Source: Oceaniferula marina (GTDB lineage: Bacteria > Verrucomicrobiota > Verrucomicrobiia > Verrucomicrobiales > Akkermansiaceae). Taken from it: a stretch of DNA of 64,000 bases. Location of the stretch: positions 558,001-622,000 of the forward strand of contig NZ_JACBAZ010000004.1 in NCBI RefSeq assembly GCF_013391475.1, given 5' to 3'. Within the stretch, counting starts at the first letter, position 1, and each line of letters opens with the position of its first letter. Positions 1 through 64,000 of the stretch are shown piece after piece. The position numbers and the translations under genes were made by a program. The notes beneath the pieces were generated by a model. The model had not been told where the DNA came from and searched no databases. It saw only the letters and a list, made by a program, of their open reading frames with translations.

Positions 1-1100
1 TCAAATCCTACGCAGCGGAAGACGAAGAACACACCAGTTTCAACCAGGCGTCAGCCAAGGTCAGTGATGCGAACATGCAGGTAATGAAAGCCTGGGCGGT
101 TTATTCACCGAGTATGAGTTTTTTCAACTCCATTGGCTACGCCTTGGTTCTCGGTGTCGGAGCCTGGCAAATCCACAACGGCCATCTTGACCGCGCCGTT
201 CTACTCCAGTTCTTCACCATTATCTGGGCACTCTATGAACCACTCGGCCGCCTTCACCAACTCAACCAGATGAGCCAGTCGTCCAAAGCGGCTGCTGAGC
301 GCGTCTTCACGATCCTCGATGAGGAAAATGAGATCCATGCCACCGAAGGAGCCGAACTGCCGACACCGGTCCGCGGCCACGTCCAGCTCAAGCAACTCGA
401 TTTTTCCTACAGTGAACAACCGACACTGCACCAGATTTCCCTGGAGGCCCAACCTGGGCAAACCATCGCGCTGGTAGGGTCCACCGGTGCGGGAAAATCC
501 ACCATCGTCAATCTGCTTTGCCGCTTTTACGAATATGACCAAGGGTCGATCACCATTGATGGCACCGAACTCAACACCATCGCCAAACCCTCCTTGCGAT
601 CGGCGATCGGCTACGTCACCCAGGAGGCCTTTTTGTTCAATGGCCCCGTCCGGGAAAACCTCCAGCTCGCCAAACGTGATGCCACGGATGAAGAAATGTG
701 GATCGCTCTCCAGGCCGCCAACGCCAATGGGTTTGTTGAAGCCCTGCCCGAAGGACTCGACAGCGTTGTCGGAGAACGAGGCATCAAACTATCCGGTGGA
801 GAAAAACAACGCCTGTCCATCGCCAGAGCCCTACTCAAGAACCCACCCATTCTTTTACTCGACGAAGCAACAGCATCCGTCGATAGCGAAACCGAACTTT
901 TAATCCAACAGGCTCTGGATCGACTGATGGAAAACCGCACGGCTTTTGTGATCGCCCACCGTTTATCGACCATCCGGAATGCTGACCGCATCTACGTGCT
1001 GGATCATGGTCGGGTGATTGAAAGCGGCACCCACGAGGCTCTCCTCGCCAGCAACGGCAAGTATGCGAGCCTCTCAAAGCAAGCATTCCTGGAAGAATAG
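1..1100 (+). CDS. ABC exporter, fused permease/ATPase, C-terminal part
   Basis: The gene enters from the left edge: the reading frame is open from base 3, so the start lies outside the window. What remains is the end of a type I exporter membrane domain followed by a full ATP-binding domain. Visible motifs are Walker A (GSTGAGKST, about 478-504), the Q-loop (YVTQEAF), the ABC signature LSGGEKQ (about 789-809), Walker B (ILLLDEATAS) and the H-loop (AHRLST). In the family (MsbA/multidrug ABCB-like) these proteins dimerise in the inner membrane and export lipids or hydrophobic compounds; the substrate cannot be read here. It converges on pheS with 62 bases between the stops. Confidence 0.93.
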   Translation, partial: KSYAAEDEEHTSFNQASAKVSDANMQVMKAWAVYSPSMSFFNSIGYALVLGVGAWQIHNGHLDRAVLLQFFTIIWALYEPLGRLHQLNQMSQSSKAAAERVFTILDEENEIHATEGAELPTPVRGHVQLKQLDFSYSEQPTLHQISLEAQPGQTIALVGSTGAGKSTIVNLLCRFYEYDQGSITIDGTELNTIAKPSLRSAIGYVTQEAFLFNGPVRENLQLAKRDATDEEMWIALQAANANGFVEALPEGLDSVVGERGIKLSGGEKQRLSIARALLKNPPILLLDEATASVDSETELLIQQALDRLMENRTAFVIAHRLSTIRNADRIYVLDHGRVIESGTHEALLASNGKYASLSKQAFLEE

Positions 1101-1162
1101 CCCGCGTTCAAGAAGCACACGGAAAACCTCTGAAACACACGTGTCCCGGCGCAAAAGCCAGG

Positions 1163-2179
1163 CTACGCGAACTGCTGTAAGAAGCGAACGTCGTTTTCAA
1201 TCAACAAGCGGATGTCCTTGATCCCCCACTTGATCATTGCCAGTCGGTCAATCCCCATGCCAAAGGCAAAACCTGTCACCTTGTCGGGATCAAACACATC
1301 ATCGCCCCGCGTTTCACAAAGAGAGGCAAAGACCGCAGGATCAACCATGCCGCAACCGGCAATCTCAATCCATTTCGGTTCCTGCCCTTTTGCATGCAGC
1401 TTGATATCAATCTCAAAACTGGGCTCGGTGAAGGGGAAGAAGTGAGGGCGGAAGCGCACCTCGGTATCATCACCAAACATGGAACGCAGGAAAAACTCCA
1501 AGGTTCCCTTGAGGTCGCTCAATTTTACATCCGTATCAACATACAAACCCTCTAACTGGTTGAACACAGAGAGGTGGGTTGCATCGATCTCGTCGCGCCG
1601 GTAAGCCGAGCCCGGAGCAATGATACGCACCGGAGGAGCCGCCTTTTCCATCGTCCGGATCTGCACACTTGAAGTGTGGGTGCGCAATAACTTGCCACTA
1701 TCAAAGTAAAAGGTGTCTTTTTCATTCCGGGCCGGGTGATCTGCCGGCGTGTTCAAGGCATCAAAACAATGAAACTCAGTCTCAATTTCCGGGCCATCAG
1801 CCAAAGCAAACCCCATACGTCGCAAGGTCTGGATCGCGTCGTCCTTAACCTGGGTCAGCGGATGCAGCCCGCCACCGGAAAGTGCGCGACCGGGAAGAGT
1901 CAAATCAATGCCTTCAACCGATTTTTGATCCGCCAACTCGCTGAGTGCGGTTTGTTTTTCTTCGATAGCGGAAGTAATCGCCTGCCGCGCGACATTCAAC
2001 AGCTGTCCCATCACCGGCTTTTCCTCACTGGAAAGATGACGCATACCTGCCGCCGCAGCGGTCAGGCGCCCCTTCTTACCGAGAAAGGCCACTCGGGCAT
2101 CATCGAGCGTTTTTTCATCACTCGCTGCAGCAATGGCAGCCAGGGCATCGGATTGGATGGTTTCAATTTCCTGCTTCAT
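1163..2179 (-). CDS. pheS: Phenylalanyl-tRNA synthetase alpha subunit
   Basis: Charges tRNA-Phe as the catalytic subunit of the PheS2-PheT2 complex in the cytosol. The 338 residues match the usual alpha-subunit length: an N-terminal helical coiled-coil arm (about 1-90), then the class II catalytic core with the motif-2 region (FNQLEGLYVD), the FTEPSFEID segment and motif 3 near the C-terminus (GMGIDRLAM). The beta subunit pheT does not follow; the next gene downstream is the convergent ABC exporter, so pheT must be elsewhere. Upstream on the same strand lie hslO, hsp20, rplT and rpmI, a broken-up version of the common rpmI-rplT-pheS-pheT order. Confidence 0.96.
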   Translation of the reverse strand: MKQEIETIQSDALAAIAAASDEKTLDDARVAFLGKKGRLTAAAAGMRHLSSEEKPVMGQLLNVARQAITSAIEEKQTALSELADQKSVEGIDLTLPGRALSGGGLHPLTQVKDDAIQTLRRMGFALADGPEIETEFHCFDALNTPADHPARNEKDTFYFDSGKLLRTHTSSVQIRTMEKAAPPVRIIAPGSAYRRDEIDATHLSVFNQLEGLYVDTDVKLSDLKGTLEFFLRSMFGDDTEVRFRPHFFPFTEPSFEIDIKLHAKGQEPKWIEIAGCGMVDPAVFASLCETRGDDVFDPDKVTGFAFGMGIDRLAMIKWGIKDIRLLIENDVRFLQQFA

Positions 2180-2285
2180 GGGCGCGCACTTCTTAGGTGA
2201 AGAATCAGGGAAGTCAAGCCGTCATGCCCGACACGCTGGCACGGGCACCCTGACAGGAGAGCTTGGAACAGCACCCATTCCCTAA

Positions 2286-3083
2286 CTAGGCATCTTCGAG
2301 CATCTCACGAGACACCTCGTAGCGGGCACCACAGCGCGGACAATTCACCCTGATGACATCCTCCCCTTGAAAGAGCTCATCCAACTTCCCCTTCCAGGAA
2401 CTCAGACTCGGCAAAATTCGCTCCAGACTACAACCGCAATTGAATTGGAATTTGCGCGTTTCGAGCAATTTGGTTTGCTCCTGCTCGCTTATCTTCGCTA
2501 CGGACTCAGCATCCAAAGCGGCAAACCACTCTTCATCGTAGTCAGGCTGAGCGGCCACCAACACATAATTTTCGTCATCGAGCCGGAAACACTTGGCCGG
2601 CCGCTGTTCGCTCTGCTGGTAATAATGCTCAATCCAATCGATCGGATCATTACTCTCAACGTGCACGGTCGTTGTTCGCGGCTCATGGCCGGCAACCAAT
2701 GTCTGACTATACAGCAAATTGCGATCGGGCTCACGGACATCCTCAGTAAAGAGCCGACCGGTGATGTTTTCACCAGTGCTGCTGCCCGTTACAAAATAAT
2801 TCACTCGCGGCGCCCGTAAATTGGCAGTCCAGGCAATGGTTTCAGCCCACGGACGCGCCGTCAAATGCAGCGTCAACACCGCCATCAAATCCTTCAAAGC
2901 CGCATCCAACTCATTGGCATATCGCAACTGATGCTCCATCAAATGAAGATAATAACCTGTGTAAATAGGCGTGAACTGAGCCCTCACCATGAGGCAGTTG
3001 CGCTCGCGGACAAAGATCGACTCCACCTTGGTAAAGTCTTCCACAGGTTGCATATTGTCAGATTGCGTATTTTCCTCACTCAT
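2286..3083 (-). CDS. hslO: Hsp33-family redox-regulated chaperone
   Basis: Hsp33 is a cytosolic holdase that is switched on when its four zinc-binding cysteines are oxidised. The 265-residue protein has the expected N-terminal domain and a C-terminal redox switch with both cysteine pairs: CGC followed by SLERIL, then about 30 residues later CPRC. This is the family CxC-x(27-32)-CxxC pattern, so redox activation is likely to be retained. It lies 106 bases upstream of pheS on the same strand and downstream of a small heat-shock protein gene, so two ATP-independent chaperones are neighbours. Confidence 0.9.
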   Translation of the reverse strand: MSEENTQSDNMQPVEDFTKVESIFVRERNCLMVRAQFTPIYTGYYLHLMEHQLRYANELDAALKDLMAVLTLHLTARPWAETIAWTANLRAPRVNYFVTGSSTGENITGRLFTEDVREPDRNLLYSQTLVAGHEPRTTTVHVESNDPIDWIEHYYQQSEQRPAKCFRLDDENYVLVAAQPDYDEEWFAALDAESVAKISEQEQTKLLETRKFQFNCGCSLERILPSLSSWKGKLDELFQGEDVIRVNCPRCGARYEVSREMLEDA

Positions 3084-3261
3084 AGGTCAGTTTTTCAGTA
3101 TTCAGTTTTCCGAGTTCACACGACTGGGATCTTCTCGGACATGAGCCATAAACCGCTCAATCAAAATTGCCAAGCACAGTAATGCAGGTGAATGCAGGCG
3201 ACAGGTAAAAACGAACAACACCCAATCAATGAATTCGGTAGGTTTTACCGGTAAAAAATGA

Positions 3262-3302
3262 TCAGGCTCGCCGCCCCATACACAAAAAGACGACGAGCCT
3301 GA
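3262..3302 (-). terminator. Rho-independent terminator after hsp20
   Basis: A 9-bp perfect inverted repeat (TCAGGCTCG at 3262-3270 and its complement at 3294-3302) encloses a loop of about 23 bases. Read on the minus strand it is followed by TCATTTTTTACC, so it fits termination of the hsp20 transcript before hslO. The long loop lowers confidence. Confidence 0.55.
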
Positions 3303-3355
3303 AACACCTACACAATGAAAAAACAATTGCGACGACATGGTCGAATCGCTCTTGC

Positions 3356-3763
3356 CTAGCTAATTACGATATCGACCGGTTTTTCTTTCACCCGACGCGG
3401 AATTTCTAAAAAAAGAATGCCATCCTCAAGCTTGGCCTGAATACCCGAGGTATTCACCTCCTCCGAGATCCGAATCCGTCGCTCTTGCGTCGTAAGAAAT
3501 GAGCGGGCTTCATCCTCGGTTTCGGCTCTGACCGTCAAGTATTCCTCGTCGGCACTCACTTTCACCTCTCCCTTACGAAAACCTGGCAACTCAAGTCGTA
3601 GTTTCCAACCATCCTCATCCTGACTCTGGGATTCAATCGACTTCGAGCAAGAGGTATCCGAATCACAACAGGGGTTCGATTCAGCACCAAAAGCGCGGTT
3701 AATCATCCGATCAAAATCAGAGAGTAATCCATTGTTCAGCGGGTAATGATTTATCATATTCAT
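3356..3763 (-). CDS. Small heat shock protein, Hsp20/alpha-crystallin family
   Basis: ATP-independent holdase. The open frame extends up to 3868, but the ATG at 3763 (MNMINHYP) gives the usual short N-terminal arm and a 135-residue protein; the upstream extension is AT-rich and unlike the family. The alpha-crystallin domain runs from about residue 50 (WKLRLELPGF) to the C-terminus, with ARSFLTTQERR and the conserved LEDGILFLEIP near the end. Odd feature: cysteines at residues 32, 33 and 39 in the linker (NPCCDSDTSC), unusual for Hsp20 and suggestive of disulfide or metal chemistry. The next gene downstream is the redox chaperone Hsp33. Confidence 0.92.
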   Translation of the reverse strand: MNMINHYPLNNGLLSDFDRMINRAFGAESNPCCDSDTSCSKSIESQSQDEDGWKLRLELPGFRKGEVKVSADEEYLTVRAETEDEARSFLTTQERRIRISEEVNTSGIQAKLEDGILFLEIPRRVKEKPVDIVIS

Positions 3764-3978
3764 CGTTTTTCTATTTCTATTTGAATCAGCAAGGTCCTCA
3801 TGACCTTTGCTATGTTGATCTTCATATATGCAACTTGAATACCAAAATAGAAAATACACACAACCCATTCACAACAAACAACTTAAACCAATCTAAAGTA
3901 AAAATCATATCGATTAAAAGGTACAATTTTTGACTCACTCGGCCAGAATGTCACGTCAAGATGTCACACCGGAGCAAA

Positions 3979-4012
3979 GAAAACGGCCATGAGGATCACC
4001 CTCATGGCCGTT
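3979..4012 (-). terminator. Terminator of the rpmI-rplT operon
   Basis: A 13-bp perfect stem (AACGGCCATGAGG at 3982-3994 paired with 4000-4012) and a 5-base loop lie just past the rplT stop. On the minus strand the stem is followed by TTTTCTTTG, a classical intrinsic terminator. It ends the ribosomal protein transcript and separates it from hsp20. Confidence 0.85.
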
Positions 4013-4036
4013 GAATATTGGTTATTTCGCTCTGAC

Positions 4037-4405
4037 TTAAGCAGCCTTGGCAGCAAGCGCGGCCTTGGACTGGTCAACGATACCGTTAAATGCATCGATG
4101 TCGTGAACAGCGAGGTCTGCAAGAATCTTGCGGTCTACCTCGATGTTTGCGGCCTTAAGGCCTTCGATAAAGCGAGAATAGGTGATGTCCTGGGCGCGAG
4201 TGGCAGCGCTGATACGCTGGATCCACAGACGACGGAACTGTCCCTTACGCTTTTTACGGTCACGATACTCATACTGGCGTGCCTTACGGACGGCGTCCTT
4301 GGCATACTTGTAGAGTTTCGAGCGGAAGCCGCGGAAGCCTTTGGCACGTCTAAGGACGCGTTTCCGGCGCTTGCGACTGGCTGGGCTATTGGTTGCTCTT
4401 GGCAT
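4037..4405 (-). CDS. rplT: Ribosomal protein L20
   Basis: Early-assembly 23S rRNA-binding protein of the large subunit. The 122 residues begin MPRATNS and carry the basic N-terminal helix (SRKRRKRVLRRAKGFRG), then the globular domain with LWIQRISAATR. Length and sequence are typical. It follows rpmI by 150 bases on the same strand and ends at a strong terminator. L20 represses its own operon in some bacteria; no leader structure could be recognised by eye here. Confidence 0.98.
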   Translation of the reverse strand: MPRATNSPASRKRRKRVLRRAKGFRGFRSKLYKYAKDAVRKARQYEYRDRKKRKGQFRRLWIQRISAATRAQDITYSRFIEGLKAANIEVDRKILADLAVHDIDAFNGIVDQSKAALAAKAA

Positions 4406-4555
4406 GTCTTTGTTTTCTAGAACGGACGGTTATTTTCATTCCCTCCGCAGTCTCGTCCATTCGGTCCCGGTTTTCTGAATCAGATTGCCGGGAAGGCTGC
4501 GTAAGGGCCACCCGTGATGCGGGTGGTTGGCGCGGTCGACGCCGATTCTCGTTGT

Positions 4556-4765
4556 TTAGGCAAATGGAAGAGAAGCGCGAACGGCTTTCAAATCTGCTTC
4601 GGAAACGAGGGTCGCCTTACCCAGATTGCGCTTACGCTTCTGGTTTTTCTTGGTAAGAATGTGGCGTTTTCCCTGCTTCCGGCGCAGAATCTTCCCTGTG
4701 CCCGTCACTTTGAATCGTTTAGCGACGGCCTTCCGGGTCTTTGCTGTACCTTTTGATTTGGCCAT
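4556..4765 (-). CDS. rpmI: Ribosomal protein L35
   Basis: Large-subunit protein of 69 residues, rich in Lys and Arg, with the family pattern [18 protein letters not shown] near the start and RKQGKRHIL in the middle. It is the first gene of a two-gene unit with rplT. In many bacteria infC lies directly upstream; here the upstream 267 bases hold no infC and the next gene points the other way. Confidence 0.97.
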
Positions 4766-5032
4766 GGGGCGGCGAAGCTAGCGGCGAATATCAGGATTGC
4801 AAGGGGTTTTTTGCACTTTTGAATAAATCAGACCCATCTTACCCGCAAGCAAGCAAGAATCAAAGGGCTCAAAGGGCCTGAGGGCAAATGCTGCACATTT
4901 TTTGCCAGAATATGCGTCCTGAATGGTTTTGACCCCCTCCTCTCTTCCTTGGTATGATGTGAACTAAGCTTTATTGAGGCAATCCTACCGTCGACAATAG
5001 GGCATTCCATCCACCATTAACCCACTCCTCCC

Positions 5033-5269
5033 ATGAATAAAAAAAGCAACAACATCACTTATTTCATCATCACCCTCATGGCCATTGCCACGGCAGGTCT
5101 CATCTATGCCGCCACCTGCCCCGACTGCAAGGGATCAGGCAAAGGGAAAACCTGCTGGTTCTGCAAAGGATCAGGCCTCAACAATGCACGTATGAAATGC
5201 GCCCACTGTAGCGGCACAGGTAGTTCCTCATGCACCACCTGCAGCGGCAGAGGAACCGTCAAGAAATAG
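5033..5269 (+). CDS. Small exported DnaJ-type zinc-finger protein
   Basis: A 78-residue protein with an N-terminal signal or anchor (TYFIITLMAIATAGLIYA, residues about 9-26) followed almost entirely by four CxxC units in the CxxCxGxG style: CPDCKGSG, CWFCKGSG, CAHCSGTG and CTTCSGRG. In DnaJ these repeats form two zinc centres; here they stand alone, without a J domain, and would lie outside the cytoplasmic membrane. A terminator follows at 5366. Function unknown; a periplasmic zinc-binding or thiol protein is an inference. Confidence 0.75.
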   Translation: MNKKSNNITYFIITLMAIATAGLIYAATCPDCKGSGKGKTCWFCKGSGLNNARMKCAHCSGTGSSSCTTCSGRGTVKK

Positions 5270-5365
5270 CGACGGACAAAAAAACCATCACTTTCACCCG
5301 ATCCTCCAGGAGGACACCCTTACTTCATAACAACAGAAAAAGCCCTTACATGCTCCTTGCATGAT

Positions 5366-5413
5366 TGGCCCCCTCAAGTGCGAAGCCGTACTTAAGGGGG
5401 CCATTCCTTTTTT
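5366..5413 (+). terminator. Terminator downstream of the zinc-finger gene
   Basis: A 14-bp stem with one mismatch (TGGCCCCCTCAAGT at 5366-5379, partner at 5390-5403), a 10-base loop, then a T-rich run (ATTCCTTTTTT). It lies about 100 bases past the preceding stop and 150 bases before asnS. Confidence 0.75.
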
Positions 5414-5561
5414 GCAACGCGGCCCCGGGGACCAAGTCCGGGTCCTCCAAGCGCGCTCTCGGCACCCGTTCATCCCCGGCATCTTCAGACAACACTCAAA
5501 TTCCCGCTAATCTCGACTCTAATTCTTGACGTCTGCGCTTCAATTGCCTGTTATCCGAGGC

Positions 5562-6929
5562 ATGCGAACACTCATCAAAAAAGCCTTGTGCAGCGAACAA
5601 GCCCAAGCCCCCATCACCGTGAAAGGTTGGGTCCGCACCCGGCGTGACTCCAAAGATTTTTCCTTCCTCGAAATCAACGATGGCTCTTGTCTGGCAAACA
5701 TCCAGTGTATCGCCGATGCCGGGATTCCTGGCTACGATGATATCACCAAAATGACCACCGGAGCCGCAATCGGCATCACAGGCCAATTGGTCGAGTCTCC
5801 TGGCAAAGGACAGAAATGGGAAATTCACGCCACATCCGTTGAACTCATTGGAGAAGCTCCCGCCGACTACCCACTTCAGAAAAAAGGCCACACACCTGAA
5901 TTCCTACGTTCCATCGCCCATCTGCGCCCCCGCGCCAATCTCTACGGTGCCACCTTCCGCATGCGCTCCCGTATGGCCCAAGCCGTACACCGCTTTTTTG
6001 ACGAACGCGACTTCACCTACGTTCACACCCCCATCATCACCGCCTCCGACTGCGAAGGCGCGGGTGAAATGTTCCGCGTCAGCACACTGGACGCCTCAAA
6101 ACCCGAGGCTCAGTCCTACGAAAATGATTTTTTCGGGAAATCCGCCTACCTCACCGTCAGTGGCCAACTCGAAGGAGAAACCTTCGCTACCGCCCTCTCC
6201 AACATCTACACCTTCGGCCCAACCTTCCGTGCTGAAAACTCGAACACCACCCGGCACGCCTCCGAGTTCTGGATGATCGAACCCGAAATGGCCTTCTGCG
6301 ATCTGGAAGGCGACATGGATCTCGCCGAAGAATTCACCAAGTATCTGGTCGACGACGCCCTCCAGAACAACGAAGGAGACCTCGACATCTTTAACCGCTT
6401 CGTCGACAAAGGCTTGATTGAACGGCTTCAGTTTGTCTCCGAAAAACCCTTCCAACGGGTTTCCTACACCGAGGCCGTCGAGATCCTGGTCAAGAGCGGC
6501 AAGAAATTCGACTACCCGGTTGAGTATGGAGTCAACCTGCAATCCGAGCACGAACGCTTCCTCACCGAGGAACACTTCCAATGCCCGACCACCGTTTACA
6601 ACTACCCGAAGGAGGTCAAACCCTTCTACATGCGTCTCAACGACGACGAAAAAACCGTCACGGCCATGGATGTATTGGTTCCGGGGATCGGCGAAATCGT
6701 CGGGGGTGCCCAGCGTGAAGAGCGCCTCGACGTGCTCAAAGCCAACATGGCCCATCACCAGCTCAGCGAGGAAGACTACTGGTGGTACCTCGACCTTCGG
6801 AAATACGGAACCTGTCCACATGCAGGGTTCGGAGCTGGGTTCGAACGCCTCTTGATGTTTGTCACCGGCATGAAAAACATCCGCGACGTCATTCCTTTCG
6901 CCCGCACTCCGGGGAGCTGCGATTTCTAA
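5562..6929 (+). CDS. asnS: Asparaginyl-tRNA synthetase
   Basis: Charges tRNA-Asn directly in the cytosol. The frame opens at a TTG (5526), but the ATG at 5562 (MRTLIKKAL) is the better start. An OB-fold anticodon-binding domain (about residues 15-110, [20 protein letters not shown]) precedes the class II catalytic core with [20 protein letters not shown] and the C-terminal motif [10 protein letters not shown]. Length (455 residues) and sequence agree with AsnS rather than AspS. Presence of asnS suggests Asn-tRNA need not be made by the amidotransferase route alone. The stop overlaps the stop of the convergent regulator by 4 bases. Confidence 0.96.
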
Positions 6930-8083
6930 TCGTGATACTCGGCATGCTCCAGGCGATAGCGCCGGGGCGTTGTCTGCATATGCTTCAAAAACACACGGTG
7001 AAGATACTCGGGCGTGGAAAACCCGGAGGCTGCGGCAATAACGGCTATGGAAGAGCTTGTCTCCCGCAACAAACGGCAAACGCTACCTAACCGAAGGTGA
7101 TTCAATTGCCCATGAATGGATCGTTGCAGGTGTTGTTGAAATCGACGCTCCAATGGCCGCCGGGAGATCTCCACGGCGGCCACCACATCCCGAACGCCAA
7201 TGTTCAATGAGTAATGGGTTTGAATAAAGCGCAAGGCCCGCACCAAATGGGGGTCATTGATTGCATACACATCCGAGCTTTGACGGATCGTGATCCCCCT
7301 GTGAGGCACCTCGATCACTCTGGCCTCAACCAACACGCCTGTCATCATCCGGTCCAACTCTTCAGCCGCCCTTCTCCCCAAAGCCTCAAGGTCGTGGTTG
7401 ATGCTCGACAAAGGGATGGCTGCCGTAGGGCAAATCAAAGGGTGGTTATCCGTCCCTAGCACAGCCACTTCATCTGGAACCCGAATCCCGCCAGCGGCAC
7501 AAACCGACAACAAATCCGCGGCCTGAACATCATTGTAGGCATAGACAGCACAAGGTTCTGGCATCTCTCGCAAGTTTTCCACAAGCCACTGGTTGAGAGA
7601 AGCCCAAGTAGGCTTTTCCGCCGAAAAGCGGTCTGTGACCACCAAAGACTGGCAGGCAAATCCATGTTTCCCCAACTCGTTCTCATAACCCTCTCGCCGC
7701 AGTTGCGCAGCAGTATGATTTCCCTCTGAAAACCAGACATAGTTCCGAAACCCCCGATCCATAAAATGTCGGGCGGCCGCCCGCCCCATCGCCCGATTGT
7801 CGCCAGTCAGATGAACCAAATCCGAATCTTCCCGGGCAATCGACAAGTCCACCGTGGGCCTCCGCATACTGAGCACATCCTCGGTCAACGGATCATTTGG
7901 TTCCAAGGATGCAATCACTCCATCACACTGGCGTGATCGGATCAAACCGGCGTCATAACCAAATAGATTCGTCAAATGCCAGCCCTTCTCGCGGGCGTAT
8001 TCCGCCACCCCTCGGTGCACACGGTCAATATAACGCTTCCCCATGACCAACAACACCTGCTTCTGAAACCCAGCCTGCTGCAT
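6926..8083 (-). CDS. LacI/AraC hybrid regulator of the uronate operon (XylR-like)
   Basis: The N-terminal two-thirds (about residues 5-265) resemble a LacI-type sugar-sensing domain ([32 protein letters not shown]) and the C-terminal third is an AraC-type double helix-turn-helix ([39 protein letters not shown]). This architecture is known from E. coli XylR. I prefer the ATG at 8083 (MQQAGFQKQ), which has GGTGAGGGTGAG in front of it, over the open frame up to 8131. It is divergent from the uronate operon with 117 bases between starts, so control of that operon is the natural inference. Confidence 0.88.
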
Positions 8084-8112
8084 GCGCTCACCCTCACCAA
8101 TAATGACGCAAT

Positions 8113-8140
8113 TGTATATAAAATTAATCAATTAAATACA
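8113..8140. promoter_or_regulatory. AT-rich dyad in the regulator/uronate-operon divergent region
   Basis: TGTAT at 8113-8117 and its complement ATACA at 8136-8140 bracket an AT-rich centre, placing an imperfect 28-base dyad in the middle of the 117-base divergent spacer. AraC-type and LacI-type regulators commonly bind such sites. Only position and symmetry support this; the half-sites are short. Confidence 0.3.
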
Positions 8141-8200
8141 TGATATTCACATTACAAATCATGCCATACTGCCTCTAGAAACAAGGAACTCATCAACATC

Positions 8201-8959
8201 ATGCAAGATATCCATTCACTTAAAAACAGAGTCGCCATTGTCACCGGGGCGGCAAGAGGGATCGGCTTCGGGATCGCAAAGTCATTCGTCGATGCCGGTG
8301 CCCAGGTCGTCATCACCGACTTGACCGAAGAAGCTTTGATGGAAGCCAAAACCGAATTGGGGGATCAATGCCACACCTACGTCAACGACGTGACAGATAA
8401 AGACCGTCACGAAGCCTTTATCCAGCAGGTGGAAGAGGAAGTAGGGCCAGTCAGCGTTTTGGTCAACAATGCCGGACGCCATGGAAAGAAGCCGAGTTTT
8501 GATTGCAGCAATGAGGAGTTTGCAGCCATTTTGGACACCAACCTGCACAGCATTTTTTCACTAACCAAGGCGGCACTGCCCGGCATGATTGCACGCGGTG
8601 AAGGCTCCGTCATCAACATCAGCTCGATGTCTGCCCTCTTTGGGCTGCCGGAAGTTGCGGCCTACAGCAGCTCCAAAACGGCGCTACTCGGACTGACCCG
8701 CACGTTGGCCGCCGAGTATTCCCACAGCGGAGTCCGTTTTAATTGTATCGCCCCGGGGTTTATCGAATCACAAATGTTCCGCGCCATCATGGATGCGGAT
8801 CCCGCCCGGGAGCAAAAAATTCTTGGACGCACTCCGATGGCCCGCGTAGGGACCGCAGATGAAATCGGCCACGCAGCCGCCTTTCTCGCGTCGGACGCCT
8901 CCCGGTTTATCACCGGCACCTGCCTTCCTGTCGACGGCGGAGCCTCTATTGGATTTTAA
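8201..8959 (+). CDS. SDR oxidoreductase, probable D-fructuronate reductase
   Basis: Classical short-chain dehydrogenase of 252 residues: cofactor motif TGAARGIGFGIAK (about 16-28), NNAG (about 89-92), the catalytic Ser in INISSMS and YSSSK (Tyr/Lys), and the C-terminal ITGTCLPVDGG. It is the first gene of an operon with uxuA (2 bases apart) and uxaC, but no UxuB-family reductase is present. The missing step between those two enzymes is fructuronate to mannonate, so this SDR is the natural candidate. The family call is firm; the substrate is inferred from context. Confidence 0.85.
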   Translation: MQDIHSLKNRVAIVTGAARGIGFGIAKSFVDAGAQVVITDLTEEALMEAKTELGDQCHTYVNDVTDKDRHEAFIQQVEEEVGPVSVLVNNAGRHGKKPSFDCSNEEFAAILDTNLHSIFSLTKAALPGMIARGEGSVINISSMSALFGLPEVAAYSSSKTALLGLTRTLAAEYSHSGVRFNCIAPGFIESQMFRAIMDADPAREQKILGRTPMARVGTADEIGHAAAFLASDASRFITGTCLPVDGGASIGF

Positions 8960-8961
8960 TC

Positions 8962-10059
8962 ATGAGTGAACATAGTCAGATCAAACTCGGATTTGGATTG
9001 TATCGTCACATGCTCAACAAGGAGCATTATGACTTTGCCGTTCAATGTGGAGCGACCCATGCGGTCGTTCATCTCGTCGATTATTTCAACACCGGTGTGC
9101 AAGCCGGAGACAACCATCAACCGGTCGGGGACCTTCACGGAGGTTGGGGATTTGCCGGCGGAACACCAGAACAAGACTGGTCGGTGGAGTCATTGATCGT
9201 CCTAAAAAAAGAACTCAACGAACATGGGCTCGAATTCGAAGCGATCGAAAACTTTGACCCCGCCCACTGGCATGACGTTCTGCTCGATGGCCCCAAACGC
9301 GAGGCCCAACTCGAGCACCTGAAACAAATCATCCGCAATGTCGGAGCCGCTGGCATCCCCATCTTTGGTTACAATTTCAGCCTGGCTGGCGTGTCAGGCC
9401 GGCACAGTTTCAACGACTCACGTGGCAATGCTGAAACACTGGGCATGCGAGGCATTGATGAAATCAATACCACTCCGGTCCCCAATGGCATGGTCTGGAA
9501 TATGATCTATGATCGGAATGCCCCGGATGGAGTTCTCCCCCCCATTGAACATGAAGAGCTCTGGCGACGCCTGGACCTGTTCCTCAAAGAGCTGGTCCCC
9601 GTTGCCGAAGAAGCCGGAGTCCGGCTGGCAGCCCACCCTGACGACCCACCCCTCTCCCATGTCCGTGGACAACCTCGCCTGGTGTATCAACCAGACATGT
9701 ATCAACGGCTGCTCGACATCGCACCCAGCCACCACAACGCCCTCGAATTCTGCCTGGGCACCCTATCCGAAATGACCGATGGCGACATCTACGAAATCTG
9801 TGATCGCTACACTCGCCAAGGAAACGTCGCTTACATTCATTTCCGTAACGTCCAGGGAAAAGTCCCTTACTACAAAGAGACCTTCATCGACGAGGGTCAG
9901 ATCGACATGCACCGCATCATTGATATCCTCAAGAAAAATGAATTCAACGGTGTCCTCATTCCGGATCACACCCCGAAAATGAGTTGTGATGCCCCTTGGC
10001 ATGCCGGTATGGCGTTCGCCATGGGATACATGAAATCCATGCTCAACAATAAGCGTTAG
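8962..10059 (+). CDS. uxuA: Mannonate dehydratase
   Basis: Dehydrates D-mannonate to 2-keto-3-deoxy-D-gluconate. The 365-residue TIM-barrel protein carries the UxuA hallmarks AAHPDDPP, LVYQPDMYQRLLDI, NALEFCLGT, VAYIHFRNVQGKVP and the C-terminal GVLIPDHTP followed by PWHAGMAFAMGYM. Metal-binding His, Cys and Asp positions appear intact. It is tightly packed between the SDR gene and uxaC (1-2 base gaps), so the three are co-translated members of one glucuronate pathway. Confidence 0.96.
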   Translation: MSEHSQIKLGFGLYRHMLNKEHYDFAVQCGATHAVVHLVDYFNTGVQAGDNHQPVGDLHGGWGFAGGTPEQDWSVESLIVLKKELNEHGLEFEAIENFDPAHWHDVLLDGPKREAQLEHLKQIIRNVGAAGIPIFGYNFSLAGVSGRHSFNDSRGNAETLGMRGIDEINTTPVPNGMVWNMIYDRNAPDGVLPPIEHEELWRRLDLFLKELVPVAEEAGVRLAAHPDDPPLSHVRGQPRLVYQPDMYQRLLDIAPSHHNALEFCLGTLSEMTDGDIYEICDRYTRQGNVAYIHFRNVQGKVPYYKETFIDEGQIDMHRIIDILKKNEFNGVLIPDHTPKMSCDAPWHAGMAFAMGYMKSMLNNKR

Positions 10060-10060
10060 A

Positions 10061-11467
10061 ATGGCAGCCTTCATCCATAAGGACTTCCTCTTGGAAAATG
10101 ATGCAGCGTCCAAACTCTATCATGAGTTCGCGGCATCCTTACCCATCATCGACTTCCATTGCCACCTTCCTCCGGAAGAAATCGCAGAAAACAAACAGTG
10201 GAGCAACCTCTCCCAAGTTTGGCTCGATGGAGATCACTACAAATGGCGGGCGATGCGCAGCAATGGCATCGATGAACACTTCATTACGGGAGCTGCCAGT
10301 GACCGTGAAAAATTCAATGCCTTCGCAGCGACCATGCCCTACCTGCTGCGTAACCCTCTCTATCATTGGTCACATTTGGAGTTGGCTCGATATTTTGGAA
10401 TCGATGACCTCTTACTATCGCCAGAAACCGCAGATGAAGTTTGGGATCGAACTTCTGAAGTCCTCCAACAAGGGCTCTCGGTTCGCCAACTGATGCAACA
10501 AAGCCGCGTAGAGGTTGTCTGCACCACAGACGATCCGGCAGATCCACTGGAGCATCACCACCGCATGGCCGAAGATCCAACCATCACAACAAGCGTGCTA
10601 CCAACCTGGAGACCCGACCAGTGTTTTGATCTCGAGTCAGCTGAAACATTCAACGCCTACATCAACCCGCTTGCTTCGTCTGCAGGCTGCACGATTTCGG
10701 ATTATGATGACTTGATCTCGGCACTGCGATGTCGACACAAGGTTTTCCACCAAATGGGCTGCCGCCTATCCGACCACGGGCTTGATGTTTTCACCTTCAC
10801 CGACACCTCAGAATCACAAGCTAGATCGATTTTTTCCCGTATCAGAAATGGGGAACCTATTGAAGCTCCGGACCGCTGCCGCTTCCGCAGTGCCATGTTG
10901 TTGGAGTTCGCTCGTATGGATGCGGAAAAAGGATGGACCAAACAACTCCACATCGGAGCCCTACGGTTTAATAACTCGCGGATGGGCAAGACTCTGGGAT
11001 TCGACTCCATCGATGACCGAGGCTACGCAGCCCCGCTTTCCCGCTACCTCGACACCTTGGACCGGGAACAAAAACTACCCAAAACCATTCTCTATAACCT
11101 CAACCCGCGAGACAACGAAATGATGGCCACCATGATCGGCAATTTCCAAGACGGATCCACAGCCGGAAAAATCCAACTCGGCAGCGGGTGGTGGTTCATG
11201 GATCAAAAGGATGGCATGGAGCGCCAAATGGAAGCCCTCTCCCAGATGGGGCTGCTCAGACGCTTCGTCGGCATGGTGACCGACAGCCGCTCGTTTCTGT
11301 CCTACACCCGCCACGAATATTTCCGTAGGGTGCTCTGCAACCTCCTCGGAAAGGACATACAAAAGGGCCTGCTTCCACCGGATTTCGATTTCATCGGCGC
11401 GATGATCCAAGATATCTGTTACAACAATGCCAATGCATACTTCGGCTTCAACCATCATGAACAATAA
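10061..11467 (+). CDS. uxaC: Glucuronate isomerase
   Basis: Interconverts D-glucuronate and D-fructuronate (and galacturonate/tagaturonate), the entry step of the pathway. The 468-residue amidohydrolase-fold protein has the N-terminal metal motif IIDFHCHLPPEEIAENK, then GDHYKWRAMRSNG, CTTDDPADPLEHH, LHIGALRFNNSRMG, the late segment MVTDSRSFLSYTRHEYFRR and a C-terminal NNANAYFGF. Length is normal. The start follows the uxuA stop by one base. Confidence 0.96.
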   Translation: MAAFIHKDFLLENDAASKLYHEFAASLPIIDFHCHLPPEEIAENKQWSNLSQVWLDGDHYKWRAMRSNGIDEHFITGAASDREKFNAFAATMPYLLRNPLYHWSHLELARYFGIDDLLLSPETADEVWDRTSEVLQQGLSVRQLMQQSRVEVVCTTDDPADPLEHHHRMAEDPTITTSVLPTWRPDQCFDLESAETFNAYINPLASSAGCTISDYDDLISALRCRHKVFHQMGCRLSDHGLDVFTFTDTSESQARSIFSRIRNGEPIEAPDRCRFRSAMLLEFARMDAEKGWTKQLHIGALRFNNSRMGKTLGFDSIDDRGYAAPLSRYLDTLDREQKLPKTILYNLNPRDNEMMATMIGNFQDGSTAGKIQLGSGWWFMDQKDGMERQMEALSQMGLLRRFVGMVTDSRSFLSYTRHEYFRRVLCNLLGKDIQKGLLPPDFDFIGAMIQDICYNNANAYFGFNHHEQ

Positions 11468-11470
11468 ACC

Positions 11471-12154
11471 ATGAGCACAACAAACGACCAAACCTTGCTA
11501 GACACCATCCGGGAAGAATTGTTCACCTGCGTGGTGGGCGATGTCATGGATGCGATGGGCCACCTGCACCAATACCTGCCACCACAGATCCGGCCGGTAT
11601 CCGAACACATGCGCATTGTCGGCCGGGCCAAAACTGTTCTGGAAGCCGACTGCTCCGGGCGCCGCGTCCACCACGAGGACCGCGACCACGCCTTTGGTGT
11701 GATGTTTGACGCCCTCGACAGCCTGAAGGAAAACGAAGTCTACATTTGCACCGGTTCCTCACCCAACTATGCCTGCTGGGGAGAACTGATGAGCACAGCC
11801 GCCATGCACCGGGGTGCCGCTGGAGCGGTGGTGGAAGGTTACTCACGCGACACCAGCGGAATCCGATCCCTCGACTTCCCTTCTTTTTCGATGGGGTTTT
11901 ACGGGCAAGATCAGGGCATGCGTGGCCGGGTCATCGATTACGACTGCCCGATCGAGTTCAGCAACAAGGTCCTCGTGAACCCAGGCGATATTGTCTTCGG
12001 TGATATTGATGGCGTCGTCATCATTCCACGCGAAATTGAAACAGAGGTCATTGATGCCGCTTTGGAAAAGGTCCGGGGTGAAAACATGGTGCGTAAACTC
12101 ATCGAAGAAGGTATGCCCACACGTCAGGTCTGGGATGAATACGGGATCATGTAA
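11471..12154 (+). CDS. RraA-fold class II pyruvate aldolase-like protein
   Basis: Member of the RraA/HMG-CHA aldolase family (227 residues). The aldolase-type motif is visible: GELMSTAAMHRGAAG (from residue 104) and VEGYSRD with Arg126-Asp127, the pair needed by the class II aldolases of this family; a C-terminal GDIVFGDIDGVVIIP is also typical. Such enzymes split 2-oxo-4-hydroxy acids to pyruvate. The product of UxuA, 2-keto-3-deoxygluconate, is exactly such an acid, and no kdgK or kdgA is in the cluster, so a KDG aldolase role is a reasonable inference. It lies 3 bases after uxaC. Confidence 0.82.
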   Translation: MSTTNDQTLLDTIREELFTCVVGDVMDAMGHLHQYLPPQIRPVSEHMRIVGRAKTVLEADCSGRRVHHEDRDHAFGVMFDALDSLKENEVYICTGSSPNYACWGELMSTAAMHRGAAGAVVEGYSRDTSGIRSLDFPSFSMGFYGQDQGMRGRVIDYDCPIEFSNKVLVNPGDIVFGDIDGVVIIPREIETEVIDAALEKVRGENMVRKLIEEGMPTRQVWDEYGIM

Positions 12155-12174
12155 TCCTACAACCAGCGAGAAGT

Positions 12175-13404
12175 ATGAAAAAGTTTCTTCTATCGGTCAT
12201 GCCGGGGATCTTCCTCATCGGCTACAACATTGGAACCGGCAGCCTGACCGCCATGAGCAAAGCCGGAGCCAACTTTGGCTGTGACCTTCTCTGGGCCGTT
12301 CTACTCAGCTGCCTGATCACCTGGTATCTGATCAGCTTTTTCAGCCGCTTCACCATGGTGACTGGCCTGACCGCCATGGAGGCCTTTCGGCGCCATATCC
12401 ACCCCGCCTACGCATGGACACTTTGGGCCGCCCTGTCCGTCATCATCCTATCCGCCCTGATGGCTATGATCGGACTCTTAACGGATGTCATCACCGTCTG
12501 GAGCAACGAAGTTGGCGTCGGCAACCCGAGCCGGGCACTGGTCGGCAGCCTCATCGCCCTCTTGGTCTTAAGCCTGATTCTGATAGGAAACAGCAAACGG
12601 TTTGAAATCATCCTCAGTATCCTCGTCGCGCTCATGGGCATCGCCTTCATCGGCTCCGCCATTTGGTTTTTCCCGGGAGCCGAAACCGTGCTGGCAGGAT
12701 TAATTCCCAAATTGCCTGACGTAGCCGAAGGCAGCGATAACAGCGCTATGGTGATTCTCGCCGGCATGGTGGGCACCACCGTTTCAGTTTTCGCCCTGTT
12801 GATTCGCAGCGGACAAGTCAAAGACCACGGCTGGACCATGGACGACTGGAAAACCCAAAAACGAGATGCCGCGGTCAGTGCTTCAATGATGTTTATCCTA
12901 AGTGCAGCCGTCATGATGACAGCAACCAGCACCCTACACGCCGGAGGACATAAAATGAATCACATCAAAGAAATGATCCCCATGCTCAAACCTATTTTCG
13001 GTTCGGCAGCCCTGTTTGTCTTTGTGATTGGTATTATGGCAGCCGGAATCTCCTCCCATCTTCCTAACATGATGGTCATCCCGTGGCTCTGTGACGACAT
13101 CCATGGCAAAGCTCGGAATACGCAAACCACTCAAAAACGAGTTCTTTTTGTGGGGTTAACCATCATCAGCATCCTTGGTGTCCTGATGGCCCGTCCCGTC
13201 TTTTTACTTCTCCTGTCCCAAGCTGGCATTTCCATCGTCATGCCCATGGCTCTGCTGGGGCTGATTTACCTCTCAGCGAGAAAAGACATTCTCACATCCC
13301 ACCGTCCGTCAAAAGCCGAGTGGGTAAGCCTGACGCTGATCGCCTTATTCTCATTGTTTATGGGACTTCAGGGAATTCAAGGGCTCATCTCAGATCTCTT
13401 CTGA
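12175..13404 (+). CDS. Nramp-related membrane transporter lacking the metal-binding motifs
   Basis: A 409-residue polytopic inner-membrane protein of the Nramp superfamily; TM1 aligns well (PGIFLIGYNIGTGS then AGANFGCDLLWAVLLS). The canonical TM1 motif DPGN is replaced by GTGS (residues 20-23) and the canonical TM6 motif MPHN after GTTV is replaced by SVFA (204-207), so the known manganese/iron ligands are gone. It is the last gene of the uronate operon, 20 bases after the RraA-like gene, and the operon has no other transporter. A role in uronate uptake is inferred; the family contains members with other substrates. Confidence 0.8.
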   Translation: MKKFLLSVMPGIFLIGYNIGTGSLTAMSKAGANFGCDLLWAVLLSCLITWYLISFFSRFTMVTGLTAMEAFRRHIHPAYAWTLWAALSVIILSALMAMIGLLTDVITVWSNEVGVGNPSRALVGSLIALLVLSLILIGNSKRFEIILSILVALMGIAFIGSAIWFFPGAETVLAGLIPKLPDVAEGSDNSAMVILAGMVGTTVSVFALLIRSGQVKDHGWTMDDWKTQKRDAAVSASMMFILSAAVMMTATSTLHAGGHKMNHIKEMIPMLKPIFGSAALFVFVIGIMAAGISSHLPNMMVIPWLCDDIHGKARNTQTTQKRVLFVGLTIISILGVLMARPVFLLLLSQAGISIVMPMALLGLIYLSARKDILTSHRPSKAEWVSLTLIALFSLFMGLQGIQGLISDLF

Positions 13405-13617
13405 TCCTCGGCCCGACCATCACCGCAACCGAGGAACAGCAACCGAGCCTTGATGAACAGGCGCTCGAAGATCGAGTTCACCGGCAAACCTGAGCCCACC
13501 CCACCTGCTCGTTCGTGGCGATGCCCACCTGATTCCCCCCAACGGGGGAAAGCAAAATATGCACACTATCGAGCAATTTACGAACATTGATGGCTATTCT
13601 AATTCTGCCACTTCTGT

Positions 13618-13633
13618 GCTCTAATGATAGAGC
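13618..13633. promoter_or_regulatory. Perfect 16-base dyad upstream of a PEP-CTERM gene
   Basis: GCTCTA at 13618-13623, a 4-base centre and TAGAGC at 13628-13633 form a perfect dyad 40 bases before the start of the PEP-CTERM gene. It could be an operator or part of the 5' leader. There is no T-run after it on either strand, so a terminator is unlikely. The 33-kb PEP-CTERM gene has no obvious copy. Confidence 0.3.
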
Positions 13634-13672
13634 TAACATTATTCATTCATCAAAATTAGAAATGGAGCCCTC

Positions 13673-14314
13673 ATGGCTACTTCAAACAAGGCGAAACATA
13701 ACTCCCATGGCTTAACCAAGACTCTGTCTGCCATCGGAGCGGCGGTAATCACCGTCACAGCAGCAACACATGCTGCCACTGTCCAAATCACATTCACCAA
13801 CAACCATGTGATTAACAATAATGTAGGGGATCTCATGTTTGCAGACTTAACAGGAGACAACATCGATGACATTGTTCTGGGGGCGGTTTCCAAACCTCCT
13901 TTCAGCACAAATGGCATTCAACGCTCGATCGCGGGCAGACAAGCTGTAGCTGACCAGACCTTCATCTCTGGTGTTGGCTATTTCTACGGAGCACAAGCGG
14001 CAGGATCTAACTCTGAAGCATCCAGTAGAAGTCTGGCACAACAATATTACCTTATGTCGATTCCTATTACAGACGCCCGAATCAATGGTGGAACCCCTAC
14101 CACAGCCTGGATGGAAACGCATGCATCAGCAAGCTCTGGAAATTACAAAATAACAATCACGCGCCTTGTCTTCGACGACGCCAGCACCGCAGCCCCCTCA
14201 GGAGTGACCGCCAATGGCGCCGCCTTTGCCGAATGGGTTCCCGTGCCAGAACCCTCATCAACAGCCCTTTTCGGCCTCGGCAGTTTGGCGCTGCTAATCC
14301 GCCGTCGTGGCTAA
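13673..14314 (+). CDS. PEP-CTERM sorting-domain protein
   Basis: A 213-residue secreted protein: signal peptide ending near ATHAATV (about residue 38), an uncharacterised middle with repeated Gly/Asn/Ser positions, and a C-terminal PEP-CTERM tail made of VPVPEPSS, a hydrophobic stretch (ALFGLGSLALLI) and RRRG. Such tails are cut by an exosortase at the inner membrane and the proteins are usually linked to exopolysaccharide. No exosortase is in this window. The middle is not recognised. Confidence 0.85.
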   Translation: MATSNKAKHNSHGLTKTLSAIGAAVITVTAATHAATVQITFTNNHVINNNVGDLMFADLTGDNIDDIVLGAVSKPPFSTNGIQRSIAGRQAVADQTFISGVGYFYGAQAAGSNSEASSRSLAQQYYLMSIPITDARINGGTPTTAWMETHASASSGNYKITITRLVFDDASTAAPSGVTANGAAFAEWVPVPEPSSTALFGLGSLALLIRRRG

Positions 14315-14341
14315 ATCATCCGTCAGCCCTGCCTCTTCTCG

Positions 14342-14378
14342 CAAGCCCCCCCAATGCCAGGGGCGGGCTTGTTGATTT
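14342..14378 (+). terminator. Terminator after the PEP-CTERM gene
   Basis: CAAGCCC at 14342-14348 pairs with GGGCTTG at 14365-14371, with further C/G pairing inside; TTGATTTCCCCCTTT follows. It also lies just past the 3' end of the comM remnant on the other strand. Confidence 0.55.
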
Positions 14379-14389
14379 CCCCCTTTCAT

Positions 14390-14799
14390 TTACATCATCA
14401 ACTTTCGATCCAACGTCCGATATTGGATCGCTTCCAGCACATCGGCAGCATCAATGGCTTCGCGCCCTGCCAAATCCGCCAGTGTGCGTGCCACTTTAAG
14501 AATCCGATCATGTGCCCGGGCTGAAAAATTCAACTCGTTCATCGCATGTTCGAGATACCCGGATGCGGTCGCATCAATCTGGCACACCTCACGCATTACG
14601 TTACTCGGCATCGCCGCATTGCAAGTCACCCCATCATATTTTGCAAATCGCTCAATCTGCCTCTGCCGCGCTGCCACCACACGCTCACGCACAAGTCCAG
14701 AGCTCTCACCCTCATCTCTTGAGCTCAAATCCTTATAATCCACCGCGGGGACCTCGACATGCAGATCGATCCGATCTAATAAAAGTCGATTTTGTAAGT
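14390..14799 (-). pseudogene. 3' remnant of a comM/yifB Mg-chelatase-like ATPase gene
   Basis: The translated frame matches only the last quarter of ComM/YifB: it begins around LLLDRIDLHVEVPAVDYKD and runs to the normal C-terminus ([10 protein letters not shown]). Compared with the complete copy at 19914-21461 the ending is identical in many places ([28 protein letters not shown] against [14 protein letters not shown]) but clearly diverged overall, so this is not a recent copy of that gene. The AAA+ domain is missing and an AraC regulator gene ends at 14806, right at the break. No credible start codon with a ribosome site is present. It marks a recombination junction. Confidence 0.85.
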
Positions 14800-14805
14800 C
14801 GCTAG

Positions 14806-15834
14806 TCAGCTCGAAGGTTGATGCTTTTTGCGATATTGATATGGTGTTATATTTTCGTAACTTTTAAAAAAGCGGCGGAAATTATTGTCACTAGAAAAGC
14901 CAAGCACCTCGGCGACTTTCCATGTCTCAAGCCGAGTCTCCAGTAACAACCGCAAAGCATGATCACGCCTCAGGTCATCGTAAATTTTTTGAAATGTAAG
15001 CCCTTTCTTTTTCAATTTTCTGAATAGTGTTGCCCTGCTCATACTAAGCGCAGAGGCGACCGATTCCGCCGATATTTCCTTGGATCCAATTCGATTGACC
15101 AGAATTCCTTTTACGGTTTGCTCCAAATCCTCGGTACTAGGTCGCTGTTGAATTTGTTGGTCAGCACTTTTACGGATCAGTTCCAACACTTGAGGATCAC
15201 GTTGGCGAAATGGTCGCTGATAAATTTCTAAATCATTATAGAGCACGGAGCTCGGCATGCCTAGGGTCAACTTTTTCGTTCCATAATGATGCCAATAGAG
15301 GTCTTTATCCACCTGCTTACGCATGGTATCATGTTTGATGACCTGTAGCGGCTTTCCACTAAGCCGAATCAAGCTGGCATTATAAAATAACAATACAAAA
15401 TCGGCAAAATGGACCTTTCCTTGATGCTGGCTGTGTACTTGAACGCCCACTTCAAAGAAGCCCCGCTGTTCACCTTGAGTCAGCGTAAAGCCGCCCATTT
15501 TATAAAGCTGGTTATACTTCTCATAATGCTGCTCAAATTCTCTCATGTTCTCAGACAGAGCCATCACACTGCCATATAAATTGGGGTAAAAATAGAAGGC
15601 TTCAGCATCAAAATACCGCATCACAAAAAAAGGATCATCTAGTAAATCGGCCACTCGTAGGAAAATATCCAGTATTTTCACCTGGGGGATAAACTCGCTC
15701 GGGCCTTTATCTCGAAGTCCGATCCCAGCCCATTGGTAGCAATCATCCCAATTCACGGGTGCCGATCGCAATAAAGTGCGAATCATATGAAGCACTTGGC
15801 GGTCAATATGCTCTGCTTGCAATACGTTAGACAT
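14806..15834 (-). CDS. AraC-family transcriptional regulator
   Basis: 342 residues with an N-terminal domain of the OruR/ArgR-like (arabinose-binding-domain) type and a C-terminal AraC helix-turn-helix pair (AESVASALSMSRATLFRKLK, then WKVAEVLGFSSDNNFRRFFK). It is divergent from the DUF4345 gene with a 205-base spacer, which suggests control of that gene or of the segment. Its stop overlaps the broken edge of the comM remnant, so the gene end defines the recombination border. The effector cannot be told. Confidence 0.88.
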   Translation of the reverse strand: MSNVLQAEHIDRQVLHMIRTLLRSAPVNWDDCYQWAGIGLRDKGPSEFIPQVKILDIFLRVADLLDDPFFVMRYFDAEAFYFYPNLYGSVMALSENMREFEQHYEKYNQLYKMGGFTLTQGEQRGFFEVGVQVHSQHQGKVHFADFVLLFYNASLIRLSGKPLQVIKHDTMRKQVDKDLYWHHYGTKKLTLGMPSSVLYNDLEIYQRPFRQRDPQVLELIRKSADQQIQQRPSTEDLEQTVKGILVNRIGSKEISAESVASALSMSRATLFRKLKKKGLTFQKIYDDLRRDHALRLLLETRLETWKVAEVLGFSSDNNFRRFFKSYENITPYQYRKKHQPSS

Positions 15835-16039
15835 GGGATATTATAAGTCTGTGTTCATCCTTGATGGGGTCACATGAAAACTAGCTCAATTCACCTGATC
15901 AGGCCAGCTCCAATGAGACGATATGAATGAAAATTGAGACGATGGCATCGCTTACGACTTCTTTTATGAGATAGCTTGAACTCGTCAACGGAAGCACAAG
16001 GCCCCCAGTGACATCATATAACAACCAACATAACGAACA

Positions 16040-16483
16040 ATGCAACTCAACCAAACACCCCATAACAAAGTTACGAAATGCCAAAAGGTTTTCCTTATCG
16101 CTGCTGCAGTCGGTCTTACTCCAATTGCTTTATCCTATGGAGTTAATCCGAGCACTTCTCTATCCGCTATGTTTGATCTTACAATAGAGTCGACCAACGG
16201 AACACATATCTTCCGTGCTGTCATGGGGCTTTACCTTGCCATGGTTACATTCTGGCTCATGGGAGCTAAAAATGATCATTTTACTCGTCCCGCATTATTA
16301 AGTTTGATTGTATTCATGCTGGGTCTGGCTGGAGGAAGGGTTCTCAGTCTAGCTCTGGATGGACCAGGGCATTGGTTACTTACTGGCTATATGCTAACTG
16401 AGCTGGCTTTCGGCTTTATCGGTATCAAGCTCCTTCAACAAAATGGCAAATGCGGTTTAAAAACAACGCAACCAAACAGCTAA
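16040..16483 (+). CDS. DUF4345 family membrane protein
   Basis: A 147-residue protein with four predicted membrane spans (about 17-35, 58-80, 88-110, 115-135). The segment THIFRAVMGLYLAM and the closing LTELAFGFIGI fit DUF4345, a small family of unknown function. An intrinsic terminator follows immediately. It is transcribed away from the AraC-type regulator and probably forms its own unit. Confidence 0.7.
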   Translation: MQLNQTPHNKVTKCQKVFLIAAAVGLTPIALSYGVNPSTSLSAMFDLTIESTNGTHIFRAVMGLYLAMVTFWLMGAKNDHFTRPALLSLIVFMLGLAGGRVLSLALDGPGHWLLTGYMLTELAFGFIGIKLLQQNGKCGLKTTQPNS

Positions 16484-16516
16484 CTATACCTGACAAATTT
16501 CAAGTTGAAGCTCAGA

Positions 16517-16549
16517 AGCCCTGTCGAGAAATACTCGCAGGGCTTTTTC
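16517..16549 (+). terminator. Terminator of the DUF4345 gene
   Basis: AGCCCTG plus CGAG at 16517-16528 pair with CTCG plus CAGGGCT at 16534-16544 with one bulged T; TTTTTCTTT follows. Strong intrinsic terminator on the plus strand, just ahead of the convergent SDR gene end. Confidence 0.88.
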
Positions 16550-16572
16550 TTTATCTCCTCGATTATAAGCCA

Positions 16573-17241
16573 TCAATCTCGATTAAGTTGCATAGCCCCA
16601 ATTTCGAGGGACTCAATAATTCGCACCCCTGGGCCACTACTACCAAGTTGACTGACAATAAATGCGGCGACATTTTCTACATGCATGGGCTTCCACTTTC
16701 TCAATGCAGGAATCAACAGTGCCGCACCTTTTAATAATGGCACCGCGATCATTTCGGCAAGGCGGAAGTCCTGCCGTTTAGCTCCGTAAAAAAGAGAAGG
16801 TCGGTAAATAACCAATGTCTCAAACCCATGGTCTGTTAACCTGCTTTCCATTTCAGCCTTGGACCGCAGATAATAGCTCCCAGCTTTCGCATCAGCCCCC
16901 AATGAGCTGACGACATGTAACTCTTTTGTTCCAGCAACCTTCAAACTCTTGGCTACTCGGTCAACGAGTTCCACATCGACTTGATAAAAAGCATCTTTTG
17001 ATCCCGCCTGCTTTAAGGTCGTTCCCAAACAAATGATACCTATGTGGCAATGATCAACCTCAGTGCCAAGACCACTAATATCATCAGTAACAAACATAGT
17101 TGCTCTGCTCTGAAAACTATCAATGCGTCGTCTTAGCACTAAATGCAAATCAGCCTTAAGCTCACACAATTGATCCGCGACTAAACCTCCGATTACACCT
17201 CCTGCTCCAAACAGCACGACACGTGTATTATGAGCAAACAT
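16573..17241 (-). CDS. Atypical SDR / NAD(P)-binding protein (TIP30-like)
   Basis: 222 residues with an N-terminal Rossmann glycine motif (VVLFGAGGVIGG, about 8-19), an ICLGTT segment, VVSSLGADAKAGSYYLRSK carrying the Tyr-x3-Lys pair, and VIYRPSLFYG. This fits the atypical SDR group related to HTATIP2/TIP30 and YbjT-like proteins; the substrate is unknown. The sulfatase gene ends 27 bases upstream on the same strand, so the two are likely one transcript. Confidence 0.75.
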   Translation of the reverse strand: MFAHNTRVVLFGAGGVIGGLVADQLCELKADLHLVLRRRIDSFQSRATMFVTDDISGLGTEVDHCHIGIICLGTTLKQAGSKDAFYQVDVELVDRVAKSLKVAGTKELHVVSSLGADAKAGSYYLRSKAEMESRLTDHGFETLVIYRPSLFYGAKRQDFRLAEMIAVPLLKGAALLIPALRKWKPMHVENVAAFIVSQLGSSGPGVRIIESLEIGAMQLNRD

Positions 17242-17268
17242 AGATATAATTAGATTGGTGCGTGTGGA

Positions 17269-18801
17269 TCATTGGCCAACACCAGCTCCTCCTTCTAGAG
17301 CTTCCTCAAGTGTACCCGCATTTTTCTCTGCTCTTTTAGACGCCGCAGGCCACTTCTTGAAAGTCAATAGATGTCTTTGAACCACGCGTTGAGCTGGCCC
17401 AAACGCCCACATTTTTTTACCCATCCATTCGACATACATTCCTGATTCTTCAGCAGCCCTTTCGAGAGGGTCTTGTCGTAAATTGAACAACAACGGAGCG
17501 GTGAGAGCTTCTTTTGCTCCTGACCAACCGTGGTTCTGCACAATGAAATGAGCCTTCCAATCACCATAGCGCACTGCCTGTAACGTTGTTCTCTCATAGT
17601 AGAGAATCTCCTTACGCTTTGACTGGCCTTTACCAGCTATCATTTCCATTTGATTGTATCCGTCTAGATGAGCCTTGTGCCCCTTATAGCCAGTTAACAA
17701 CTTTTCTTGAAGATCTGCAGGTCCTCCTGCAGCTGCAACCAAGGTAGGAAGAAGATCCATAGCATCAATAATACCATTATTAACAGATCCAGACTCAATT
17801 TTTCCTGGCCAACGAACTAACAAAGGAACCCTCACTCCTCCTTCCCACGTCGTCCCTTTCTCGCCATGAAACGGGGTCATTCCTCCGTCAGGCCAAGTTA
17901 GGATTTCAGGGCCGTTATCAGCTGAAAAAATAACAATCGTATTGTTTGCCACACCAAGTTTATCCAGTTCATCCAATACTTCGCCAACATGATCATCCAA
18001 GTCTTTCATCACCACCTCTTGAAGCCCTTGCCCATCAACACCGAGCTGCGCTTTATACTTGGGTGAAAGGTGAGTCCATACATGCGCGCGGGATGGACAA
18101 TGCCAGACGAAAAACGGCTCTTTTTTAGCCACCGAGTCCCTGATGAATTTTAACGTATGTTTATTCACCTCATCATCTAAAGTCTTCATGCGTTCGGGAG
18201 GTAGCGGGCCGTCGTCTTCAATACGCTGTTTGCCCGGTCCAGTCGACCATGCATGAATCACATTGCGAGGTGCAAACTGCTTGGCTTCCTCTCCTTTCGG
18301 AAATTCAGGATCAGACGTATACTCCATTGCATTGAGATGATATAACCACCCCCAAAATTCATCGAACCCATGCATTGTAGGGAGAAATTCATCACGATCA
18401 CCTAAATGGTTTTTGCCAAATTGACCTGTCCGGTATCCCTGTATCTTGAGTAGTTCAGGCAACGTGGGGGTGTCAGGATTAAGGCCGATAGGATCACCGG
18501 GTAGACCGACAGTATGTAGTCCAGTTCTAACGGGGAATTGGCCGGTAATCATGGCTGATCTTCCAGCGGTGCAAGTTGGCTGGGCATAATAATCCGTAAA
18601 AAGTGCGCCCTCCTTGGCTAAACGGTCAATATTGGGTGTGCGACTGCTCATTAATCCTCGATGATAGGCTCCAACATTCAACATACCTACATCATCAGTT
18701 AGTATGATCAGGATGTTGGGTGGTGCAGATTCTGCTATCACCGTTTCCCCAGCTAAGAACAAGCCAGCGCAAAGACTGAACATCGTGTTTATTGTTTTCA
18801 T
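17269..18801 (-). CDS. Exported sulfatase (FGly-type)
   Basis: 510 residues with a signal peptide (ends about VIAESA, residue 26), the metal-binding start NILIILTDDVG, and the formylglycine site CTAGR (Cys77) in PTCTAGRSAMITG, the CxAxR variant of the sulfatase signature. FGKNHLGD and FSADNGPE supply further active-site residues. It cleaves sulfate esters outside the cytoplasm; no substrate can be assigned. No maturase gene is in the window. It lies inside the AT-richer segment at comM. Confidence 0.9.
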   Translation of the reverse strand: MKTINTMFSLCAGLFLAGETVIAESAPPNILIILTDDVGMLNVGAYHRGLMSSRTPNIDRLAKEGALFTDYYAQPTCTAGRSAMITGQFPVRTGLHTVGLPGDPIGLNPDTPTLPELLKIQGYRTGQFGKNHLGDRDEFLPTMHGFDEFWGWLYHLNAMEYTSDPEFPKGEEAKQFAPRNVIHAWSTGPGKQRIEDDGPLPPERMKTLDDEVNKHTLKFIRDSVAKKEPFFVWHCPSRAHVWTHLSPKYKAQLGVDGQGLQEVVMKDLDDHVGEVLDELDKLGVANNTIVIFSADNGPEILTWPDGGMTPFHGEKGTTWEGGVRVPLLVRWPGKIESGSVNNGIIDAMDLLPTLVAAAGGPADLQEKLLTGYKGHKAHLDGYNQMEMIAGKGQSKRKEILYYERTTLQAVRYGDWKAHFIVQNHGWSGAKEALTAPLLFNLRQDPLERAAEESGMYVEWMGKKMWAFGPAQRVVQRHLLTFKKWPAASKRAEKNAGTLEEALEGGAGVGQ

Positions 18802-18944
18802 GGTTTATAAAATGGTTACTGGTCGGAAGATTACACTAACGATGTGAATACATCAACTTGTAAATTTGTCATCTTGACTCAGATGTTTTTGAATCTATAG
18901 TTTCAGACCCTCATTCAGTATTTTAACAATTTCTCCCTCAAATA

Positions 18945-19847
18945 ATGAAACTAACATCACAGCCCCTCACCATGCTAATGGCATCGTCACTCATACTATG
19001 CTCACATTTAGCCGCTCAAGAAAACCAACCGAGTCACAAATACGCGAAAGTTGATCAACTCTATGAATCGATCTCGCCACATTGGAAAGCATTCAAGCTT
19101 ATCACGGAAATCGACCATTCCCGACTAGCTGAAAAAGCAGGAGCTACGATGCCTCCTGCGAAAGTTGCCATTTTTTCAGACACCAAGGTTAACTCGATTC
19201 TCATGCAAATTAACCCCATGGTCGGCATCGATTTGCCCCATAAAATACTTGTGTTTTCAGAAGGAGACACATCCAAAGCCAAAATAGCAACTCCGCGGGC
19301 CGCTTTTCTCAAAAAAAGGCATCACCTTGCAGATCAAAAAGCTGTTAAACCACTTCTACAATACGATACGAATCTTAAAAAGATTCTCGATGGTGTTCCG
19401 CCTTCCTCTTTTGCTCCCATTCAGCTTGAAACGGTGAAGCAAGGTTTTGGAATCATTACCATTAACTCCAATTTTAATTTTGCGGAATCTATTCAGCGCA
19501 TTAAAAAAGTCGTGCTTTCCCAAGGTGACACTGTTTGGTTTGCTGATCTCAATTACCAAGCCGATGCAGCACAACTCGGAATCACTATCAGGCCCGCAAC
19601 CCTTCTGCTCTTCGGTGGTCCGCGCCCTGGCGCTATGGCCATGGCCAAAGCTCCCAAGCTAGGACTCGATGCCTTCTGCCAAAAACTCTTGGTCCTAGAG
19701 GACGGAGACGGCAAGGTGAGCATCCACTACAACAGCATTACCGAGTTCGCAAAACTTCATTATGATGTAAGCAGCAAGCCACAAGAGGTGATCAACACGC
19801 GCCTCGAAGCAACGTTTAAAAAAGCACTCTCAAAACCCTCCAAGTAA
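18945..19847 (+). CDS. Exported protein with two DUF302 domains
   Basis: 300 residues with a signal peptide (ends near SHLAAQ, residue 25). Two DUF302-type units can be seen: ITEIDHSRLAEKAG with AKVAIFSDTKVNSILMQ and GIDLPHKILVF, then KVVLSQGDTVWFADLNYQ with PATLLLFGGPRPG and the closing LVLEDGDGKVSIHYNSI. DUF302 proteins are small, often exported, and of unknown function. It is divergent from the sulfatase gene across 143 bases. Confidence 0.72.
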   Translation: MKLTSQPLTMLMASSLILCSHLAAQENQPSHKYAKVDQLYESISPHWKAFKLITEIDHSRLAEKAGATMPPAKVAIFSDTKVNSILMQINPMVGIDLPHKILVFSEGDTSKAKIATPRAAFLKKRHHLADQKAVKPLLQYDTNLKKILDGVPPSSFAPIQLETVKQGFGIITINSNFNFAESIQRIKKVVLSQGDTVWFADLNYQADAAQLGITIRPATLLLFGGPRPGAMAMAKAPKLGLDAFCQKLLVLEDGDGKVSIHYNSITEFAKLHYDVSSKPQEVINTRLEATFKKALSKPSK

Positions 19848-19913
19848 GTTATAGTTGATCGATAAGCGGAACCTCACAATCGACTAACGCATTAAATGCA
19901 TGAATCGGCTAAC

Positions 19914-21461
19914 TCACATCATGAGCTTTCGGTCCAAGGTCCGGTATTGGATCGCTTCCAAGATATGCTGAGGCTGAATATTTTCAGACGCTTCCAGATC
20001 GGCCAGTGTTCTGGCAACTTTGAGAATGCGGTCGTATGCACGTGCTGAGAAATTGAGGTTGGTCATGGCGTGTTCTAGATAGCCCGATGCAGTGGCATCA
20101 ATCTGGCAATGCCGGTGCATGAGTTTACTGGGCATATCGGCATTAGTCCTGATGTTAGGGTGAGCCACAAATCGCGTTTCTTGAATCGTGCGCGCAGCTT
20201 GCACGCGCTTGCGGACCGTTGCGGATGATTCCCCTGTTTGTTGAGATGAAAGATCTTTGTATTCAACGATGGGGACTTCAACGTGGATGTCCAGGCGGTC
20301 CAACAGCGGGCCACTGATTCGCTGCCGGTAACGTTCAACCTGGGGAGGAGAACATCGACACTCCCTTTTCGGATCTCCATAATAACCACAAGGACATGGA
20401 TTCATCGCGGCCACCACCATGCACTGGCAAGGGAAAGTCAAACTCCCGGCGGCTCTTGAAATGGTCACTTTCCCATCTTCGATTGGCTGCCTCATCACCT
20501 CCAGCGTCTGGCGCCTGAATTCAGGCAACTCATCCAGAAAAAGAACCCCATGGTGAGCCAAAGACACTTCCCCAGGACCAGGCATCGTTCCACCCCCTAA
20601 CAATCCAACATCCGATATCGTATGGTGAGGGGCCCTGAACGGCCTGGTCACCAGCAAGGCGTCCTCCTTGCTTAACATTCCAGCGATGGAATGAATCTTT
20701 GTCGCCTCAATCGCTTCCTCCTCGGTAGGATCCGGCAAAATCGTCGGCAAGCGTTTGGCGATCATCGATTTACCGGTTCCCGGAGGTCCGATCATAAGCA
20801 AATTATGAAAGCCCGCCGCCGCTACTTCCAGCGCCCGTTTCACCTGATACTGCCCCTTGACGTCCTCCAAACCGATTTCAGCATGCCGACTCGCAGCAAA
20901 TAACTCGCGCTGATCAAGGAAAAAGGGCTTCATCAGCCGCTGCCCGGTTAACAAATCCCATGCTTCGCGCAAGTTCTCCACGCCATACACCTCCACACCT
21001 TCAACGATGGCAGCCTCACGCGCATTCGCCAATGGGACAATCACGCGAGTGCGGCCCCGCCGCTTGGCCTCGATCACCATCGGCAACACACCTCGAATCG
21101 GCCTGACCATACCATCCAATGCCAACTCGCCAGCAATACTGTACAGCTCCGGGTGAAGCACCCTCTCGTTCTCTGAGGTCAAGGCCAGAGCCAAGGCAAT
21201 CGGCAAATCAAAACGAGGGCCTTCTTTTTTTAGATCCGCCGGGGCTAAATTAACGGTTTTCACCCCATCCGCCCAGGATAAGGCGGAATTTGCCAAAGCT
21301 GCAGTCACCCGCTGCGAACTCTCGCGCACCGCCGCATCCGGTAATCCCACCACATTGATTTGAGGTTTTTCTGCCCGAAACGCACCGACTTCAACTTCCA
21401 CCTCAATGCCGTCGACCCCTAAAATGGCAGATGAATACAAGCGGATAACCATACCCGGCAA
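19914..21461 (-). CDS. comM: ComM/YifB family Mg-chelatase-like AAA+ ATPase
   Basis: Full-length 515-residue protein: N-terminal Lon-protease-like fold domain (about 1-170), AAA+ core with Walker A GPPGTGKS, the chelatase-type segment [18 protein letters not shown] (Walker B LFLDE), a zinc-type CPCGYYGD...CRC segment, and the C-terminal bundle. ComM is a hexameric branch-migration helicase used in natural transformation of some bacteria. comM is a known hot spot for island insertion in Acinetobacter; here a second, broken 3' end lies 5.1 kb away. Confidence 0.93.
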
Positions 21462-22018
21462 ACTAACAAAACCAGACTAACAAGGTAAAGCGCCAATTCC
21501 GTCCTCCAGGTCAAAAATAAGCATCCAAAAAAATGAGCACGTCCGCACCCCAAAAATGGGCCACCCCATCAGCAGTCCCTTCCGTCCTCCCCCCCTCTTT
21601 TTCGGCCCGATTCACCGACAAGGACCCAATTTCAATCCCAAAAGCAATAAACTACTCCATTTTTGCATCCTCTCAAGTCACTTAAAACCAACAATTTAGA
21701 ATCATTCTAAAAAAATAATGAATAAATTCCCTGCTCAGGCATCCAATACTTGTGGGAAACGAAAATTACATAGTGATGACATTTTTACACAAAAATAACT
21801 CATGTTACGGCGTTTAACCCTATGGAAATGATAACATAGCAGAAAGATGACGAAACGAGTGTTTTACCAAGGCCGATGAAACAAATGCATGAAGATCCAT
21901 CAAAGAGCTCCTGCAAAACCCCAAAAAGCCCCGCCTAAACACACTCATTAATGAAACAAAACCTCACTCTCCCTTTCTCCCCCCCATTGTTCGAATTAAC
22001 ATCAAACCAAATAAACCA
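21462..22018. other. Long AT-rich spacer upstream of the sigma factor gene
   Basis: 557 bases between comM (leaving leftwards) and the sigma factor gene (rightwards). No convincing open frame, tRNA or inverted repeat was found. It is AT-rich, with runs such as AAAAAATAATGAATAAA near 21710, and its last 100 bases probably carry the sigma gene promoter and a long leader. Confidence 0.5.
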
Positions 22019-22885
22019 ATGTCTAGATTTGAATCAGATACCAGCCTGCGCCTCTACTTAAGAGAGATCGCCAAGACCGACTTACTCACACCTGAGCAAG
22101 AAGTCGAACTCGCGGAGCGCATTAAAAAAGGCGACAAAAAAGCACGGACCCACATGATCCGGGCCAACCTGCGTCTGGTCGTGAAAATCGCCCAGGACTA
22201 CAGTGGCTACGGACTGCCGCTCGCAGACCTTATCTCCGAAGGCAACATCGGACTGATGAAAGCCGTAGAACGCTTCGACCCCAACAAAGGGGGAAAACTC
22301 AGCACATACGGATCCTGGTGGATCAAACAGTCCATCAAACGGGCCCTCGCCAATCAAAGCAAAACGATTCGGCTACCAGTCCACATGGTGGACAAAATCG
22401 CCCGGATGCGCCGGATTTCCAGTATGATGGCCGAATCCATGGGCCGCGAACCGACCGACAGCGAACTGGCTGAAGAGCTTGGCATCCCACGCCGCAAGCT
22501 GGCTTTGCTGAAGCGGGCTTCCAAACGCCCGACCTCACTGAATGCCCCTGTCTATGAAGATGACAGCGGAGAATACAGTGACCTGATCGGTGATGAACGC
22601 GCCGTGGACCCATTCGAAGCCCTGGATACCAAAACCATGCACGGAGAACTCGATGAGTTACTCGAGATTCTTGACGAACGTGAGAGCCGGATCATCGGAG
22701 CTCGCTTCGGCCTGGATGGTAAAAAACCCATGACTTTGGAGGAAGTAGGAGTCGAATTTGGTGTCACTCGAGAAAGAATTCGACAATTACAGAATATTGC
22801 TCTTGCAAAAATGCGAAAAGCATTGCATAGAAAAGAGGAACCGATGCCCGAGCCCGTTCACGGGTCTTTGGCTGAGGCTTCTTAA
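22019..22885 (+). CDS. RNA polymerase sigma-70 factor (RpoD/RpoS group)
   Basis: 288 residues with sigma region 1.2 (LRLYLREIAKTDLLTPEQE), region 2 (LISEGNIGLMKAVERFDP; KLSTYGSWWIKQSIKRAL), region 3 (RKLALLKRASKRP) and region 4 with a helix-turn-helix (TLEEVGVEFGVTRERIRQLQ). The acidic region 1.1 of housekeeping RpoD is absent, so a group 2 or alternative sigma-A-like factor is more likely, though some Verrucomicrobia have short primary factors. A terminator follows at once. Which promoters it serves cannot be told. Confidence 0.92.
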   Translation: MSRFESDTSLRLYLREIAKTDLLTPEQEVELAERIKKGDKKARTHMIRANLRLVVKIAQDYSGYGLPLADLISEGNIGLMKAVERFDPNKGGKLSTYGSWWIKQSIKRALANQSKTIRLPVHMVDKIARMRRISSMMAESMGREPTDSELAEELGIPRRKLALLKRASKRPTSLNAPVYEDDSGEYSDLIGDERAVDPFEALDTKTMHGELDELLEILDERESRIIGARFGLDGKKPMTLEEVGVEFGVTRERIRQLQNIALAKMRKALHRKEEPMPEPVHGSLAEAS

Positions 22886-22942
22886 AATAAAAAATCAATC
22901 CGGTGCCTCGTTTGGCACTAGGATTGGGATCGTAGGTGTGAA

Positions 22943-22975
22943 GAGCGGTAGGGTCAAACCTGCCGCTCTTTTTCT
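22943..22975 (+). terminator. Terminator of the sigma factor gene
   Basis: An 11-bp stem with one G-U pair (AGAGCGGTAGG at 22943-22953, partner 22960-22970), a 6-base loop and TTTTTC. It also lies near the 3' end of the convergent aminotransferase gene. Confidence 0.9.
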
Positions 22976-23036
22976 GTACTTGATTCCACCACCTTTTCAG
23001 CAGGAACTGCGCCGAAGATGCGGGAGCCGCTCTGAA

Positions 23037-24311
23037 TCAAGAGGCTTCGGAATAAGCCCTGGCAACCTCTTCGGCGATGATTTCAATCCCACCTTTAACG
23101 GTGGCTTCGTCCATCGTGTAGGTCATACGAATGCACTCGTTTCGGTGCTGCCAATCAGAGTCATCCAAACCAAAAAAGAAATAGTGGCCGGAAACAATCA
23201 GCACGCCCCGGGCTTTTAAGCGCTCATACAGCTCACGGGAACTGATCGGGAGCCCTTCAAACCAGAGCCAGAGGAAGAGAGCCCCTTCACTCAAATGCAC
23301 CCGGTAGGGCAAGGCATCATCAAAAGCTTCCGCGACCCACTGTCTGGCGGCTTTGGACTTATCAATGTAGTATGGGCGAACCACCTCGTTGCTCAAAGAC
23401 AGGATCTCCCCGCTTCGCACCAAGGGTTCCATCAGTGCCTGACCGACATTCCCATTGGCGAGGCCCACAATGGCACTCATCGACGCCACGGCTGCGGCCA
23501 CCTCCTCGTTGGCAACAACGATCCCGGTACGGGTTCCTGGCAGTCCGATCTTGGATAAGCTCAGGGTCAACACAATGTTCTCATCCCACACAGGTTCAGC
23601 CTCGGTAAAAATAATATTCGGGAAGGGTGCGCCATAAGCGTTATCAATGATAAGAGGAATCCCGTTTGTTTTAGCCAGCTCCGCCAACTTGGCAATTTCG
23701 TTGTCCGTCAACACATTCCCGGTCGGGTTGGTTGGACGGGATACACAAATTGCGGCGACGTCATCATCTACTTTCAGATGATCGAAATCCACCCGGTACT
23801 TAAAGTCGTGCTCACCGAGCTTTTCGATGCAGGGTTTGACGGCTCGAAAAATATCCTCTCCAACCGACTGGTTGGCATAACCAATGTATTCAGGAACGAG
23901 TGGCAGCAAAATCTTTTTACGGCGCCCATCCTGGAAGGCTCCGGCCAGAGCGTTAAACAAAAAGAAAAAAGCAGTCTGCCCACCGGAGGTCACCGCAATA
24001 TTTTTAGCGCTGATATCCCAGCCAAAACTCTCCCGGAATAAGTTAGCCAGAGCTTCCAAAAAATGAGGGTTCCCGCGGGGAGGATCATAGTTGGACAGCA
24101 TTTTTTCAAAAGCTCCGTCAGAGCCCATGATTTCCTGCATTCTTCTGCGCCACAAAGCATTCACTTCGGGAATGTGAGCAGGCTGCCCGCCGCCCAGCAT
24201 CTTTGTATCAGGGCCACCCAAGGCCATGGCGGTCCCCAAGTCATCCATCAATTCCTCGATTCCACTACCGCCACAAAGGCGCTGCCCAAAGTTTGAAAAT
24301 TGCTCGCTCAT
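23037..24311 (-). CDS. avtA: Valine-pyruvate aminotransferase
   Basis: PLP-dependent fold-type I enzyme that exchanges amino groups between valine/2-oxoisovalerate and alanine/pyruvate. The 424 residues follow E. coli AvtA closely along the chain: MLGGGQPAHIPE, NYDPPRGNPHFLEAL, PLVPEYIGYAN, CVSRPTNPTGNV, IDNAYGAPFPNIIF, the PLP-lysine segment LSLSKIGLPGTRTG, and FLWLWFEGLPIS. It reads towards the sigma factor gene. Confidence 0.93.
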   Translation of the reverse strand: MSEQFSNFGQRLCGGSGIEELMDDLGTAMALGGPDTKMLGGGQPAHIPEVNALWRRRMQEIMGSDGAFEKMLSNYDPPRGNPHFLEALANLFRESFGWDISAKNIAVTSGGQTAFFFLFNALAGAFQDGRRKKILLPLVPEYIGYANQSVGEDIFRAVKPCIEKLGEHDFKYRVDFDHLKVDDDVAAICVSRPTNPTGNVLTDNEIAKLAELAKTNGIPLIIDNAYGAPFPNIIFTEAEPVWDENIVLTLSLSKIGLPGTRTGIVVANEEVAAAVASMSAIVGLANGNVGQALMEPLVRSGEILSLSNEVVRPYYIDKSKAARQWVAEAFDDALPYRVHLSEGALFLWLWFEGLPISSRELYERLKARGVLIVSGHYFFFGLDDSDWQHRNECIRMTYTMDEATVKGGIEIIAEEVARAYSEAS

Positions 24312-24437
24312 CGTTTATCTGGCATGCGTTACGCTGCAGAGCTAGCAATAAAGCTGTCTTATGACCACCCTAATAAGCGCAAAAAAGCGGTCCCTTTCGG
24401 ATACCGCCTTTTAAAAAATACACAAATCCAAGCTACC

Positions 24438-24929
24438 TTACTCAGCCGGACGACTTGGGTCACCTACCTCCGGCGGTTGAATATCAGGAACCTCGGCTGG
24501 GGGTGGCACATCAGGTGTCAGCGGAGCCGCACCCGGACCACCCGTTACCTGAACTTCATTGGGAGAACGCTTCTCACCCAACATGACTGATGGGACAAAA
24601 CCCACATCCCCATTGTTGACCACTTCAACTTTCACATAGGCGCCCTTGGTCGAAATCACCTTCACATCTGTAAAATTTTTCAGCATCTTGTTCGGCTGAT
24701 CGTCCCCGGTAGGGTAACGGGAAAAAAATGCTGTATTGTCAGAAAGGGTCTGTAAAAACGATCCGGTCGCGTAGGATGGACCTGCAGGGCTTTGATCCCC
24801 CGGCATGGCAGCACCGCCAGGAGGATACAATGGATTGTAGGCGTCCCCTCCAGGTAAGGGCTGGTTAAAATCACAGCTCGCCAGCACCAGAGCCAGTGAA
24901 GATAGAGAAAAAAGAACCGTTTGTTTCAT
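24438..24929 (-). CDS. SH3-like lipoprotein
   Basis: A 163-residue lipoprotein precursor: MKQTVLFSLSSLALVLASC gives a signal peptide with lipobox LASC, followed by a Pro/Gly-rich linker and a small beta domain (VKVISTKGAYVKVEVV, then GDVGFVPSVML) that resembles a bacterial SH3 domain. The tail is Pro-rich (PDVPPPAEVPDIQPP). A GTG six bases upstream (24935) has AGGTG in front at better spacing, so the true start may include two more residues. Function unknown; the SH3b fold often binds cell-wall peptides. Confidence 0.65.
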   Translation of the reverse strand: MKQTVLFSLSSLALVLASCDFNQPLPGGDAYNPLYPPGGAAMPGDQSPAGPSYATGSFLQTLSDNTAFFSRYPTGDDQPNKMLKNFTDVKVISTKGAYVKVEVVNNGDVGFVPSVMLGEKRSPNEVQVTGGPGAAPLTPDVPPPAEVPDIQPPEVGDPSRPAE

Positions 24930-24962
24930 AGGCACTTATGATGCACCTGAATACGAAAAAGG

Positions 24963-25859
24963 TCAACGTAATTTCAAATATTCCTCGGCAGCCTCGAGCC
25001 AATGACGCGGGATGACATCATGCTCTTCTATCAGCCTAGCAGGTAGCATCGCCGTGTGTACCGGTCGACGCTCTCTGAAAAAATCCACCTTGTGGATGGA
25101 GGACTCTACGAACTCTCCTGTCAAAGAAATGTCATCATGCTGTTGAGCCAAACGGCACACCTCCTTCGCATAAGAAAACCAACTTTCAGGAGGGCCCGAA
25201 TTACACAAATGATATAAGCCACTGGCATTAGCCTGAAGCAAGTGATCCACCCATTCTACAATATCATGGGTATAGGTGGGAACAGAATACTTATCACCAA
25301 TCAGGTGCTGCACCTGCCCGGATCGAGCCCGCTCTAACACCGAATCAAAATGCGAGCCCCGATTTGATCCGACCGGGCCAAACAGCCAGGAAACGCGGCC
25401 AACCAAGGATGAGGCGCAAGCACCTAACACCGCACGCTCTCCTGCTAGTTTTGTTTGACCATACACATTGACTGGAACAGCAGCATCCTCTTCCCTTCTG
25501 CGCCCGGGTTCTTCTCCACCAAAAACATAATCCGTGCTAAAGTGCACCATCCGTATCCCCTTTTCTGCTGCGAATTCTGCCATCACCCGGGGAGCATCCA
25601 CATTCACTTTCCAAGCCAATGAGTCATCATCCAAACAAGCTTCCAAGCCAGAAATGGCAGCGGGGTTAATGATCACATCATACGCCTGCTCTGACCAAAG
25701 CCGTTCCAGGCAGGAACGCAGGGCCAGTGTATCCGAAAGGTCCACATCCTGTCGGGTCAAATAGCGAAGGCTGTGGCGGCACTCCGGGTCCTGCCCCCAC
25801 AACAAACGAAAAGCTCCACCGAGTCTTCCGGTGGAGCCTGTAAGCAAAACATGCATCAA
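24963..25859 (-). CDS. RmlD-like sugar-nucleotide reductase (extended SDR)
   Basis: 298 residues with the Rossmann motif LLTGSTGRLGGAF near the N-terminus, INPAAISGLEAC, FSTDYVFGGEEPG and the active-site VYGQTKLAGE (Tyr-x3-Lys). These are features of dTDP-4-dehydrorhamnose reductase (RmlD/RfbD), but the gene stands alone with no rmlA, rmlB or rmlC, so the substrate could be another activated deoxysugar. It follows the DUF-type small membrane gene on the same strand by 26 bases and precedes the lipoprotein gene by 33. Confidence 0.82.
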   Translation of the reverse strand: MMHVLLTGSTGRLGGAFRLLWGQDPECRHSLRYLTRQDVDLSDTLALRSCLERLWSEQAYDVIINPAAISGLEACLDDDSLAWKVNVDAPRVMAEFAAEKGIRMVHFSTDYVFGGEEPGRRREEDAAVPVNVYGQTKLAGERAVLGACASSLVGRVSWLFGPVGSNRGSHFDSVLERARSGQVQHLIGDKYSVPTYTHDIVEWVDHLLQANASGLYHLCNSGPPESWFSYAKEVCRLAQQHDDISLTGEFVESSIHKVDFFRERRPVHTAMLPARLIEEHDVIPRHWLEAAEEYLKLR

Positions 25860-25885
25860 CTCAGAGAGTCCGGTGAATACAGTGA

Positions 25886-26194
25886 TTATCCAATGAACAT
25901 CTCATCCTCGAGATCCGGAAATTCATTACCGGAAACCCCAGCATCACGAATACTCCTCAGTGTCCGCTGGGACCCCCGGCGGGACTGCGGACCGTTCACC
26001 TTGTCCACCACAATTTCAACAACAGAGGGAACCAAGGCACAAAGGCCAATCGCAGCCAAAGCAAATGCCACCGGCCGTCTGGCATCACGATGCATTAAAT
26101 CCCCGACAACAACACCCGCTGCGGCCCCAATCACGGCTGGGGCAAAGGAAGCACTGGTATCAACCCAATTTTTATCTGACTGATCTTGCGACAT
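25886..26194 (-). CDS. Small membrane protein of unknown function
   Basis: A 102-residue protein with a glycine/alanine-rich hydrophobic segment (AVIGAAAGVVVGDLM, about 20-34) and a second span (AFALAAIGLCALVPSVVEIVV, about 43-63), followed by a polar tail ending in acidic residues. Not recognised. It is co-directional with the RmlD-like gene and close to it, so it may be co-transcribed. Confidence 0.6.
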   Translation of the reverse strand: MSQDQSDKNWVDTSASFAPAVIGAAAGVVVGDLMHRDARRPVAFALAAIGLCALVPSVVEIVVDKVNGPQSRRGSQRTLRSIRDAGVSGNEFPDLEDEMFIG

Positions 26195-26284
26195 GCCCTT
26201 ACCCTACTGCCAGACTACGGATGAGAAAAGCGCAAAGTTCACTATCCGCGACACCAAAACAAGATTCTGATTTCATCACACCAC

Positions 26285-27850
26285 TCACCATTGGTCTTCC
26301 TGATGATCATCCATCCAATTGCGCTGGTTGTTTCTCCGCCTCTCTGCCCGGTGCTGCCTTTGACGAATCTGTTTCGGGCTCAGAGGTTTCTCCCCTGGGG
26401 CTGGTTTACGTCCCGCCATCATACATCCGCGGGGCTCTATTTTGGCCAACACAGAGGCCAAAGCAAATGTTTCAATCTGTTCCATCACTTTTGCCGCGGG
26501 TTTGTATCCCACCGGAGTCTCCGTGATATCTGCCTGCCCCTGGTACCAGCGAACTTTGATACCCTGTGTTGTGCGTTTCATCTCGTCGTCCATTGCCTTC
26601 AAATCGAGCTGACCTCTTCGTTTGTATTGCTTCAAGATTCCCCTGCGGGAAAGATTCCGCCCAGCTCCATGAGGGGCAAACGAGTTGAACTCCTGTTGAT
26701 CACCACCCAAAACAAGCAACACAGGCTCAGCCATATTCAACGGAATCAGTCCTAACCTTGGACGTCCGGAATCATCCTTCCATGCGGGGGTAGCCCCTTT
26801 GCCATGCACATACTCACGGCCACGTTGCCAGACAAAGTTATGCTGATTGCCCAACTGCCACAAAGACGCTTGCCCCAGCCCGTCTAAAAACCGCTGGTGA
26901 ATGCTCGCGTGATTGGCCCGTGTCCAGCGAGATAGATACTGTAACGCCTGCCAATAATCCTGTCCCTGCGAGCTATCAGCATAAATCCATGCCGCCTCCT
27001 CAGGAATCCCCCGAGCGTAACGAGCCGTCATTTTTACAGCTGCTTCCAACCCGCGACCATACACGACCGAACCTAATCCCCGTGAACCATGATGCGTAAC
27101 CAAAACGTTCAACGAACTACCGACATCCTCAAGCAAAGCAGTCGCCATCTCTGCATACCCAGCCTCATTCAACCTGCTCAGCAAGGTTTGGGTTACCTCC
27201 ATACACCCCAAATAAGCAAAATGATTTCCGTCTCCCTGATCCGCCATATGCCCGAGTGCTTTGGCCTCCAGGCCACGCAAAAAAGGATTCGACCACACAG
27301 GCTCATCCAACACCTCGTGGAACACAGGTTCACTCCTAACACCGGGACCAAAACGCGTCGCCTGCTCCAAAACATTTAATTCACTATCAATATCCTGGCC
27401 CTGACGATAAAAACTAACAAACATGGAACAACAAATATCGGAACTGTGTGCAGCGGGGATAATAGCATTTTCAGCAACAACCACGCCTCCTACGGGCATA
27501 CTTGCAGCACCACCACCCACCGGACAGGCGTCTGGCATCAACGACCCTCTGACAACCACCGGACATCTCATCAGCTCCTGCATTTGGCTTCTTACCTTTT
27601 GTAAATTCTTATGTTCACTCTCCGTATCGGCCACAATGGCCTCAGACAAAACAACAGGAGCATCCCCCGCCCCACGCATCGAGAGTGATGCATACGCATC
27701 GGGAAACTCCCTGCGTAACAGTTTCATTACATACTTAACATCCGAAATTCCTTTTTCCTGCATGATCAGGGAGGCTCGGTTCATAATCAAATCGAGCCTG
27801 TGGTCATTCGCCCAGCCGGCCTCGATAAAATCCAATCGATTCAGTTTCAT
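26285..27850 (-). CDS. rtcB: RtcB-family RNA ligase
   Basis: RtcB joins 2',3'-cyclic phosphate and 5'-OH RNA ends with GTP and manganese. The ATG at 27850 (MKLNRLDF) has GAGGAAG upstream and is preferred to the open frame to 27892. Catalytic signatures are present: DICCSM (Asp-x2-Cys), DGNHFAYLG, THHGSRGLG, QHNFVW and the guanylylated-His motif PHGAGRNLSR. The KGAT segment reads HGKGAT where many RtcBs have HRKGAT. At 521 residues it is longer than E. coli RtcB, with a basic tail (RQRQHRAERRRNNQRN). No rtcA or archease is adjacent. Confidence 0.9.
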   Translation of the reverse strand: MKLNRLDFIEAGWANDHRLDLIMNRASLIMQEKGISDVKYVMKLLRREFPDAYASLSMRGAGDAPVVLSEAIVADTESEHKNLQKVRSQMQELMRCPVVVRGSLMPDACPVGGGAASMPVGGVVVAENAIIPAAHSSDICCSMFVSFYRQGQDIDSELNVLEQATRFGPGVRSEPVFHEVLDEPVWSNPFLRGLEAKALGHMADQGDGNHFAYLGCMEVTQTLLSRLNEAGYAEMATALLEDVGSSLNVLVTHHGSRGLGSVVYGRGLEAAVKMTARYARGIPEEAAWIYADSSQGQDYWQALQYLSRWTRANHASIHQRFLDGLGQASLWQLGNQHNFVWQRGREYVHGKGATPAWKDDSGRPRLGLIPLNMAEPVLLVLGGDQQEFNSFAPHGAGRNLSRRGILKQYKRRGQLDLKAMDDEMKRTTQGIKVRWYQGQADITETPVGYKPAAKVMEQIETFALASVLAKIEPRGCMMAGRKPAPGEKPLSPKQIRQRQHRAERRRNNQRNWMDDHQEDQW

Positions 27851-28234
27851 TTTCTTTTCTTCCTCTATCAGTAAAAAATTCAGAGGGATCACCTGACAGA
27901 CATCATCCCACCATCGATCGAATTCTGTTTTTCACGTTCCGCTATCGAACAACCATGCTGATTGACGACGGGTTACTTGCCCCTCGGATCAATCAAGCCG
28001 AGGAGTCGGCTGTTGTAATCAATCAAGCAGAAGCTACAAACAAAAATCCACACAACGCCCATCAATCACCGCAACAAGCGGTCGGGCGCAGTCCAATCGA
28101 ATATGATTAGCGCTGGAGAAGCATGACCAAAGAACTAAGCCCCCCCTGGCAGGCTTGTCAAGCATCCATCTCAGCCATGGATTTTTACGATCGCATCATT
28201 GCTCTACGGATGTTTGCCACCGAAGAAAATACAA
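27851..28234. other. Spacer between the PBP gene end and rtcB
   Basis: 384 bases upstream of rtcB on the minus strand. It holds a 6-bp dyad (CCTCGG 27982-27987, CCGAGG 27998-28003, 10-base centre) and a short direct repeat ATCAATCAAGC (about 27988 and 28018). Two short open frames on the plus strand (27955-28110, 51 residues; 28123-28248, 41 residues) have no recognisable product. The rtcB promoter should be here. Confidence 0.45.
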
Positions 28235-30670
28235 TCAGTCCTCCCTGATCTCCACACGTCCGGGTTTATCGAGAAGAATCGCAGCAGCCCGGTCCAGATC
28301 TTCAAGTTGGTCAAAGTTCACGCTCGCACCTGTCTGCCGAGCTTGCCGCATCGCCAACTCATCCCTCGGAGCAAAATCGGGTTGTTCCGTTCCATAGGGA
28401 TCCACACCTAACAAAACAGGAGCCTGAGGTTGTACAGGGATGGCATGGGTGGTCATATTCTGTTGGTTTCCACCTCCGAAGTCGGTTGTTTTGGCAAGTG
28501 ACGGGTCAGACACCCCATGCACTTCACAAAACCCAGAAGGTGCGCGACCTTTGACAAAATATTCCGTATACGCTGTGCTTGTATAGGATTCCTCACCAGT
28601 GCGAACATTGCGAATGTAATTCTGGCAGTATCGCGTCTTTCGCCTACCGGAGTCCTTACAAATCTCCAGTTTCACAATACCCTCAGGCGCCGGAATCAGC
28701 GTGCCGGGGAACTCGGAGTCCGCCGCATTCATTGCATCGATCCAGACAGGCAATACCGTTTCCCGACTGAATGCCGCAGGGTAGATTTCATCCCGCCCCC
28801 CGTCGAGAAAACCTGACCACACAGCGCAGGTCACGCGGCTGTTGTATCCAACAAACCAGTTGTCGGCAAAATCATAGGTTGTCCCGGTTTTTCCCGCTGT
28901 GGAGGGGTCCGGCTTCAGCGTCTTGATCCCATCTGCTCCAGTCCCCTTGCGAAGCGAACTCTGCAACATACTATGCATCAAAAACGCATTCTGGGCAGTG
29001 ATCACCCGTTTCGGCGCGGTCGGCTTTTCGGCGGTGTAACGAACCACCCCGGAAGCATCCTCGATTTTATCGATGGCATACACCTGTTGGGGCGTCACTC
29101 CACCATTGGGAAATACGGCATAAGCACGCACTAACTCGGGTAATGATACGTCATCCGTGCCAACCAACATCCGGGCCAACAAATCCGAGTTGGGAATCAT
29201 CAGGCCGAAACGACGGGCGGTATTGGCCACCTTATCAAGCCCCAACTTTTTCCCCAGTCGAATCGAAGCGGCAATTTTGGAAACCTCCATCGCATGCCTC
29301 AAGGTGATGTCACCTTCATAACTAGGAGTAAACGACTCTTCGCCCCACTCACCGAGGACTCCTTCCCTGCCATCGAGCATCACATTGCGGTTATCCATCG
29401 GCTTATCCAAAACGAGATTGGACAGAGACATCTTGTTTTCCAACGCCGCAGTATAGATGAAGGGCAAAAAGGCGGTGCCCAGAGGCTTTTTTCCGGATTG
29501 AATGAAATCATACTGGGAATGGGCAAAATCACGCCCCCCGACGTAGGCGATCAAAGCCCCGGTCCGACTTTCAATCATCAAACCTGCCCCTTGCACGTAC
29601 TTGGGTTTCCCGCTGCCCATTTTGTAATCTTTATACAGCGGGTGCTTGTAGCCTTCTTTGAGTTCAACCGAATCCAACTGGCGCTTGAGACCTCGCTCCA
29701 TGGCTCGCTGCGCATCCAAATCAATGGTCGTGTAAATTTTAAACCCACCTTCGGTCATGGCATCTTCACCCAAGTGCCCACGCACAAAACCCGCAATCCG
29801 ATCATACAAATGAGATGCTCCCCGGCGAATCGGCTGGGGATTCACCTCCACGGGCAAAGCCTGCAGCTCCTTACTTTTCGAGCTGGAAATGTAACCATCA
29901 TCCGCCATTCGACCCAGAACCTGATCCCGGTTCTTCTTATTCTCCTCCAGATCATTGAGCGGTGAAATTCTGGTCGGGTTCCGAATACAGGCAACCAAGG
30001 AAGCGCACTCGGACGCCGTCAGGTCGCGAGGCTCTTTGCCAAAATAGCCAAGTGCCGCTGAGCGAATCCCGTAATAGCCACTGCCGAAAGGAATCCGGTT
30101 GAGGTAAAACTCGAGAATTTCGTATTTCCCATAACGTTCTTCGATGCGCAGGGCAAGAAACGCCTCCACGGCCTTACGCTCCAAGCCGCTTTCTCCACGC
30201 TTGTCTGATTCCTCTTTGAGGTGGAAGGCATTTCGGGCCAACTGCTGGGTAATGGTACTGGCCCCCTGGGTCTGACGCCCGGCCTTGTAGTTCAAGTATG
30301 CCGCCCGAATCACCCCGGCCCGGTCAACACCATCGTGCTCAAAAAACCGCTGATCCTCACCGGAAATCAAGGCCTGGATCATAATCTCGGGAACATCCTT
30401 GATGCTGATCTTATCTCGGTTTTCGACAAAAATACGACCCAACTCGCGCCCTTTGCGGTCCAAGATCAGGCTCACCACCTCCACATCATCAATCTTACTC
30501 AGATCGTAGGTTTCCGCTCTTTCGCGGTATGGCTTGGTTTTCACATCGAATACCACCCAACCGGCCCCGGCCGCCCCTAAACCAAGAATCATGAGATAGA
30601 GCAACCATTTGAGCTTGAAAAACCGCTTTTTTCGCCGCTTGTTGCCTGTGCTGGAACGTTTTTTTGCCAT
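28235..30670 (-). CDS. Class A PBP-like protein with active GT51 and degenerate transpeptidase domain
   Basis: 811 residues: basic cytoplasmic tail, one membrane anchor (about 22-42), glycosyltransferase GT51 domain with EDQRFFEHDG (catalytic Glu105) and GASTITQQLARN (136-147), then a penicillin-binding domain. In the latter the SxxK serine and lysine of the usual GSSFKPF are replaced (GTAFLPF; Thr399, Leu402) and the SxN motif reads SKI (464-466), while KTG (594-596) is kept. The protein should polymerise glycan in the periplasm but probably cannot cross-link peptides by the normal acyl-serine route. It is divergent from the MidA-like gene. Confidence 0.9.
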   Translation of the reverse strand: MAKKRSSTGNKRRKKRFFKLKWLLYLMILGLGAAGAGWVVFDVKTKPYRERAETYDLSKIDDVEVVSLILDRKGRELGRIFVENRDKISIKDVPEIMIQALISGEDQRFFEHDGVDRAGVIRAAYLNYKAGRQTQGASTITQQLARNAFHLKEESDKRGESGLERKAVEAFLALRIEERYGKYEILEFYLNRIPFGSGYYGIRSAALGYFGKEPRDLTASECASLVACIRNPTRISPLNDLEENKKNRDQVLGRMADDGYISSSKSKELQALPVEVNPQPIRRGASHLYDRIAGFVRGHLGEDAMTEGGFKIYTTIDLDAQRAMERGLKRQLDSVELKEGYKHPLYKDYKMGSGKPKYVQGAGLMIESRTGALIAYVGGRDFAHSQYDFIQSGKKPLGTAFLPFIYTAALENKMSLSNLVLDKPMDNRNVMLDGREGVLGEWGEESFTPSYEGDITLRHAMEVSKIAASIRLGKKLGLDKVANTARRFGLMIPNSDLLARMLVGTDDVSLPELVRAYAVFPNGGVTPQQVYAIDKIEDASGVVRYTAEKPTAPKRVITAQNAFLMHSMLQSSLRKGTGADGIKTLKPDPSTAGKTGTTYDFADNWFVGYNSRVTCAVWSGFLDGGRDEIYPAAFSRETVLPVWIDAMNAADSEFPGTLIPAPEGIVKLEICKDSGRRKTRYCQNYIRNVRTGEESYTSTAYTEYFVKGRAPSGFCEVHGVSDPSLAKTTDFGGGNQQNMTTHAIPVQPQAPVLLGVDPYGTEQPDFAPRDELAMRQARQTGASVNFDQLEDLDRAAAILLDKPGRVEIRED

Positions 30671-30734
30671 GGGTTTCAGAAAATCAGCCGGACCACACGG
30701 CCCTGCACAGAGCTATCCATACCCTCAGACCACC

Positions 30735-31862
30735 ATGAACGCAACCCCGGCTTTTGACCGCACCCCCTCACCACTGATGGAGGAAATTCTCCACAGCATC
30801 CAGCAAGCGGGCCCTCTCAACTTTAAAGCCTACATGGCGATGGCCCTCTACCACCCTCAATGGGGGTATTATTCCGGCCATCGCCAACGCGTGGGAACCG
30901 ACGCCGACTTTATCACATCGGTGAGCGTTGGCCCCTGTTTTGGCATGTTGCTGGCACGACGGATTCTGACTCACTGGCAAGAATCTCAAAACCCTGAAAG
31001 CTATCATATCATCGAACCGGGCGCCCATCACGGCGAACTCTGCTGCGACATCCTCGACACCCTCGCCAAGCTCTCACCGGATTGCTACCACTCCGTCAGA
31101 TACCACTTGGTTGAAACCACTCCCGCACTGCGTGCAGCTCAGGAAAAACGCCTCGCCTCTCGGCATCCGGACAAGTATCACACGCATACCAGCCTAGGCG
31201 AAATCAAACAAAGCATCGGTCCGGTGATAGGCACGATACTTTCCAACGAACTGATCGATGCCTTCCCAGTCCACCTGATTCAATCCAACAATGGGGAATG
31301 GCAGGAACTCATGGTCGAATCCGTGGATGGGGAAACTCTGACCCTGGCGGCCCACCCATTATCCTCAGCCGAACTCATCGCATTCTGCCAATCGCTGGGG
31401 CGCCACTACCCTGACGGATACACCAGTGAGTATAATTCAGGGATCGATCGCTTTGTCAACGATGCCGCTGAGCTCCTCAAATCCGGACTGATGATTACCA
31501 TCGATTACGGTCACGCCCAGGACGATTATTATCACCCGGACCGCACCAGCGGAACCCTGCAAACCTATTACCGACACCAAAAGTCGGACAACCCACTGCT
31601 CCACCCCGGCGAAATTGACATCACCACTCACGTCGATTTCACCCGCTTGCAGCACGGTGCCGAGGCCCGGGGGTTCCATTCCGCAAGCCTCCGAACCCAG
31701 GCAAGTTATCTGACCGAACAGGCTCGTGAATGGTTGCTGGATATCGAAAACCCGGACAGCACGAACCACCCGGACACCCCGAAACTTCTGCGCCAATTCC
31801 AAACCTTGATTCACCCGGCCATGCTGGGAACCAAGTTCTCGGTCCTGGAAATGTCCCGCTGA
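30735..31862 (+). CDS. MidA/NDUFAF7-family SAM-dependent methyltransferase
   Basis: 375 residues from the ATG at 30735 (MNATPAFDR); the frame extends upstream to 30609 but would overlap the divergent PBP gene. Family marks: FKAYMAMALYHPQWGYYSG, the SAM motif IIEPGAHHGELCCDIL, the signature SNELIDAFPV, TIDYGHAQDDYY and DITTHVDFTRLQHGAEARGF. Mitochondrial NDUFAF7 methylates an arginine of complex I; bacterial targets are unknown. Domain PF02636-type assignment is firm, the target is not. Confidence 0.88.
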   Translation: MNATPAFDRTPSPLMEEILHSIQQAGPLNFKAYMAMALYHPQWGYYSGHRQRVGTDADFITSVSVGPCFGMLLARRILTHWQESQNPESYHIIEPGAHHGELCCDILDTLAKLSPDCYHSVRYHLVETTPALRAAQEKRLASRHPDKYHTHTSLGEIKQSIGPVIGTILSNELIDAFPVHLIQSNNGEWQELMVESVDGETLTLAAHPLSSAELIAFCQSLGRHYPDGYTSEYNSGIDRFVNDAAELLKSGLMITIDYGHAQDDYYHPDRTSGTLQTYYRHQKSDNPLLHPGEIDITTHVDFTRLQHGAEARGFHSASLRTQASYLTEQAREWLLDIENPDSTNHPDTPKLLRQFQTLIHPAMLGTKFSVLEMSR

Positions 31863-31902
31863 CAGAATAAACCCACACACGCTCGGGGCATCCAGCCGAC
31901 CA

Positions 31903-33138
31903 TTACTTTCGCCCCCTGGACGGGCCGACCAATTGATCCCGGAACGCCGATGGGCGGACTCCTGTCCCCCTGACAAAAAACCTGCTCATCTCATGCGGTG
32001 ATGAAAAGCGCATGGCGTAGGCGATTTCATTCAAGCTTAACGATTCATCGCTCAACAGGTGTTTCAAATGCCCCAACCTCACTCGGGTGATTTCCTCTTT
32101 CGGACTATGGCCCAAGTATTTTTTGAAGCGGGACTTGATTGAACTCAACGAGTAGTTTGTTTGCTGCTCGAGATCGGTCACCTGAATATTTTCGTACTTT
32201 GCACGGAGGCGGATCCAACGGACCAGCTTGGCGGTTTCTTCATCTTCAATTGCTAGAAAGCCGGTTGATTCACGGGCAATCGCGTGGTCTACCGCCACAC
32301 GGCGCACCTCCCCATCCAAAACCTCACCCCGCATCTGTCGGGCCAAATACTCTGCAGCCAACAAGCCCGCTTTTCTCGCCGGATACGGGATACTCGTCAT
32401 CGCAGGCTCCGTGATATGGCAATAATTCAAATCATCCCCGAAGCCCAAGACCGCAATATCCTCCGGAACTCTCAGACCCAGACGCCTTGCGGCACGAATA
32501 CTCACCGCCCCCAAAGCATCATCCACAGCAAACAAACCAAACGGTAATGGAAGTTCTGATAAAAAACCAGCAACCTGATCCTCAACCTTCCTCCATGAGC
32601 CCTTTTTCCATAACGGAACCCCCGGCAAATAATGGGTCATCGCTTCATGCCCAGCCGTTGCCAAGGTGGCAGAAAAACCCGCCAAGCGTTCCCTTGGATA
32701 CACTCGCTGCCCCGGTGCAAACTCTTCTTCCAAGTACATCGTTTCTCCACGTCCCACATAGGCAAAGGACTGCAACCCGACCCCCATGAGATGCTCGGCA
32801 GCATGACGTCCCACCAGCTCATTATCTGGAACCACCCGCGGAAACCCCATATCCGGTCCCTCGGTACTCAACAAGACCACAGCCACCCCTCGTTCACGGA
32901 AATCTTTGAGCTCTGCCTCCGTGGCACGATACAGCAACAAACCATCTCCCTGCCACCCTTCACCAATCTGAACCGATTCCATCTCGCCATAGGAATCATT
33001 CTCCGTCACCAGGCGCCAAGGACCATTCAAGCGCATGTAATCAACCACACCCCCGAGCACCGGAAAAGTAGAGCCGGCCCAAACCGGCAGCCTCACGCCC
33101 ACTACTGGGCTTCCCTTACTTCCATCCTTTGTCGACAT
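31903..33138 (-). CDS. LacI/AraC hybrid transcriptional regulator (XylR-like)
   Basis: 411 residues with a LacI-type sensor (about 10-285; VLGFGDDLNYCHITEP; MTSIPYPARKAGLLAAEYL) and a C-terminal AraC helix-turn-helix pair (TDLEQQTNYSLSSIKSRFKK; LNEIAYAMRFSSPHEMSRFF). It is a paralogue in architecture of the uronate regulator at 6926-8083. No sugar pathway lies next to it: its neighbours are a methyltransferase and a PEP-CTERM gene, so its target is not evident. The two flanking genes are transcribed in the other direction. Confidence 0.88.
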   Translation of the reverse strand: MSTKDGSKGSPVVGVRLPVWAGSTFPVLGGVVDYMRLNGPWRLVTENDSYGEMESVQIGEGWQGDGLLLYRATEAELKDFRERGVAVVLLSTEGPDMGFPRVVPDNELVGRHAAEHLMGVGLQSFAYVGRGETMYLEEEFAPGQRVYPRERLAGFSATLATAGHEAMTHYLPGVPLWKKGSWRKVEDQVAGFLSELPLPFGLFAVDDALGAVSIRAARRLGLRVPEDIAVLGFGDDLNYCHITEPAMTSIPYPARKAGLLAAEYLARQMRGEVLDGEVRRVAVDHAIARESTGFLAIEDEETAKLVRWIRLRAKYENIQVTDLEQQTNYSLSSIKSRFKKYLGHSPKEEITRVRLGHLKHLLSDESLSLNEIAYAMRFSSPHEMSRFFVRGTGVRPSAFRDQLVGPSRGRK

Positions 33139-33422
33139 ACTCTAACTTCTAAGTTCCTTCATCACCATGAATGATTTCCCTATCCATTTCAACCAACATA
33201 ATCCATCGCTTGCACCAGCTTGCAAGCCCAATCCCAGCATGTCTTCGGACTCGAACAAAGGAATATTACCTACACCTCTTTGTCGATTTTGCCCATGCAT
33301 TACCCGCAATGCCCATAGACAAACCAGCCTCTTCCCCCTGATGATGCGATGGAATGCAAGCTGACATCAAATAATACACTTATCTTGTTCACCAGCCTGC
33401 ATAGCAAAAACCATTATTGATT

Positions 33423-34067
33423 ATGAAAATACAACACAACAAACTTTACCGACTTGCTATGACCGGCGCCACAGGGCTTGCCATGGCCCAAGCGGTGCAT
33501 GCAGCAACCATCCTCACAGGGGACCCGAATACGAATAATATCATCCCCACAAACCACGGATCTGCCGCAACTGGCACCCCGAACATCAACCTGAACTGGT
33601 CAGCGGCCGGTACAGATACTCCCAAATGGGATGGCTACGCCAACTGGAACGGCAGAGGGGAGGTCTACCAACTGGACAAATCCAATGATGGAACATTCAC
33701 CATCGCCTTCACTCCTGATACCGGCTGGAATGTATCGCTCACAGCCTTGGATATCGATGTCTGGTCGGGCACGGGAAGTCGAGCCATTGATTGGACCGTC
33801 ACGGGCTCATCTTCGGGGGTTTTGGGATCAGGTACAGGCTTCAATGGCGTCGAGGGACAAAAAACAACTCTCAACCTAGGTCTTACGGGGGCAAACAATG
33901 AAGTGGTGACGCTGACCTTGAGCAACCCGGGTGCCCCCAATGGCTCTTACCTCGCCATGGACAACCTCGCCTTTGATCAGGTAGCTGCAGGGACTGTCCC
34001 GGAACCATCCAGTGCCGCCCTTCTTGGTCTGGGCCTCGGTGCCGCCGCCATGCGCCGCCGCAAGTAA
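33423..34067 (+). CDS. PEP-CTERM sorting-domain protein
   Basis: 214 residues from ATG 33423. Signal peptide to about AQAVHAAT (residue 26), then a beta-rich secreted domain of unknown function (TIAFTPDTGWNVSLTALDIDVW; VVTLTLSNPGAPNG), and a C-terminal exosortase signal VPEPSSAALLGLGL ending in RRRK. It shares only the sorting tail with the 13.7-kb PEP-CTERM protein. A terminator follows. Confidence 0.88.
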   Translation: MKIQHNKLYRLAMTGATGLAMAQAVHAATILTGDPNTNNIIPTNHGSAATGTPNINLNWSAAGTDTPKWDGYANWNGRGEVYQLDKSNDGTFTIAFTPDTGWNVSLTALDIDVWSGTGSRAIDWTVTGSSSGVLGSGTGFNGVEGQKTTLNLGLTGANNEVVTLTLSNPGAPNGSYLAMDNLAFDQVAAGTVPEPSSAALLGLGLGAAAMRRRK

Positions 34068-34110
34068 GCTGACGGGTCATACCGGAAGATTACAACAAAC
34101 CATTCACCCT

Positions 34111-34144
34111 AATCCCTCGGAGGCTTGCCCCGGGGGATTTTTTT
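34111..34144 (+). terminator. Terminator after the second PEP-CTERM gene
   Basis: AATCCCTCGG (34111-34120) pairs with CCGGGGGATT (34130-34139) with one G-U pair and a 9-base loop; a run of seven T follows. Confidence 0.9.
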
Positions 34145-34177
34145 AGCCATCGTGATTTAATAAGAACGCTTCACACC

Positions 34178-35692
34178 ATGAACCACCCGGATCTCACCCA
34201 CGCGACACAGGCCCTGCAGGCGGGAGACATCGAGTCCGCCATCACGTCGATTCAAAAAGCGAGCCTAGGCCCGATTCAGCCCGGCAGCTTGCTCGAGTGG
34301 CTCCACCTCCTGCACCAACTTTACTATTTCAAGGAAGCCACGGAACTTAGTACTCCACTGATCCGCCACCCGGACGCAACAAGCGAACAGCTCCTCGCCG
34401 CCGCCAAGCTATTCTTTCAGACAGGACGGTTCGACACTGCTGCCAGGCTTACAGAGAGAGCTCATGCCATATCGCCAGAGGACACCGACACCTTGGTCTT
34501 ACTCGCATCCTGCCTCGAGCGCCAGAACCTGATCAGCGAGGCCACTCAACTTGCAAGCAAAGCGCTCGTGTCTAACCCCTCCCACGCCCGGGCAAGCCGC
34601 TTACTGGCACATATCGAACGCCGAGAAAAAAAATTCGAACAAGCGAAACGACGGCTCGCCACCCACTTGCACCAATATCCGTCACATGACGACTGGCGAC
34701 TACAGTATGAGCTTGCCAGCGTGCTCGACCGACTTGGCCAATATCCGCAAGCAATGCAATGCCTGCTCTCAGCCAAAGCTTCGCTAGAAACAAACACACC
34801 CCTTGATGCCTATCAATCACTCAGTCAACGCCAATGGCAGTTAACGAATATGTTCACCGCCGAGCATCTGAACCATTGGTTCAAAAACTCCAAACAACTC
34901 ACCCCCCAGCAAAACATCTGCCTGATGGGTGGCTTCCCCCGCTCCGGAACCACCCTACTGGAACAAATACTAACAAGCCACCAAGACTGCATTGGCACCG
35001 ATGAAACCGGGATTTTATTTTCCCTTTTCGAGCAAGCTCTGCTGCATGACGCCACCACAGCCACAGACACCATGAATGAACTGCAATCATTCAGCGCGGA
35101 TGATCTTTCCGCAGGCAGGGCCGAGTACCTGCGCTGCACCCGGAGCTACATTGACACCGATACCAAGGAGCAATGGCTGATCGAAAAAGAACCTCTGCTG
35201 ACGAGTTCGCTGGTCATTCCCCTGCGTCTGTTCCCGGATGCCAAAATTTTAATCCCCCTGCGTGACCCCCGTGATGTGGTCGTCAGTTATTTTTTTACCA
35301 TCGTTCCGCTGGCTGCCAACTCCGCCCCCGCCATTGATCTCGGAGACACCTGCCGCTACTACGCTGATGTCATGCGCCACTGGCTCCATCTCAAACAACA
35401 CCTTCCGCGCGAGCAGTGGTTCGAGTCCCGCTATGAGGATCTGTTGGCCGATCCGGAAACCCAAACCAAACAACTGGCTGAGTTCCTAGCCATCGAATGG
35501 TCACCGACCATGCTCCAACATCACCAAAACAAAACCAATCGCTCGATCTCCACCCCCACCTACGATGATGTCTCGAAACCACTTTACACTCGCGCCAAAG
35601 GTCGCTGGAAACATTACGAACAATATCTAGCACCACACCTCCACCATCTGCAACCCTACATCGAAGCGTTCGGCTACGATACAACTCATTAA
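34178..35692 (+). CDS. TPR-repeat sulfotransferase
   Basis: 504 residues in two parts. Residues about 1-225 are helical repeats of TPR type (AAKLFFQTGRFDTAARLTER; VLLASCLERQNLISEATQLA; LQYELASVLDRLGQYPQAM). Residues about 245-500 are a sulfotransferase domain with the 5'-phosphosulfate-binding loop GFPRSGTTLLEQ and the 3'-phosphate motif RDPRDVVVSYF. It would transfer sulfate from PAPS to a protein or carbohydrate in the cytosol. No signal peptide. Similar TPR-sulfotransferases exist in marine bacteria; the acceptor is unknown. Confidence 0.88.
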   Translation: MNHPDLTHATQALQAGDIESAITSIQKASLGPIQPGSLLEWLHLLHQLYYFKEATELSTPLIRHPDATSEQLLAAAKLFFQTGRFDTAARLTERAHAISPEDTDTLVLLASCLERQNLISEATQLASKALVSNPSHARASRLLAHIERREKKFEQAKRRLATHLHQYPSHDDWRLQYELASVLDRLGQYPQAMQCLLSAKASLETNTPLDAYQSLSQRQWQLTNMFTAEHLNHWFKNSKQLTPQQNICLMGGFPRSGTTLLEQILTSHQDCIGTDETGILFSLFEQALLHDATTATDTMNELQSFSADDLSAGRAEYLRCTRSYIDTDTKEQWLIEKEPLLTSSLVIPLRLFPDAKILIPLRDPRDVVVSYFFTIVPLAANSAPAIDLGDTCRYYADVMRHWLHLKQHLPREQWFESRYEDLLADPETQTKQLAEFLAIEWSPTMLQHHQNKTNRSISTPTYDDVSKPLYTRAKGRWKHYEQYLAPHLHHLQPYIEAFGYDTTH

Positions 35693-35758
35693 GGGCGGTT
35701 TCACCACGATCACTCACGGCCCATGCAATCATCATTGACGACAAGAGGGCCTGCGTGA

Positions 35759-36193
35759 TTGACTCAAGTCATGCACCCCAACCTGCTTATCGCCCTCTGC
35801 ATTGTCCTCTGGGGCATCTGGGGAATTTCCAGCAAATTAAGCAATGTGCATAACGCCCCGGTCTTTGTCACCTTGGCATCCAACGTCCTCTACGCTTTGC
35901 TTTCCCTGCCATTACTATTCAAGCTAAAAAATGAGGGAGAACCAATCAATTGGAGTTTTTCAGCGCTCTCTTGGATTCTGCTTACCGGCATCGTTGGAGT
36001 CTCGGCCAAACTGATCTTCAACTACGCCCTAAACAAGCAACCGGCATCGATTGTTATCCCGGCCACATCCATTTTCCCGGTGGTCACGGTGCTACTGGCT
36101 GTTTTTTTCCTCAAAGAAAAAATCACCCTCACCCAAGGTGCTGGCATGCTGCTCTGCATTCTGGGGGTGTACTTGGTTACGATGGGCAAGTAA
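35759..36193 (+). CDS. Half-size EamA/DMT-family transporter
   Basis: 144 residues with about five membrane spans and a single EamA unit (LLIALCIVLWGIWGISSKL at the start; FLKEKITLTQGAGMLLCILGVYLV at the end). Full DMT transporters have two such units, so this one would work as a dimer, as small multidrug-type members do. A TTG at 35759 has AGAGGG nine bases upstream; the ATG at 35771 is the alternative start. Substrate unknown. Confidence 0.78.
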   Translation: MTQVMHPNLLIALCIVLWGIWGISSKLSNVHNAPVFVTLASNVLYALLSLPLLFKLKNEGEPINWSFSALSWILLTGIVGVSAKLIFNYALNKQPASIVIPATSIFPVVTVLLAVFFLKEKITLTQGAGMLLCILGVYLVTMGK

Positions 36194-36217
36194 CCCTTGT
36201 CTGCGGCCAGGGGAAGA

Positions 36218-39064
36218 TCATTCGTCCAGTGGAGCAAAAGCCATCGACCCCTGAACGGCGAAGTTACAGATACATCCAGACGAACCTTCTGGAACCAACA
36301 ATAAGCCACCCGCAGGGATCATATTGATCCAGCAACCCGACCGACTGACACTTGTGATGCGGTCACCCTTGGACTTATTCAAATCATAACTGGCTAGATT
36401 TTTTGCTCTAAAATACAGAGCATTGCCGGAAGCTGAAATGGTTCCACAACCTCCACCACCCACGCGCTTGAATTGCCCCGACACCTTACCCGTCGCCAGG
36501 TCATAAATGTAGGGTTCCATTACCAATTGCTCACCGACCATTGCAGGGTGCCTGTCCTGCTCCCCATGGTCCAAGTTCGGGCGTTGGTGATAGTTTTTAC
36601 GATCCTTCCAAACCAACGCTCCATTTTCTCCGGAAAATACATACACCTCATAATGCATCGTCGGCTTTTTCGCCCCTTCAGCTAATCGGTTACAAGAATA
36701 CACCAAGACGAGACGACCATCTTTTGCCAAAGTAAATGGCGTGTGCATGCCGTCGGCAGGGCGATGTTCCTGAGTCCAAATTTTAGCCCCGGTTTGAAGA
36801 TCCAAACAAACCAGGCGAACGCCAGCCTGCCCGACAAGCTCGGGGTAAGACATCCGCGACTGCTTGCGCTTCAGACTCAGCGGATCCCCGGATTCGATTA
36901 AATACACCCGTCCATCCGCCACCGAGATCGATGGGTTGATCACGCTGCCTCCGGGTTGATACTGCCAGCGCAATTGCCCACTCTTACGGTCCATTGCAAA
37001 CACAACATCCGACGTGGCCACCTTCACCTTGTCCCCATAATTACTCTCATAGATCGCTTGATAATTCATCTTGCGGTATACGCCACCTTGTTTCACCGCC
37101 GAACCTAACAAAACACCATCACTCAACGCACTGCACCCCCAATGGTAACCGGATTCTCGGTAAGGCGCGGGCAGCTCCAAAGACAATCGAAGTTCTCCGC
37201 TGTAAACGTCCAATGCCTGGCAGCGAGATGCCGTTGCGCAGTAAACCAGATCATCAGCCAACACCATATTGCCGGAATCTCTCAACACACCGATTCGGCG
37301 AAAATCAGGTAATGCTTTCTCCCACAGAATCGTTCCGTTCCACGCATCCAGACAAAACAAGTAGTTATTACCGGGAATCAGCAACAAGCCGTTTTTCACC
37401 AAGGGAGGAGCGGCTCTCAAATGCCTGTCCACAATATGCTGGGGGCCTGGTCGACCAAACCACTGCATCCCCAATGTCGAAGCTACCCGAGTGTCCTCCG
37501 AGCATGCCGTATTCCCGGCATCAGCATACATGTGCGTCCACTCCCCCACCCCTGGCAACGCCGGAGCACGAGCAATCATTTTCTTCAGTTTGGCATTCCA
37601 AGCCACTCCCGACTGAGGACATAACAAAGAACGATCATAAGAGGAAAGCTCGCCATCTGCTGATACCAGCAAATTAAAAATACGGGATGTATACAATGCC
37701 TCTGGATCGCTCATCCGTAAGGTGATCCGAGAACCATAGAGGCCTTTATCTGCGAGACGCCTTCGCAAGCCATCCATCTTTGCACGGTCAGCCATCAGAC
37801 CATGGACCTGCATCCGGGACTGTCTGGCAATCGCTTCTAGCAGCTCACCGTCGTCAGCCCCGGCATCCAGCACCACCGCATACCCTTGATCGGTCGGCAA
37901 GCTGCCGAGCATTTTAGCAACATCGTAACGTGTCGAAGGAAGAGGGCTTCGATCACTTTTTTCCACATGCCTCGTAGCTTCACCACTCTCGGCAAAGCTA
38001 TACACGTGTCCTGTATCCGTTGATACCAACAAACAGCCGCGAGCCACCGCCAGAGAACGAGCAACGCCATCGATCGTGTATTTCCAAACCACTTGTTGAG
38101 TTTCTTTATCAACGAGAGCCACCCAGCCATCTCCCCCTGCAACCCAGTGGCGCGATGTCGAAACGGTAGTCACCACCGGCCCGGGTGTGGACACACCTTT
38201 GGGTAAGCCTTTCACCGCAGCCTGTCCCCCATCGACCTTCGATTCCAAGGTTTCCCCCCTTGGATCCCTCCCGGTGGGGGCAAACATTTTCCCCTGACGA
38301 AATTCCAAATATCCCTGCAAGGAATTCTTCAACTGCCGTTGGTCCAGAATCTTTCCCGTCTTTTGATCTAACGAGCAGTACCACATCCCCATATTTTTAG
38401 GAAACAAACCCGACCCGAAGTAGGCGGTATCACCAACGACCATCACGCCCGTTCGAACGGGAAAGCGAGACATCAACCTCCCATTTCCGGGAAGCCACCT
38501 TTGACCGGACTCCTCAATTCCAGACTTCCAGAGCTGTTTCCCTGAAATGGCATTCAGGCAGTAAACCTGACCGTCATCCGCACCAAAAAGCAAACGTTCC
38601 TCCGTCAGCGACGGGGCCAAGCGAATCGGGGCGTCAGCAAAAAAACGCCACAGCAAGGTTCCGCTATGCAAATCCAGGCAACGCATCTGGTCATCCGCAG
38701 ATGAACCAAAATAGACCCGTCCGTGTCCGGACACCACTTCGAACGCTTGATCATAGGTCACCCGTTTTCGCTCCGGAGTTCCCCGCTTCCGCCACCAATC
38801 GGATTGCGCCCGGCCCGGCCATGCCTCTTTCGGTGGATGTGCTACTTGATAAGACCACTTCAGCTGCAGCTTGGCCGGAAGCAGGCTCAATGAACGCCCC
38901 GACCGATGGTTGTCGTGGCGGTATGTCGGCCAGTCACGCTCATCGAGCGCCCCTTCCAATGAAGAAGGAAAATACGGCAATACTAAACCGAGGAGGACCG
39001 CAACGAAGTAAAACCCGGCCCCACGTCGGACAGAAACACAAGATAGCTTAGGTTTATTCATCAT
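36218..39064 (-). CDS. Exported PQQ-type beta-propeller with embedded methyltransferase-like segment
   Basis: 948 residues with an N-terminal signal or anchor (FYFVAVLLGLVLPYFP). Repeated propeller blades follow the BamB/PQQ pattern (CLDLHSGTLLWRF, CLNAISGKQLWKSG, CLDAWNGTILWEKAL, AMDRKSGQLRWQY, CLDLQTGAKIWTQE). Between two blade groups, about residues 390-490, lies a Rossmann-like stretch: VVLDAGADDGELLEAIA, then FNLLVSADGEL, which resembles SAM methyltransferase motif I and motif IV but lacks a clear acidic motif II. It follows the phosphatase gene by 35 bases on the same strand, so the two probably form an operon. Confidence 0.8.
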   Translation of the reverse strand: MMNKPKLSCVSVRRGAGFYFVAVLLGLVLPYFPSSLEGALDERDWPTYRHDNHRSGRSLSLLPAKLQLKWSYQVAHPPKEAWPGRAQSDWWRKRGTPERKRVTYDQAFEVVSGHGRVYFGSSADDQMRCLDLHSGTLLWRFFADAPIRLAPSLTEERLLFGADDGQVYCLNAISGKQLWKSGIEESGQRWLPGNGRLMSRFPVRTGVMVVGDTAYFGSGLFPKNMGMWYCSLDQKTGKILDQRQLKNSLQGYLEFRQGKMFAPTGRDPRGETLESKVDGGQAAVKGLPKGVSTPGPVVTTVSTSRHWVAGGDGWVALVDKETQQVVWKYTIDGVARSLAVARGCLLVSTDTGHVYSFAESGEATRHVEKSDRSPLPSTRYDVAKMLGSLPTDQGYAVVLDAGADDGELLEAIARQSRMQVHGLMADRAKMDGLRRRLADKGLYGSRITLRMSDPEALYTSRIFNLLVSADGELSSYDRSLLCPQSGVAWNAKLKKMIARAPALPGVGEWTHMYADAGNTACSEDTRVASTLGMQWFGRPGPQHIVDRHLRAAPPLVKNGLLLIPGNNYLFCLDAWNGTILWEKALPDFRRIGVLRDSGNMVLADDLVYCATASRCQALDVYSGELRLSLELPAPYRESGYHWGCSALSDGVLLGSAVKQGGVYRKMNYQAIYESNYGDKVKVATSDVVFAMDRKSGQLRWQYQPGGSVINPSISVADGRVYLIESGDPLSLKRKQSRMSYPELVGQAGVRLVCLDLQTGAKIWTQEHRPADGMHTPFTLAKDGRLVLVYSCNRLAEGAKKPTMHYEVYVFSGENGALVWKDRKNYHQRPNLDHGEQDRHPAMVGEQLVMEPYIYDLATGKVSGQFKRVGGGGCGTISASGNALYFRAKNLASYDLNKSKGDRITSVSRSGCWINMIPAGGLLLVPEGSSGCICNFAVQGSMAFAPLDE

Positions 39065-39099
39065 CGTTGAAGCCGGGCAAACAATATGAAGACTTCGGT

Positions 39100-41859
39100 T
39101 CAGTCGCTCATCACGATCCGGAAAAAGGATCGAGTATCCTGCTCGCTGACCATCGTCGTGATATCCACATTCCCGCCGTTACCAGGATACGTATCCACAT
39201 CCTTCCATGTTTTCAAATCATAGCTTTTTTGGAGAGTATAGTTAACATGGCTTTGCGTTTTCCAAACCATCCTAGCCTCTCCGCTTTGGCCGTCATAGTT
39301 GAAGGCATCGAGTTTGAAGTTTTTCGGACTGACACTGAACTCCACCCGATTGGACACCTCGGTGTAGGAATCATTCGTAAAGAGCGCCATAAAATAATCG
39401 CCCACCGGAACATCTTCAACAATGGTGGCATTGCCGCCGGCCCTTCCGTCGACATAATGGTAGAGGATCAGCTCGCCGGTTCCCGGGTCATCCCCTTTGC
39501 GGTAAATGCCCAGCCAATCCTTCGGATGGGCCGGCCCATTGGCAAAAGTGGCTGTGATGTCATCACCATGAGGAAAATGGCTTTTTGCCAAACTCAGACT
39601 GGCGATACGCTCACCCAGCTGAAACGACACCCGCTCACTGATCTCGATCGAACCAGAGGAGCTCATCACCACGGCAAAATAATACCCTTTTTCCAGGCCA
39701 ATCAAATTCCAGGTTCCACTGGCGTCGCTTAACACCTGGTTTTGCACAGGCTGATCCCTACCGGGAACCGACCCCGCACGGAAAAGCTGAATCCTATTTC
39801 CGCTTTGATCGACATTCGAGTAATCCACCTCCACAGAGTCGCCCTCGTCGTAGGTATTCTGAGCAAGAGCAAGCACCGGACGGTTTCCATGATAAAAAGA
39901 AATGCGGGGGGCCATCTCAGTGTAGCCATCGTTTTCAAAAAATGCCGCGAAGTACTCCCTGCCCGCTTCAAGCTTACCGCTGTTGGCCAATACGGCCGTT
40001 CCCGCAGGGCCATTGACATACACCCAGATTGTGGATGCGGGTCCACCCGGGGTGTCACCCGGTTTGTAGATCCCAATCCAGTCTTTGGCATTCCCCGGTC
40101 CATGTGTGTATTGCACACTGACATCCGCGCCCGCACTGACCACCTGACTAGCCATGGAAATCCGAGGTGACGAACTGGCACTGCCTGTGATCTCAACACT
40201 CTCCACCGGCGACCAGGCCGACCAGGTCGCATTCCGATCCCGATGCCGGATTCTGAGATAATACTCCCCATTACTGAGCCGGTTTTCAGTCAGATGGTAT
40301 TCCAGAATATTGCGACCAGCATGGATATCCACCGGTGTGTAATCCGGAGCTCCGGTGTCTCCGTAGTAATTTTCGTAATCCACGATTTCATCGATCTCAA
40401 AGTCCGTGAAGGCATTGGTACTCGATATTTGGTAATGAACGCTATTGAGCAACTCATCGGTGTCGCTTCGATAAGCCGAGGAACGGATCGTCACCGGCTG
40501 AGTTTGGGGTGTATCAAAGTTATTGATGACGGTCGGTTGCAACGGCCCCTCTTTTCCTTTAATCCGGTGGAAGCGGTCAATCTCCCGGCTGTTGTAAATC
40601 CACCGTTGATCGGCGGGCAGCCGGCAATTCGCCTCTCCATAACAAACCACCTCTGCTTTTTCTGCCGCCTGGTCAATTTCCAGCAACTGCCACGCCCACT
40701 GGTTGATGCTTTTCTGGACATCATCGTAATCGGCCTCTCTTCCCGATTGCCCCCAGTACTGATCCCATGCGGAGCCTCCCGAAATGATATGGTAGTTCGG
40801 ATGATCCCGAACCTGTCCACGATGGTAGATATGGTGGTGCGCCCCGATGTTAAGAAAATGTTTTTCGGATTCGTTCAGGATCGGCACCGCCGTATTACGT
40901 AACCAGGAAGAAATATCACCGAGGTACTGTTCCGCCTGATAGGGTCGGTGGCAGATACTGACGACCCAATCGACCTTACTATCCGTTTTTACCTGGTTGG
41001 TGATATCCCTTACCCACTGGGTCTGGGTTGCATTGCTCCCTATTTCGCTGTTGGTGTGAACAAACACCACATTCGACATCTGATGCGAGTAATACGTGTC
41101 GCCATCCGGCCCTGCAATCCCACCATAATCAACCTCTTCATAGCGGAACAAGCGCCGGTAACGGTCCAAGCCCGAATCCCCGTAGGTCTCATGGTTTCCC
41201 ACCGTGGTCATGATCGCCACATGCGCACTAACAATACGCGCACAATAAAAATGCAAATGCCTCCACTGCTGATTGTTGCCGTAATCCACCTGGTCCCCGG
41301 GCATCACAATCACATCGATGATTTCCTCGATTGGCTTGTTTCCATGTAGAGCCCGAATCTTTGTCACCGCGCGCTCCATCAGTTTTTCATAGCGGTGCAA
41401 GGTGTCACCAGCCGACTCTTTCTCCACAATCTGATTATCCCCGATGATCAGCGCCTTGAAATCATGATCCTTGCTCCCCAATGCCTTGGCGGTGCGAAAA
41501 CGAAAGACCGCCGAACTTGTCGACTCCGTCCGGACCCGGTAATAGTAATAGGTGTTCGGCTGCAAGTCGCTTAACTTGGCAGAATGGTAAACATAATGGC
41601 TCGCAAACACATCCCTGCTGCCTGTCACGGTCGTTGCCAGATCTGATTCGCTGGTTCCAAAATCCACGTAGGTCTGGGAGTCCGCATCACTCCACCACGA
41701 CACCCAGATCGAATCGGGCCGCGGCAAATGTAAATAGGGACGCAATCCTGATGGGGCCCCGATAAAAGGAAGAGGAGCAGCAAAGATCCATTGCCCGCGC
41801 ATGGTAAAAGCGCTCACAGCGGTAGCCGATAACAGTCGAAGAAAGGTCGAACGGTGCAT
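39100..41859 (-). CDS. Large exported purple-acid-phosphatase-like metallophosphoesterase
   Basis: From ATG 41859 (MHRSTFLRLL) the protein has 919 residues and a signal peptide; the open frame to 42000 is an unlikely extension. An FN3-like N-terminal domain (LQPNTYYYYRVRTES) leads into a calcineurin-type phosphoesterase with GDNQ, MPGDQVDYG, GNHETYG, CHRPYQ and GAHHHIYHRG, which carry the metal ligands. The C-terminal half is beta-rich with repeats that read KDWIGIYKPGD and KDWLGIYRKGD, and ends in RSFFRIVMSD, a tail common in Verrucomicrobia secreted proteins. Substrate unknown; phosphate or nucleotide scavenging is plausible. Confidence 0.85.
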   Translation of the reverse strand: MHRSTFLRLLSATAVSAFTMRGQWIFAAPLPFIGAPSGLRPYLHLPRPDSIWVSWWSDADSQTYVDFGTSESDLATTVTGSRDVFASHYVYHSAKLSDLQPNTYYYYRVRTESTSSAVFRFRTAKALGSKDHDFKALIIGDNQIVEKESAGDTLHRYEKLMERAVTKIRALHGNKPIEEIIDVIVMPGDQVDYGNNQQWRHLHFYCARIVSAHVAIMTTVGNHETYGDSGLDRYRRLFRYEEVDYGGIAGPDGDTYYSHQMSNVVFVHTNSEIGSNATQTQWVRDITNQVKTDSKVDWVVSICHRPYQAEQYLGDISSWLRNTAVPILNESEKHFLNIGAHHHIYHRGQVRDHPNYHIISGGSAWDQYWGQSGREADYDDVQKSINQWAWQLLEIDQAAEKAEVVCYGEANCRLPADQRWIYNSREIDRFHRIKGKEGPLQPTVINNFDTPQTQPVTIRSSAYRSDTDELLNSVHYQISSTNAFTDFEIDEIVDYENYYGDTGAPDYTPVDIHAGRNILEYHLTENRLSNGEYYLRIRHRDRNATWSAWSPVESVEITGSASSSPRISMASQVVSAGADVSVQYTHGPGNAKDWIGIYKPGDTPGGPASTIWVYVNGPAGTAVLANSGKLEAGREYFAAFFENDGYTEMAPRISFYHGNRPVLALAQNTYDEGDSVEVDYSNVDQSGNRIQLFRAGSVPGRDQPVQNQVLSDASGTWNLIGLEKGYYFAVVMSSSGSIEISERVSFQLGERIASLSLAKSHFPHGDDITATFANGPAHPKDWLGIYRKGDDPGTGELILYHYVDGRAGGNATIVEDVPVGDYFMALFTNDSYTEVSNRVEFSVSPKNFKLDAFNYDGQSGEARMVWKTQSHVNYTLQKSYDLKTWKDVDTYPGNGGNVDITTMVSEQDTRSFFRIVMSD

Positions 41860-42028
41860 ATCGCTTTCACCATACTGTGAAGTGACACACCCCGGTAGAT
41901 ACAATATCGTCAATAGCTGTGCAGAACCGTCAAACTCACCCGCATCCTCAGCGAAAATCAGCTCCTCGCAAACACAAATGACGCATCCGGGCTTTGACAA
42001 TTAATCAAGCCTCCACTACAGCACGCGC

Positions 42029-43636
42029 ATGGACACACAGCGCATCCTTGTATCGGACCCTATTTCAGACAAAGGGGTAGAGCTTCTCAGCAGCCATCCG
42101 GCTCTTGACGTGGACGTCAACACCGGACTGTCTCCAGAGGAACTCATCAAAATCATTCCAAATTACAACGGTCTGATTATCCGATCCCAGACCAAGGTCA
42201 CCGCTGAAGTCCTCGCAGCCGCAACCAACCTGAAAGCCGTCGGTCGCGCCGGTGTCGGCGTCGACAACGTCGACCGCGACGCTGCCACCAACCACGGGGT
42301 GATCGTGATGAACACTCCTACGGGCAACACCATTTCCACCGCAGAGCTCGCATTCACCCTGATGCTCTCGGCCGCCCGTAACATCGGACCAGCCCACAAG
42401 GCCGTGCTCGAAGGCGACTTCAAAGCTGCCCGTAAAGCCTACGCCGGCATCGAGCTCAACGACAAACGCCTCGCCGTCATCGGTATGGGCCGCATTGGAG
42501 CGGAATTCGCGAAGCGGGCCCAGGCATTCGGCATGACCGTCGTTGCCTACGACCCCTTCCTCACCCAGGCACGCGCCGACCAACTCAAAGTGGAACTTGC
42601 CGACAGCCCCGATGCCGCCCTGACAGGTGCGGATGTGGTCACCCTGCACGTCCCGCTGACCGACGACACCCGCCACATCATCAACGCCGAGCGCCTTGCG
42701 CTGATGAACTCTGGAGCCTTGGTCGTAAACTGCGCCCGTGGTGGCCTGATTGATGAAAGTGCGCTCAAAGCGGCCATCGACTCCGGCCATATCGCCGGTT
42801 GCGGATTGGACGTCTATGAAGACGAGCCTCCGGCATCCGACCACATTCTCTTCGACCAGCCAAAACACACCTCTTTCACGCCACACCTCGGAGCCTCAAC
42901 CAATGAAGCCCAGGAAAATGTCGGCATTCAAGTGGCGGAACAACTTCGGGATTTCCTGACCACCGGCGAAATACGCAATGCCATCAACATGCCATCGCTC
43001 GACGCCTCCGCATTGGCCGAAATCGGCGGCTACCTCGATCTGGCAAGCTCGTTGGGCAAATTCCTCGCCAAACTTGGCCCCGTCAACCCGGATGCCCTGC
43101 GGGTCTCATTCCATGGTGACATCGCAGAAAAAGATACCTCGCTGGTCTCTCGCACCGTGCTCACTGGCTACCTCGAAGCCGCCCGCCCGGACGGACAGGT
43201 CAATATTGTCAACTCACCCGCCGTGGCCAGGGACATGGGGCTCGAAATCATCGAATCCACCGTCAATGCCCAAACCGAATACTCGGAACTCATCATTGCC
43301 GAACTTCGCAAGGGCGACGTCCGCTACCGGATCGCCGGCACCATCATCGGCCAATCACCACGCATCGTGGAAATTGACCGCCTGTTTGTTGATACCAACA
43401 TCAAGGGGCATTTCCTCATCGTAAACAACGATGACCGCCCTGGCATTGTCGGCCTCGTCGGATCCGCCCTCGGCACCGCTGGACTGAACATCGCGAACCT
43501 TTCGCTGGCCCGCAACAAATCGGAGGGCAACGCCCTGAATGTCATCGAGCTCGACACGGCTCCCGGAGCCGAAATCATCGATGATTTGAGCAAAGCCGCC
43601 GGAATCCTTTCGGTAACCGCTATTGAAATAGAGTAA
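42029..43636 (+). CDS. serA: D-3-phosphoglycerate dehydrogenase
   Basis: First step of serine synthesis: 3-phosphoglycerate to 3-phosphohydroxypyruvate with NAD. The 535-residue form has the D-2-hydroxyacid dehydrogenase core (GRAGVGVDNVD, AVIGMGRIGAEFAKRA for NAD, HVPLTDDTRHIIN, NCARGGLIDE, TPHLGASTNEA), an intervening domain (about 320-450) and a C-terminal ACT domain (NNDDRPGIVGLVGSALG), which in this long type is the regulatory serine-binding part. It reads away from the phosphatase gene and is followed by rpmJ. Confidence 0.96.
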   Translation: MDTQRILVSDPISDKGVELLSSHPALDVDVNTGLSPEELIKIIPNYNGLIIRSQTKVTAEVLAAATNLKAVGRAGVGVDNVDRDAATNHGVIVMNTPTGNTISTAELAFTLMLSAARNIGPAHKAVLEGDFKAARKAYAGIELNDKRLAVIGMGRIGAEFAKRAQAFGMTVVAYDPFLTQARADQLKVELADSPDAALTGADVVTLHVPLTDDTRHIINAERLALMNSGALVVNCARGGLIDESALKAAIDSGHIAGCGLDVYEDEPPASDHILFDQPKHTSFTPHLGASTNEAQENVGIQVAEQLRDFLTTGEIRNAINMPSLDASALAEIGGYLDLASSLGKFLAKLGPVNPDALRVSFHGDIAEKDTSLVSRTVLTGYLEAARPDGQVNIVNSPAVARDMGLEIIESTVNAQTEYSELIIAELRKGDVRYRIAGTIIGQSPRIVEIDRLFVDTNIKGHFLIVNNDDRPGIVGLVGSALGTAGLNIANLSLARNKSEGNALNVIELDTAPGAEIIDDLSKAAGILSVTAIEIE

Positions 43637-43751
43637 AATTTCCCAGAAATAGACTTTACACGGTGCCGGATCCGGGTATTTTCCCCGCCCCGACAAGTCG
43701 CCCGGCACCGCCGACAGACCAACTGTAACCAATTTTCAACCAAGAGTAACC

Positions 43752-43916
43752 ATGAAAGTTCTTTCCTCACTCATGTCCATGAAGAAGCGTCACGAAGACT
43801 GCCAGGTCGTCAAACGCAAGGGCACCCTCTACGTCATCTGCAAAAGCAACCCGAAGTTCAAAGCCCGCCAGGGAGCAACCAAGGGAACCCGCTTGAGCAA
43901 AAAAGGCGTCAAGTAA
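43752..43916 (+). CDS. rpmJ: Ribosomal protein L36, zinc-independent (YkgO-like) type
   Basis: A 54-residue basic protein that is below the usual length cut-off for gene tracks. It matches the alternative L36 of E. coli (YkgO) along its length: [36 protein letters not shown]. The zinc site of standard L36 (CxxC, later C and H) is broken: only two cysteines remain and the terminal His is Phe/Lys. Such C-minus forms replace zinc-binding L36 when zinc is scarce or serve as the only copy. CAAGAGTAACC just before the ATG is a modest ribosome site. Two terminators follow. Confidence 0.92.
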
Positions 43917-43920
43917 TCCC

Positions 43921-43953
43921 GTTCAAACGGCTTCAATTCCGTTTGAACCTTTT
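43921..43953 (+). terminator. First terminator after rpmJ
   Basis: A perfect 10-bp stem (GTTCAAACGG 43921-43930, partner 43939-43948) with an 8-base loop, followed by CTTTTACT. It begins five bases after the rpmJ stop. Confidence 0.85.
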
Positions 43954-43970
43954 ACTCAAATCACATTTCC

Positions 43971-44010
43971 AACCCTTCTCCGTCTGCGACGGTGGAGGGT
44001 TTTTTCTTTT
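43971..44010 (+). terminator. Second, tandem terminator after rpmJ
   Basis: AACCCTTCTCCGTC (43971-43984) pairs with GACGGTGGAGGGTT (43988-44001) with minor mismatches and a 3-base loop; TTTTTCTTTTT follows. A strong back-up terminator. Confidence 0.88.
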
Positions 44011-44088
44011 TGCCCCCCGCCTTGCAGCAACGACCAACTCTGGGAAAGCCTCCCAGGGCTCCTATATGAGGGAGATGATCTGGGTGAT

Positions 44089-44442
44089 GCCTGCGGCGCT
44101 GACAGGATTGTCAGGATTTTTTCAAGTGTTTACAGGATTTGTAATCTCAAAGATCAAGGTTTACCCAAAATCTATCGCTAATACCAAGTAGTAAACAGAC
44201 GGGACGATAGCCGAGATGAATGAGTTCTTTGGTAAGGCGCGACGAAGGAATGGTGCGGGCACCATGACTAAGGAGAAACACAACCAAAGGAGTCATTCAT
44301 CCGGAACTCTCATGGATCACGCAGTACTTTTCCACATACCTCAACAACGATCAATCGTCTCGTCTGTTTTGCGGAGTGGTATTACTTCTAAAAAAACCTG
44401 TCAATCCTCTTCAATCATGTGAATCCTGTCAGCGCCGCAGGC
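44089..44442. repeat. Inverted-repeat element (GCCTGCGGCG type), interrupted copy
   Basis: A 21-base terminal repeat GCCTGCGGCGCTGACAGGAT(T) at 44089-44109 recurs inverted at 44422-44442. Within lie AGGATT-rich arms and the segment CAAAGATCAAGGTTTACCC. The element is split at 44181-44382 by an unrelated 202-bp element; without it about 152 bases remain. The complete copy is at 58458-58589, and both copies share the left flank CAGGGCTCCTA (44054 and 58425). No gene is encoded. Confidence 0.85.
44181..44382. mobile_element. ATACCA...TGGTAT palindromic element, copy 1
   Basis: A 202-bp non-coding element. Ends: ATACCA at 44181 and TGGTAT at 44377-44382, with the terminal arms (AACAGACGGGACGAT at 44194-44208 against the complement of 44354-44368) pairing almost fully. 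Inner arms also pair (ATGAATGAGTTCTTTGGT region 44217-44233 with 44284-44300). The centre has a hairpin ATGGTG-CGGG-CACCAT (44250-44265). It sits inside another repeat element, so it has moved. The second copy is at 62425-62632. Confidence 0.75.
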
Positions 44443-44529
44443 TCTTCCCCCCTGGTGTATTCGCCCTGGAAAGCCTCGGGAATTGTATGATTGTCAGCCC
44501 GTATGCTATTTGATATCAGATGCGGCAGC

Positions 44530-44844
44530 ATGAGCGAACCAGCCCTTCCCCTTAGCCTTGCCGTTGCCAAGGATGTCACCGAAGAAGAATACCGCCGGGC
44601 CAAGAGCCAGAACTATCTACTCTGGGGAATCACCTTCTTCCTCTGCACCGCCCCGGCACTGGGAATCCTACTTCTGGTCGGCCCCTACCTAGTGGATACC
44701 ATCTTGCTTGGCATTGCCGCCGGAGTGGTCGGCCACTTGATTCTCAGGCAATACTTCAAAGATGCCGCCAAAATGAGCACCATGCGCATGCAACGCTACC
44801 CCGAGCTGCGAGAATGGAAAGCCCGCCACCTCCCGTCACCCTGA
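44530..44844 (+). CDS. Small membrane protein of unknown function
   Basis: 104 residues from the ATG at 44530 (MSEPALPLS); the frame opens at a TTG (44491). Two hydrophobic spans are visible (NYLLWGITFFLCTAPALGILLLV and YLVDTILLGIAAGVVGHLIL), followed by a basic amphipathic tail (KMSTMRMQRYPELREWKARH). The next gene starts 7 bases later and the NUDIX gene overlaps that one, so three genes are in one transcript. Not recognised. Confidence 0.65.
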   Translation: MSEPALPLSLAVAKDVTEEEYRRAKSQNYLLWGITFFLCTAPALGILLLVGPYLVDTILLGIAAGVVGHLILRQYFKDAAKMSTMRMQRYPELREWKARHLPSP

Positions 44845-44851
44845 TCAAAGC

Positions 44852-45220
44852 ATGCACCCGGACACCCAAATACTGCGGGATCAATGGATCCGCGAAGCCG
44901 AAGTCCTGCTCGGCATGGGCAAAGGACACCTCGGCGTTATCAACATGCTTCGCGCCTCCGGCATGAGCACCGACATGGCAAAACGAACTTCCTTTGACAT
45001 CTTCGATCAGGCAAAAATAAAACTCCTCAAGTCTCAACGCTTGGAACGCTGCCTCGCATGGCTTCTCATCACCGCAGGCATTCTCGCTCCCGTTGCCATG
45101 TATATTGCCAAACTCGACTACTATGTCTTCTCCATCGCACCCATTGGCGCTGGCTACATGATGCTCACGAAGCTGCCCAACCCATCCAGATTGCCGGAAG
45201 CTCTCCCCACTCCCGAATGA
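44852..45220 (+). CDS. Small membrane protein of unknown function
   Basis: 122 residues. The N-terminal 55 are soluble and helical (LLGMGKGHLGVINMLRASGM), followed by two membrane spans (CLAWLLITAGILAPVAMYIA and YYVFSIAPIGAGYMML). The stop overlaps the start of the NUDIX gene (ATGA), which indicates translational coupling. Not recognised. Confidence 0.65.
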   Translation: MHPDTQILRDQWIREAEVLLGMGKGHLGVINMLRASGMSTDMAKRTSFDIFDQAKIKLLKSQRLERCLAWLLITAGILAPVAMYIAKLDYYVFSIAPIGAGYMMLTKLPNPSRLPEALPTPE

Positions 45221-45834
45221 ATACCCTTGAAATTGCTCGAGAACTTCAGGCTCTTGCCCAATCCGGCCTCCACTTCACCGAGGATGTCTATGACCGGGAG
45301 CGCTATGAGCGCCTGCAAACGATTGCCTGCGAGATGCTTGCCGATCAATCCAATCAGGCGGTTGCTGACATCTTCGAGTGGCAAAAAAATGATTTTGGCT
45401 ATGCCACACCCAAAGTGGATGTCCGGGCCCTGATCATCCACAACCATCAGGTGCTGCTGGTCCGGGAAAATGCCGACATGGGTCGCTGGACCCTTCCCGG
45501 GGGATGGGCGGACGTCAATGACACCCCCTCTGAAGCCATCACCAGAGAAGTCGAGGAAGAGTCCGGATACCAAGTCCGAACCAAACGCTTACTTGCAGTG
45601 CTCGACCGCGAGAAACATGGGCACCAGCCACCATACCCCTATCATATTTATAAACTCTTCTTTGAGTGCCAACTGATCGGCGGCGAGGCAAAACCCACCA
45701 TGGAATCCTCCGAGTCCGGTTATTTTGACCCAAACGACCTGCCGGAGCTATCCATCAGCCGAGTGCTTCCCGAACAAATTCAACGTCTCTACCAGATGTC
45801 CCTTTTGGACACTCTCCAGACCTGGTTCGACTAA
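45217..45834 (+). CDS. NUDIX hydrolase with N-terminal NUDIX_N domain
   Basis: 205 residues from the ATG at 45217. An N-terminal helical extension (ARELQALAQSGLHFTEDVYDRERYERL) of the type found in nucleoside-diphosphate-X hydrolases is followed by a NUDIX fold: LPGGWADVND leading to the box REVEEESGY with the catalytic glutamates. These enzymes cut X-P-P-nucleoside compounds such as ADP-ribose in the cytosol. The exact substrate is not readable. Coupled by ATGA overlap to the preceding membrane protein gene. Confidence 0.88.
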   Translation: MNTLEIARELQALAQSGLHFTEDVYDRERYERLQTIACEMLADQSNQAVADIFEWQKNDFGYATPKVDVRALIIHNHQVLLVRENADMGRWTLPGGWADVNDTPSEAITREVEEESGYQVRTKRLLAVLDREKHGHQPPYPYHIYKLFFECQLIGGEAKPTMESSESGYFDPNDLPELSISRVLPEQIQRLYQMSLLDTLQTWFD

Positions 45835-46025
45835 CTCCCCGACCGCTCCAGTTGATAGATTTAAATGGACACACTCCGGCGATATATTCCCTCGATCGGT
45901 AACGTATCAGGTTTACAAGCACAGTCTGCAGTGTCTGCAGCATCTGGACCACAGAGGTTCAGCACACACGCCCCAGCAACCAATCAACGATGATGGACCC
46001 CACCACGTCTCCCATTTCTACAGCC

Positions 46026-46463
46026 ATGCACTCCCGTTTGACCAAACGACTACTCAAGATAATCAGTCTCGGCCTTGCTCTCATCATCGCACTCGTCGCC
46101 TGCCCCTATGCCGATGCGGCCAACAACAAGAAAAACAAAAAAAAGCCTCTATCAAAAAAAGGTAAAGCCTCTGAACTCAAAACCATCGATTCCGTGGGTA
46201 ACGACCACATCGTCGTGGGAGGATCCATTTATTTCATTCAGGGGACCACCGATATCGTGGTCAATGGCGACGAAGCCACACTGGGCCAAATTAAAAAAGG
46301 CATGCAAGTCTCCATAGCCGCCCGGGTCAAAACCTACGGCAGACGAGGAGAAAGCAATACCTTCACCGCCACCCGTGTCGTGGCTCGCTCCGATAACGAA
46401 CTGGCTAAAAAAGCCGCAGAGGAAAATAAGAAGCGTAAGATCAAAAACAACAAAAACAAGTAA
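46026..46463 (+). CDS. Exported basic protein of unknown function
   Basis: About 145 residues from the ATG at 46026 (MHSRLTKRLLK), which gives a normal signal peptide (to about CPYADAA); an ATG at 45990 in frame is the alternative. The mature protein has Lys-rich ends (NNKKNKKKPLSKKGK; KKRKIKNNKNK) around a small beta domain (IVVGGSIYFIQGTTDIVVNG, then MQVSIAARVK) that resembles OB-like secreted domains of the DUF5666 sort. Low-complexity Lys ends suggest binding to polyanions; that is inference. Confidence 0.6.
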   Translation: MHSRLTKRLLKIISLGLALIIALVACPYADAANNKKNKKKPLSKKGKASELKTIDSVGNDHIVVGGSIYFIQGTTDIVVNGDEATLGQIKKGMQVSIAARVKTYGRRGESNTFTATRVVARSDNELAKKAAEENKKRKIKNNKNK

Positions 46464-46603
46464 ACGCACCCTCGTGCATTCGGGGCAAGGCTCAGCACAT
46501 GGCAACAGGTGAGTGGAATCCCCCCTGCTGAGAGCCTGACAAAAAACACATCTGACGCCATCCATACTCGACAGCAGAGGAATCCTCGCACAGAATTGCG
46601 TCT

Positions 46604-47707
46604 ATGTTACGCCTCATGGATCGCTATATTGGCAAGCAAATCATTGCTGCCACGATTTTTGGGGTCGTCGTACTCAGCGTCTTGCTCGTTCTGGGCAACC
46701 TCTTCAAAGAACTCCGTCCGCTGATGGTCGAGGAGCGGGCATCCCCGGCCTTGATTGGACAATTTATCCTCAGTGTCCTTCCTTTCTCTCTCATCTACAC
46801 CGTTCCATGGGGGTTTCTTGTCGCCGTCCTGTTAGTCTTCGGTCGGCTCTCGGCAGAAAACGAACTGGTCAGCATGCGCATGTCGGGCATCGGCTTGTCA
46901 CGTATCGCCGCACCCGTCATTGTGATCGCCCTGGCGCTCTCCGGCTTTTGCCTTTGGCTCAATACCAACTTGGCTCCAAAAGCCAAAGATACGATTAAAT
47001 TCGTGCTCTACGAAGCGGTAAAAGAAAACCCCAATGCCCTGCTCGACCCGGGAGTCGTTCAGACTCGATTCAAAGGGCAAAAGGTCTTTATCGAGAGCCG
47101 TGAGGACGACAACCTCTACGGCCTTCACCTCTATCAGCTCAAAGATAACAAGGACACCGGATTCCCAACCGTGAGCGTCTACGCCCGGGAAGCCAAACTG
47201 AAAGTCATCCAGGAAAAGAAACAACTGCGTCTACACCTCACCGATGCCTTTCTAGAGGCTGAAAATAAAAACGGCACCCACGAACTTGCCTTCATCGGCG
47301 AACAAGAGCCTCTCCTGTTTGACTTCTCTGTGGAACGCAAAAAAAAGCGTAAGGCCAGCACCATGACCAACGCAGAAATTCAATCGCTTCTCGCCAGCGG
47401 AGAGCCTATCAATAAAAAACTCCGCTATCGCTTGGGCAACGAAATCCACCGCCGCTACTCCTTCTCTCTCGCCTGCGTCGCCCTCTGCCTGGTGGGCATC
47501 CCCCTTGGCATCAATGCCCGGCGCAGGGAGACTTCCACAGGGCTCGCCTTGAGTATTCTGGTTGCCCTCGGCTACTTCCTCTTTTTTGCCATTGCCCAAC
47601 AACATGAAAAAAGCAGTGGTAACACCGCCTTGATTCTCTACTGGATCCCCAATGTTCTCTGCCTGATGCTCGGCATCTGGCTGTTTTATAGAGCTCGTAG
47701 AAAATAA
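46604..47707 (+). CDS. LptF/LptG (YjgP/YjgQ) family permease
   Basis: Inner-membrane component of the lipopolysaccharide export ABC complex. 367 residues: N-terminal LMDRYIGKQIIAATIFGV, three membrane spans up to about residue 130, a periplasmic beta-jellyroll part (about 140-255), and three spans at the end (FSLACVALCLVGIPLGI; LGYFLFFAIAQQ; YWIPNVLCLMLGIWL). Its presence indicates an LPS-type outer membrane. Partner lptF or lptG and lptB are not adjacent. The SulP genes follow after 32 bases on the same strand. Confidence 0.88.
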   Translation: MLRLMDRYIGKQIIAATIFGVVVLSVLLVLGNLFKELRPLMVEERASPALIGQFILSVLPFSLIYTVPWGFLVAVLLVFGRLSAENELVSMRMSGIGLSRIAAPVIVIALALSGFCLWLNTNLAPKAKDTIKFVLYEAVKENPNALLDPGVVQTRFKGQKVFIESREDDNLYGLHLYQLKDNKDTGFPTVSVYAREAKLKVIQEKKQLRLHLTDAFLEAENKNGTHELAFIGEQEPLLFDFSVERKKKRKASTMTNAEIQSLLASGEPINKKLRYRLGNEIHRRYSFSLACVALCLVGIPLGINARRRETSTGLALSILVALGYFLFFAIAQQHEKSSGNTALILYWIPNVLCLMLGIWLFYRARRK

Positions 47708-47739
47708 CCTCCGGGAAATGATTCGCTGATGAAACGCCC

Positions 47740-49593
47740 ATGAAACGTCAAACCAAGTCCGTCTCCCGGAAAATCCTGAGGGAAACCCGCAGGATTCTTT
47801 CAGGTAACGGTCTCGACTGGTTTCCCATCCGCGGCCCGCTGAGCCGCTACAATCGCGAAAAATTCCGCTACGATTCCAAAGCGGCACTCAACGTTGCCCT
47901 CCTCGCGCTGCCCCAGGGAATGGCATATGCCGCCATTGCCGAGCTACCGATCTATTACGGGATCGTCTGCTCGGCCATCGCCGCAATCATCGCACCCATT
48001 TTTTCCAGCTCCCGCCACACCATCCTTGGCCCAACCAATGCCACCTCCTTCATGGTGTTCAGCTTTTTTGCCGCGGCTGGAGCCACCCTGAGCAAATCAC
48101 CGGTCGAATACATGCCCCTGCTTGTTTTTATGGTGGGTATTCTCTCGGTTCTGGGAGCCATCTTTAAAGTCGCCGACCTGCTCCAGTATGTCAGCCGCAG
48201 TGTGCTCGTCGGCTACATCACCGGAGCCGCTCTACTGATTCTCACCAACCAGTTCAAACATTTACTCGGTATTGCCGAACCGATGGCCAATGGAGAGTCC
48301 GCAAAAACCTTCTTTACCATCGTCGAAAAAATGAGTGGCCTCTGGCACGCATACCAATGGCAACCGGTCACTCTGGGCGCCGCCACCTTGGGGCTCTACT
48401 TCTGGCTCCAGAAAAAACTGCCCACGCTGCCTAATTTCGCCATCAGCCTGACCCTCTCCACCCTTGCCGGCACCCTGCTGCGCCACTACGTCCCGGCCTT
48501 TGCCCATCTCGACACCTTTTCCGCCTTTGAGATCGATCGACTCACCCCGAGCCTTCCCGATTTCAACCTGGACGATTTTTCCGCCCTGACCGGCGTGGCA
48601 TTCGCCATCGCCTTCCTCGCATCCCTGGAAAACTCAGTCATGGCCAAATCCCTCGCCAGTCGCACCGGCGAACGCAGTGACGTCAACCAGGACATGCTCT
48701 CCGTCGGTATGGCCAACCTCGGAACCTCCCTGCTGGCCGCCATGCCCGCATCCGGCTCATTAACCCGTTCCGCACTTAACTACGGGTCGAAAGCCAAGAC
48801 CCGCTTTGCCTCCATCTTTGCCGGCCTGCTCTGCCTACTCGGATTTGCAGCCCTCATCAAACTCCCCATCGTCGAAAACATCCCCAAAACCTCCCTCTCT
48901 GCACTGGTCATCGGTATCGCTTGCTCCCTGATCAACCTGAACAGCATCCGCATCTGCCTGCGAACCACTCGCGATGATGCCCTGGTCATTATTGTCACCT
49001 TTGCAGCCACGCTGCTGACCCGCCTCGATTACGCCATCTTCATCGGCGTGGCCTTCTCGATCAGCCTCTTCCTACGTAAAGCCTCCACCCCCCATTTGGT
49101 CGAATACGAAATGAACGATGCAGGCAACCTCGCCGAACTCGGAGAAAAGCGCAAACGACCCAACCCGGCAATCTCCATCGTCCACGTCGAAGGTGATCTC
49201 TTTTTCGGAGCTGCCGATCTGTTTCGCACCCAGGTCCAACGCACCACCGCCGACCCCAATCTCAAAGTCATTGTCCTGCGCCTAAAAAATGCTCGCCACC
49301 TCGATGCCACCAGCGTGCTTGCCCTCGAAGACCTGATCAAACACACCCGCAAACGTGGAATCCACATTCTCGTCTCCGGCGCCAGCCGCGAGGTTTACCA
49401 GATTCTTAAAAAATCCGGAGCCCTCAAAGTGCTTCAGCAGGGGTGCATCCGGGCCGAAGGCCAAACCAACCTCTTCCTCCAATCTCCCTCCAACCCAAAC
49501 CTCTCGACCCGCGATGCCCTGATCCGCGCCCAAGAGCTCATCGGCGACCAAAAGGCAGATATTAAGATTTTCTTCGACCCCAACAAGGAGTAG
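47740..49593 (+). CDS. SulP-family anion transporter with STAS domain, copy 1
   Basis: 617 residues: membrane core of about 12-14 spans beginning with NVALLALPQGMAYAAIAELP and LGPTNATSFMVFSFFAA, the amphipathic segment LASLENSVMAKSLASRTGER typical of SulP, and a cytosolic STAS domain (SIVHVEGDLFFGAADLFR; DATSVLALEDLI). SulP/SLC26 proteins move sulfate, bicarbonate or dicarboxylates. The second copy follows after 14 bases. Sulfate import is favoured by the arylsulfatase downstream but is not proven. Confidence 0.92.
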   Translation: MKRQTKSVSRKILRETRRILSGNGLDWFPIRGPLSRYNREKFRYDSKAALNVALLALPQGMAYAAIAELPIYYGIVCSAIAAIIAPIFSSSRHTILGPTNATSFMVFSFFAAAGATLSKSPVEYMPLLVFMVGILSVLGAIFKVADLLQYVSRSVLVGYITGAALLILTNQFKHLLGIAEPMANGESAKTFFTIVEKMSGLWHAYQWQPVTLGAATLGLYFWLQKKLPTLPNFAISLTLSTLAGTLLRHYVPAFAHLDTFSAFEIDRLTPSLPDFNLDDFSALTGVAFAIAFLASLENSVMAKSLASRTGERSDVNQDMLSVGMANLGTSLLAAMPASGSLTRSALNYGSKAKTRFASIFAGLLCLLGFAALIKLPIVENIPKTSLSALVIGIACSLINLNSIRICLRTTRDDALVIIVTFAATLLTRLDYAIFIGVAFSISLFLRKASTPHLVEYEMNDAGNLAELGEKRKRPNPAISIVHVEGDLFFGAADLFRTQVQRTTADPNLKVIVLRLKNARHLDATSVLALEDLIKHTRKRGIHILVSGASREVYQILKKSGALKVLQQGCIRAEGQTNLFLQSPSNPNLSTRDALIRAQELIGDQKADIKIFFDPNKE

Positions 49594-49607
49594 ATTCCTT
49601 CTTTTCC

Positions 49608-51473
49608 ATGCACCGCCACGCCAAAGCCGTATTCAGAGCATTCTTCAGCACAGTCCTGAGGATCCTCTCCGGTAATGGACTCGACTGGTTTCCGATTCGG
49701 CATGAACTCCGCAGCTACTCACGCGACAAGCTCCAGCACGATTCCCGGGCATCCATCAATGTCGCCATCCTCTGCCTCTCACAAGGTATTGCCTTTGCCG
49801 CCATTGCGGACCTGCCAATCTATTACGGCATCCTCTGCGCCTCCTTTGCACCCATCGTCGCGCCCTTTTTCTCTCACTCACGCCACACCATCCTCGGCCC
49901 GACCAATGCCACGGCGTTTATGGTTTTCAGCTTTTTTGCCGCATCCCACGGCACCCTGGACAAGGACCCGGTAAGCTACATGCCCTTGCTGATTTGCATG
50001 GTGGGCGTGCTTTCGGTGATCGGAGCCCTCCTTAAAGTGGCCGACCTCCTGCAATACGTCAGTCGCAGTGTGCTCGTCGGCTACATCACGGGGGCCGCCC
50101 TATTAATCCTGACCAACCAAACACGCCACCTGCTCGGCATCGCCACCCCCATGGCGGAAGGCACCGTCCCCAAAACCTTTTTTGCCATCATTGAAAAAAC
50201 CATTCAATGCGCCGACAGTATCAATTGGCAACCGGTAAGCATCGGGGCCGCCACCCTTTTGCTCTACTTCATCCTGCAAAAAAAAGCTCCCAAGCTTCCC
50301 AATTTCGCTATCAGCCTGACCCTCTCGTCCATCATCGCTTACGCCCTGCGACACAACACCGAAGCTTTCGCCGACCTCCGGACCTTCGACCCGCTACACG
50401 TCAATCACCTCAAAATCACGATCCCCAACGTCAACTCCGGCGACGTCTCAGCCCTACTCGGCATCGCCTTTGCCATCGCCTTCCTCGCCTCCCTCGAAAA
50501 CACCGTGATGAGCAAATCCATCGCCAGCAAGTCCGGCGACCGCCCCAATACCAATCAGGACATGCTCTCCCTCGGTATGACCAATATTGCCACCTCTCTG
50601 GTTGCCCCCATGGCTGCCTCAGGCTCACTCACCCGCTCCGCCCTGAACTACGAATCCGGAGCCATGACCCGCTTCGCCTCCATCTTCACGGGCCTACTCG
50701 GCCTCGCAGGCTTCTTCATCCTATTACAAGTCCCGCTTGTCGAAAACATCCCCAAATCCTCCCTCGCCGCCCTGGTCATCGCCATCGCCATCTCCTTGAT
50801 CAATAAGAAAAGCATCCGGATCTGTCTGCGTTCCACGCGGGACGACGCCATCGTCATCATCACCACCCTTTGCGCCACCCTGCTACTCCCACGTCTCGAC
50901 TACGCCATCTTCATCGGCGTCGGCGTCTCACTTTGCCTCTTCCTGCGTAAAGCCTCTGTCCCCCACCTGATCGAGTATGAGCTAACCGATGCCGGGCACC
51001 TCCTCGAACTCGGAGAAAAACGCAAACGTCCGATTCCGGCGATCTCCATCGTCCACGTCGAGGGCGATCTCTTCTTTGGAGCCGCCGACCTATTCCGCAC
51101 CCAGGTCCAACGAACCACGGCCGACCCCAACCTCAAGGTCATTATCCTCCGACTCAAAAATGCACGTCACCTCGATGCGACCAGCGTGCTCGCCCTCGAG
51201 GACCTGATCAAAGACACCCGCAAGAAAGGTGTGCATATTCTCATCTCCGGAGCCACCCGGGAAGTCTACACCATCCTCAAACAATCCGGGGTTCTCAAAA
51301 CCCTACAAAAAGGATGCAACCGCAAGGCTGGAGAAACCAACCTCTTCATGTACTTCCAACCCAACCCCAACATCTCCACCCGTGACGCCCTGATCCGCGC
51401 CCAGGAATTACTCGGCACCAAACAAGCCGACATCAAGATCTTCTACGACCCCAACAAGGAGCCACAAAACTAA
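49608..51473 (+). CDS. SulP-family anion transporter with STAS domain, copy 2
   Basis: 621 residues, a tandem paralogue of the gene before it. The two share the opening (RILSGNGLDWFPIR), the anion-binding core (LGPTNATAFMVFSFFAA) and almost the whole STAS domain (GDLFFGAADLFRTQVQRTTA is identical in both), while TM regions and the Cys-bearing loops differ more. The pair arose by tandem duplication. It ends 6 bases from the convergent AraC-type regulator. Confidence 0.92.
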   Translation: MHRHAKAVFRAFFSTVLRILSGNGLDWFPIRHELRSYSRDKLQHDSRASINVAILCLSQGIAFAAIADLPIYYGILCASFAPIVAPFFSHSRHTILGPTNATAFMVFSFFAASHGTLDKDPVSYMPLLICMVGVLSVIGALLKVADLLQYVSRSVLVGYITGAALLILTNQTRHLLGIATPMAEGTVPKTFFAIIEKTIQCADSINWQPVSIGAATLLLYFILQKKAPKLPNFAISLTLSSIIAYALRHNTEAFADLRTFDPLHVNHLKITIPNVNSGDVSALLGIAFAIAFLASLENTVMSKSIASKSGDRPNTNQDMLSLGMTNIATSLVAPMAASGSLTRSALNYESGAMTRFASIFTGLLGLAGFFILLQVPLVENIPKSSLAALVIAIAISLINKKSIRICLRSTRDDAIVIITTLCATLLLPRLDYAIFIGVGVSLCLFLRKASVPHLIEYELTDAGHLLELGEKRKRPIPAISIVHVEGDLFFGAADLFRTQVQRTTADPNLKVIILRLKNARHLDATSVLALEDLIKDTRKKGVHILISGATREVYTILKQSGVLKTLQKGCNRKAGETNLFMYFQPNPNISTRDALIRAQELLGTKQADIKIFYDPNKEPQN

Positions 51474-51479
51474 CAGACA

Positions 51480-52493
51480 TCATCGGCTTTTCAAAGTCTC
51501 TCTGGGTAGCTCTGAAAATGTTAGCCTGTAGTCTTTGGCAAATTGCCCCATATGCCAGAAACCCCAGACATTGGCGACATCCACCACTCTGGCAGCGTCA
51601 GGGTCGGCCATACGAAGTGCCTTCCGAACCTGGTTCATTCTGTATGACTGCAAGTAGGACTTAGGGGTCACTCCGAACTTATCTTGAAACGCATACTGAA
51701 GAGTTCGCTCGCTGACAGCGGCCATCTGAGACAATTGCCGGATTGAAATCGGCATATGCGCATATTCCTCAATGACCTCCCGGGCTTTCTTCAAAGCCCT
51801 GGTCCTCACGCGAGGTTCAGGTTTTGGAGCATCATGACCTTCCGACGTAAGAATAGCACGAATCAGCTCTCCAGCAATTCCCTCTTCAAGCACGTTGTCA
51901 TATCCGCCTTGATCAAAGGCATCTGAACACTCGCCCACATGTTGCAAAACTCCAAACGCCATCTGACGCAACCTCAGGCAGCAGTCAGGCCGCAGACTTA
52001 TCACTTCATGATCATGCAGCCGACGCATCAAACGCTCGGCACCGTGGAATTCAACCAGCTCCTGCCATCTATCTGAATTCAAGGAATACGTCATGATATC
52101 AAAGGATTCGTTTGATACCGATTTCAAGTCACGCCCATCAGGAAACACCAGTAAATCGTTTCCTCCTACATCCTGACGTCTCCAGTTCATGTGAAGTTGA
52201 CGATTCACCGGAATCACAAAGGTCTTCATTCCTGGCGGAGACTCCCCTTGTTGCTCCAGCTTACGATTAAAAACCGCACGTCCGAGCAGAACTTCCGAAT
52301 GACCACACTGCTGCAAGGCACCAGTAAAACCACCTCGATCCAACTGCATAAAATCCAGATTCCAGGCAATCGCAGATTCTGCAAAAGCGTCAAAATCATC
52401 ATAGGCAGACTGCTGAAAAAAACGTCCGACATCCAAATTCATCTCTGCTTCGTTTTTTGCGGATTTTTGATGTTTTTTCATTTTATGAGGCAT
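51480..52493 (-). CDS. AraC-family transcriptional regulator
   Basis: 337 residues with an N-terminal sensor of unknown ligand and a C-terminal AraC helix-turn-helix pair (ISIRQLSQMAAVSERTLQYAF; VVDVANVWGFWHMGQFAKDY), close in layout to the regulators that respond to ethanolamine or aromatic signals. A later start at MNLDVG (residue 18) is possible. It is convergent with the SulP pair and divergent from the outer-membrane barrel gene across 149 bases, so control of the barrel-arylsulfatase genes is the obvious inference. Confidence 0.88.
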   Translation of the reverse strand: MPHKMKKHQKSAKNEAEMNLDVGRFFQQSAYDDFDAFAESAIAWNLDFMQLDRGGFTGALQQCGHSEVLLGRAVFNRKLEQQGESPPGMKTFVIPVNRQLHMNWRRQDVGGNDLLVFPDGRDLKSVSNESFDIMTYSLNSDRWQELVEFHGAERLMRRLHDHEVISLRPDCCLRLRQMAFGVLQHVGECSDAFDQGGYDNVLEEGIAGELIRAILTSEGHDAPKPEPRVRTRALKKAREVIEEYAHMPISIRQLSQMAAVSERTLQYAFQDKFGVTPKSYLQSYRMNQVRKALRMADPDAARVVDVANVWGFWHMGQFAKDYRLTFSELPRETLKSR

Positions 52494-52642
52494 TATAATT
52501 CAAAATCAAACCTATCGAAAATAAAGAATAGGGATCGAGGGTAACCTGATCTGATGATCAGGAACCCTAATCAATCAACTCAAAAAATCGACACCATTTT
52601 TCACTTTCCACCACTGCATTAATGCGATAATCATTACCAACT

Positions 52643-53509
52643 ATGAAAAACTGTCTCCTATCTACAAGCCTCGCCACCTTAACCCTGGCCACCCTAACTC
52701 CCTCAGCCCTCGCCAAAGACAATGCCCTGCTGGGCAACGGCACAGGAGATAGCGTCCAGACAGACACCGGAGCTGCACCCGACCTTTCGAAACAACTGGC
52801 CAACCCACTGGCCGCCCTGATCAGCATGCCGATCCAGGCCAACTATGATGACGGCTTCGGATTCGACGGCGAAGGTGAGCGCTGGCTGATCAACGTCCAA
52901 CCCGTCATCCCATTCAAGCTGAACGACGAATGGAACATCATCTCACGAACCATCGTACCGATCATCGACCAAAGCAATTACACCGATTCCCGATTCAACG
53001 AATCCGGGCTGGGAGACGTGCTCCAATCCGTCTGGTTTTCACCCGCAGACCCCAACTCCCGTGGGTGGATCTGGGGCCTCGGTGGAGCCTTTCTCTTTCC
53101 CACCGCCAGCGACGAGTTCCTCGGTGCCGAAAAATGGGGTGCAGGCCCAACCTTTGTCGCACTCAAACAAACCGGCCCATGGACCTTTGGAGCCCTGTCC
53201 AACCACATCTGGTCCTACGCAGGAGATGATGACCGGGGTGAAGTCAACGCCACCTTTATCCAACCCTTTTGTGCCTATATCACCCCAACCAAAACCACCT
53301 TCACCATCAACTCCGAATCCACCTTCGATTGGACCGACAGCCAGTGGAATATTCCGATCAATTTCATGGTCGCCCAGATGCTCAAAATCGGTGACCAACC
53401 ATTCCAAGTCCAAGCCGGCGCCCGTTACTGGGCCGCGTCTCCTCACGATGATCAGGAGGGAGAATGGGGACTGCGCCTCGCCGTCACCCTACTCTTCCCC
53501 AAAGGATAA
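52643..53509 (+). CDS. Outer-membrane barrel transporter (phenol-degradation MetA-like), copy 1
   Basis: 288 residues with a signal peptide (to about PSALAK) and a beta-strand-rich barrel domain: WLINVQPVIPFKLND, WIWGLGGAFLFPTASDEFLG, GPTFVALKQTGPWTFGALSN and a final LRLAVTLLFPKG. This matches the 'meta-pathway of phenol degradation'/neuromedin-U-like transporter group, which includes outer-membrane channels linked to aromatic compounds. It is divergent from the AraC regulator and upstream of the arylsulfatase. A paralogue is at 57507-58403. Confidence 0.75.
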   Translation: MKNCLLSTSLATLTLATLTPSALAKDNALLGNGTGDSVQTDTGAAPDLSKQLANPLAALISMPIQANYDDGFGFDGEGERWLINVQPVIPFKLNDEWNIISRTIVPIIDQSNYTDSRFNESGLGDVLQSVWFSPADPNSRGWIWGLGGAFLFPTASDEFLGAEKWGAGPTFVALKQTGPWTFGALSNHIWSYAGDDDRGEVNATFIQPFCAYITPTKTTFTINSESTFDWTDSQWNIPINFMVAQMLKIGDQPFQVQAGARYWAASPHDDQEGEWGLRLAVTLLFPKG

Positions 53510-53665
53510 TTCTGACATACCTCACACTGCCATTTGACAAACAACGTATCCACGTCCAGCTATAGCGATCGCTCTTATTCACGCAAACCGCAATCAATAT
53601 TGAGCGATTTTTCCATCAACATCTATCATGTACTAATCCCACGTTCTAATCCTAAACATAAAACA

Positions 53666-55330
<1,665 letters not shown>

Positions 55331-55349
55331 GCCAAAACACTTCCCTCTC

Positions 55350-55384
55350 ACGGGGTCACGGACTTACCGTGGCCCCGTTTTTTT
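55350..55384 (+). terminator. Terminator after the arylsulfatase gene
   Basis: ACGGGGTCACGG (55350-55361) pairs with CCGTGGCCCCGT (55367-55378) with one G-U pair and a 5-base loop; a seven-T run follows. The downstream binding-protein gene therefore likely has its own promoter or relies on read-through. Confidence 0.92.
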
Positions 55385-55409
55385 CTCACCCACTAACCAA
55401 CCCATCACC

Positions 55410-56519
55410 ATGAACCGACGCAAAGCCCTTTCCATTATCGCCCAGTCCTCGGCCGCAGCCTCTTCAATAGGCTTGACCCAACAGTCTCTGGCAGCAGACA
55501 AGCCAAACCCAGCCAAGAAACCGATCACCATTGCCGGCTACAAATTAGATCGCACGCTCAGACTCACGGATGGAAGCGTTGCGGTCAAAGGGTTCGAGCA
55601 TATCTTCGAAGAAGCGGCCATCGGAGACGCCAACACCCATGTTTTCAGCGGCCCCGCAACCCGCGAGGTGACAGAAATTGGGCTGCACCCATTTATGTTG
55701 GCCTATGCCAATGAAAATTTTCGTAAGTATAGCCTACTGCCCATTTTTCCCATCCGGGTTTTCCGTCATAAGAGTATTTTCATCCGCACTGATCGAGGCA
55801 TCACCAAGCCGGAAGACCTCAAAGGTCGACGTATCGGCACCCCGGGATTCTCATCCACGTCCCTGACCTGGATCCGCGGTATTCTTCAGCATGAATACGG
55901 TGTCAAACCCACAGATGTCGAGTGGGTCGTCTCCGCAAAAGATTCCTCGGCAGATTCTGCAGGCAAACTATCAAAACAAGAGAGTGTCGTGCCCACGGGC
56001 CTGTCCGTCAGCACCGGAACGGCAGGCAAGGATGAATCCCAGTTACTCGTCGACGGCGAGGTCGACGCCCTCTTCCACGCCGCAGAGCCGAAGGCCTTCA
56101 TCGAAGGAAACCCCATCGTTGGCCGACTCTTCCCGGATTTCCGTAGCACGGAACAGGCCTACTATAAAAAGACCGGTATCTTCCCGATCATGCACGCCGT
56201 CGCCATCCACAACGATGTTGCCAAACAGTTCCCTGAACTGCCCATGGCTCTGTGCCACGCCTATTCCGAGGCAAAAAACAAGGCACTGGCACACATCGTC
56301 AAAATGGCCTGGGCCGACATCTCACTCCCGTGGGTAGCCAAGGATGTCGAAGAAACCAGAAAACTGATGGGAGACAATTTCTGGCCCTACGGCATCGAGC
56401 CGAACCGAAAAACGCTCAACGCCCTGTTCCAATATTCTCACGAGCAAGGGCTTGCTAAAAAACAACTCACCATTGAGGAGCTTTTCCACCCGTCGACGCT
56501 CGAGTTTTTAGAATCCTAA
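55410..56519 (+). CDS. Exported substrate-binding-like protein (phthalate decarboxylase/NMT1 type)
   Basis: 369 residues with a Tat- or Sec-type leader (MNRRKALSIIAQSSAAASSIG). The rest follows the periplasmic-binding fold family annotated as 4,5-dihydroxyphthalate decarboxylase or NMT1-like binding protein: LPIFPIRVFRHKSIFIRTD, DLKGRRIGTPGFSSTSLTWIRGIL, LFPDFRSTEQAYYKKTGIFPIMH. Because it is exported, a binding role is more likely than decarboxylation. No ABC permease genes are adjacent. It lies 11 bases upstream of the phosphatase gene. Confidence 0.75.
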   Translation: MNRRKALSIIAQSSAAASSIGLTQQSLAADKPNPAKKPITIAGYKLDRTLRLTDGSVAVKGFEHIFEEAAIGDANTHVFSGPATREVTEIGLHPFMLAYANENFRKYSLLPIFPIRVFRHKSIFIRTDRGITKPEDLKGRRIGTPGFSSTSLTWIRGILQHEYGVKPTDVEWVVSAKDSSADSAGKLSKQESVVPTGLSVSTGTAGKDESQLLVDGEVDALFHAAEPKAFIEGNPIVGRLFPDFRSTEQAYYKKTGIFPIMHAVAIHNDVAKQFPELPMALCHAYSEAKNKALAHIVKMAWADISLPWVAKDVEETRKLMGDNFWPYGIEPNRKTLNALFQYSHEQGLAKKQLTIEELFHPSTLEFLES

Positions 56520-56530
56520 CTCTACTTACG

Positions 56531-57436
56531 ATGTATAAAACAGCTCTCATTTTGGCCGCCGTCCTGCTCCCCCTAACCGGATGCAACAAAAAACAAGAAA
56601 CAGGCGACACAGCTTCCGTTCAAAAAGAATCACCCCCCCGCCATATCCCACTCGACGGCCAGTCCAACTTTCGCGATATCGGCGGCTACCAAACATCGGA
56701 TGGTCAGGTCGTTAAATCCGGCCTGATTTACCGATCCGGCGAACTCCCCAAACTCAGTGATAGCGATGTTCAAAAACTGGCCGACCTCAACATCAATTCC
56801 GTTGTCAGTTTTCTCACCACCAATGAAATCAAATCCAGAGGCGAAGACAAACTACCCGATGGCGTTGAACGTCTCTACTTCCCTATCGATGTGGATATGG
56901 GAGAAGGCACCTCCATCGACGGATTAATCACAGCGCGGAAAACTGGAGACTTCTCCCAGATTCCGGCAGAAATCAACCCTGACATCCACCGTATTCTCAT
57001 CAACAGTGCCAGAGCGCCCTACAGCAAACTATTACGCCACCTGATCAACTCAGAGCAAGCAACGGTCTACCACTGCTCACATGGCGTTCACCGCACTGGC
57101 ACCGCAACCGCTATCATCCTCTCCGCACTCGGAGTTCCCTGGGAAACCGTGCGTAAAGACTACCTACTCTCAAATACCTACCGAAAAGAAGAGATCAACA
57201 AACGCACGGAACAACTCAAACAACTCCATGCAAAAAACACCGGCGTCAGCCCGGAGGAAGTGGATATGGCCAACATCAATGCCTTCTACATCCTGGAAGG
57301 GTCATATATCGATGCCTCTCTCAAAGAAGCGGTCAAGGAGTTCGGCTCCATGGAAAACTACATCCGCGAAGGGTTGGGGATCAGTGACGAAGAAGTAGCC
57401 AAGCTTCGCCGCAACCTACTGGAAAGCTCACCATAA
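56531..57436 (+). CDS. Tyrosine/dual-specificity phosphatase lipoprotein
   Basis: 301 residues with a lipoprotein signal (ILAAVLLPLTGC, lipobox LTGC with Cys at about residue 18) and a Tyr-phosphatase domain of the Y_phosphatase3 type. NFRDIGGYQTSDGQVVKSGLIYRSG is split over the strand that precedes the loop, and the active-site P-loop is HCSHGVHRTGTA (Cys-x5-Arg). Attached to the periplasmic face of a membrane, it would remove phosphate from an extracytoplasmic substrate, unusual for this family in the cytosol. Sits 11 bases after the binding-protein gene. Confidence 0.85.
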   Translation: MYKTALILAAVLLPLTGCNKKQETGDTASVQKESPPRHIPLDGQSNFRDIGGYQTSDGQVVKSGLIYRSGELPKLSDSDVQKLADLNINSVVSFLTTNEIKSRGEDKLPDGVERLYFPIDVDMGEGTSIDGLITARKTGDFSQIPAEINPDIHRILINSARAPYSKLLRHLINSEQATVYHCSHGVHRTGTATAIILSALGVPWETVRKDYLLSNTYRKEEINKRTEQLKQLHAKNTGVSPEEVDMANINAFYILEGSYIDASLKEAVKEFGSMENYIREGLGISDEEVAKLRRNLLESSP

Positions 57437-57506
57437 CCTTTCCCCCATCGGTAGGGCGGCATGGCCTCATGACGCCGCCACATTTCGCCCTCTCCACCTT
57501 TCACCC

Positions 57507-58403
57507 ATGAAAGCTCTACTTCCAGCAACAACCATCGTCCTGCTCTACCCTCTCACCCATGCATCCGAAAGTGAGCTCATCCCGGACATCACCCGTCCTG
57601 AAGTTGCACTTCAGGAATCCACCGAAACTCTGGCTGAGATGTCGCTCGCCGATGTCGACCAGAAGCTCAACAACCCGCTTACCAGCCTCTGGTCTCTCAC
57701 CCTGCAGGAAAACTACACCATTCTCAAAGGCGATAACATCGACGGCACCACACAATCCAACAACCTCTTTTTTCAACCTGCGTTTCCTCTCCCTCTCGGA
57801 GAAGATATGACCTTCATCGCCCGACCGGTCTTTCCGCTTGTCACCAGTCCCATCCTCCGGAGTGACGGCAGCACCAAAAGCCACACCAGCGGTTTGGGCG
57901 ACATTCAAATGTTCGCCCTCATCGGACCAGACAAATCAGAGGGGCTCACCTGGGGGCTCGGAGGCACCTTCATTTTCCCCACTGCTAACAACGATTTGCT
58001 TGGTTCGGGAAAATGGCAGGCGGGCCCCGCAGCCATGGTTCTCAATCTCGGCGAAAAATGGACCACCGGCTTCGTCCTGCAGCACTGGTGGTCCTTTGCC
58101 GGCGACAACGACCGCCCCTCCCAAAACCATACCGATTTCCAGTACATCATGCGGCGCAAGCTCCCGGGAGCGATGTCCATCGGTATGGGACCTACCGTAT
58201 CCATCGACTGGAATGCGGATAGCGGCAACCAAATCACCTTACCCATCGGCCTCGGCATCACCAAAACCGTCCGCATTGGCAAACTCCCGGTCAAACTCAG
58301 GTTCGAGCCCCAGTATTCCCTGATCAAGCCGGATGATGTCGGCTCCCACTGGAATTTTCGCCTGCAAATTACCCCGGTCATCCCCTCACCTTTCAAGCGC
58401 TAA
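57507..58403 (+). CDS. Outer-membrane barrel transporter (phenol-degradation MetA-like), copy 2
   Basis: 298 residues, paralogue of 52643-53509: the shared segments include GLTWGLGGTFIFPTANNDLL here against WIWGLGGAFLFPTASDEFL there, and QHWWSFAGDNDR against NHIWSYAGDDDR. A signal peptide (to about THASE) and beta-strand alternation throughout support an outer-membrane barrel. The two copies bracket the arylsulfatase, binding protein and phosphatase genes. Confidence 0.73.
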   Translation: MKALLPATTIVLLYPLTHASESELIPDITRPEVALQESTETLAEMSLADVDQKLNNPLTSLWSLTLQENYTILKGDNIDGTTQSNNLFFQPAFPLPLGEDMTFIARPVFPLVTSPILRSDGSTKSHTSGLGDIQMFALIGPDKSEGLTWGLGGTFIFPTANNDLLGSGKWQAGPAAMVLNLGEKWTTGFVLQHWWSFAGDNDRPSQNHTDFQYIMRRKLPGAMSIGMGPTVSIDWNADSGNQITLPIGLGITKTVRIGKLPVKLRFEPQYSLIKPDDVGSHWNFRLQITPVIPSPFKR

Positions 58404-58457
58404 GGTAAAATCGGCTCCCGTTTACAGGGCTCCTACATTAGGGAGATTTGAGGTGAT

Positions 58458-58589
58458 GCCTGCGGCGCTGACAGGATTCACATGATTAAAGAGGATTTAC
58501 AGGATTTTTTTAGAAGTAAGCGCTAGATTTTGGGCAAACCTTGATCTTTGAAAATTAAAAATCCTGACAATCCTGTCAACGCCGCAGGC
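58458..58589. repeat. Inverted-repeat element (GCCTGCGGCG type), uninterrupted copy
   Basis: A 132-bp element with 21-base inverted ends (GCCTGCGGCGCTGACAGGAT at 58458; complement ending 58589) in the 356-base gap after the barrel gene. Its interior is in the opposite direction relative to the shared left flank (CAGGGCTCCTA, 58425) when compared with the copy at 44089-44442. No coding potential. It holds the unbroken sequence that corresponds to the insertion point of the ATACCA element in the other copy. Confidence 0.85.
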
Positions 58590-58759
58590 TGTTAGTCCCG
58601 AGCGCCCTGCTCCCGTTTAAGAACGGGTAAGCTTGGCATCTTACATCTACAAGCTCATCCAACGGATACCATTTCCTGCCATTCATACACTTGTTTATCG
58701 ATTCTGATTCACTCATGCAACCCAAAGGTCTAACCATGGGTTTAACACACTGCACGATC

Positions 58760-59359
58760 ATGAAAGCTCGAATCATCAACTACGTCCTCTACGCCTTGGG
58801 AATCTTCATTGCCGGCACAGGGTTCATCCTTGAATGGAAAATGCCTCACGGCTCGGCAGGCCGGGAAGCCAGCCTCTGGGCGATGGCTAAAGGCACGTGG
58901 AAAGACATCCACCTTTGGACCGGAATCGCCTTCACGGCGCTGACCCTCTGGCATCTCTACGACCACCGCAAGTGGCTGATGAATGTCGCTTGTAAAAAAA
59001 GCTCGGGGAAAATGCTTGCCGGGCTACTCATCCCTCTCGCCGTTGTCGTGGCCATCGCTGCCAGCCCCATAGGCAAACTCCCCAGCGGTCACGGTGGCTG
59101 CCAAAGCGGTGGTTGTGGCTCATGCTCAAGTAAAGACTCGTGCTCGGACAGCAAATCCTCCTGTTCATCCGGTGCTTGTTCCTCAGGTTCATGCAAGGAC
59201 AAAAAAGGGAACGGCAAATGCTCCGACAAAAAAGAAGGCGGAGCTTGTTCCTCCGGCAAATGTGGTTCCGAACACAAAACCGGCGATACCGAGGCCAAAG
59301 AGCTTCAGGAAACGATCGACACTTGCCCGATCACCGGCAAAAGCAGCCCTCAAAGCTAA
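58760..59359 (+). CDS. DUF4405 cytochrome-like membrane protein with Cys-rich tail
   Basis: 199 residues from the ATG at 58760 (MKARIINYV). Three or four membrane spans: VLYALGIFIAGTGFILEW, IHLWTGIAFTALTLWHLYDH (His residues that could bind heme), and LLIPLAVVVAIAASPIG. This fits DUF4405, linked to flavinylation-associated cytochromes. After the last span comes a low-complexity tail with about 11 cysteines in 75 residues (GGCGSCSSKDSC; SSGACSSGSC), ending in DTCPITGKSS. The tail suggests a metal-binding or redox surface outside the membrane. It stands alone between two transcripts. Confidence 0.75.
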   Translation: MKARIINYVLYALGIFIAGTGFILEWKMPHGSAGREASLWAMAKGTWKDIHLWTGIAFTALTLWHLYDHRKWLMNVACKKSSGKMLAGLLIPLAVVVAIAASPIGKLPSGHGGCQSGGCGSCSSKDSCSDSKSSCSSGACSSGSCKDKKGNGKCSDKKEGGACSSGKCGSEHKTGDTEAKELQETIDTCPITGKSSPQS

Positions 59360-61672
<2,313 letters not shown>

Positions 61673-61698
61673 GCACGAGCGACAAATTCCTTCTCTCC

Positions 61699-61738
61699 AT
61701 GCCCTCTGGTGTGTCACCAACACCCGGAGGGCATTTTC
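61699..61738 (+). terminator. Terminator of icd
   Basis: ATGCCCTCTGGTGT (61699-61712) pairs with ACACCCGGAGGGCAT (61720-61734) apart from a T/C bulge; TTTCTTT follows. The REP hairpin directly after it (61747-61764) is followed by six T and can act as a second terminator. Confidence 0.85.
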
Positions 61739-61741
61739 TTT

Positions 61742-61767
61742 GGAGTGCGGCGGCTTGACGCCGCTTT
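61742..61767 (+). repeat. REP sequence 1 (GGAG + hairpin)
   Basis: GGAG tetranucleotide, one base, then the hairpin GCGGCG-GCTTGA-CGCCGC and a T-run. This is the layout of REP sequences that RAYT transposases recognise. It is paired convergently with 61846-61871 at the 3' side of the RAYT gene. Confidence 0.8.
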
Positions 61768-61845
61768 TTTGTTCGGGCAAGGGTATCAAAATATCCCCTC
61801 AAACGAGCCCAACCCCGACCACGCGCTTCAAGCCACGCTATCCAC

Positions 61846-61871
61846 AAAGCGCTGTCGAGCCAGCGCACTCC
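61846..61871 (-). repeat. REP sequence 2 (GGAG + hairpin)
   Basis: On the minus strand GGAGTGCGCTGG, a CTCGA centre and the matching CAGCGCTTT form the same GGAG-plus-hairpin unit with different stem pairs. It ends 3 bases before the stop codon of the RAYT gene. Confidence 0.8.
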
Positions 61872-61874
61872 ACA

Positions 61875-62375
61875 CTACCTACTCGCTCCATAAACATCAT
61901 AGTCATCCTCTACCTTGACTCGATCACAAGGAAACGATTTTACAGTGCTCTGAAATGCTGGCCCCGCCATTTGAGAAAACCAACGAGCCGAACACCAAGG
62001 GTATTGATCAGCGACCTGCACAAGCCCATGCTTGACAGGGTTTTCTATGACATAGTGTAAGCGTGCATAATACGATTTTTGATAGGTCAAGTGAGTCTCT
62101 CGAAAATTGTGCCAAACCTTCCTGCCTGGCTCTTGATCCAAACAATTCACCTCTCTTGCTGTATGTGTGTGTAAATGACTCAGCATACGGGCCAGATTAG
62201 CGCCCCCACCACCCGGGGATGCTGCTATAAAATGATAGTGGTTGGAAAACACCGCCCACGCCTGAAGGCCCCAGCCGTAATCACAAGCCAGATCAAGTAA
62301 AGAAGAATGAAGCATTCGCAATCGATCAGGCCCTCTAAAGAAGTGCGATTTATGATATGTTCCTGCCGTCACCAT
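61875..62375 (-). CDS. REP-associated tyrosine transposase (RAYT, IS200-like Y1 family)
   Basis: 166 residues, full length for this short form. The HUH motif is SNHYHFI (His46, His48) in AWAVFSNHYHF, and the catalytic Tyr is in SYYARLHYVIENPVKHGL (Tyr102 or Tyr103), the family's closing motif NPVKHGL; PWCSARWF follows. GGGAG lies 6 bases upstream of the ATG. RAYTs cut and join single-stranded REP DNA; these genes are domesticated single-copy transposases. Here the REPs it would use flank the gene (61742-61767, 61846-61871, 62730-62755, 62889-62914). Confidence 0.9.
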   Translation of the reverse strand: MVTAGTYHKSHFFRGPDRLRMLHSSLLDLACDYGWGLQAWAVFSNHYHFIAASPGGGGANLARMLSHLHTHTAREVNCLDQEPGRKVWHNFRETHLTYQKSYYARLHYVIENPVKHGLVQVADQYPWCSARWFSQMAGPAFQSTVKSFPCDRVKVEDDYDVYGASR

Positions 62376-62424
62376 ATATACTCCCGACTCACGTGTAAAA
62401 TGAGGAGGGGCATGTGGCCAACTA

Positions 62425-62632
62425 ATACCATTTGATCAGTTAAATTGGCTGAATGGCACTGAAGGTTTTTTGATTTTAACTAGGCGCAAGGAAGGCGCAT
62501 AGCGGGCTATGCAACTGACGCGCAACAACGGTAAAATCTAAAAGATTCAGTGCCCCCTTGCCATTCAGCTTGCTGACTGATTCATCATCTTAAACTCAAA
62601 CCATTCTGCCAATTTAACTGGGAGAATGGTAT
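62425..62632. mobile_element. ATACCA...TGGTAT palindromic element, copy 2
   Basis: A 208-bp non-coding element. Its terminal arms (62425-62456 and 62601-62632) are inverted repeats of 32 bases with few mismatches. Inner arms pair around AGGCGCAAGGAAGG on the left and GACGCGCAACAAC on the right. The central hairpin is GCATAG-CGGG-CTATGC (62497-62512), the same loop as in copy 1 but with a different stem. It lies between the RAYT gene start and REP sequence 3. Confidence 0.8.
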
Positions 62633-62729
62633 AGCCTTACTAGACATAACAAAACCACATCTAGCAGAAACAAACTAACAAACAAAGAACATTACTTCTT
62701 TTCATTCAGACACGGATCAGGCAATCCAC

Positions 62730-62755
62730 AAAGCGCTGTCAAGCCAGCGCACTCC
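62730..62755 (-). repeat. REP sequence 3 (GGAG + hairpin)
   Basis: Same unit as REP 2 with one base change in the loop (CTTGA against CTCGA). It lies about 355 bases upstream of the RAYT gene start and is oriented away from REP sequence 4. Confidence 0.78.
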
Positions 62756-62888
62756 ATAAGCTAGCCACGCCGGCGATGGCACGAGAACCAGACAACCACC
62801 TTACCCGAAGGTTGCACGAAGCCCCATATGCGTATTGCACAAGTATCTATTGTCGGTTGTATTGCTTGAGCAATGGCAAGATGCTTTT

Positions 62889-62914
62889 GGACTGCGGCGG
62901 CTTGACGCCGCTTT
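62889..62914 (+). repeat. REP sequence 4 (GGAC variant)
   Basis: The hairpin part matches REP 1 exactly (GCGGCG-GCTTGA-CGCCGC) and the flanking T-run is similar, but the tetranucleotide reads GGAC instead of GGAG. It may be a decayed copy or may be read as a terminator on the plus strand. Confidence 0.75.
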
Positions 62915-62969
62915 TTTTTCGTTTTCGGAGACAGCCACACCGGATACCACAATTCCATTGAATGCCATC

Positions 62970-64000
62970 TTATCGTTTCTGGCCAAACACAGGGCGCGCA
63001 TTTTTCTCGATCTCTGTATCCAACTCGATCATCCGCTTTTGCATCGTTGCCACCTTTTCAGGGAATGTCTCTGCCACATTCACCTGCTCTCCAAGATCCT
63101 TGGACAGATTATACAGCATCACTTGTTTTCTTGGTGGTTGGGCCTTCCCCTTGACTTTCTTCGCCCGCACTTCTTTCACTAACAATTTCCAAGCCCCTTG
63201 CCGAATCCCCTCCAGCTTTCCATTTGAACTGTAATGCAGAAACTCACTGCGGGGGGATGGTTTCTGCTCAAGAAAGACGCCTGAGAGGTCGAGCCCATCA
63301 ATGGGGGCTTTGGCTTTCAATGGATACCCAGACAAGTTTGCCAGGGTTGGCAACAAATCGATACTACTGGTCAAGGCATCTGAACGAGAGCCTGCAGGAA
63401 CACGCCCCGGCCCCCAGATGATACACGGCACACGCTGTCCGCCTTCAAAGGTTGTCCCTTTACCACTACGCAGTGGTCCGGCACTGCCACCGTGATGTTT
63501 GTACGATAACCACGGTCCGTTATCACTGGTAAAAATAATGTATGTCTCTTTTTCCAAACCGAGATCCTTCACGGTTTGAATCAAACGCCCACACTCAGCA
63601 TCAATATGTTCGATCACGCATCGGTAGGCGTGTTTCGGGTCCGGGTCGAGTACATCATCCGGAACATAGAGTGGGATATGAGGCATGCTATGTGGAAGAT
63701 AGAGGAAAAACGGCCGGTCCTTGTTTGTTGTAATAAAGCGGATCGCCTCATCGGTATAACGTCGGGTTATCGTTCGCTGATTAACCGGAAGCTCGATGAT
63801 TTTCTCATCCTTCATCAGCGGGGTATTCCAGAGCTTCGAAAAATGATCCTGACGGCGCCAACTCTCATCCTGATTCATGCGTGGTTTTTTCTTATTATCC
63901 GGATGACTCATGTCATTGGAATAAGGAATACCAAAATAGGAATCAAACCCTTGAGCTGTCGGTAGCGTCTCCGGCATATGACCTAGGTGCCATTTCCCGA
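62970..64000 (-). CDS. Sulfatase, C-terminal part (runs off the right edge)
   Basis: The frame stays open to the last base: the codons before the first ATG (63977) read GKWHLGH, a core sulfatase motif, so the true start and the formylglycine cysteine lie outside the window. Visible parts: FTSDNGPW (metal site), GKGTTFEGGQRVPCIIWGPG, TSSIDLLPTLANLSGYPL and DGLDLSGVFL, typical of the sulfatase C-terminal half. The tail is basic. It is the third sulfatase in the window. Confidence 0.9.
   Translation of the reverse strand, partial: GKWHLGHMPETLPTAQGFDSYFGIPYSNDMSHPDNKKKPRMNQDESWRRQDHFSKLWNTPLMKDEKIIELPVNQRTITRRYTDEAIRFITTNKDRPFFLYLPHSMPHIPLYVPDDVLDPDPKHAYRCVIEHIDAECGRLIQTVKDLGLEKETYIIFTSDNGPWLSYKHHGGSAGPLRSGKGTTFEGGQRVPCIIWGPGRVPAGSRSDALTSSIDLLPTLANLSGYPLKAKAPIDGLDLSGVFLEQKPSPRSEFLHYSSNGKLEGIRQGAWKLLVKEVRAKKVKGKAQPPRKQVMLYNLSKDLGEQVNVAETFPEKVATMQKRMIELDTEIEKNARPVFGQKR

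Follow-up and report, generated by a model that had tools for sequence, protein, structure and literature searches.

Class A PBPs are usually treated as bifunctional penicillin targets and are counted as such in surveys. The motifs of the transpeptidase (TP) domain are given as SxxK, SxN and KTGT in the part of the source drawn on here (PMC4810414). In the cited portions of two further papers, Akkermansia is recorded with an ordinary class A PBP (PMC8406291), and Verrucomicrobium spinosum is described as having canonical peptidoglycan composition and sacculi, with its three ftsI/mrdA/pbp genes being essential; a gene-deletion method is in place for its strain DSM 4136 (PMC12283558). An earlier sequence-only reading of the locus described below had pointed to the unusual peptidoglycan synthesis of the PVC group; as the cause of an aberrant PBP this was rejected, since the peptidoglycan of V. 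spinosum is reported to be canonical in that portion of PMC12283558. No account of a naturally TP-dead class A PBP was recognised in the open-licence literature, searched by titles and the starts of abstracts.

The window, that is, the whole stretch of 64,000 nucleotides of Oceaniferula marina DNA that was analysed, carries a class A PBP gene whose features are collected in Table 1. Its GT51 domain was matched by Pfam Transgly (PF00912, E 3.3e-57) and contains Glu105 and Glu169, which we take to be the catalytic residues from their role in E. coli PBP1b, while its TP domain was matched by Pfam Transpeptidase (PF00905, E 1.2e-16; 61.3 bits against a cut-off of 22.1). The hydrophobic N-terminal segment, judged by its sequence, is a probable membrane anchor and is covered by a helix at residues 11-54 in an AlphaFold2 model. 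When the protein was scored for the features of class A PBPs, the GT51 domain, the TP fold and KTG(T) were found and SxxK and SxN were not. By residue index the relevant positions are T399, L402, S464, K465, I466 and K594-T595-G596, the last of which continues as KTGT (594-597). HMMER alignments to solved class A PBPs (chains 4oon, 5u2g and 3udf) placed GTAFLPFIY on the SxxK block in 3/3 cases, and in the same three alignments SKI fell on the SxN block. The sequence-only reading had described intact GT51 motifs, Thr399 and Leu402 in place of the SxxK serine and lysine, Ile466 in place of the SxN asparagine and KTG as the sole intact TP motif, and all of these assignments stood.

The same reading had raised the case of a true SxxK lying elsewhere in the domain. 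This was ruled out by the alignments, in which TAFL falls on the SxxK block, and by string positions: none of the five other SxxK strings in the whole protein (at 262, 264, 392, 572 and 724) is at the catalytic place, the nearest being SGKK at 392, 7 residues upstream, and the single SxN string in the whole protein (at 783) is outside the TP domain.

Table 1. Features of the class A PBP locus, in window coordinates.
Feature	Position	Strand	Basis or remark
Class A PBP gene, GT51 plus pseudo-transpeptidase domain (putative), 811 aa	28235..30670	-	ATG start
Hydrophobic N-terminal segment, residues 19-41	30548..30616	-	Sequence
GT51 glycosyltransferase domain, residues 75-255, Glu105 and Glu169 present	29906..30448	-	Pfam
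Transpeptidase-fold (TP) domain, residues 362-611	28838..29587	-	Pfam and model
TAFL in SxxK position, residues 399-402	29465..29476	-	Alignment and residue index
Lineage signature loop, residues 426-445, DNRNVMLDGREGVLGEWGEE	29336..29395	-	
SKI in SxN position, residues 464-466	29273..29281	-	Alignment and residue index
Intact KTG, residues 594-596	28883..28891	-	Alignment and residue index
Methyltransf_28 gene, head-to-head neighbour	30735..31862	+	From first ATG; frame from 30609

Motif scoring across relatives, as proposed with the sequence-only reading, was performed on a lineage set of 94 rows from 94 genomes, in which identical rows had been merged; the set was delimited by ranking on BLAST score and was afterwards checked with a tree of the 67 rows that remained once it had been thinned. 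It spans 16 family codes (f1 and f1A being one family divided in two), all of the same class. The GT51 residues E105, D106, K166 and E169 were kept in 94/94 rows. At position 399 threonine was found in 93 rows and serine in one (G050), and since 93 of the 94 rows carry threonine there, a base-call error at Thr399 was ruled out. Position 402 was Leu in 36 rows, Thr in 22, Phe in 21, Lys in 9 and another residue in 6, while position 466 was Ile in 52, Asn in 36 and another residue in 6. KTG was exact in 69 rows and read KSG in 14, with other letters in 9 (including KTS in 3/92 and QTS in 2/92, so that this motif too is lost in a few rows) and a gap in the remaining 2. All 21 named loci outside the 94 (L046-L066) were TxxF or TxxL with SxI or SxL. 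What had been read as a single odd protein is, on these alignments, a member of a class-wide lineage.

A homologue was found in 58/58 genomes of relatives, and an orthologue in 35 of the 36 among them that belong to the same family. The exception, G027 (96% complete), has the intact paralogue only, and the lineage gene is therefore dispensable in that genome. Public loci with matching proteins came from Akkermansiaceae and other Verrucomicrobia. When 288 genomes of the phylum were searched with a profile, 44 had a match at E 1e-60, and each of the 44 shares at least the class with O. marina; in one of these (G094) the match is an intact paralogue.

The motif residues were retained throughout the comparison sets. 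All were kept in the intact paralogues (20/20), and PbpC-like rows kept Ser, Lys, Ser and Asn in 13/13, one with KSG. Class A PBPs of other phyla kept S, K, S and N in 57/57 scorable rows; that set (n=59) consisted of the best matches to the window protein and is hence not a random sample, two of its rows being gapped at all scored sites and three more being without the KTG stretch. In a tree built from GT51 columns with the TP columns excluded (151 rows thinned at >75% identity to 124, with three short or cut lineage rows and one cut other row omitted), the 67 thinned lineage rows formed one clade (SH-aLRT 92), separate from the intact paralogues. The Ser/Thr distribution at position 399 required two changes on this tree. 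A single gain of Thr with a reversal in G050 would account for them, but gain and loss cannot be told apart from counts of this kind. G050 (locus L131; SAFK/SKN/KTG) is the only such lineage row and is nested among Thr rows; its SxxK would fit either return or retention. Positions 402 and 466 were associated across rows (57/62 versus 0/32), with a median p of 0.5 over 5 independent pairs in a tree test, and the tree test of coupling between 402 and 464 likewise had few independent pairs.

The Methyltransf_28 gene was found head-to-head with the PBP gene in 45/89 loci from several families, some of these loci repeating one gene, many having short flanks and one being misread via a long open frame. 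It was not found within the flanks examined in genus g3 or in families f3 and f29. Synteny thus agrees in part with one lineage. No functional link between Methyltransf_28 and the PBP is known, and the gene is shared synteny and no part of the enzyme. The domain scan of the window neighbours covered ten ORFs; an RtcB-family gene adjoins the PBP gene on the same strand (26285-27892).

Active class A PBPs carry WxPxN between SxxK and SxN, with P444 in 18/20 paralogues and 47/57 rows from other phyla, and N446 in 19/20 and 50/57, respectively. At this place the lineage has a loop with the consensus, drawn by eye, DNRxVMxGGxxGILGEWGxE, which ends in VLGEWGEE in the window protein. Individual residues were conserved as E441 (92/94), W442 (91/94), G443 (93/94) and E445 (93/94), W442 being common to the lineage and the active enzymes. 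E441, G443 and E445 occurred together in 90/94 lineage rows and in 0/20 paralogues, 0/57 rows from other phyla and 0/13 PbpC-like rows; an alignment-free search for GEWGxE gave 87/94 lineage rows and 0/90 others. Lysine-keeping lineage rows also carry the GEWGxE loop, which therefore arose near the lineage base. In the AlphaFold2 model of the window protein (mean pLDDT 83.7) the TP fold is present, T399 opening helix 398-411 and KTG lying within strand 592-597, and the best solved fold matches were E. coli PBP1b and H. influenzae PBP1A. A second model, built with lineage rows only as input, was worse overall (mean pLDDT 72.3), and the signature loop was of low confidence in both. The TP domain is thus predicted by the model to be folded.

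The TP domain is under purifying selection: its dN/dS was 0.02-0.14 in 12/14 close pairs, the other two being saturated and some of the twelve near saturation. With the open frame, this low dN/dS ruled out a pseudogene. The mean TP/GT rate ratio was 1.62 for the lineage versus 1.02 for the paralogue (153 non-independent pairs, same 18 genomes). In a comparison at matched GT distance, again of non-independent pairs and with four motif columns left out, the median ratio at a distance of 0.6-0.8 was 1.68 for rows with TxxL or TxxF and SxI (hydrophobic type; 312 pairs), 1.23 for TxxT/GxN rows (44 pairs), 1.17 for lysine-keeping rows (9 pairs) and 1.16 for intact paralogues (60 pairs). At 0.8-1.0 the corresponding values were 1.54, 1.16, 0.90 and 0.98, while the lowest distance bin ran in the opposite direction for lysine-keeping rows (1.32, 2 pairs) versus intact ones (0.89, 3 pairs); the lysine-keeping set comprised 8 rows and 28 pairs, including the one SxxK row. 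On the matched-distance ratios, relaxation tracks loss of the lysine and SxN residues and not the Ser-to-Thr change.

Four GT51 genes are present in the O. marina genome (97% complete), namely the window PBP, an intact class A PBP, a short GT51 gene and a PbpC-like gene (contig C8; SALK/SLN/KTG). The intact class A PBP (contig C2, 608036-610042; SIFK/SRN/KTG) is the second such protein that the sequence-only reading had proposed looking for. Directly after it lies the short GT51 gene (C2:610309-611334; in locus L011, 6184-7827, a 548-aa frame), which has lost SxxK, SxN and KTG; GT51 residues were kept in 11/11 short GT51 rows of the same family. The short GT51 genes group among intact paralogues in the GT tree and therefore represent a separate TP loss. 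The genome also holds three PF00905 genes without GT51, each with all three motifs present, 13 YkuD (L,D-transpeptidase-type) matches and 2 SEDS matches. Two genomes of genus g5, both 90% complete, yielded no GT51 gene other than that of the lineage; subject to this incompleteness, a protein with a degenerate TP site would have to supply the GT51 activity of these cells. Each of the two has three other PF00905 genes, at least one with all three motifs. A further candidate for such a genome (G129) was dropped because of masking next to its other TP match; an apparent 24,349-aa frame there is the masked stretch itself.

The window protein is likely to be a membrane-anchored GT51 polymerase with a conserved pseudoenzyme TP domain, other enzymes carrying out the cross-linking. 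A polymerase whose PBP domain is non-catalytic, as first suggested by the sequence-only reading, is the best reading because GT51 is intact and the nucleophile serine, general-base lysine and SxN asparagine are gone. Some other members of the lineage have retained TxxK/SxN/KTG and are perhaps not inactive. With its catalytic residues intact, the GT domain would polymerise lipid II to glycan strands. With the nucleophile serine, the activating lysine and the SxN asparagine all replaced, the TP domain would be unable to form the usual acyl-enzyme; it may be kept as a folded module, probably, at a guess, a docking or regulatory platform bearing the GEWGxE loop. Gene content suggests that strands would be cross-linked by class B PBPs, the intact class A PBP or L,D-transpeptidases. 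Serine may have given way to threonine at the lineage base, with the lysine and SxN residues lost later by two routes, one leading to a polar type (TxxT/GxN) and the other to the hydrophobic type (TxxL or TxxF with SxI), to which the window protein belongs by its residues. Several observations count against this explanation: KTG is retained (exact in 69/92, KSG in 14/92) more than plain decay predicts; Thr399, kept in 93/94 rows, could serve in chemistry instead of structure; the association of positions 402 and 466 has few independent events behind it; G050, with SAFK/SKN/KTG, lies inside the clade; and G027 is without the lineage gene.

The retention of KTG or KSG, together with the fold kept in the model and the low dN/dS, would also suit a TP domain that is a non-catalytic binder of stem peptide, in which the peptide would be held by KTG and the loop, and the growing glycan strand would be clamped or gated for the GT domain. 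We regard this as a minority possibility: should the pocket be filled by L402 and I466, a peptide might find no room, and KTG too is lost in a few rows (KTS 3/92, QTS 2/92). A tentative history that we rate no higher concerns the origin of the lineage. The lysine-keeping rows are constrained like active enzymes, and the lineage may therefore have begun as a class A PBP with a threonine nucleophile, of which TxxK members still work and others lost the chemistry as the loop took over. TxxK/SxN with KTG or KSG is retained in 7 rows (families f2, f5, f14 and f43). Were this history true, those rows would be working transpeptidases, perhaps weakly penicillin-sensitive, the two-type loss in other branches would have left the loop with a regulatory or peptide-binding task, and the outcome would be a class-wide family of pseudo-transpeptidase polymerases.

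That the TP domain of the window protein is itself still active, with Thr399 as nucleophile aided by KTG or a glutamate of GEWGxE, so that the protein remains bifunctional, appears improbable. Threonine in 93/94 rows, the co-occurrence of E441, G443 and E445 in 90/94, the mostly kept KTG and the constraint on lysine-keeping rows all speak for such chemistry; against it, the lysine and SxN asparagine have become hydrophobic residues in the window's type, the TP domain of that type evolves at 1.5-1.7 times the rate of GT when distances are matched, and no Thr-nucleophile PBP came up in a single literature search for one. Least probable of all is a decaying, functionless TP domain in a gene kept for its GT half only, for although the TP/GT rate ratio is raised, motifs are lost in many branches and the short GT51 genes of the family could be a further stage of TP loss, TP dN/dS is 0.02-0.14, GEWGxE is present in 87/94 rows and the full-length domain is kept across 16 family codes.

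For the window's family, we infer that the TP half is a pseudoenzyme, and likewise polymerase activity, the absence of penicillin binding and a task for the loop. The class-wide lineage, in its 16 family codes, represents a selected class A PBP in which the cross-linking half is changed at the key serine and mostly at the lysine too, and it may separate polymerisation from cross-linking in nature. A polymerase that is not acylated by beta-lactams is predicted. The natural series SxxK, TxxK, TxxT and TxxL or TxxF would offer material for studies of the passage from transpeptidase to pseudoenzyme.

Among known systems, the window protein shares its domain order, GT51 residues and TP fold with the PBP1A family (TIGR02074; 5hlb, E. 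coli PBP1b; 5u2g, H. influenzae PBP1A), which gave its best matches by sequence as well as by fold, and scored 428.8 with NCBIfam TIGR02074 (PBP_1a_fam), under the curated cut-off of 508.75 bits. It differs from bifunctional class A PBPs in that SxxK and SxN are replaced and the GEWGxE loop stands in place of WxPxN. In its predicted GT51-only activity it would resemble the monofunctional glycosyltransferases (TIGR02070; score 108.6, under the cut-off of 182.65 bits) but, unlike them, it retains a whole transpeptidase-fold domain. The short GT51 genes of the same family have, as in the window protein, kept GT51 residues and lost TP motifs; unlike the window lineage, they have lost KTG as well and group with the intact paralogues.
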